DNA of 28,679 bases from a virus, in IMG/VR virus record IMGVR_UViG_3300042922_000550, positions 1-28,679 of that record. The stretch is one strand, 5' to 3'. Both the position numbers and the translations under genes were made by a program. Below the pieces are notes generated by a model. It was not told the origin of the DNA. It saw only the letters and a list, made by a program, of their open reading frames with translations, and did no database searches. Each line of letters opens with the position of its first letter. The first letter of the stretch is position 1. Of this stretch, positions 1 through 28,679 are shown piece by piece.

Positions 1-33
1 TATTATGAATTAACTAATATGAAAGAAGGATGA
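1..33 (+). CDS. 3' end of an upstream gene (partial)
   Basis: One frame is open from the left edge to a TGA at 31-33, giving the ten C-terminal residues YYELTNMKEG. The ribosome binding site of the next gene (gaaagaagga) overlaps it, as is common in packed phage operons. Too little remains to identify a product, and it could be chance. Confidence 0.3.
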   Translation, partial: YYELTNMKEG

Positions 34-39
34 ATAACA

Positions 40-273
40 ATGACGAATGATAAAGAAACTGAACTTGAATCAATAAAAGTAACAAAAAAGAAAACAATGC
101 TATTTTTATTGAGTGCACTTTTATTATCAATTACTTCTGTTATTGCAGATAAAGTGTTAGGCTTTTTTAGTATAATATTTTTTATACTTGCGATTATTTC
201 AGGGCTTCAATTTATTTACTGCATTCCTTTATATTTGAAGGCTTTAGAAGAAGAAAAAGAAATAAATAGTTAA
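40..273 (+). CDS. small two-helix membrane protein
   Basis: Encodes 77 residues. A charged, Lys/Glu-rich N-terminus (about 1-19) is followed by two hydrophobic stretches, about residues 20-36 (LFLLSALLLSITSVI) and 42-66 (FFSIIFFILAIISGLQF), and a charged tail rich in Glu/Lys. This predicts two membrane-spanning helices in the cytoplasmic membrane. The ATG follows gaaagaagga at a normal distance. I do not recognise a family. Its place in a block of tiny early phage genes suggests an accessory or host-interaction role, but nothing in the sequence shows which. Confidence 0.7.
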   Translation: MTNDKETELESIKVTKKKTMLFLLSALLLSITSVIADKVLGFFSIIFFILAIISGLQFIYCIPLYLKALEEEKEINS

Positions 274-324
274 TTAGCTTCACGATTTGAAAATTATATG
301 TCTTTACAAAGTAAATAAAAGAAG

Positions 325-510
325 GTGGGAAAATGGCAAAGGACATTAAAGAATTATAGGCTCAGTGAAAATACAGTTAAGCAATTAGAATCTCTGCAGA
401 TTGTAAGTAATAAAACTGCAACTGATCTTGTAGAAGCTGCTATAAACTATGTACACGAAGAATTAATGCTAAGTCAGGTACTGGGTAAAAGAATAGATAA
501 AGCTAGTTAA
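325..510 (+). CDS. ribbon-helix-helix-like small protein, 5' end uncertain
   Basis: The readable frame gives 61 residues from a GTG. YRLSENTVKQLESLQ followed by NKTATDLVEAAINYVHEEL has the strand-helix-helix pattern of short CopG/Arc-like DNA-binding proteins, so I infer a small transcriptional regulator. The start is doubtful: the GTG at 325 has almost no spacing from its upstream purines, whereas the ATG at 333 follows AAGGTGG well but stops after eight codons (TAG at 357-359). Joining the ATG frame (MAKDIKEL) to YRLSEN would need one frame change near 355. Either a frameshift has damaged the gene or the GTG is used. Confidence 0.55.
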   Translation: MGKWQRTLKNYRLSENTVKQLESLQIVSNKTATDLVEAAINYVHEELMLSQVLGKRIDKAS

Positions 511-521
511 GGAGTGAGTTT

Positions 522-683
522 ATGGTTGACTATAGTAATAAATGCGGTACATGTGAGTACTTTAAAAAATGGAATAAGCCAAGAACAAAAGCAAAAGGGG
601 ATTGCCTAAAACATATGTCTCCATTTACTGGAGTTACTATGGGAAAGCGCAAATGTAAAAGATATAAGATTAAGGAGGAATAG
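522..683 (+). CDS. Cys-rich mini-protein (probable metal-binding)
   Basis: Encodes 53 residues from an ATG preceded by aaggagtgag. Four cysteines are arranged as C8-x2-C11 (KCGTCEYF), C28 (GDCLKH) and C45 (KRKCKRY), the rest being strongly basic. This is the layout of a single small zinc-binding module. The next gene's start lies three bases after its stop, so the two are co-transcribed and probably coupled. Function unknown; a role in binding nucleic acid or a host protein is inference only. Confidence 0.7.
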   Translation: MVDYSNKCGTCEYFKKWNKPRTKAKGDCLKHMSPFTGVTMGKRKCKRYKIKEE

Positions 684-685
684 AA

Positions 686-823
686 ATGGTACTATGCAGT
701 GGATTTGAGTGTGATAATCAAAAAAACATGGGGAATATGTGTTGTAACGATTGCGATAATCTGAATTGCGAAGATAGATGTAATTTAGATAAAAAGGATT
801 GTGGTCAAACGATTATTAAATAA
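686..823 (+). CDS. very Cys-rich 45-residue protein
   Basis: The ATG sits behind AAGGAGGA, which itself lies inside the end of the previous gene. The product is 45 residues with eight cysteines (4, 9, 19, 20, 23, 28, 32, 39), acidic, with no hydrophobic segment. The spacing (CCNDCDN, NCEDRCN) suggests metal or Fe-S binding rather than a structural fold I can name. Translation is probably coupled to the upstream Cys-rich gene. The strong ribosome binding site and packed arrangement support a real gene. Confidence 0.65.
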   Translation: MVLCSGFECDNQKNMGNMCCNDCDNLNCEDRCNLDKKDCGQTIIK

Positions 824-868
824 TATTAAGTGCCGGAGACATGAAAATTATGCGAAGGAGATAAAAAT

Positions 869-1234
869 ATGGAATGGTTAACTAAGTTGCCGGAAAGGGT
901 AATACAAAATTGCCTTTTGACATGGCAGAGAGTTGATGGAAGTCGATATATAACATTAAATGCAATTCTTCCAGATGAAAATAGACATGGAATTGTTGCA
1001 TATATGCCAATTAAACATTTTCTTAAGGATAATACAGGATGGAAATCTGAATTTAAAGGTGATGATTTGCCAGACAAAAACGGTGAATATTTATGTTGTG
1101 ATGATAAAAGTTCTGCGGTATATATGTTTTGGTTTGATGCTAAAAAATGTACTTTTGGTGGTAGTGATAAAATGATTGCTTTCATGGATGTTCCGAAGCC
1201 ATATTTGGGTAAAAACAGGTTGGAATTTAAATGA
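869..1234 (+). CDS. phage protein with DUF551-like C-terminal part
   Basis: Encodes 121 residues; ATG after gcgaaggag. The second half carries the signature of DUF551, a small domain common in phage accessory genes: LPDKNGEYLCC (about 68-78), a central aromatic stretch (MFWFD), and a closing IAFMDVPKPY motif equivalent to the usual WMPLPxPP ending. The first 60 residues (LLTWQRVDGSRYITLNAILP and beyond) are not recognised. DUF551 has no established biochemical role as far as I know. No signal or membrane segment is visible. Confidence 0.7.
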   Translation: MEWLTKLPERVIQNCLLTWQRVDGSRYITLNAILPDENRHGIVAYMPIKHFLKDNTGWKSEFKGDDLPDKNGEYLCCDDKSSAVYMFWFDAKKCTFGGSDKMIAFMDVPKPYLGKNRLEFK

Positions 1235-1259
1235 AAATATTGTGAAGGAGTGATAAAGG

Positions 1260-1514
1260 TTGGCACAAATTGAAACTTGGTATCGTTGCCCTGTTTGTAA
1301 AAAAGCCCATAGTAATCAAGGGGAAGCGGTCAAGTGCCGAAATTCACATCTTATAATAACAGAAAAATGGGCAGTTGGGAAAAGTGGTAAGGCAGTACGT
1401 ATATATGACAATTGTTCACTAAATGGATATGGTGGGTTAAATTGGGCATTAAAAGAAGCAGAATTAAGTGATGATATAGAGGAACGCAGGCGACAGCTAG
1501 AACAAAATAAATAA
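1260..1514 (+). CDS. small zinc-finger-like protein
   Basis: Encodes 84 residues starting at TTG, nine bases after GAAGGAG (1244-1250). The N-terminal 30 residues carry C10-x2-C13 and a later C26 with H30 (YRCPVCKKAH, VKCRNSH), a C2H2-like zinc-binding knuckle. The C-terminus is a charged helix (EAELSDDIEERRRQLEQ). A nucleic-acid or protein contact role is plausible but unproven. It belongs with the other Cys-containing mini-genes of this block. Confidence 0.65.
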   Translation: MAQIETWYRCPVCKKAHSNQGEAVKCRNSHLIITEKWAVGKSGKAVRIYDNCSLNGYGGLNWALKEAELSDDIEERRRQLEQNK

Positions 1515-1568
1515 GACACAATTTTTGAAATTTTCACGACTTTAAAAAATATGGAAGGAAGTAAAAAT

Positions 1569-2090
1569 ATGTTTTATTTAAGAAAAGAACCATATGAACA
1601 AATAATCCCTAAAATAGAAAAGACAGACGGAACAATAATACCTGAAAGAAAAATTATATCAGATGGTAGAGCTTTATACAAAGCTAATGGAATGAGCCGT
1701 TTTTACCGTAGGAGTTACACTGGACTTAAACAAGAAGGATTTCGTTTATATCAAGTTAAAAAGCTTGATACGATTTTTAATAAACGTGAAAACTTACATG
1801 AATATTGTGGCGAATGGTTTGATGTCTATGATGAGAATGGGAAAGTTGATATTTCAAACGTAGTAAAATGCAAAAAGAGCTTTCTAATAGAAAAATGTGA
1901 TGGTGATGGTTTCACCATACCAAATAAATATTACACCACTAACGAAGGAGAAATATGGAGTATAGACAAGGATGAAAATAATAAGTTTTTGGGTGGCGAA
2001 GTTAGACTTACTAGAGACACCAAAAGAGGTTGTTCATGGATGGAAATACCTAAAGAAATGTTTGAAGAATATTTTGAAAAAATCTGCTAA
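1569..2090 (+). CDS. phage protein of unknown function
   Basis: Encodes 173 residues. An in-frame ATG exists 18 bases upstream (1551), but GGAAGGAAG lies between the two ATGs, so ATG 1569 is the better start. The protein is soluble, mixed alpha/beta in appearance and rich in Tyr/Phe. It ends with an acidic-aromatic helix (EIPKEMFEEYFEKIC). Segments such as EYCGEWFDVYDENGKVD and NKYYTTNEGEIWSIDKDE resemble small beta-rich phage proteins, but I recognise no family or catalytic motif. Confidence 0.65.
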   Translation: MFYLRKEPYEQIIPKIEKTDGTIIPERKIISDGRALYKANGMSRFYRRSYTGLKQEGFRLYQVKKLDTIFNKRENLHEYCGEWFDVYDENGKVDISNVVKCKKSFLIEKCDGDGFTIPNKYYTTNEGEIWSIDKDENNKFLGGEVRLTRDTKRGCSWMEIPKEMFEEYFEKIC

Positions 2091-2169
2091 TGTCACATTG
2101 CAAAGATCATATAACGCATTATAAAAATGATATTACGAATTATGAAAATCCCGTTAGGAGGTAATTGTA

Positions 2170-2337
2170 TTGTTTACAAAGACAAAAATTTTTAAAAATT
2201 CAGAGGGAGAACTGGCTGTAGTATTTGTCCATGACATTAAATATATCATTAGTATAGACAGTAATACTACAATAGTTGCAGATAGTCAGTACCTTAAAAT
2301 ATTAGAAAAATTAGGCTTTATAGAAGAAGTGAAATAA
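2170..2337 (+). CDS. small phage protein of unknown function
   Basis: A short TTG-started gene of 55 residues, eight bases after a perfect AGGAGG (2156-2161); that spacing decides the start. The product begins FTKTKIFKNSEGELAVVF and continues as short beta-prone segments (KYIISID, TTIVADSQY), ending with an amphipathic helix (LKILEKLGFIEEVK). Soluble, no motif recognised. The strong ribosome binding site and the fill-in of an otherwise empty gap make it a likely real gene. Confidence 0.6.
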   Translation: MFTKTKIFKNSEGELAVVFVHDIKYIISIDSNTTIVADSQYLKILEKLGFIEEVK

Positions 2338-2365
2338 TACAGACTAATTTAGATGGAGGGAAAAT

Positions 2366-2569
2366 ATGAAATGTATAAATTGTGAAAATATGAAGATTGT
2401 TTCAATTGAAGATGGATGTGGAGCTGCTGCAAAATGTCTTAAGACATCAAAAAAAGGTAAGTCTATAACTTGGGCAATGACGACTGTTTCACCTAGTAAT
2501 AACTGGAAAAAAGAAGAAGGCAAAGATAGCGTTATTGCATTATTAAAATCTAAAATTTCAGCGACATAA
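2366..2569 (+). CDS. Cys-containing mini-protein
   Basis: Encodes 67 residues from an ATG after gatggaggg. It opens with C3-x2-C6 (MKCINCENM) and has two further cysteines at 18 and 24 (DGCGAAAKCLK). The Cys layout resembles the 53-residue protein at 522-683 (CxxCE near the N-terminus, then CLK about 15-18 residues later), so the two may be divergent relatives. The C-terminal half is basic and unfamiliar. It is the last gene before the hairpin-rich leader of the recombinase. Confidence 0.6.
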   Translation: MKCINCENMKIVSIEDGCGAAAKCLKTSKKGKSITWAMTTVSPSNNWKKEEGKDSVIALLKSKISAT

Positions 2570-2586
2570 ATAATAAAAAATAAAAT

Positions 2587-2621
2587 AGAGAGCTGCTAGT
2601 CTGGACAACCTTCAGCTCTCT
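2587..2621 (+). terminator. stem-loop closing the early small-gene block
   Basis: AGAGAGCTG (2587-2595) pairs perfectly with CAGCTCTCT (2613-2621) around a 17-base loop. It sits 17 bases after the preceding stop. There is no clear T run behind it, so it may be a weak terminator or a structured leader element. Confidence 0.45.
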
Positions 2622-2630
2622 AAATCTCAC

Positions 2631-2664
2631 CTGAGATACTTGTATTATAGCATAGTAGTCTCAG
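2631..2664 (+). promoter_or_regulatory. inverted repeat around a -10-like sequence, candidate operator/promoter
   Basis: CTGAGATACT (2631-2640) and AGTAGTCTCAG (2654-2664) form an inverted repeat with one bulged base. The interval holds TGTATTATAG, which contains a -10-like hexamer at 2643-2648. I see no good -35 hexamer. The arrangement suggests a repressor site over a promoter for the recombinase gene, or an RNA hairpin in its leader. Confidence 0.4.
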
Positions 2665-2688
2665 AGTGGCAACAGAGGAGGAAGTATT

Positions 2689-3687
2689 ATGTATAATACA
2701 AATTGTAAAGATGAAGTGGTTATTAAATTGATAGGTAAATTATCTTTAGAGTTCCCTGAATTAAATCAGTTCAAGGTTAGGGACATTATAGAGGAAGTAA
2801 TGTACAAGTATGAGATTACCACTACTGAGACATCATTAATGACAAGTGATGTAAAAGAAAAATTGCAGATATACCTTGCTGTTAAAAAGCTTGATGGTTT
2901 AAGTATAAATACATTAAAAGATTATAATTACCAATTACAAATATTTGCAAACTATTTGAGAAAGCCTTTGGCTACAGTGGATACTAATGATTTACGGATG
3001 TATTTAGCTGCAAGATGCAAGAAAATGAAGCCAAGCAGTAAAAACGGTCAAATAACTATCTTAAAATCATTTTTTGGATGGCTTCGTGAAGAAGAATATA
3101 TTCCTAAAAATCCTATGTTAAAGATAAAACAAACTAAAGAGCCTAAAAGGTTAAGAAAATCATTGACTGATGAAGAAGTAGAACTTTTAAGACAGGTTTG
3201 CGAAACCAATAGGGAAAAAGCATTGCTGGAGTTTTTAGCATCCACTGGCTGCCGCCTTAGTGAAGTAGAAGATACAGATAAAAAAGATATTAATTGGTAT
3301 GAACGAAGCTTAAATGTTATCGGTAAAGGCGATAAAGAACGTAAAGTATATTTTAATGTAAAATCCAAAATACTTTTAGAAAAATATTTAGGTGAAAGAA
3401 CAGATGATAGCCCGGCTTTATTTGTTACAAGCAAGGGCAAAATTCATAGGTTAGGTGGGAGAAGTATTGAAAGAGAGATCAAAAAGATTTCAATAAGGGC
3501 AGGATTTACTAAATCAGTTTTTCCCCATTTAATGAGGCATCACTTCGCCAATCATAGCCTCAATGCAGGAATGAGTATTACAGCTCTACAACGTTTGATG
3601 GGGCATTCTACACCAACAACTACTATTCAAATTTATGCAGAATTGAATGAAGAAAACATAAGGTACGAATACAAGAAAACTTCTTAA
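2689..3687 (+). CDS. tyrosine recombinase (XerC/D-type integrase)
   Basis: Encodes 332 residues, the usual size for the family. An N-terminal SAM-like core-binding domain (about 50-145) is followed by the catalytic domain. All six catalytic positions are visible: R189 (TGCRLSEV), K213 (IGKGDKERK), H280 and R283 (PHLMRHHF), H306 (LMGHSTPTTT) and the nucleophile Y316 (IQIYAELN). It should therefore be an active strand-exchange enzyme. The extra 50 N-terminal residues could bind arm-type sites. It lies inside the early region next to nuclease and primase genes, not beside the attachment site, so it may be the prophage integrase, a multimer resolvase or a second recombinase. The start follows GAGGAGG. 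Confidence 0.92.
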   Translation: MYNTNCKDEVVIKLIGKLSLEFPELNQFKVRDIIEEVMYKYEITTTETSLMTSDVKEKLQIYLAVKKLDGLSINTLKDYNYQLQIFANYLRKPLATVDTNDLRMYLAARCKKMKPSSKNGQITILKSFFGWLREEEYIPKNPMLKIKQTKEPKRLRKSLTDEEVELLRQVCETNREKALLEFLASTGCRLSEVEDTDKKDINWYERSLNVIGKGDKERKVYFNVKSKILLEKYLGERTDDSPALFVTSKGKIHRLGGRSIEREIKKISIRAGFTKSVFPHLMRHHFANHSLNAGMSITALQRLMGHSTPTTTIQIYAELNEENIRYEYKKTS

Positions 3688-3730
3688 TCGTAGACGTGAG
3701 TATAAAAATATAAAATTGGAAGGTGGATAA

Positions 3731-4318
3731 ATGCAAATACATTATAAGTTTACAGAAACAGAAATAAATAAGCTCTTAAAAGAAAACCTATTAATTTTAT
3801 ATGACACAAGAGAGCAGCAAAACAAACATATTTTAGATTATTTTAATAAGAATAAGATTGAATATAAAAAGCAAAAAATTGACGAAGGTGATTACACTGC
3901 AATAATAACTAAATGCCCTGAAAAAGGAATATACAGAGATTTATATTTCCCAGTAGCAGTAGAAAGAAAGAATAGTATTGATGAACTTGCTGGAAACTTA
4001 GCAGAGGAAACCGACACACATGACGATATAAGGCTCATACGTGAACTTCAAAGGGCAAAGACTAAAGGTATTAAGATTTACTTAATAATTGAAGATAAGA
4101 ACGGCATGGAGCATATAAAGGAAGGCAAATACAGAAGTTTGTACAAGCCTAAAGCTTTTCTTGGGAGACTCTCAAGCATACAAGATTTATATTTATATGA
4201 CACCATATTCACAGACAGCAGCAACACTGGCTTTGAGATTTATAGAAAGTTATATTACAGTGTTAGAAATTTTTTAAAGGAATTAGATATGGATATAAGT
4301 CCAGAAATGGAAGGATAG
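3731..4318 (+). CDS. ERCC4-domain nuclease (XPF/Mus81-like)
   Basis: Encodes 195 residues. It carries the ERCC4 nuclease signature: ILYDTREQ (D25, R27, E28), DEGDYTA (D54) and VERKNSIDEL (E78, R79, K80, D84), that is GDx(n)ERKx3D. Family members cut branched or flapped DNA. In phages such stand-alone domains probably resolve recombination or replication intermediates. It follows the recombinase by 43 bases and precedes the primase-helicase, so a DNA-processing job in early replication fits. No helix-hairpin-helix domain is obvious at the C-terminus, so DNA targeting may need a partner. ATG after ggaaggtgg. Confidence 0.85.
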   Translation: MQIHYKFTETEINKLLKENLLILYDTREQQNKHILDYFNKNKIEYKKQKIDEGDYTAIITKCPEKGIYRDLYFPVAVERKNSIDELAGNLAEETDTHDDIRLIRELQRAKTKGIKIYLIIEDKNGMEHIKEGKYRSLYKPKAFLGRLSSIQDLYLYDTIFTDSSNTGFEIYRKLYYSVRNFLKELDMDISPEMEG

Positions 4319-4325
4319 TGATTAT

Positions 4326-4439
4326 ATGAAGTTACATTCAAGGCTATATTATTTAAAAAGGATTCCATATTATTTTGCAAAGCATGATGCGTGGGCAGTG
4401 TTAATGTGTATAAAATGTGTAATAAATCCCAATTTATAA
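4326..4439 (+). CDS. possible 37-residue protein
   Basis: A short frame starting at ATG 4326, about ten bases after GGAAGGA, encodes a basic, aromatic N-terminal half (MKLHSRLYYLKRIPYYFAK) and a hydrophobic segment (AWAVLMCIKCVI). It fills the gap between the nuclease and primase genes. No similarity is recognised; it could be a chance frame. Confidence 0.35.
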   Translation: MKLHSRLYYLKRIPYYFAKHDAWAVLMCIKCVINPNL

Positions 4440-4470
4440 AATCATTTGATATAAGAAAAGAGGTGAAATT

Positions 4471-7038
4471 GTGGATTTACAGGATATAGATTTAAAAGAA
4501 TTAATAGAAAAAGAAACAGGAGAAAAATTTAATAGACAAGGGTACATTAAGTGCCCTTTTCACAATGAAAAAACACCTTCACTTTCAGTTAAGTTTTTCC
4601 CTGATAAGAATAAATATAAATTCAAATGCTTTGGATGCAGTGAAGTCGGAGATGCGATTGACTTTATTATGAAACTTAAAGGATTTGATTATGTACAAGC
4701 CAGGGAATATTTAGGCCTTTCAGTTGAAAAAAGTATTCATGAAGAACAGATTGAAAAAGTAAAAGGATATATTGAATGGGAATTATCTAAATTTAGAACA
4801 GGTCAGGAGCTGCTAGGAATATTCCCATTTGTTAATGGTCAGGGAGAGACAGCATATTTTAAAGCAAAATTTATGAATCATGATAGTAAAAAGGAACTTT
4901 CATACTACCATTTAGAGGGAGATAAGGTCATTAATAAAAGGGGAACTGAAGAACTCCCTTATAATCTATATAAAACTATTAAGGGAATACAAAATAAAAG
5001 CATTGTGATTATAACTGAAGGTGAAAAAGATGCCAATACACTAAATTCTATGCTTAAAAATCATGATTATGTTGCAACCAGTATTAAAGGATGTAAGGAT
5101 TTATCATTATTAGAAGGTGCAAGAATTTATGTATGTAGCGATACTGGGGAAGCCGGAGAGCAATATAAATGGAAAATCTATAAAGCACTTTTCAGAAGCT
5201 CTGTTGAATTTAAATTTATCAATCTTCCAGGATTAAAAAATCTAGGAGATAACAAAGATGTAACAGACTGGATAGAAGCAGGGCACACAAATAAAGATTT
5301 GCTTAATGCTTTTGAAAGATCACTAGATTTAAAGTCAGAGTATGAACTACAGCAGGATCCAAAGGGAATATATAAAATATTCTATAAAACAAAAAAGGAT
5401 GAGGTAGAAAGAGTAAAAAAATACCTAACAGATTTCAGGTTAATTGAGGCTACAAGGATAAGATTCACCAATGAGGACCAGGAAGGTGTAAAGCTTATTC
5501 TAAAATCTCCTACAGGAGAAACTATTGAAAGAATAGGATATTCTACAGTATTTGATGATATTAGAACTTTTAAGAATTTTCTTGGTACATTGGACCTTGC
5601 CTTTAAAGGTAAAATTGATGATTTAACAGATTTAAAGACATGGATAAATAAATATTTTGCTCTGGAAGTTGAAGAAATATATAACGGAGTACAATTTAAA
5701 ATTAAAGATAATAAATTGTTATTTATATCTAATGATGGAGCTATTAGCAAAGACAAAATTTATGGCAATATGAAAAGTGATGGAAGAAATGAAGTCCAAA
5801 TTTCAGGTTTAGAAGACCTGACAAAAGAGGAATTGCGAGAAATTAAAAATCATATTTTCAAATTTGCTACACCAGATAAAACCATTAGCATTGTAGGAAC
5901 TGTCATTAATAATATGGCAGTTGCGCAATGCAAAGAGTCTAAAAATAAGTTACATCACTTAATGATAGTTGGCGAGGCTGGCAGTGGTAAAAGTACAATA
6001 CTAGAAAATGTAATAGCTCCAATACTTAATTATCCAGCGAAGGAAATTAAATCACTTGGATTGGCCACAAACTTTAGTTTAATTAAGGATCTTTCTGATG
6101 GAAATTACTCAATGATTTATGAGGAACATAAACCTTCAAGGTGGGATCGGTATAAAATATCAAAAATAAGTGAAATTTTAAGAAATTTATATGATGATTC
6201 TACTGTATCAAGGGGTGATAAATCATTTAAATCAAAGAATTTCTATTTAAGCAGACCAATAATAATTGCTGGAGAAGAAAGTTATTACAATAATGAAAAA
6301 CCTTTGATAGAAAGAAGCTGCATTATTTATACATCTAAGAACGAAAGAACAAAAGAAAGCAGCATTGAAATGAATTGGATAATTGAAAATGAAAAGTTAT
6401 TAAATAAACTAGGAAGGGATTTAATTTATGTAATATTAAATTTATCAGTTGATAAGTATGTTCAAATGAGAAACAAAATAAAGGAGAGTATAAATGAATT
6501 AAAGGATAGACCTTTAAATACAGCTATTAATATAGCCATGGGAATGGAAATCCTAAACATTTTATTGAGAAAACATAATATTAAACCTATTACAGGTTAC
6601 ATGGAACACATAGTAAAAAATATAAAAAGTGAAGTACTTGAGGGCGGTCACGAAGCTCACTCAGTAGTTGAACAAATGCTAGTTTTATACAATGAAATGA
6701 TAGAAGATGGGAGAGCTTACAATCCAGAAGATGTAGTTAGGTACAGAGGTGATGGAATATTTATTAAAACATCTGAAATGGTTAATCAAATTCATGAGCA
6801 TGTAAATAAAGTTGGAGCTGATATTACTCCCCTGGGTTTAAGAGATTTTAAAAAGCAGGCAATGAAGTCAGGATATTTATTGGGTACATCAAATAAAGTT
6901 ATAAAAATTGGGAATAAGACTGTAAGATTTGATACTTATAATAAGGAGAAGCTAAGAAAACTAAATGTAAGTTCAATAGTTCCGCAGGAATTAGAGGATG
7001 TTACGGAGCTTGATAATAATGTAATTCCATTCAATTAA
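4471..7038 (+). CDS. primase-helicase (CHC2 zinc finger, Toprim, P-loop ATPase)
   Basis: Encodes 855 residues; GTG start behind agaggtg. The N-terminal DnaG-type zinc ribbon is C28-x2-H31 (CPFHNEKTPSLSV) with C53-x2-C56 (FKCFGCSEVGDAIDF). A Toprim-like domain follows, with EGEKD at 183-187 and CSDTGEAGE at 222-230. The usual second metal-binding aspartate of the DxD motif is glycine (G226). The C-terminal half has a Walker A, GEAGSGKST (501-509), and a Walker-B-like SMIYEE (547-552), in the manner of phage D5/SF3-like helicases, then a winged-helix-like tail. It would make primers and unwind DNA at the phage origin. The repeat cluster just downstream is the candidate origin. Probably co-expressed with the nuclease and recombinase. 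Confidence 0.9.
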   Translation: MDLQDIDLKELIEKETGEKFNRQGYIKCPFHNEKTPSLSVKFFPDKNKYKFKCFGCSEVGDAIDFIMKLKGFDYVQAREYLGLSVEKSIHEEQIEKVKGYIEWELSKFRTGQELLGIFPFVNGQGETAYFKAKFMNHDSKKELSYYHLEGDKVINKRGTEELPYNLYKTIKGIQNKSIVIITEGEKDANTLNSMLKNHDYVATSIKGCKDLSLLEGARIYVCSDTGEAGEQYKWKIYKALFRSSVEFKFINLPGLKNLGDNKDVTDWIEAGHTNKDLLNAFERSLDLKSEYELQQDPKGIYKIFYKTKKDEVERVKKYLTDFRLIEATRIRFTNEDQEGVKLILKSPTGETIERIGYSTVFDDIRTFKNFLGTLDLAFKGKIDDLTDLKTWINKYFALEVEEIYNGVQFKIKDNKLLFISNDGAISKDKIYGNMKSDGRNEVQISGLEDLTKEELREIKNHIFKFATPDKTISIVGTVINNMAVAQCKESKNKLHHLMIVGEAGSGKSTILENVIAPILNYPAKEIKSLGLATNFSLIKDLSDGNYSMIYEEHKPSRWDRYKISKISEILRNLYDDSTVSRGDKSFKSKNFYLSRPIIIAGEESYYNNEKPLIERSCIIYTSKNERTKESSIEMNWIIENEKLLNKLGRDLIYVILNLSVDKYVQMRNKIKESINELKDRPLNTAINIAMGMEILNILLRKHNIKPITGYMEHIVKNIKSEVLEGGHEAHSVVEQMLVLYNEMIEDGRAYNPEDVVRYRGDGIFIKTSEMVNQIHEHVNKVGADITPLGLRDFKKQAMKSGYLLGTSNKVIKIGNKTVRFDTYNKEKLRKLNVSSIVPQELEDVTELDNNVIPFN

Positions 7039-7041
7039 AAG

Positions 7042-7357
7042 ATGTAACTGTTTATGTAACCATGCTAAGGATAGACATACCAAGGCTTTAAGGGCAATTT
7101 ATTAAAAGTGCAAAAATAAAAATGTAACCAAAATGTAACCGGGTTAACCCTAGTGTTTTCAAGGCTTTTTATATATATAGTTACAAAGTTACATAAAAAT
7201 AAATATATATATTATACATGAGAGATATATTATTAAAACTAATAATATATACATAAGCATTATGTATTTTCAAAAATGTAACCTTGCAAAAAAGTATTGT
7301 AAGCATTGAAATACCAAGGGTTAAGAGATTACATTTATATGTAACTTAAATGTAACC
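7042..7357 (+). repeat. iteron-like ATGTAAC repeats, candidate replication origin
   Basis: ATGTAAC occurs seven times on the plus strand in 316 bases (7042, 7054, 7122, 7133, 7276, 7339, 7350) and once inverted (GTTACAT 7188-7194). Near-matches lie at 7180-7186 and 7328-7334. Three pairs are spaced 11-12 bases, about one helical turn. The set surrounds an A+T-rich core with a perfect hairpin (7225-7250). It also contains GGGTTAACCC (7141-7150) and two copies of AAGGCTTT (7082, 7161), with a third at 7395. The position right after the primase-helicase fits an origin bound by a phage initiator. Origin function is inference. Confidence 0.6.
7225..7250. repeat. perfect A+T-only inverted repeat in the origin-like region
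   Basis: ATATATTATTA (7225-7235) and TAATAATATAT (7240-7250) are exact inverted copies around the four bases AAAC. It lies inside the most A+T-rich part of the non-coding gap (about 7169-7262), between ATGTAAC repeat groups, as expected of a DNA-unwinding element. With no T run it does not look like a terminator. Confidence 0.6.
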
Positions 7358-7377
7358 TGAGGAGGGAAATAAATGCT

Positions 7378-7542
7378 ATGAGCATAGGTTCCACAAGGCT
7401 TTACAAGCAATATATCATAGGCATTGAAAGAGAAGAAAAGCAGGCTATTTTAGATAAAAATTACACTAAATTAGCAAAATTAAGTGTAAAAAAGAGTGAT
7501 TTTAAAAGGAAAATTGATGAAATAGAAAATAGAAATAAGTAA
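7378..7542 (+). CDS. small phage protein of unknown function
   Basis: A 54-residue, strongly basic and helical protein (starts MSIGSTRLYKQYIIGIEREE, ends KIDEIENRNK). AGGAGGG at 7360-7366 is eleven bases from this ATG. A closer ATG at 7373 opens only the two-codon frame ATG CTA TGA, whose stop overlaps this start as ATGA, so coupled translation is possible. It lies between the origin-like region and the late regulator. No family recognised. Confidence 0.6.
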   Translation: MSIGSTRLYKQYIIGIEREEKQAILDKNYTKLAKLSVKKSDFKRKIDEIENRNK

Positions 7543-7683
7543 AATTATTACAAAAAGCAAACATAAATTGTAAGTAATACTTATTATAGTAAAAACGCAT
7601 TTTTTAAAATCGTCAAAATGAAGGTATATTTTAATCAAAAAGAGGTGCTTTTATGCTAAAAATAGTATAAAAATGATAGGCAG

Positions 7684-8118
7684 GTGATTATTATAAATTA
7701 CTATAAAGCTGTTGAAGCAATGCTATATAATTACAAAGCAATGCATGCAGAAATTAAAAATATAGATTTAGAAATATTAGAGCTAGAAAATGAATACAAT
7801 GGCTGCAGTTCAATTTCATATGAAGAGAAAGCAGCACCAACAAATAAATTTAATAGCACTGTAGAAAATGAAATAGTTAATAGAACATATAAGCCAGGAG
7901 AACTTGAAAAGAAAAAACATAAATTACAAGTTCAAATAAAGAAAATAGATAATGCACTAGAAATACTTACTGAAGATGAAATGAATATAATTAAGCTTAG
8001 ATATTTTGATAAGCTTCAGTTTAAAGTAATATGTCAAAGAGTATGTATGAATGAAGTTTATTGTATTCAGTATAAAAGTAAAATTATTAATAAACTCATA
8101 AATCTAATATTTGTCTAA
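7684..8118 (+). CDS. sigma-region-4-like phage regulator (ArpU/RinA-type)
   Basis: Encodes about 144 residues. Two helical, charged regions (about 4-40 and 70-95) precede a C-terminal helix-turn-helix resembling sigma-70 region 4 (EILTEDEMNIIKLRYFDKL, then a recognition helix and KIINKLINL). Proteins of this size and layout just upstream of the terminase genes usually activate late transcription, so that is the inferred role. The start is odd: the GTG at 7684 sits inside AGGTGAT (7682-7688), a near-ideal Shine-Dalgarno match. Translation may really begin at an ATT/ATA a few codons later, or the start codon may have been lost. Confidence 0.75.
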   Translation: MIIINYYKAVEAMLYNYKAMHAEIKNIDLEILELENEYNGCSSISYEEKAAPTNKFNSTVENEIVNRTYKPGELEKKKHKLQVQIKKIDNALEILTEDEMNIIKLRYFDKLQFKVICQRVCMNEVYCIQYKSKIINKLINLIFV

Positions 8119-8192
8119 GGAAAAACTTAGAAAAAACTTAGCTAAATATAATATTAGCTGTGTTAATATTAGAGCATAGAAATTTATCAAAG

Positions 8193-8228
8193 AGGCACTT
8201 AGTTAATTCTAGGTGCTTATTATATTGT
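8193..8228 (+). terminator. intrinsic terminator after the regulator
   Basis: AGGCACTTAG (8193-8202) pairs with CTAGGTGCTT (8209-8218), including G-U pairs, around a 6-base loop. A T-rich tail (attatattgtt) follows. It separates the early/regulatory genes from the late operon beginning with terS. Confidence 0.65.
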
Positions 8229-8240
8229 TCAATTGTTCAA
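8225..8240 (+). repeat. tandem octamer upstream of terS
   Basis: TTGTTCAA occurs twice head to tail (8225-8232, 8233-8240), directly before the ribosome binding site of terS and overlapping the terminator tail. It could be a binding site for a regulator of late genes, or chance. Confidence 0.3.
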
Positions 8241-8259
8241 TAGGGAGAGGTGGTAGTTA

Positions 8260-8661
8260 GTGTTAGATGAAAATAAGGAAAAGGCAATAACCTATTTATT
8301 AAAAGGTGAGGCTATTACTGATGTTGCTAAATTAGTTGGTGTTAACAGAGGAACAATATACAATTGGCTTGATGATGAGGAATTTAAGGCTGAGCTGGAC
8401 AGACGTAGACAGGAGATTGTATCTAAAGGCAATGCTATATTATTGGCTGAATTAAACAGTTCTGTTGAGAGAATCAAGAAGATTGCAGTTAAATCAAAGT
8501 CTGAGAAGGTTAGGCTAGACGCTAACACCTATTTAATTGATAGAGTACTAGGGAGAACTACCACAAAAGTGGAGACAAATGCCCCTAAAGAGAATGCAGA
8601 CAAGGTTAATGATGACATACTAGACCAGGAGTTTAACGAAGTTGATAACAAAGAAGAATAG
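8260..8661 (+). CDS. terS: terminase small subunit
   Basis: Encodes 133 residues from a GTG seven bases after gggagaggtgg. The N-terminus holds a helix-turn-helix (about 17-37: GEAITDVAKLVGVNRGTIYNWL), followed by a long charged helix and a region (KSEKVRLDANTYLIDRVLGR) typical of phage small terminases that oligomerise. An acidic tail closes the protein. It recognises the packaging start site on concatemeric DNA and hands it to the large subunit encoded 252 bases downstream. The HTH, size and position before terL make the call secure. Confidence 0.88.
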   Translation: MLDENKEKAITYLLKGEAITDVAKLVGVNRGTIYNWLDDEEFKAELDRRRQEIVSKGNAILLAELNSSVERIKKIAVKSKSEKVRLDANTYLIDRVLGRTTTKVETNAPKENADKVNDDILDQEFNEVDNKEE

Positions 8662-8662
8662 A

Positions 8663-8887
8663 TAAATGGCATGGTTAAGCCATTTAATCAACATACAATA
8701 ACTTCGTGAAAATTCTATTTAGCGAAGTTGCGAAAAGGGGGTACCATTCTAAATTGGCAGTCCTGGGGAATCGGGGGATTGGGCATCATATTTTCTATAA
8801 TAAATTTTCAACCTCGGGGCTATCTGAAAGGAAGCTCCGATAATTTCCTCCTAGAAGGTGCTTGGTGAAATTGAGACAGGCACCTTT
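8663..8887 (+). other. structured, G-rich terS-terL intergenic region (possible cos site or RNA)
   Basis: The 252-base gap between the terminase genes holds no convincing frame but much structure. Hairpins are TAAATGGC/GCCATTTA (8663-8670, 8679-8686), AACTTCG/CGAAGTT (8700-8706, 8723-8729), TCGGGGC/GCTCCGA (8814-8820, 8834-8840, one G-U) and AAGGTGC/GCACCTT (8855-8861, 8880-8886). Between them lie G runs (8736-8741, 8765-8768, 8773-8777) far more G-rich than the surroundings. cos and packaging sites are often next to terS, so a cos site is plausible. A structured leader RNA for terL is the alternative. Confidence 0.5.
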
Positions 8888-8913
8888 AAAAATTTAGAAT
8901 TGAAGGTGACAAA

Positions 8914-10662
8914 ATGTATGATGAAGAAAAGCAAAATAGGCAATTATTATATAAATATCTAAAAAAAGAATATGGTCAGGATAAAGCAAAAGAATTTATG
9001 CACAAATATAAGTTTCACCTGTTTGATTATCATGGTTTAGCCTGGTCATTAGGTAAAAGATCATTAGAGTTTTTCTGTATGTATTTTCTTCAGAATACAT
9101 TTTTACCTAAGGAAACAAATGCTGCCGCTCCTATTGCTGATGTTCATAGAAGACTCTGGAAAGATATACAAGAATCAATATCAGGGGATGGAGCTAATCA
9201 AATTGGTAGAATTGAACCAAGAGGAACTGGTAAAAGTGCATTTGGTAATTTTGGGCCTACATGTTGGGCTCATGCATATGAATTAAAAAAATATTCTTTG
9301 ATATGCTCTGATATTGGTAAAACAGCTGAGAAATTTATTAAAGATATTAAAAATGCTTTTTTAGATAACCAATATATTGAAAAAGCATTTGGAAAACTTT
9401 TAGATGATAGTGATAAAAGATATATTTGCAATAGTACACAACTTGAATTTACTAATAAAACCTTTGTAGAAGCAATTGCAAGTTCAAGTCCAATGCGTGG
9501 CCGTAAGTATGATAACTGTAGACCGGATTTAATTATTCTGGATGATTATCAAAGTGAGGATGATGTAAGAACTGAAGAGGCTAGGGAGAAAAAGTGGAAG
9601 AGATTTAGTGATGATGTTAAGTTTGCAGTTCAAAAGCCGGTTATTAGAAATGGTAAAACCATAAAAAAAGGCACTACATTAATTGCCCTTGGTACTTTAC
9701 AACATAAAGAATGTTTCTATTCAAGGCTTTTAAAGCAACCTACATGGAAGTTTAAAAAAGATAAGGGTGTTCTTATAGATGATTTTATAGATTCTGAAGG
9801 TAAAAAAGTTAATGGACTTGATCATTACTTTAACTCAGGTTTATGGAAACAGTTTAAAGATATTCTCTTTAACTTTAAAAATGAAAATCATTTGGATGAT
9901 GCCAAAGAATTTTACTGGGAACATGAGAAGGGAATGCAATATTCATTATTATGGGCCGAATTTTGGGATTGTCTTGACATGGCCCTGCAGTACTATGAAA
10001 ATCCGGCTAGTTTTAAGCAGGAAGTTCAGGGTGATGTTGATAGTATTGGGGAAAAGTGGTTTAAAGTTGTCAATACTCGTCCAAGGAAAGAAATTGAAAC
10101 GCATAATTTTACAAAAACAATGCTTTTAATGGATCCGGCCAGTACTGATAATGGAAAATCAGATTTTTGTGCATTTTTAGTTGGCTCTGAAGCTGATACT
10201 AATTTGAAATATGGGCGTAAAGCAGAATTAGCAAAAATTAATGCCAGAACCAATTTTGACGATTATATCGATCATGGAATAAAGCTTTTAAAAGCTTTTA
10301 CAGATATTACTCATGTGTATATTGAAAAAAATACATTTAATGGTGCTGATGCAAACCAACTGGAGCTTAAAATTAATAAGGATCCTGTTCTAAGATATAG
10401 AAATATTGAGATTATTAATGAGATGCAGCGTAAGAATAAGGATGATAAAATCAGTACAATTATTCCAGCAATGAATAAAGGTCAGATTATTTTTGCTGAA
10501 GAAGACACTGAATTTACAAATCAGATTAAAGAATTTGCAGGACAAAAGTTCTCAATACATGATGATGCTCCGGATATTACTGCTGAGTTTGTAAATAGAA
10601 TAGAAAATATAGAGGTTATACAAACAGTTCAACTCTATGATCGTAGAAAATTAGGTATATAA
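8914..10662 (+). CDS. terL: terminase large subunit (packaging ATPase-nuclease)
   Basis: Encodes 582 residues. Walker A is EPRGTGKSAF (101-110), Walker B DLIILDD (205-211), and SSSPMRGRKYDNCRPD precedes it as in other TerL proteins. The C-terminal RNase-H-like nuclease begins at LLMDPAST (D407). A downstream DDAP (about 550) may be its last acidic position. It powers DNA translocation into the prohead through the portal encoded next and cuts the concatemer. The ATG follows gaaggtgac. Somewhat longer than SPP1-type TerL but otherwise ordinary. Confidence 0.93.
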   Translation: MYDEEKQNRQLLYKYLKKEYGQDKAKEFMHKYKFHLFDYHGLAWSLGKRSLEFFCMYFLQNTFLPKETNAAAPIADVHRRLWKDIQESISGDGANQIGRIEPRGTGKSAFGNFGPTCWAHAYELKKYSLICSDIGKTAEKFIKDIKNAFLDNQYIEKAFGKLLDDSDKRYICNSTQLEFTNKTFVEAIASSSPMRGRKYDNCRPDLIILDDYQSEDDVRTEEAREKKWKRFSDDVKFAVQKPVIRNGKTIKKGTTLIALGTLQHKECFYSRLLKQPTWKFKKDKGVLIDDFIDSEGKKVNGLDHYFNSGLWKQFKDILFNFKNENHLDDAKEFYWEHEKGMQYSLLWAEFWDCLDMALQYYENPASFKQEVQGDVDSIGEKWFKVVNTRPRKEIETHNFTKTMLLMDPASTDNGKSDFCAFLVGSEADTNLKYGRKAELAKINARTNFDDYIDHGIKLLKAFTDITHVYIEKNTFNGADANQLELKINKDPVLRYRNIEIINEMQRKNKDDKISTIIPAMNKGQIIFAEEDTEFTNQIKEFAGQKFSIHDDAPDITAEFVNRIENIEVIQTVQLYDRRKLGI

Positions 10663-10674
10663 GGAGGTGCAAAT

Positions 10675-11994
10675 ATGCCAGCAGATTTAGATTTGCTAAA
10701 AAAATGCAAGCAGGATTTTGATTTTAAGCAGCCAAGTTATTTAAATATGCAACGCTATTATGACGGGGAAACGGATGCATTGCAAAATTACCAGATGATT
10801 ACAAAGAGAGCTAATACAAAAGTAAATTGTAATTTTATACAGAAATTTATAAACGAAGAAGCATCTTATTGCTGTGGTAATAAAATAACTTATTCAAGCC
10901 ATACTGATAACTCAGATGTAATTGAAGATTTAAGAATAAATTTTAGGCACTGGAAAGAAAAGCACAATAAAGAATTATGTAAACAGTCATTAATTTTCAA
11001 TGAAGCATATGAGCTTTATTATATTGATTCTGACGGGTTGTTTAATACTTTAATTTGTACCCCTCTTGATAGCTATATATTACAAGATGACTTTGGTAAT
11101 ATACAATTGTTTATTAGATTTTTTACTAAGAAATTTGATGAAACAAAAACTATATATGCTGATGTTTATACTTCTGATGATATAACTCATTATACAGTAA
11201 TAGGAAATGAATTTTCTCAGATTCAAGACAGCAAAAGTGATGCTAACGTATTTGGCAGGGTTCCAGTAAGCTTAGTGGAAATAGGTACAATTTCAGAAAG
11301 CCTGTATTCAATTATAAAAGGACTGCAGGATGGCTACGAAACTAACATAAGCGACATGGTAAATGAAATAAGTGATTTTAGAAATGCATATTTAGTTTTT
11401 ATGAATTGTAAATTGAATGAAATTCCTGACGAAAACGGTGAAACTGATCTTGATAAAATGAAAAAACTTGGTGTTATGCAATTGCCAGGTGATAAAGCCA
11501 ATGCAAAGTGGCTAATTAAAGAAATAAATGATAGCTTTGTACAAAATACATTAAATACCCTTGAAGATAAGATGTACCAACTGGCAAGCCATATAAATAA
11601 CAATGAAAAACTTGTTAGTAATACAAGCTCCTTGGCATTAAGAAATAGACTTATTGCACTTGAAGAAAAATGTACAAACAATATTCAGGCCCTTACAGAT
11701 TGTATAAAGATAAGGCTTAAATTCTTATTTATTTATTTAAAAATAAAACAAGAGAAGGAATATGATTGGAAGGATATAGATATAAAAATTACACCCAATA
11801 TTCCAACTGATGATTTAATGACTAGCCAGATAATAAGCCAGCTTAATGGCAAGTTATCAACAAAAACAGGCCTTGCACAACTAAGTTTTGTTGATAATGT
11901 GGACAATGAAATGAAGGAACTGGAAAAAGAAAATAAAGCAAATTCTGTAGGCAAAAGTATTTTAGATAATGCTGGTAAGGTTGGTGCTGCATAA
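10675..11994 (+). CDS. portal protein (SPP1 gp6-like)
   Basis: Encodes 439 residues; ATG after aaggaggtgc. It has the pattern of SPP1-type portals: an early YYDGETDALQNY, KVNCNFIQKFINEEASYCCG, and the conserved SNTSSLALRNRLIALE near the clip/tunnel region. A charged, disordered C-terminus follows. Twelve copies normally form the ring at the capsid vertex through which DNA passes. It lies between terL and the MuF gene as in SPP1-like genomes, and its stop overlaps the next start (TAATG). Confidence 0.9.
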   Translation: MPADLDLLKKCKQDFDFKQPSYLNMQRYYDGETDALQNYQMITKRANTKVNCNFIQKFINEEASYCCGNKITYSSHTDNSDVIEDLRINFRHWKEKHNKELCKQSLIFNEAYELYYIDSDGLFNTLICTPLDSYILQDDFGNIQLFIRFFTKKFDETKTIYADVYTSDDITHYTVIGNEFSQIQDSKSDANVFGRVPVSLVEIGTISESLYSIIKGLQDGYETNISDMVNEISDFRNAYLVFMNCKLNEIPDENGETDLDKMKKLGVMQLPGDKANAKWLIKEINDSFVQNTLNTLEDKMYQLASHINNNEKLVSNTSSLALRNRLIALEEKCTNNIQALTDCIKIRLKFLFIYLKIKQEKEYDWKDIDIKITPNIPTDDLMTSQIISQLNGKLSTKTGLAQLSFVDNVDNEMKELEKENKANSVGKSILDNAGKVGAA

Positions 11995-12878
11995 TGACAA
12001 ATATAGATCCACAATATCAGAAAATGATTGAGCAAATTAAAATTGATGCTGATAATTTTGCTGATGAACAAATGCAGACTGTATATAAGAACCAAAAGGA
12101 ACACCTTAATGAAATGCATAAATATTTAGGGCTTTTATATGTTTCTTATGCTGCAGATGGTCTATTGAAATTAACACCATATCAAAAAAATAAGGTTATT
12201 AATGAACTAAATTCTAAACTTAAGGATATGGCTCAAAACATGGGTAATGAGGAAATAAGTAAAGTTAAAAGTATTTTAAAGAAAAATTATATGGATACTT
12301 ATTATAAAAATGCCTACGTTATGGATTATGGGATTAAGACAAATCTTAAATTTGATGTCATAAAGCCTGAATATATAAAAGCAGCTGTAAATAACCCTAT
12401 TGATGGTGAAGTCTTTTCTGATAGAATATGGGTTAATAAAATTGCAGTAGCTGATAAAGTTAAACAAGGTATTATTGATGCAATGGATGGGAATGTAACA
12501 ATAGACAAGCTTGGGAAGGACATTCAAACTGTATTTAATGTTGGAGCTTATGAAAGTCAGCGCCTTGTAATTACAGAAAATGCAAGGGTGCAAAGCCAAG
12601 CTATTGATGATATTGGAAAGACTACAGGTTGTGAACAGCAGATATATAGTGCAACATTAGAGCGTAATACCTGTGATCATTGCTCTTCACTTGATGGAAA
12701 TAAATATAATATTGATGATACTACTAAGCCAGATATTCCTTTGCATCCAAACTGCAGATGTTTATATATAAATGTCCCTCCTGTAGGATGGGACCCAAGT
12801 GTAAGAAAAAATAATGAAAACAAGAATATTATTGATTATGAAGATTATAACCAATGGCTTAATAATAAAGGAGTTTGA
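11994..12878 (+). CDS. MuF-type head morphogenesis protein (SPP1 gp7-like)
   Basis: Encodes 294 residues, starting in the TAATG overlap with the portal stop. The C-terminal domain carries the MuF metal-site signature: NTCDHCSSLDG (C227, C230) and LHPNCRCLYI (H251, C254, C256). The N-terminal half is helical and charged. Such minor capsid proteins bind the portal and are packaged into the head; some are ejected with DNA. A strong terminator follows 22 bases after the stop. Confidence 0.88.
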   Translation: MTNIDPQYQKMIEQIKIDADNFADEQMQTVYKNQKEHLNEMHKYLGLLYVSYAADGLLKLTPYQKNKVINELNSKLKDMAQNMGNEEISKVKSILKKNYMDTYYKNAYVMDYGIKTNLKFDVIKPEYIKAAVNNPIDGEVFSDRIWVNKIAVADKVKQGIIDAMDGNVTIDKLGKDIQTVFNVGAYESQRLVITENARVQSQAIDDIGKTTGCEQQIYSATLERNTCDHCSSLDGNKYNIDDTTKPDIPLHPNCRCLYINVPPVGWDPSVRKNNENKNIIDYEDYNQWLNNKGV

Positions 12879-12900
12879 AATTATAATTTTAAAGTTAATT

Positions 12901-12922
12901 AGCACTCAGAAGGGTGCTTTTT
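12901..12922 (+). terminator. intrinsic terminator after the MuF gene
   Basis: AGCACTC (12901-12907), loop AGAA, GGGTGCT (12912-12918), then a T run to 12922. It lies inside the late operon before the scaffold gene. The stem is nearly identical to the one at 17016-17042. Confidence 0.8.
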
Positions 12923-12985
12923 AATATAAAAAATTAAATGTGTTCTTAGTCTATTTATGGGTTGAGAGGACATAGGAGGTATAAA

Positions 12986-13585
12986 ATGAAAAAAAGTGAA
13001 TTAACAAAATTGATTGAAGCCTTAAAAGATGATGACAATATCGATGAGACAATATCTAAAAGCGATTTAGGTAAGGCGCTTGTGAATAGTGGTTTAACAC
13101 TAGATGCTTTTAAATCTAAATTGGAAAGTGATGCAGGCTTTAAATCCTTTATGGACAGTGAAAAGGATAAGCATTCAAAAAAGTCTTTTGAAACTTGGAA
13201 ACAAAATAATCTTCAAAAACTTGTTGATGAAGAGTACAAAAAGCAACATCCAGATGCTGATCCAAAGGACACTGAGATTGCAAAATTAAAAAAACAGTTT
13301 GAGGATATGCAGAAAGAGGCTTTAAAAAAGGATCTAACTAATAAGGCTCTGAAGGAAATGACAGAAAAGAAACTGCCAACTGACTTGGTAAATTTTATAG
13401 TTGGTGAAGATGAAGACACTACAAACAAAAATCTTAAGACTTTAGGTGATATATTTACAAAACATGATGAAGCTCTTAAGACTGAAATTTTAAAAGATAC
13501 TTATAAACCAGGTGGTCATGGCGGTGGAAATTTAACTGATGAAGCTGTACAAGCTCAAGTAAATTCAGTATTTGGAATTAAATAA
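12986..13585 (+). CDS. capsid scaffolding protein
   Basis: Encodes 199 residues from the ATG behind CATAGGAGGT; an in-frame TTG 24 bases upstream lacks such a site. The protein is highly charged and almost wholly helical, with a coiled-coil-like centre (DTEIAKLKKQFEDMQKEALKKD) and a Gly-rich spacer (PGGHGGGN) before the C-terminus. That composition and the place immediately before the major capsid gene are typical of scaffolds that drive prohead assembly and then leave. Similar to the DUF4355-type scaffolds of Firmicutes phages. Confidence 0.85.
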   Translation: MKKSELTKLIEALKDDDNIDETISKSDLGKALVNSGLTLDAFKSKLESDAGFKSFMDSEKDKHSKKSFETWKQNNLQKLVDEEYKKQHPDADPKDTEIAKLKKQFEDMQKEALKKDLTNKALKEMTEKKLPTDLVNFIVGEDEDTTNKNLKTLGDIFTKHDEALKTEILKDTYKPGGHGGGNLTDEAVQAQVNSVFGIK

Positions 13586-13604
13586 AGAAAGGAAGTAATG
13601 TAAA

Positions 13605-14537
13605 ATGCCAAATAATATTAGTTATGCAACAATTTTTCAGAAGGCTCTAGATGAGCAAATGATTCAAGGGGCAACTTCCGGATGGATGGAAGCTAATGCC
13701 GGACAAGTTATTTATAACGGAGGTAGTGAAGTTAAAATACCTAAAATGTCACTGGATGGACTTGGTAATTATAGCAGATCATCAGGTTATCCTGGTGGAG
13801 CTGTTACATTAGAATATGAAACAAAGACAATGACACAGGATAGAGGCAGACAATTTGTTCTTGACAGTATGGATGTAAATGAAAGTAATTTTGTTGTTAA
13901 TGCTTCAAGTGTAATGGCACAATTCCAGAAACTTAAGGTTATTCCAGAAGTTGATGCATATAGATACAGCAAAATATCTCAGCTTGCAATCGCAAAAGGT
14001 GCTGGTTATGCATTAGGTGGGTATACTCCAGCTGTTGCAGATATACTTTCTAAAATTAAGGCAGACATAGCAACTGTTCAGGACAGAATAGGGGATGATG
14101 TTCCTCTAATAATTGTTATGAGTGGGCTTATTAAAAACATCCTGGAGACTTCAACAGAGCTTAGTAAACAATTATCAGTTGTAGACTTTACACAGGGTAA
14201 GGTTAACTTGAAAGTCAGAGCAATAAACGACTGCCCAATTATTTCGGTACCAAGTGCAAGATTAAAAACATTATATGTTTTTAATGATGGTACTACTGCT
14301 GGGCAAACAGCTGGTGGATTTGTTGCAGATGCAGCTGCTAAGACTATCAATTGGCTTTTAATTGCACAGCAGGCTCCTATAGCTGTAAGTAAAACTGATA
14401 ATATGAAGATATTTGATCCTTCAGTAGTTCAGGATGCAGATGGTTATAAACTCGACTATAGAAAATATCATGACATTTGGATACCTGATAATAAATTGGA
14501 CGGAATATTTGCAAATGTTAAGGAGGCACTTGTTTAA
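13605..14537 (+). CDS. major capsid protein (HK97 fold)
   Basis: Encodes 310 residues; ATG after gaaaggaag. Features typical of Firmicutes phage capsids: an N-terminal arm, MTQDRGRQFVLDSMDVNES (about 76-95), VIPEVDAYRYSKISQLA, and a C-terminal YRKYHDIWIPDNKLDGIFA. No protease or long delta domain precedes it, consistent with a separate scaffold. It forms the icosahedral shell and should be the most abundant late product. The stop overlaps the next start (TAATG), coupling the two. Confidence 0.9.
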   Translation: MPNNISYATIFQKALDEQMIQGATSGWMEANAGQVIYNGGSEVKIPKMSLDGLGNYSRSSGYPGGAVTLEYETKTMTQDRGRQFVLDSMDVNESNFVVNASSVMAQFQKLKVIPEVDAYRYSKISQLAIAKGAGYALGGYTPAVADILSKIKADIATVQDRIGDDVPLIIVMSGLIKNILETSTELSKQLSVVDFTQGKVNLKVRAINDCPIISVPSARLKTLYVFNDGTTAGQTAGGFVADAAAKTINWLLIAQQAPIAVSKTDNMKIFDPSVVQDADGYKLDYRKYHDIWIPDNKLDGIFANVKEALV

Positions 14538-14770
14538 TGTTTAAAATGCAAAATTTAAATGTTGTTAGAATTGTTGAGACGGAAGAACAGAAGACTAAAC
14601 TTGAAGCCCATGGATTTAAAGAAGTGGAAGAGGTTAAACCTGATTATAATTCTTATACTTTAAATGATCTTAAGCAAGTAGCTAAAGACAAAAGTATTGA
14701 AGGCTATTCGGGCATGAAAAAAGAGGAGCTGATTGCAGTATTACAGGCGATAGAGAGTGAAAAGAAATAA
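14537..14770 (+). CDS. small HeH/LEM-like (Rho-N-type) head-region protein
   Basis: Encodes 77 residues, starting in the TAATG overlap with the capsid gene. The C-terminal half YTLNDLKQVAKDKSIEGYSGMKK with EELIAVLQ has the helix-extended-loop-helix pattern of HeH/Rho-N domains, often found in tiny proteins beside phage capsid genes. The N-terminal part (NVVRIVETEEQKTKLEAHGFKE) looks like a small alpha/beta unit. Likely a capsid-associated or DNA-contacting accessory. Its last codons form the left arm of a terminator. Confidence 0.75.
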   Translation: MFKMQNLNVVRIVETEEQKTKLEAHGFKEVEEVKPDYNSYTLNDLKQVAKDKSIEGYSGMKKEELIAVLQAIESEKK

Positions 14771-14789
14771 TCACTCTCTTTTTATTTTG
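14753..14789 (+). terminator. intrinsic terminator overlapping the end of the HeH gene
   Basis: GAGAGTGA (14753-14760) and TCACTCTC (14771-14778) pair perfectly, followed by TTTTTATTTT. The gene's TAA (14768-14770) lies in the loop, so a ribosome finishing the gene would cover the hairpin's left arm. Confidence 0.85.
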
Positions 14790-14802
14790 GGTAGGTGATT
14801 AG

Positions 14803-15099
14803 ATGGCTGCTTTGGACGATTTAAAAACACTTACAAATGTGAATGAAAGCATTTTAAATATTTATATTCGCAGAGCATGTGTATTAATTAAAAATTATTT
14901 GAATATTGCTGACACAGTTGACGTGGCTGCAACTTATCCTGATGCAGTTATTGAATATGTGGCAGAGTGCTTAAGCAAGAAGGGTAATGAAGGCTTGAAG
15001 CAATTTGTGCAAGGCGGCAGGCAGGGAACATACGTTGATGGTCTTACCGAAGATGTGAAAATACTCCTTCCGCCTCCATTTGTAAAAATGATGGGGTGA
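14803..15099 (+). CDS. head-tail connector (adaptor) protein
   Basis: Encodes 98 residues; ATG after gggtaggtg. The helical pattern (DDLKTLTNVNESILNIYIRR, VIEYVAECLSKKG) and the Gly-rich loop QGGRQGTYVDGLTEDVK match short phage connector proteins (gp6/gp15-like). These form a ring below the portal and start the neck. Its position as the first gene after the capsid genes supports this. Confidence 0.8.
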   Translation: MAALDDLKTLTNVNESILNIYIRRACVLIKNYLNIADTVDVAATYPDAVIEYVAECLSKKGNEGLKQFVQGGRQGTYVDGLTEDVKILLPPPFVKMMG

Positions 15100-15103
15100 T
15101 TTT

Positions 15104-15427
15104 ATGTATTGCAATAAATATGGCGTAGGAATATATCAAACAGTTAGTATTCAGGATTCACACGGAGATCCTCAGGAAGTACTCCAAGAAGTAAAAACAA
15201 ATATTAACTGTGATATGCAGCCATACAGCACAGAAAAATTACAAAAGGACTATGGATTCAATATTGAAGTTACTAAACGTGTTTTCATGGACATTGATAA
15301 TGACATAGTTGATTTAGTTGAAAATAAAAAGAAAACTTTAACTTTAAAAAATGGAAATATTAACTATGAAATACGAAAAATTATCCCTTGGGATAACTAC
15401 ATGGAAGTGATGTGCTATGGCATTTAA
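15104..15427 (+). CDS. head-closure (stopper) protein
   Basis: Encodes 107 residues; ATG after ggggtga. Beta-rich, with CDMQPYSTEKLQKDYGFNIEV near the middle and YEIRKIIPWDNYMEVMCYGI at the C-terminus, a pattern seen in SPP1 gp16-like stoppers that seal the filled head. It follows the adaptor and overlaps the next gene by 11 bases. The call rests mainly on gene order and size. Confidence 0.7.
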   Translation: MYCNKYGVGIYQTVSIQDSHGDPQEVLQEVKTNINCDMQPYSTEKLQKDYGFNIEVTKRVFMDIDNDIVDLVENKKKTLTLKNGNINYEIRKIIPWDNYMEVMCYGI

Positions 15428-15746
15428 ATCTAATTTAAATAATGTTCTAGATTCATATAGAGAGGCTAAAAAAGAGGCATTAAATAACATTGGCCTCTTT
15501 GGAACTGCAGAGGCTCAATTAAGGGCAACGGTACTTACTGGAAATATGAGAAGAAGTACAACATTTGATGTACCTAATGAAAATGAAGTTGATATTGGGG
15601 CTACTAATGAGGCGCCATATGCAGTATATGTAGAGAAGGGCAGTTCTAAACAGAAGGCACAGCCTTTTATAGAACCTGCAATAACAGATAATGTAAGAAA
15701 AATAGAGGACATAATAGGAGAGGTCCTCAAAGTTAAAATGGGGTGA
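15417..15746 (+). CDS. HK97 gp10-like head-tail joining protein
   Basis: Encodes 109 residues, overlapping the stopper gene by 11 bases. The motif TVLTGNMRRSTTFDV followed by APYAVYVEKGSSKQKAQPF with a C-terminal helix is the signature of the HK97 gp10-like/minor tail family, which join tails to heads. The start lies in TGGCATTTAAATC with a ribosome binding site inside the previous gene (ggaagtga). Confidence 0.88.
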   Translation: MAFKSNLNNVLDSYREAKKEALNNIGLFGTAEAQLRATVLTGNMRRSTTFDVPNENEVDIGATNEAPYAVYVEKGSSKQKAQPFIEPAITDNVRKIEDIIGEVLKVKMG

Positions 15747-15750
15747 TTAA

Positions 15751-16119
15751 TTGGTAGATTTATATGATTATGTAATTGATAAAATTAAGGATGTTGAATC
15801 TAAGCCATATACAGATTATATCCCAAGTGATGCCCCATACCCAAGAATACAGATTAAGTTTCCCAATACATTACCAAATGGTTGGGGTGAACTTAATTTG
15901 CTTGAAATTGATATATGGGATAAGAATCATTCAAAAGCGCAGGTTGAAAGTATTGCAGACAATATTGATAAAATTTTTAAAAGACTAAATGAAACTACAA
16001 ATGATTATTGTATTCAAGTTTATAGAAATACACCATATAAGTTAAATATTCCGGATCCTGACGTGGAAATCAGGAGAAGACAATTACGATATATTATAAA
16101 GATTTATAGAAAGGAATGA
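15751..16119 (+). CDS. tail completion/terminator protein
   Basis: Encodes 122 residues starting at TTG after ggggtgatta. The pattern LYDYVIDKIKD, APYPRIQIKFP, LLEIDIWDKNHSKAQVESIADNIDKIF and a C-terminal basic strand (IRRRQLRYIIKIYRKE) matches SPP1 gp17-like tail-to-head joining proteins, which cap the tail tube. It lies exactly between the gp10-like gene and the tail tube gene, as expected. Confidence 0.8.
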   Translation: MVDLYDYVIDKIKDVESKPYTDYIPSDAPYPRIQIKFPNTLPNGWGELNLLEIDIWDKNHSKAQVESIADNIDKIFKRLNETTNDYCIQVYRNTPYKLNIPDPDVEIRRRQLRYIIKIYRKE

Positions 16120-16124
16120 TATAA

Positions 16125-17012
16125 ATGCCAATAGATACAAGTAATGTGACAACTACTGGTTTTAATCAAAAGACCATGAATCATTTGCTTTTGGATGCGG
16201 GTGCACTATATAAAAATTTTGGCTTACCTGATCAGGCTGTTATAGGAGCCACATCCGGAGGAAATGAGTTTGATGCTAAGGCGAAAATAAGACAGATAAA
16301 AGTTGATGGAGTTAAAGCTGCTAATGCTAAGGGATTAGAAGTTATAGATGATATAACAACAACGTTAAAGTGCAAATTCCTTGAAATAACAGAGGAAATT
16401 CTAAAGGCTACTCTTATAGCAAATATAGATACTGCCTCTGATACCAATTATGATATTGTAACTGGTAAAACTATTATTGAAGATAGCGATTATATAAAAA
16501 ATATAGCCTGGGTTGGGACTATCTCAGGAAGCAATAAACCGGTAATAATATTAATTGAAAATGCACTGTGTTTGGATGGCTTGCAATTAAAGGCTGAGGA
16601 CAGCAAGGATAATACCCTTGATGTTACATTTACAGCTCATGCTGATCCAACAACTCCAACAGCACTTCCATATAAAATTTATTATCCAAAGCTAGCTGAT
16701 ATGGTGGCATTTAATTTAGTTAGTGCTGCAGTTAGCGCTGGCAAGGTAGTATTAACAATGAGTGATACAGTTACTGATACAGTACCTATGGATGGATTTG
16801 TGGTTACTGTTGCAGGATCAGATGATGTAATTACAGCTGCTGTGAGAGGAACTGACACAAAGACAATTGAACTTACACTTACAACGGCACCAACAACAGG
16901 ACAGGCGGTTACAGTTGCATACACGAAACCTGCTGATACAAGTAAGCAAGTACAATCTGCAAGTGGCGTGGTATTAGAAAATATTGCAACTACAAGCGTA
17001 GCAAATATTTAA
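16125..17012 (+). CDS. major tail (tube) protein with C-terminal Ig/SwmB-like domain
   Basis: Encodes 295 residues. The first 195 or so look like a siphovirus tail tube protein (NHLLLDAGALYKNFG, IDDITTTLKCKFLEITEEILKA, LTFTAHADP-like strand near 170-180). The C-terminal 95 residues form a beta-rich add-on (VVLTMSDTV, GFVVTVAGSDDV, TLTTAPTTGQAVTVAYTKP) resembling SwmB/Ig-like modules with their typical GQAVTVAYT strand. Such domains decorate the outside of the tube and may touch the cell surface. ATG after gaaaggaatg. A strong terminator follows. Confidence 0.85.
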   Translation: MPIDTSNVTTTGFNQKTMNHLLLDAGALYKNFGLPDQAVIGATSGGNEFDAKAKIRQIKVDGVKAANAKGLEVIDDITTTLKCKFLEITEEILKATLIANIDTASDTNYDIVTGKTIIEDSDYIKNIAWVGTISGSNKPVIILIENALCLDGLQLKAEDSKDNTLDVTFTAHADPTTPTALPYKIYYPKLADMVAFNLVSAAVSAGKVVLTMSDTVTDTVPMDGFVVTVAGSDDVITAAVRGTDTKTIELTLTTAPTTGQAVTVAYTKPADTSKQVQSASGVVLENIATTSVANI

Positions 17013-17015
17013 TTT

Positions 17016-17042
17016 AAAGCACTCTTAATAGGGTGCTTTTTT
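17016..17042 (+). terminator. intrinsic terminator after the tail tube gene
   Basis: AAAGCACTC (17016-17024), loop TTAATA, GGGTGCTTT (17031-17039) and a T run to 17042. It lies between the tube gene and the chaperone gene and would reduce transcription of downstream tail genes. Confidence 0.85.
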
Positions 17043-17062
17043 ATATTTAGGAGGTAAATAAT

Positions 17063-17392
17063 ATGGTTTCTACTGAAAAAGTGTATGACATGTTACCTAT
17101 AGTAGTTGATTTATATGACAAATTGAATGCTGAAGAGTATTTAAAAAAAATTAGAAAAGAAAATCAAAGTAAAAAAAATGTAGACAGCAAAACTGTGGGA
17201 ATTGCTGTCTTCAAATATATTTTAAAAAATTCTTCAAAAGTTAAAGATGAAGTTTTTGAAATAGTTGCTATTTTTGAAGAAAAAACAGTTGAAGAAATTA
17301 AATCACAAAATTTTATGACAACAATTAATTCTTTAAAGAAGATATTCTCTGATAAGGATACTGTAGATTTTTTAAAACAAGCTATGGAATAG
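17063..17392 (+). CDS. tail assembly chaperone, short form (gpG-like)
   Basis: Encodes 109 residues; ATG after aggaggtaaa. Mostly helical and charged (KVYDMLPIVVDLYDKLN, TVGIAVFKYILKN), as expected of the first product of the two-part chaperone that wraps the tape measure protein. It sits between tail tube and tape measure. Near its end the zero-frame codons GAT TTT TTA AAA contain a slippery heptamer (17371-17377). A fraction of ribosomes should shift to -1 and make the long form. Confidence 0.88.
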   Translation: MVSTEKVYDMLPIVVDLYDKLNAEEYLKKIRKENQSKKNVDSKTVGIAVFKYILKNSSKVKDEVFEIVAIFEEKTVEEIKSQNFMTTINSLKKIFSDKDTVDFLKQAME

Positions 17393-17425
17393 GTTATTCA
17401 AGGACAATTTATCTGCTTCATAGCT
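17371..17425 (+). promoter_or_regulatory. programmed -1 ribosomal frameshift site
   Basis: T TTA AAA (17371-17377) is an in-phase slippery heptamer of the X XXY YYZ type. Two bases later AGCTATG (17380-17386) can pair perfectly with CATAGCT (17419-17425), a possible stimulatory stem. After a -1 shift the frame runs through 25 codons without a stop into the frame of the ATG at 17452 and ends at 17721. The downstream stem is closer to the slip site than usual, so its role is less sure than the heptamer. Confidence 0.8.
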
Positions 17426-17721
17426 ATTATGGAATTAACTTTAATACAAAAATGAAGTTAAAAACAGTAACTAAGTTATTAATTGATGCAAATAATCAGG
17501 ATGTTGAGAATAAATTATGGCAGCGCTGGCTAGTTGATTATGCAAGAATGGATGGTAAAACCTTTATTGGATTTAAAGACTATAAAAAAAGCCTATTAAA
17601 TGTTCCTTCCAGTAATAGTGAAGATTTATTTAATGCAAAAACAAAAGAAGAGATATTTACACAATCTGAAAAGATTATAGCAGCTTGGAAGAAAGGAGAG
17701 GGTAATTGTGGAACTGTTTAG
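17377..17721 (+). CDS. tail assembly chaperone, -1 frameshift extension (gpT-like part)
   Basis: This frame joins the chaperone at 17377 by -1 shifting and adds 114 residues (starting TSYGIGYSRTIYLLHSYYG, later WQRWLVDYARMDGKTFIGF), giving a fusion of about 219. Read alone it would start at ATG 17452 with no good ribosome binding site, which argues that it is made only as the fusion. The T part normally recruits tube protein to the chaperone-tape complex. The WxRW and FIGFKDY segments resemble phage T parts. It overlaps the tape measure start by 14 bases. Confidence 0.82.
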   Translation, partial: TSYGIGYSRTIYLLHSYYGINFNTKMKLKTVTKLLIDANNQDVENKLWQRWLVDYARMDGKTFIGFKDYKKSLLNVPSSNSEDLFNAKTKEEIFTQSEKIIAAWKKGEGNCGTV

Positions 17722-20700
17722 TGTTTTCGGCAGAGTAGTTCTAAATGATAATGGAGTAGAAGATAAACTTAAAAACATTAATCAGAAAGCTCAGGAGACA
17801 GATTCTAAGCTGTCACAATTAGGCGAAAATATATCCAGGTTTGGTGAAGGATTAACTAAAGTTGGTGAAAGCCTAGTAACACATCTTACTCTTCCTCTTG
17901 CGGCTGCAGGTGTGGGCATGGTAAAACTTGCTGAAAAAGCAAGTGATTTAAATGAAGCACAGAATGTAATAGAAAATACATTTAAAAAGTCGTCTAAAGC
18001 AATTGAGGAATGGACGAATACAACAGCAAATAGTGCAGGTATAAGTAAAACAGCTAGTAGCCAGTGGGTAGGTTTCATGGGTGCCATGCTTAAATCATCC
18101 GGTGTAACTGAACAAAAAGCTGGAGATATGTCTAAAACTTTGGTTCAATTAACTGGTGATATGAGCTCTTTCTACAATATAGGGACTTCCGATATGTGGG
18201 AAAAGATTAGGGCTGGTATATCTGGGGAAACAATGCCTTTGAAACAACTCGGCATAAATATGGATGTTGCTAACCTTGAAGCATATGCATTGTCAGAAGG
18301 AATTAAGAAGCCGTATAAAGAGATGTCACAATCTGAACAGACAATACTTAGATATAATTACTTGTTATCCGTAACCAAGGATGCACAGGGAGACTTTGCG
18401 AGAACTCTTAATGATAGTTTTGCTAACCAGGGCAGAGTTGCAAAATTAAATCTCGAAACAATAGCAACTACTTTAGGAAGTAAATTTTTACCCTCTGTCA
18501 TGCAAAGTACTAAAGGTTTAAATGATTATCTTGTAGCATTAAATAAAGCATTAAATGGTGAAAATCAGAGTAGCAAACTTGGGACAACCATAAACAATAT
18601 CGCAAATGCTGTAAATAATCTTACTCCAGAAAAAATAAAAAATTTAGTTGGAATAGGCAGTGCATTAGCGGCTTTAGGACCAGGCATAATTATTTTTGGT
18701 AAATTGACAGAGGCAACAGGCAAGTTTGAAGCGGGCATTGGCAAAGGCATAGAAGGCATTAGTGAACTTGGTAAAGTTGGAGTTGTTAGTTTTAAAGGCC
18801 TTGGAAGCGCAGCAAATGAAACATTTACAAAACTTAGCAGTATGTCAGCGTTTGAAAAGCTTAGTCCTAAGGTTAAAGAGCTAGGCAATAATTTTGAGTG
18901 GATGACAGAGAAAATAAGATATGGAAGTAATATTACCCCTGTAATTGATGGCATTAACAGTAAAATTTCAGGAGGAATGTCTAAAGTATCTGGAATTATA
19001 CCTCAAGGTGTAAAAAATATTTTTGGAACTATTTCAAAAACAATTGGTGCTGAAGCTCCTAAAGTTACTGCTGCTTTTAAAGGTATAGGAGATAAAGTAT
19101 TTTCAGGATTACAGCTATTAGTTAGCTCAGGATTGAAAATAATCGGACCAGCGGCATTAATTGGTGTGTTATTGGTCGGACTCGGATTAGCACAGACTCA
19201 GTTCGGGAGCCAGCTGAATGGCTTCTTCGATATGATTATTAAAAAAGGCCCTTCTATGATACAAAGTTTTACCGACGGTATACTTAGTAAAATACCAATG
19301 CTTATGGCTGCCGGCACCGCACTGCTTAGTAATCTTATACAAGCTATAATTACAAATTTACCGGCATTATTAAAAGCTGCAGTTCAGATTATTAATGCTC
19401 TTGTAAATGGAATAGATCAGAACTTACCCATATTAATTCCAGAAGTAATACAATTAATTCAAACTATTTTAACTGCAATAGTGGATAATTTGCCTGCAAT
19501 TATAATGGCAGGAGTAAAAATAATAGTATCTTTAGTTCAAGGCATAAGTAATAATATAACTCAAATCGTTGATGTTATCGTTAAAGTTGTAACTGAGATA
19601 ATAAAGATATTAGCTCAAAATGCGCCACTACTTATTCAAGCCGGAATACAGATTCTTGTTGCTATCATAGGGGGTTTATCTAAGGCCATACCGCAATTAG
19701 TGGCAGCACTCCCTCAAATAGTGCAAGCTATATGGAACGGCTTAAAAGCTGTTAATTGGGGGGAGCTAGGAGGTAATATCATAGATGGTATTATCGCCGG
19801 ATTAAAAGCTGCCGGCGGTGGAATTTTAAACACTTTAAAAGCTATAGCCGGTGATGCTCTTAGTGGCGTAAAGGCATTACTTGGAATACATTCTCCGTCC
19901 AGGGTTTTTCGTGATGAAGTTGGTAAAAATATTAGTCTTGGTATAGCTGAAGGTATTAATGATGTTGATTTTATGCAGTCATTAACAGATGCTTTCAATA
20001 ACACTGAGGATCCTGCACAAGCAGCAAAAAAAGTAGCTGATTTAGTATCTGAGAAAATAAAGAATATAAAAGATGAATCTTCAAAGAATATAAAGGATTT
20101 AAATAATGAGCTCTCAAATCTTAGCAATGAGGAATCTATTGCCCTTAGAGGTGTAAAAGGTAGCAATAGATATGCTATTCAGGATGAATATAATGAAAAA
20201 AAGAAAGCTATAAGTGATGAAATTCAACTCCGTAAAGACCAGGCTGATAAAGAAATTGCGGAAATTCAACGTATTGCCAAAATGTCTAAAGAGGCTTTGC
20301 AACAGGAATTAGAGGATAAAAAGAGCTTCGTTGAAAGCGTAAATAATTTAAGCAGTCAGATAGTTGATGCACTTAAGAAAAAATATTCTGAGGAAGAGAA
20401 GGCTCAGGAGGATTCATTAAATGAGCAGTTAGATAATTTAGATAAGTGGAAAGATGCAAGTGAAAAAGCTATTGATGATGTTGCAAATGCCAAAATAGCA
20501 GCACTGCAGGCTGAAAGTGATGCTCTGGATGAGCAGCAGAAAATGCAAGACAGGACAGAAAGTAATCAAAATGATTTAAATAATATTAATAAACTTAAGA
20601 GCAGCCTTGCCTATGAACATAATGATTATAATAAAGCGGAACTTCAAAAACAGATTGATCAGGCAACAGCTGACTACAATAAAAAATTACAGCAACAGGC

Positions 20701-21280
20701 CATTGAAGATAAGAAGGAATCCCTTAAAAAGCAAATGGATACTATAAAGGCTGATGCAGAAAAGCAAAAGCAGGACATTGAAAATATTTATAATACACAA
20801 AAGGCTTATTTGCAAAAAGGCCTTTCAGACTTAAAGAATTTTTATGATAAAAAGCTTTCAGATGCAAACTTAAATGCTGAAGCTGAAAAAATGATTATGC
20901 AAAATAACCAGGATGAAATTGTGGCCTTATTAAATTCCTATGGAGATCAGTATAAGGCAGCTGGGCAGACATTGGGTGATAGACTTGCTGAAGGATTTAA
21001 ACCGGCAATAGATAATATAAAAAATATGATTTCAAGTATAACTGCTGAAATTAGTTCCGCAAGGGACAGTGCTTTAAGTGTTATGCAAATGGCAGATGCT
21101 GCAGTAGGAGAAAATAATATACCATCTTCAAACACACAAAATTCTGTTACAAATAATTCAAAGACTTCAGTAACCAATAACTTTAACTTTACGCATAACA
21201 GCCCTACTAAGGCAAGCCCGGCAGAGCAAAGGCAGCAGGATGAAGTTTTATTCAGGAAAGCAATTTTTACTGTTCGTTAA
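17708..21280 (+). CDS. tail tape measure protein
   Basis: Encodes 1190 residues, GTG start after aaaggagagg. N-terminal coiled-coil (about 15-60), then a domain typical of siphovirus tape measures (GVTEQKAGDMSKTLVQLTGD, WEKIRAGISGETMPLKQLGI). A long hydrophobic region (about 465-700) contains repeats of the PxLIxAGIxIL kind. The conserved GIHSPSRVFRDEVG lies at 726-739, and a second coiled-coil of Lys/Glu/Gln repeats runs from about 770 to 1100. It sets tail length: at the usual 0.15 nm per residue the tail would be near 180 nm. It probably also helps DNA cross the membrane. Confidence 0.95.
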   Translation: MELFSVFGRVVLNDNGVEDKLKNINQKAQETDSKLSQLGENISRFGEGLTKVGESLVTHLTLPLAAAGVGMVKLAEKASDLNEAQNVIENTFKKSSKAIEEWTNTTANSAGISKTASSQWVGFMGAMLKSSGVTEQKAGDMSKTLVQLTGDMSSFYNIGTSDMWEKIRAGISGETMPLKQLGINMDVANLEAYALSEGIKKPYKEMSQSEQTILRYNYLLSVTKDAQGDFARTLNDSFANQGRVAKLNLETIATTLGSKFLPSVMQSTKGLNDYLVALNKALNGENQSSKLGTTINNIANAVNNLTPEKIKNLVGIGSALAALGPGIIIFGKLTEATGKFEAGIGKGIEGISELGKVGVVSFKGLGSAANETFTKLSSMSAFEKLSPKVKELGNNFEWMTEKIRYGSNITPVIDGINSKISGGMSKVSGIIPQGVKNIFGTISKTIGAEAPKVTAAFKGIGDKVFSGLQLLVSSGLKIIGPAALIGVLLVGLGLAQTQFGSQLNGFFDMIIKKGPSMIQSFTDGILSKIPMLMAAGTALLSNLIQAIITNLPALLKAAVQIINALVNGIDQNLPILIPEVIQLIQTILTAIVDNLPAIIMAGVKIIVSLVQGISNNITQIVDVIVKVVTEIIKILAQNAPLLIQAGIQILVAIIGGLSKAIPQLVAALPQIVQAIWNGLKAVNWGELGGNIIDGIIAGLKAAGGGILNTLKAIAGDALSGVKALLGIHSPSRVFRDEVGKNISLGIAEGINDVDFMQSLTDAFNNTEDPAQAAKKVADLVSEKIKNIKDESSKNIKDLNNELSNLSNEESIALRGVKGSNRYAIQDEYNEKKKAISDEIQLRKDQADKEIAEIQRIAKMSKEALQQELEDKKSFVESVNNLSSQIVDALKKKYSEEEKAQEDSLNEQLDNLDKWKDASEKAIDDVANAKIAALQAESDALDEQQKMQDRTESNQNDLNNINKLKSSLAYEHNDYNKAELQKQIDQATADYNKKLQQQAIEDKKESLKKQMDTIKADAEKQKQDIENIYNTQKAYLQKGLSDLKNFYDKKLSDANLNAEAEKMIMQNNQDEIVALLNSYGDQYKAAGQTLGDRLAEGFKPAIDNIKNMISSITAEISSARDSALSVMQMADAAVGENNIPSSNTQNSVTNNSKTSVTNNFNFTHNSPTKASPAEQRQQDEVLFRKAIFTVR

Positions 21281-21289
21281 GGTGATGAT

Positions 21290-22156
21290 ATGGAAAAATT
21301 AACATATACAAATTCAAGAGGTCAGAGCGTAGAATTAAACAGCTCTGGCCCTTTCTATTTATCTGATTTTGATACTGGTACTCCTAAAACTACTATGCTT
21401 ACAAGTAAAGCTCCTGGGCAGGATGGAGTAACACGTGAAGATACTCTTTTTGATGAAAGATCTCCTGTAGCCAATGGTGCTGTCATAGGTATCTCTTATG
21501 AAGATACCTTAATAAAACGTAAGTGGCTTTGTTCTGTGCTTAATCCCAAATTAATGGGTGTATTAATATATGAAAATGACACTGAAACTTATAAAATTAA
21601 TTGCACTGTTCAGGAAATTCCCACATTTAAAAATGGGGACTCAATAGCCCAGGAGTTTCAAATTCAATTCTATTGTCCAGATCCTTATTGGAAGGCTATT
21701 GATGAGATAAAAGAAGAGATGGCCGACTGGGTTGGAGATTTTGAATTTACATTTGAAATTCCAAATGATACAGGTATTGAAATGGGACACAGAATGAGCA
21801 CTCTTATTGCAAATTGTTTTAATAATGGTGACATTGAATGTGGAATAAGAGTTGAATTTACAGCTCTAGCTAGTGTTGTTAATCCAAGTATTTTAAATGT
21901 CTACACACAGGAATTTATTAAAGTTAAAAGAACATTAGTTGCGGGTGATAAGATTGTTATTAATACAGAGTTTGGAAATAAAAAAGTTGAAATGATCCAT
22001 AATGGTGTAAGCACAAATGTGTTTAACTATATAGATTTACAAACAACATTTATACAATTGGCACCTGGGGACAACCTTTTAAGATATGATGCTGAAACTG
22101 GCATTGATAACTTAGAAGTTGCAATATATTTTACTCCTAAATATGTGGGGGTGTAA
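21290..22156 (+). CDS. distal tail protein (Dit, SPP1 gp19.1-like)
   Basis: Encodes 288 residues; ATG after aaggtgatga. It shows the Dit/sipho-tail pattern: GPFYLSDFDTGTPKTT, SKAPGQDGVTREDTLFDERS, KRKWLCSVLNPKLMGVLIYE, and QFYCPDPYWKA closing the N-terminal domain; a C-terminal galectin-like beta domain follows. Dit forms the hub at the tail tip to which receptor-binding parts attach. It follows the tape measure by nine bases, as usual. Confidence 0.92.
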   Translation: MEKLTYTNSRGQSVELNSSGPFYLSDFDTGTPKTTMLTSKAPGQDGVTREDTLFDERSPVANGAVIGISYEDTLIKRKWLCSVLNPKLMGVLIYENDTETYKINCTVQEIPTFKNGDSIAQEFQIQFYCPDPYWKAIDEIKEEMADWVGDFEFTFEIPNDTGIEMGHRMSTLIANCFNNGDIECGIRVEFTALASVVNPSILNVYTQEFIKVKRTLVAGDKIVINTEFGNKKVEMIHNGVSTNVFNYIDLQTTFIQLAPGDNLLRYDAETGIDNLEVAIYFTPKYVGV

Positions 22157-22158
22157 TA

Positions 22159-23262
22159 ATGAAGAATGTACCTATAAGAATTATATCCCCACAGTTTGAA
22201 CTGCTTGGGGAAATAGATGATTATGAGAGCTTACAATTTATAAGACGATTTTATAAAGTGGGTGAATTTGAGCTTCATATAAATATTAATAAAAACCATA
22301 CTGAAAAGCTGATAAAAAATAATCTAATATTACTCGGAAGCGGATTAAATAAAGTTGGAATTATAATGCACCGTGAAAATGAAGTAGATGAAAACGGTGA
22401 AAGTACTGACACATTAATAATAAAAGGGCCTTCTTTAAAAGGTATTATGAGTAGGAGGCTTATTGTACCTCCAACAGGTGGAGACGGTTATGACAGCCAA
22501 AATGGAAGCATAGAGACTATTATGAAAGCCTTTGTTAATAATAATGTAGTAAATCCATCTGATTCAAATAGAAAGATAACTCAGATTGTTATAGCAGCAG
22601 ACCAACAAAGAGGTCAACAGGATGCATGGAGAGGCAGGTTTGAAGTATTATCTGATAAGCTTATAGAAATAGGAGAGTATTCACAAATAGGTTGGGATGT
22701 AACTCTTGATTTTGAGAATAGTGCATGGATATTTAATACCTTTATAGGGAGAAGCTTGACTGTGGATCAGGATATACTTCCTCCAGTTATTTTTAGTACA
22801 GATTTTGATAATATTAAAAATCAACATTTTATTCAAAGCCTATTGAATACTGCAAATGTAGGATATGCAGGGGGACAGGGTGATGATGCTAATAGATTGA
22901 TTCAGCAGATTGGTAGCATTACTGGATTTGAAAGATTAGAAACTTTTTTAGATTGTTCACAAGCTGCAGATATTACAGAACTTACTACACAAGGCACTCA
23001 AAAATTAAACGAACTAAAAGAAATACAGACTTTTGAATTTCAAATAATACCAGATAATTCGTTTATTTATGAACAGGAGTATGATCTTGGTGATATGGTA
23101 ACTGCACAAAGTAAAAAATGGGGTATTACAATGGACTGCCAAATAGTTGAATTGAAAGAGATATACGAAACTACAGGGAATAGTATTGAAGCTACATTTG
23201 GCACTAATATTCCTAACTTATTAACAATACTTAAAAGGAATTCAAAAAAGTTGGTTAGATAA
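22159..23262 (+). CDS. tail-tip protein (ReqiPepy6 Gp37-like / Tal-like)
   Basis: Encodes 367 residues; ATG after gtgggggtg. IRIISPQFELLGEIDDYESLQFIRRFYKVGEFELHI fits the Gp37-like family as a pattern (early FELLGEID, then YKVGEFELHI). LIIKGPSLKGIMSRRLIVPP and a late strand NSIEATFG are also typical. Such proteins form the tail tip beneath Dit in Gram-positive siphoviruses. No peptidase or hydrolase motif is visible, unlike many Tal proteins with cell-wall-degrading C-termini. Confidence 0.85.
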   Translation: MKNVPIRIISPQFELLGEIDDYESLQFIRRFYKVGEFELHININKNHTEKLIKNNLILLGSGLNKVGIIMHRENEVDENGESTDTLIIKGPSLKGIMSRRLIVPPTGGDGYDSQNGSIETIMKAFVNNNVVNPSDSNRKITQIVIAADQQRGQQDAWRGRFEVLSDKLIEIGEYSQIGWDVTLDFENSAWIFNTFIGRSLTVDQDILPPVIFSTDFDNIKNQHFIQSLLNTANVGYAGGQGDDANRLIQQIGSITGFERLETFLDCSQAADITELTTQGTQKLNELKEIQTFEFQIIPDNSFIYEQEYDLGDMVTAQSKKWGITMDCQIVELKEIYETTGNSIEATFGTNIPNLLTILKRNSKKLVR

Positions 23263-23274
23263 GGATGTGATCAT

Positions 23275-24300
23275 ATGGAAAAAAGCAGCTTTTTTAATAG
23301 CATAAATGGAGATAGAAAATACCTGGCATCTGATTTTGCAGTATATTTTGCAAAGTTTATTGGTAATGGAGTATTCCCTAATCCAAGCAACAACCTTCAG
23401 GTGATGTCTAATGGTGATATGACAGTAACGGTTAAAGCCGGGGCAGGTTGGATTAATGGATACATGTACCTAAATGACAGTGATTTAATTTTGCCTATAG
23501 ATGTAGCGGATGGGGTTTTAAATAGAATAGATAGAATAGTTTTAAGAATGGATACTGCAGGCAGAGCAATAAATTCTATTGTAAAAAAAGGTACATTTGC
23601 AAGCTCTCCAGTAGCCCCTACATTACAAAGGGATGCAGACGGCTACGAATTAGGACTAGCTGATATCTATGTTGCAGCTGGAGCTACACAAATTACCCAG
23701 GCAAATATAACCGATTTAAGGCTAGATAATAATTTTTGCGGAATTGTTCATGGTACAGTAGATCAAATAGATTTAACTACTTTATTTAATCAGTATACAG
23801 TGGGTTTTCAAGCCAAAGAGGTAGATTTTGAAAATGAGTTTACTACTTGGTTTAATACTGTAAAAAACCAATTAAGCGGTGATGTTGCTGGTAATTTACA
23901 AAATGAGATTGGTGCTTTAACTAGTTTAAATACAACTGAGAAATCTAATCTGGTAGGGGCAGTAAATGAAGTTAACAACAATTTAGCGTCGCTTTCGGCA
24001 GACAATACGACATTTGAAAATAATACTAATTCAAGTATTGATGCAATTAATGTTAAATTATCTGATTATAATGCATACGCAAGTTCCGTTGATGCAAATG
24101 GTATTTATACAATAATGCAATATAAAAGAGCAGATGGAACGTTGTACATGAAGTCAACTTTAAGCGGTGGCACTTCACCTAATTACACAACCGACACATG
24201 GCAATTCTATGATAATTTAGGTACCACAGTAATTGCTACTAAGACATGGACTATAACATATGATGCCAATGGGAAAATAACCTCTAAGGTGGTGGCATGA
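23275..24300 (+). CDS. baseplate/tail fibre protein
   Basis: Encodes 341 residues; ATG after aaggatgtgatc. The N-terminal 160 residues (FFNSINGDRKYLASDFAVYFAKFIGNGVF, given here only as its FFNSINGDRKY and DFAVYFAKF motifs) match the tip-anchoring domain of clostridial and other Firmicutes fibres. A coiled-coil-like middle (about 175-265, with LTSLNTTEKSNLVGAVNEVN) and a beta-rich C-terminus (GTLYMKSTLSGGTSPNYTT, TWTITYDANGKITS) follow. It likely trimerises and links the tip to receptor-binding proteins. It overlaps the next start (GCATGATGG). Confidence 0.8.
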   Translation: MEKSSFFNSINGDRKYLASDFAVYFAKFIGNGVFPNPSNNLQVMSNGDMTVTVKAGAGWINGYMYLNDSDLILPIDVADGVLNRIDRIVLRMDTAGRAINSIVKKGTFASSPVAPTLQRDADGYELGLADIYVAAGATQITQANITDLRLDNNFCGIVHGTVDQIDLTTLFNQYTVGFQAKEVDFENEFTTWFNTVKNQLSGDVAGNLQNEIGALTSLNTTEKSNLVGAVNEVNNNLASLSADNTTFENNTNSSIDAINVKLSDYNAYASSVDANGIYTIMQYKRADGTLYMKSTLSGGTSPNYTTDTWQFYDNLGTTVIATKTWTITYDANGKITSKVVA

Positions 24301-24833
24301 TGGACATAGATAGCGTTTTAAAAAGTCATGGAATTGGGATAGGTGGAAGTAATATCAAAAGTATTCAAAGAGGTTATGCAAGAATTGATAATACAAGTTA
24401 TCCAATAACAATTTCCCCAGTAGACACAACAAAAGCTATAGTAAGAATAAAAGTAACAAATTACACAGAAACAAACTCACAAATAAGAAATAACTTAACA
24501 AGCATTGAATTGACAAATTCAACAACTGTAACATTAAAGAAGAATGCAACTGGAAATACTTTTGATATTTATTGGGAAGTTATTGAATTCAATAATGTAA
24601 AAAATATTCAAAGTGGTGTAAAAGAAATAACAGCTTCAGTTGATAATATAACAGTTTCAAGCGTAGATACAACAAAATGTGTTTTGTTTTATAGTTATAC
24701 ATCTAATAATACAGCAACAGAATCAATATCTCATTTAGTTGCAATAGGTATAACTTCTAACACTTTATTACACATTTTACAGTATCCAAGTACTGAAAAA
24801 CTAATCCAATGGTATTTAATAGAATTTAATTAA
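24297..24833 (+). CDS. tail fibre/receptor-binding protein made of a duplicated beta domain
   Basis: Encodes 178 residues, starting in the ATGA overlap with the fibre gene. Two similar units are visible. Unit one (about 18-100) runs from NIKSIQRGYARI through SPVDTTKAIVRIKV to DIYWEVIEFN. Unit two (about 100-178) runs from NVKNIQSGVKEI through SSVDTTKCVLFYSY to IQWYLIEFN. Such QRG...VDxTK...WxVIEF repeats occur in phage tail fibres. The place directly after the fibre gene suggests a host-contact role. Confidence 0.75.
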   Translation: MMDIDSVLKSHGIGIGGSNIKSIQRGYARIDNTSYPITISPVDTTKAIVRIKVTNYTETNSQIRNNLTSIELTNSTTVTLKKNATGNTFDIYWEVIEFNNVKNIQSGVKEITASVDNITVSSVDTTKCVLFYSYTSNNTATESISHLVAIGITSNTLLHILQYPSTEKLIQWYLIEFN

Positions 24834-24844
24834 GGAGGTTAAAA

Positions 24845-25261
24845 ATGTTTATAGCAGAAATAAATACTAATAACAAAGTAACAGAAGTTAAGGAAGTTGG
24901 AGAATTATATAAAGGTAATGGAATTAAAATAAATTCATTCGACTTTAAACTAATGGGAACATCATATTCAGGTGGAAATTTTATAGGCTATTATATTACC
25001 TTAACTGTCGATAAAAGCACTATTACTGCAGATGGAGTTGATAAAGCAGTAATAACAGCCAAAACTTTTAATTATGATGATACACCAGCCACGGATTATA
25101 CAACTGGAATAATTTTTGATGTTAATGGTACACAGCAGACCGTTGCCCCAGTAAATGGAGAGGCAACAATTGAATTTAAATCCAGCATTGCTGGTAACTT
25201 TACTATAAAAACAGTAAATGATGTAATAAGGAATGGTGAGGTGACCATAATTGCAAGTTAA
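24845..25261 (+). CDS. small tail-region protein with Ig-like domain
   Basis: Encodes 138 residues; ATG after aaggaggtt. An N-terminal part (FIAEINTNNKVTEVKEVGELYKG) precedes a bacterial Ig-like module (about 48-138), recognised by YITLTVDKSTITADGVDKAV, the DGVD/AxITA strand pair, GEATIEFKSS and a final GEVTIIAS strand, as in invasin-type Big repeats. Likely an accessory of the tail tip that binds carbohydrate or cell-surface material; inference. It overlaps the next gene by 11 bases. Confidence 0.7.
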   Translation: MFIAEINTNNKVTEVKEVGELYKGNGIKINSFDFKLMGTSYSGGNFIGYYITLTVDKSTITADGVDKAVITAKTFNYDDTPATDYTTGIIFDVNGTQQTVAPVNGEATIEFKSSIAGNFTIKTVNDVIRNGEVTIIAS

Positions 25262-25436
25262 TAAGGATGATAAAGGCTTTAGTGTAGTGCAATCTCAGGA
25301 TGATATAGAAAAGAAAGCAAGAGACCAAAGGAATAATGATAGAAAAACAAAGGATAAAAATAAAATCACTAATCAGGATATGTGGAATTTATTAATGGAT
25401 ATCCAGGCTAATTTAGAAGAACTTAAGTCGAAATAG
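25251..25436 (+). CDS. small charged tail-region protein
   Basis: Encodes 61 residues starting at TTG, after ggtgaggtga inside the previous gene. Very hydrophilic (KKARDQRNNDRKTKDKNKIT), ending with a helix (NQDMWNLLMDIQANLEELK). Many Firmicutes phages carry such a short gene between tail fibres and holin (XkdX-like position), but I see no firm family match. It is the last gene before the strong terminator at 25467. Confidence 0.65.
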   Translation: MQVNKDDKGFSVVQSQDDIEKKARDQRNNDRKTKDKNKITNQDMWNLLMDIQANLEELKSK

Positions 25437-25466
25437 ATAACTTTTACGACATAAATGAATATTAGT

Positions 25467-25518
25467 AAAAGGCAAAATTAAGAGTTTTAAAGACTCTTTT
25501 TATTTTGCCTTTTTTTAT
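25467..25518 (+). terminator. strong two-part intrinsic terminator at the end of the tail genes
   Basis: AAAAGGCAAAAT (25467-25478) pairs with ATTTTGCCTTTT (25502-25513), with an inner stem AAGAGT/ACTCTT (25480-25485, 25493-25498) and a T run. It divides the tail genes from the lysis genes. The symmetric A/T flanks make it potentially active on both strands. Confidence 0.9.
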
Positions 25519-25537
25519 TACAAGCAGGAGGTGCTTT

Positions 25538-25720
25538 ATGAATGACCAAGAAATAAGCGAAAAATTTGAGGACCATGAAGGTAGAATTAGAACTCTTGAA
25601 AAGAACGAAACTATTTTAGCAACAACATTGAGGATAACAAATAAAATTTTAGGCGCAATAGCAATAATGATAGGTGGTTCAATAGTCACCTATTTATTTT
25701 CAATATTAACAAAAAAATAA
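25538..25720 (+). CDS. XhlA-like small membrane protein (lysis)
   Basis: Encodes 60 residues from the ATG directly behind GCAGGAGGTGC; a longer frame beginning at 25505 lacks a ribosome binding site and overlaps the terminator. A coiled-coil-like N-terminus (EISEKFEDHEGRIRTLEKNE) is followed by a single C-terminal membrane span (LGAIAIMIGGSIVTYLFSIL) and a Lys-Lys end, the pattern of the XhlA family, which in Bacillus prophages works with a holin in lysis. It is the first gene of the lysis block. Confidence 0.82.
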   Translation: MNDQEISEKFEDHEGRIRTLEKNETILATTLRITNKILGAIAIMIGGSIVTYLFSILTKK

Positions 25721-25735
25721 AAGGAGAGATTTATT

Positions 25736-26389
25736 ATGGATCAAACAAGAATAGAATTATTAAAAATGTTAAATGTCATAGTGGAAGGGGCTATAACCAT
25801 AGCTAGTATATTACTTCCAATACTAGTGCATAAGGCAATTAGAATAGCTCAGTCTAAAGCCAATTTAATGAAAAATGAAGAGCTAAAGGCTGAAACTAAT
25901 AGAACATTAGATGATCTTGATGATAAGATTAATACTAATATTATAAATGCAGAAAAAACATTAAAACCCACTATTCTGGCAGCAATAGCAGATGGTAAAG
26001 TAGATAAAACAGAACTTAAAAACCTAAATGGTGTAGTATTAGACCAGGTTTTAAACCAGTTGAGTGCTGATGTGTTAGGTATATTAAAGCAGCGTACGAA
26101 CGATATATCAGGTTATATTTCAAGTCGTATAGAAAAGAATTTAGATGAACTTAAGAATGCTCCAGGGGATGCAGTACAGCATACTATTATTCCAGAAGTG
26201 AAAAGCACAGAAAAAACTACAGATACCACAGCAACTACAGAAATAAAAGGAACTACACAAACCACTTCAACTGATCAACAGCCATCCGGGGAGGTAGCCC
26301 CTAATATAAATGTAGCAGGGCCACAGGCTACAAATAATGAGGTTAATAGTACAGAAGCAGGCCCACAAAATCAGACTATTACACAGTAA
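25736..26389 (+). CDS. holin, LL-H type, with Thr-rich tail
   Basis: Encodes 217 residues; ATG after aaaggagag. One N-terminal membrane segment (about 12-33: LNVIVEGAITIASILLPILV) is followed by a helical region (ILAAIADGKVDKTELKNLN, VLDQVLNQLSADVLGILKQR, YISSRIEKNL) typical of LL-H-type phage holins. The last 65 residues are low complexity, rich in Thr, Gln and Pro and probably disordered. It would form the membrane lesion that lets the endolysin out. Confidence 0.82.
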   Translation: MDQTRIELLKMLNVIVEGAITIASILLPILVHKAIRIAQSKANLMKNEELKAETNRTLDDLDDKINTNIINAEKTLKPTILAAIADGKVDKTELKNLNGVVLDQVLNQLSADVLGILKQRTNDISGYISSRIEKNLDELKNAPGDAVQHTIIPEVKSTEKTTDTTATTEIKGTTQTTSTDQQPSGEVAPNINVAGPQATNNEVNSTEAGPQNQTITQ

Positions 26390-26402
26390 AGGGGGCTTAA
26401 CT

Positions 26403-27158
26403 ATGGCATGGAAATGGTGCTGGGAGACAAGTCCAGCAAAACTCACTACAGGTTGGTTGCAATTAGGTAAGGTGTGGTACTATTTTAAAGCAAATGGTGC
26501 CATGGCGACTGGTTGGATAAAAGATAGTGGGCAATGGTATTACTTAAATCAAGATGGTTCCATGAGAATAGGTTGGTTACAAGATACAAATAAGAAATGG
26601 TATTATCTTGGTTCCAATGGTGCTATGTATGCCAGCTGCACAAAGACTATTAATGGCAAAACATATGCTTTTGATGCTTCTGGTTCATGGATTGAAAATG
26701 CCTGTTTAGTAAGTGCTGCAGGAATTGAATTTATTAAACGGCATGAAGGCTTTAGAGAACACGCATATAATGACGGAGCAGGTACGTGGACTATTGGATA
26801 TGGCACGGTAAATAAGGCGGCTGTGGCACTTGGAACTATTACTCAAACTCAGGCTACGCAATTTTTAATTGAAGAAGTTAGTGAAAAAGCTGCAGCAATA
26901 AAAAGAAATCTTAACGGTAAGGGCGTTATAGTAAAGCAAAATGAATTTGATGTATTAGTAGACTTTGCTTATAATTTAGGACTTGGAGCCTTATTTGGAT
27001 CTACATTTTATGCAAGAGTATGCAATGGTATAAGGAGTACTAGCCTAAAAGATAATTTAACAGCATGGAGCAAAGCTGGTGGAAAAACTATGCCAGGATT
27101 ATATACTAGACGAGTTAATGAATTTAATCTATTTATGTATGGTAATTATGGATCATAA
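26403..27158 (+). CDS. endolysin: N-terminal choline-binding repeats plus GH24 lysozyme
   Basis: Encodes 251 residues from the ATG behind AAAGGGGGC; a frame open from 26337 has no such site. Three cell-wall-binding repeats (about 15-76: GWLQLGKVWYYFKANG, GWIKDSGQWYYLNQDG, GWLQDTNKKWYYLGSNG) and a weaker fourth lead into a GH24 lysozyme. Its catalytic triad fits T4 lysozyme spacing exactly: E115 (KRHEGF), D124 and T130 (YNDGAGTWTIGYG). It should cut peptidoglycan glycan strands. The wall-binding part is N-terminal, the reverse of most Gram-positive endolysins. No signal peptide, so it depends on the holin. Confidence 0.93.
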   Translation: MAWKWCWETSPAKLTTGWLQLGKVWYYFKANGAMATGWIKDSGQWYYLNQDGSMRIGWLQDTNKKWYYLGSNGAMYASCTKTINGKTYAFDASGSWIENACLVSAAGIEFIKRHEGFREHAYNDGAGTWTIGYGTVNKAAVALGTITQTQATQFLIEEVSEKAAAIKRNLNGKGVIVKQNEFDVLVDFAYNLGLGALFGSTFYARVCNGIRSTSLKDNLTAWSKAGGKTMPGLYTRRVNEFNLFMYGNYGS

Positions 27159-27164
27159 ATTTAC

Positions 27165-27192
27165 CCTGGGGGAAACCTCAGGATTTTTTTTT
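27165..27192 (+). terminator. intrinsic terminator of the lysis genes
   Basis: CCTGGGG (27165-27171), GAAA tetraloop, CCTCAGG (27176-27182, one G-U), then ATTTTTTTTT. It closes the late operon six bases after the endolysin stop. Confidence 0.88.
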
Positions 27193-27215
27193 ACTTTTTT
27201 GTAAAGTTAAGCCTC

Positions 27216-27245
27216 TTGACATGAGAACGCATGTTTGCGTATAAT
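27216..27245 (+). promoter_or_regulatory. SOS-type promoter with LexA box between -35 and -10
   Basis: TTGACA (27216-27221) and TATAAT (27240-27245) are perfect consensus hexamers with an 18-base spacer. Inside the spacer, positions 27224-27237 (AGAACGCATGTTTG) match the Gram-positive LexA box CGAACRNRYGTTYG at all defined positions but the first. LexA bound there would block the promoter until DNA damage. A second perfect inverted repeat, ACGCA-N4-TGCGT (27227-27240), overlaps it and could be another regulator's site. Confidence 0.85.
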
Positions 27246-27278
27246 ATAGTCAAATGGTAAATAATGAGGTGACTATTA

Positions 27279-27542
27279 ATGAAAGTATTGGCTAAACCTA
27301 TTGATATGGTATCCTGGACCGATAAGGCAGGAAAAATAAATCCGGTTAGATTTAGGCTGCAAACAGAAGAAGGGGGCAATGAAGTAATTAAGGTTGATAA
27401 AATATTTACCAGGGAAAAAGAGAAATTAGCAGGTAATGAAATGCTTTTATTCAAATGTCAAAGTGTTATTAATAACCAACAAAAGCTACTTGAATTAAAA
27501 TATGAGCTAAGAACCTGCAAATGGATTCTATGGAAGATGTAA
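27279..27542 (+). CDS. small protein of a presumed SOS-controlled cassette
   Basis: Encodes 87 residues; ATG after atgaggtgac. Soluble and beta-rich (VSWTDKAGKINPVRFRLQTE, VIKVDKIFTREKEKLAGNEM), ending KYELRTCKWILWKM. From memory, proteins of this type stand near Y-family DNA polymerase genes in clostridia; that should be checked and no polymerase is seen here. As first gene under the LexA-box promoter it should be DNA-damage inducible. Function unknown. Confidence 0.78.
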   Translation: MKVLAKPIDMVSWTDKAGKINPVRFRLQTEEGGNEVIKVDKIFTREKEKLAGNEMLLFKCQSVINNQQKLLELKYELRTCKWILWKM

Positions 27543-27558
27543 AAAGGGGGATAAATTT

Positions 27559-27774
27559 ATGTTAACTACTAAGCAGAAAAGAATTTTAGAAATTATAGAA
27601 AAATATATAAATAAAAATAAAATTTCACCTACTACAAGAGAACTGGCAAATCTATCTGGAATAAAATCAACATCAACAATCCATGACTATTTGGAGCAAT
27701 TGAAAAAGAAAGGTTTTATTACCTGGCATGATAAAATGCCAAGAACAATACAGGTGCTAAAAATTAATGTATAA
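27559..27774 (+). CDS. LexA DNA-binding domain only (no self-cleavage domain)
   Basis: Encodes 71 residues; ATG after aaagggggata. The whole protein matches the winged-helix N-terminal domain of LexA: LTTKQKRILEIIEKYI, ISPTTRELANLSGIKSTSTI (recognition-helix region), HDYLEQLKKKGFI and a closing RTIQVL. Full LexA is about 200 residues and carries a Ser-Lys self-cleaving, dimerising domain, entirely absent here. The gene ends cleanly before a terminator and has its own ribosome binding site, so it is not simply cut off. It may compete for SOS boxes, autoregulate its promoter or modify host LexA control. Confidence 0.88.
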   Translation: MLTTKQKRILEIIEKYINKNKISPTTRELANLSGIKSTSTIHDYLEQLKKKGFITWHDKMPRTIQVLKINV

Positions 27775-27836
27775 AATTATTATCTATGGACAGAATTAAG
27801 ACACCAAATTTTTTATTGAGTTTAAATTTAATCCAT

Positions 27837-27867
27837 GGCCCTATATGGGCCGCTTTTTTATTTTTTA
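27837..27867 (+). terminator. intrinsic terminator after the LexA-like gene
   Basis: GGCCC (27837-27841), loop TATAT, GGGCC (27847-27851), then GCTTTTTTATTTTTT. It ends the SOS cassette. Confidence 0.82.
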
Positions 27868-27967
27868 AAAACAAAAGTCGATTTATGTCATACAAAAAAA
27901 TATAATGATAGAAGGATTTCACTCCAACTTATAGAAATTATAAAATTATAAGAGGGAGTGATATGCA

Positions 27968-28498
27968 ATGCCAACATTAGAAGAAGTTAAATCACAATTT
28001 AAAGCTGCTAATGTAACTGATACTTATGGAACTAAAAAAGAAATTAATGAATTACCTAAGGTTTTGGCTAATGATGAAAATATAAAATATGCCACATCTG
28101 GTCTATTAAATGGCAGTACCTGGTTAATTACATGTACTAATAAAAGAATTTTATTTTTAGATAAAGGTATGCTTTATGGACTTAAACAAGTGGATATTCC
28201 ACTAGAAAAAGTAAATTCTATATCATATAGTACTGGCTTAGTGTTGGGTAAAATTGAAGTTTGGGATGGAGCTTCAAAAATGGTAATTGAAAATGTATCT
28301 AAATCGACAGTTAAGATATTTGTTGATGCTGTTAATACTGCAAGAGAAGAATTAAATAATAATAACAATTCCCATAACAATACTTCAGGTGGACAAGATG
28401 TAGTAACACAACTTGAAAAACTTGCAGGCTTAAAAGAAAAGGGTATATTAACAGATGAAGAATTCCAGAAGCAAAAAGCAAAGATTTTAAATATGTAA
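27968..28498 (+). CDS. bacterial PH-domain protein with C-terminal SHOCT domain
   Basis: Encodes 176 residues; ATG after gagggagtgatatgca. A beta-rich bacterial PH-like domain (about 35-125) is marked by TWLITCTNKRILFLDKGMLYG, DIPLEKVNSISYSTGLVLGK and the closing helix. An Asn/Ser/His linker (NNNNSHNN) joins it to a C-terminal SHOCT motif (LEKLAGLKEKGILTDEEFQK, then KILNM). PH-SHOCT proteins are soluble adaptors that occur often in prophages with unknown function. It lies alone between a terminator and the attachment site, the usual place for lysogenic cargo; TATAAT at 27901-27906 may be its -10, with only a weak -35. Confidence 0.85.
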   Translation: MPTLEEVKSQFKAANVTDTYGTKKEINELPKVLANDENIKYATSGLLNGSTWLITCTNKRILFLDKGMLYGLKQVDIPLEKVNSISYSTGLVLGKIEVWDGASKMVIENVSKSTVKIFVDAVNTAREELNNNNNSHNNTSGGQDVVTQLEKLAGLKEKGILTDEEFQKQKAKILNM

Positions 28499-28520
28499 GT
28501 TCGTTAAATACTGGAAATAA

Positions 28521-28562
28521 TTTTCCCACACTTTTCCCACAATAGTTTTAAATGTGGGAAAA
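28521..28562. repeat. direct and inverted TTTTCCCACA repeats, candidate integrase arm sites
   Basis: TTTTCCCACA occurs at 28521-28530 and 28532-28541 (11-base period) and inverted as TGTGGGAAAA at 28553-28562. Short direct repeats about one turn apart beside an att site are the usual form of arm-type sites for tyrosine integrases. The inner inverted pair could also form a hairpin. Confidence 0.6.
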
Positions 28563-28600
28563 CTACTATAAATACATATGTACTACAATGCCCTGATATA

Positions 28601-28638
28601 AGCCATTTATAAACTTGCCCAAATTGTTATAAATGGCT
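28601..28638. repeat. 12-base perfect inverted repeat beside the attachment site
   Basis: AGCCATTTATAA (28601-28612) and TTATAAATGGCT (28627-28638) are exact inverted copies around 14 bases, seven bases before the tRNA-like segment begins to look conserved. It may be a weak terminator (CTCTTT follows) or part of the recombination site. Confidence 0.5.
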
Positions 28639-28645
28639 CTTTATC

Positions 28646-28678
28646 GAAACAGGGGTTCGAGTCCCCTAGGGGCTACCA
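28646..28678 (+). other. right attachment site (attR): 3' end of a tRNA gene
   Basis: AGGGG-TTCGAGT-CCCCT (28651-28667) is a perfect T-arm. It is followed by the 7-base 3' acceptor strand AGGGGCT (28668-28674), discriminator A and CCA (28676-28678). No matching 5' half (NGCCCCT plus D- and anticodon arms) lies upstream, so only the 3' end is here. That is the footprint left when a phage integrates into a tRNA gene. The tRNA species cannot be told, and the core boundary is approximate. Confidence 0.7.
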
Positions 28679-28679
28679 A

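Follow-up and report, generated by a model that had tools for sequence, protein, structure and literature searches.

Organisation of the locus

The window, by which is meant the entire stretch of DNA analysed, is a complete IMG/VR virus record of 28,679 bp. It encodes an 855-residue primase-helicase, and an array of short repeats begins 4 bp beyond the stop codon of this gene (Table 1). Downstream of the array are, in order, an ORF with a 54-residue product (7378–7542), a gene for an ArpU-type regulator (7684–8118) and the genes for the small and large terminase subunits, TerS and TerL, with terS about 1 kb 3' of the array. TerS and TerL were identified by profile match, and the long ORFs beyond them are ordered like a phage structural module. 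The element is a full-size phage, with virion genes of its own that a satellite would lack. RepA_N, Rep_3 and pi initiators were found in none of the ten window proteins scanned. GC skew is positive on both sides of the array and is uninformative.

A gene for an ERCC4-type nuclease is located upstream of the helicase gene (3731–4318). Most relatives have a homologue immediately before the helicase gene, and this proximity suggests that the two proteins are a functional pair. Elsewhere in the window (27559–27774) a 71-residue protein is encoded which consists of a LexA DNA-binding domain alone, without the protease part.

Table 1. Coordinates of the primase-helicase gene and of the elements of the downstream array.
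Feature	Position	Strand	Basis or remark
Primase-helicase, 855 aa	4471–7038	+	PHROG_26824 over full length; CHC2 zinc finger; AlphaFold model; structure matches
Winged-helix codons, residues 732–830, proposed iteron-binding domain	6664–6960	+	Model secondary structure; co-variation with repeat position 5
Wing-hairpin codons, residues 803–823, proposed specificity determinant	6877–6939	+	Co-varying residues; L083/L085 natural swap
Iteron 1, ATGTAAC	7042–7048	+	
Iteron 2, ATGTAAC(C)	7054–7060	+	12 bp from iteron 1
Box B copy 1	7067–7093	+	Second conserved element
Iteron 3, ATGTAAC(C)	7122–7128	+	
Iteron 4, ATGTAAC(C)	7133–7139	+	11 bp from iteron 3
Box B copy 2	7146–7172	+	
Central inverted iteron dimer, GTTACAaaGTTACAT	7180–7194	-	Imperfect copy on the left; step of 8 bp; dimer also present in many relatives
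A+T-rich spacer, 81 bp, 88% A+T	7195–7275	.	Proposed melting zone; holds non-conserved hairpin
Iteron 5, ATGTAAC(C)	7276–7282	+	
Box B copy 3	7301–7327	+	
Degenerate inverted iteron, ATTACAT	7328–7334	-	Full inverted copy here in many relatives
Iteron 6, ATGTAAC	7339–7345	+	
Iteron 7, ATGTAAC(C)	7350–7356	+	11 bp from iteron 6

The repeat array

A sequence-only reading of this region had described seven direct copies and one inverted copy of ATGTAAC, with three closely spaced pairs. All eight copies were confirmed, the inverted one at 7188–7194, as were the pair spacings of 12, 11 and 11 bp. The eight copies fall within 315 bp; in shuffles preserving dinucleotides (100 of the whole window and 1000 local) no 7-mer ever exceeded four copies per 320 bp. 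Both strands of the whole window together hold 17 copies against 4.8 expected, nine of them scattered outside the array. Two inverted elements can be added to that earlier list: an imperfect GTTACA at 7180–7185, which forms an inverted dimer with the copy at 7188–7194, and the degenerate ATTACAT to the right of the spacer. The iterons thus form two sets, 7042–7194 and 7276–7356, which flank an A+T-rich spacer as they do in SaPI/PICI origins. A host-wide repeat was ruled out, since paired TGTWAC sites occur elsewhere in three host genomes at close to control counts.

The same reading had placed a perfect, purely A+T hairpin within the array. The hairpin (7225–7250) is real, with 11-bp arms composed of A and T only, and is rare by shuffling (2 of 200), but its four-base loop contains a C. 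As a conserved element it was rejected: most relatives lack the perfect stem, among them L013, whose helicase is 88% identical, and the hairpin is therefore not the functional core. Conservation was found in the spacer between the oppositely oriented repeats, which measures 70–87 bp in 16 arrays, the window included, with an A+T fraction of 0.83–0.95 in 15 of these and of 0.71 in L089. As to the additional symmetry elements that had been noticed, GGGTTAACCC (7141–7150) is not conserved, whilst the AAGGCTTT repeats proved to be part of a conserved element, box B.

Box B is a dyad element of about 27 bp, AAAGCTAGTnATATCAAnGCTTTaaG, present in up to three copies in most clostridial arrays. Scanning 25 arrays gave 42 sites, where the parts of these loci lying beyond the arrays would predict 1.6; the excess is somewhat inflated, since the arrays themselves served to train the motif. 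Box B was also found in arrays next to helicases of two other types (L126, 11241; L130, 3118) and is common to candidate origins with three different helicase families; most of the arrays that belong to other families lack it.

Conservation of layout and concerted change of the repeat word

Relatives were sought in viral contigs and in 207 genomes from the family of Clostridium guangxiense, giving some 40 helicase relatives with usable flanks; a search of phage records with the helicase returned weak primase matches only. An array of the same layout was found in nearly all helicase relatives with enough 3' sequence, 0–5.8 kb downstream of the gene. On the left, direct copies 11–12 bp apart are followed by an inverted copy or dimer; on the right, beyond an A+T-rich spacer of 70–87 bp, come a direct copy, an inverted copy and further direct copies. 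The spacing of the repeats is kept among relatives. Insertions have moved the array 0.7–5.8 kb further down at seven loci (L004, L010, L090, L092, L095, L096 and L098) with the layout preserved, and at L094 and L097 no array was found within the downstream sequence examined. In L004, a prophage of Clostridium guangxiense, the array occupies 9297–9661.

Some more divergent arrangements were also observed. At L083 the array seems to be truncated beyond the inverted copy, lacking the usual right half and its iterons, so that the origin of this prophage may be damaged. L103 and L104 encode helicase relatives without the N-terminal primase part, and TGTGCC repeats flank an A+T-rich spacer 3' of them. 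Terrisporobacter plasmids of 21 kb (L014–L017), which carry proline reductase and selenocysteine genes, have as their sole annotated replication gene a distant helicase relative (26.7–28% identity), and contain ACAATTGGT repeats near parA. These plasmids neither support nor refute the proposed relationship between helicase and array, because no TGTNAC array was found on them and the C-terminal 100 or so residues of their helicases do not align.

While the layout is constant, the repeat word differs between phages and is common to the copies within one array. The words were picked out manually from tables of k-mers and oriented by the array layout. The window shares ATGTAACC with L012, L013 and L087; ATGTTACC is found at L006, L083 and L084, TTGTTACA at L093, L096 and L098, GTGTAAC at L090 and L101, and TGTGCC at L103 and L104. 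Single loci carry ATGTTACA (L004), AGGTAACC (L056), GGGTAACC (L086), ATGTAAGG (L085), ATGTAATT (L082) and ACGTAACC (L061). One genome, G157, holds three prophages (L083, L085 and L086) with three different words. Such concerted change is expected only if the reader of the word is encoded by the phage, and it therefore points to a phage-encoded protein.

The primase-helicase and its winged helix

The primase-helicase consists of a DnaG-type primase (residues ~1–290) fused to an MCM-type helicase resembling SaPIbov1 Rep and Cch. An AlphaFold2 model built on a 21-row alignment (mean pLDDT 80.8) contains a canonical winged helix at residues 732–830. In structure comparisons the best match was SaPIbov1 Rep (8tch; Z 21.0 over 453 residues, model residues 289–840), followed by SCCmec Cch (5dgk; Z 20.1 over 456 residues), with the next row at 14.4. 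Both matches span the helicase and the C-terminal winged helix, indicating a shared fold; T7 gp4 and DnaG primases match model residues ~85–300. The helicase core is merely 12–13% identical to SaPI Rep and Cch, and a search for Pfam signatures gave the CHC2 zinc finger as the only match above cut-off, with neither DUF927 nor the Cch HTH found. The protein is accordingly a fold relative of SaPIbov1 Rep and Cch and not a member of their sequence family.

SaPI Rep proteins have been reported to bind iterons directly 3' of their own gene via the C-terminal domain (PMC7581432). About 34 relatives were compared, and the outcome indicates that the helicase of the window may likewise recognise its repeats itself, through the small C-terminal wing. 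On a tree built from helicase residues 1–720, position 5 of the repeat changes between A and T eight times. The winged helix provides 12 of the 20 columns co-varying best with this position, a result obtained in 0 of 1000 simulations under a phylogeny-aware null in which the label evolved on the same tree, and the wing provides three of the top five (1 of 1000). An earlier run with 28 sequences gave four of the top five (0 of 1000). The best single column is not unusual alone (316 of 1000 under the null); only the clustering in the winged helix is. Position 5 co-varies with wing residues 810, 816, 817 and 819, and position 8 with residue 812, which is Lys in 17 of 18 C-words and Arg in eight of nine A-words. 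A strict one-residue code at 810 or 817 was weakened by loci added later, namely L158, a T-word with Val810, and L124, L129 and L133, A-words with Pro817. The residue rules are tendencies and do not amount to a strict code.

The cleanest natural experiment on wing and word is provided by L083 and L085, prophages of the same genome. Their helicases are 95% identical over residues 300–720, whereas the wings are 48% identical and the words are ATGTTACC and ATGTAAGG, respectively. The pair looks as if wing and origin had been exchanged, or had diversified against cross-replication.

Other possible readers of the array

Other proteins encoded near the array were considered as readers of its repeats. 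The small ORF and, in most cases, an ArpU-type gene are found downstream of the array, which ends at a ribosome-binding site, as might a late-gene operator through which the ArpU/RinA-type regulator controls the small ORF, arpU and the terminase genes. That the array has this role is very unlikely. Arrays are present at L012, L083, L101, L103 and L104 where no ArpU match was found, the ArpU proteins of L099 and L100 are 95% identical yet the words differ, and L084 and L089 have a common word core with ArpU proteins only 28% identical. The word moreover co-varies with the helicase wing, and the length and A+T-rich centre of the array are atypical of operators. Since cos regions can contain repeated terminase sites, and TerS is encoded close downstream, the array could instead be a packaging (cos/pac) site read by the small terminase subunit. 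This we consider scarcely credible: many arrays are found in loci without this TerS family, L084 and L087 combine 82% identical TerS proteins with different words, L006 and L084 have the same word and TerS proteins 22% identical, and the co-variation with the helicase wing would be left unexplained.

A slim chance is given to a different protein, either the 54-residue product or a host factor, binding ATGTAAC and recruiting the helicase. In several relatives the small ORF comes immediately after the array, and the conserved box B suggests an additional binder, but the ORF was not detected beside most arrays, and L085 and L086 have small ORFs 94% identical with different words. A host factor, for its part, cannot explain three words in the single genome G157. 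Recruitment by another protein fits box B better than it fits the iterons. ArpU, the small ORF and TerS were thus rejected as iteron binders, the similarity of each protein being decoupled from the repeat word.

A proposed model for initiation

The array 3' of the primase-helicase is very probably the place where copying of the phage DNA starts. An iteron-type origin, as the sequence-only reading had suggested, is strongly supported by the conservation of the array, the concerted change of its repeats and the co-variation. That reading had also supposed that the binding protein might be a new initiator, and this part is not upheld: on the evidence of the predicted fold and of the co-varying C-terminal winged helix, the binder is most likely the adjacent, SaPI-Rep/Cch-like primase-helicase. 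We are largely confident that 7042–7356 is a replication origin of the SaPI/PICI type, at which the upstream primase-helicase would bind, melt, load and prime. According to this model, the C-terminal winged helix would bind the ATGTAACC iterons, with sequence specificity set by the wing. The protein would assemble on the iteron sets flanking the spacer of some 80 bp, melt this A+T-rich DNA and then load as a helicase ring, and the first primers would be laid by the fused DnaG-type primase.

Comparison with known systems

In phage P4, the alpha protein (ori/crr) combines primase, helicase and C-terminal winged-helix origin binding in one polypeptide, as is proposed here; its repeats, however, are of other sequence and lie in two separated regions. 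SaPI/PICI elements, exemplified by SaPIbov1 Rep, resemble the present locus in having the origin directly 3' of rep, with two iteron sets flanking an A+T-rich zone, and a self-loading helicase with a C-terminal DNA-binding domain, a property which is predicted here from the best structural match (PMC6092414, PMC7581432). What differs is that the candidate origin described here belongs to full-size phages, with terminase and structural genes, and that the helicase carries a fused DnaG-type primase; in addition, the iterons have words of the form TGTNAC, the proteins are about 12% identical in sequence and Pfam DUF927 is not matched. SCCmec Cch ranks second among the structural matches over helicase and winged helix, and Cch2 binds direct repeats downstream of its own gene by its C-terminal domain (PMC7581432). 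In that system, by contrast, only three 5-nt iterons have been reported, the mobile element is different and the primase is a separate protein. The pRN1/BIP-1 replicons also have an origin immediately 3' of a gene for a primase-helicase, there a prim-pol helicase, with a winged helix (PMC4234260), but theirs is a conserved stem-loop served by an archaeal-type primase, whereas here the iterons are conserved and the hairpin is not. No report of iteron origins in clostridial phages was found in the literature searched.

Occurrence beyond this helicase family

Viral contigs were also searched with a pattern containing no protein information (GTTACAAAGTTACAT, 70–100 bases, TGTAAC). It matched at 37 places, nearly all of them dense TGTAAC arrays, and the same pattern reversed gave no matches. 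About a third of the 37 places carry a PHROG_26824-type helicase like that of the window. In about half of the remainder, another long gene ends inside the array or within some 150 bp of its start. Ten of the neighbouring proteins were scanned, and nine of them contain primase-helicase domains (VapE, DUF3987, D5/DUF5906, DUF927 with Cch HTH, Prim-Pol, PriCT); one of the nine, at L151, is separated from its array by 520 bp. Phages differing widely in G+C content among L112–L158 (for example L138, L151 and L140, a contig of 61% GC) have TGTAAC/TGTTAC arrays with paired inverted dimers, many of them directly 3' of other primase-helicases.

It is tentatively proposed that these arrays belong to a very widespread class of phage origin, in which the gene for a primase-helicase of one of several families (PHROG_26824, VapE, DUF3987, D5/DUF5906, DUF927/Cch and Prim-Pol) precedes an A+T-rich zone with TGTNAC-type iterons on either side. 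By changing residues of the wing, phages, and among them prophages resident in the same cell, may diversify the word, which would constitute a natural DNA-recognition code and a means of avoiding replicon incompatibility.

Many temperate phages carry a primase-helicase whose mechanism of initiation is obscure. The natural variants of word and wing, above all the two prophages of a single genome whose helicase cores are nearly identical, open origin specificity to direct testing. Such variants could account for the way in which prophages sharing a host keep from replicating each other, and for the exchange of replication modules between satellites and phages.
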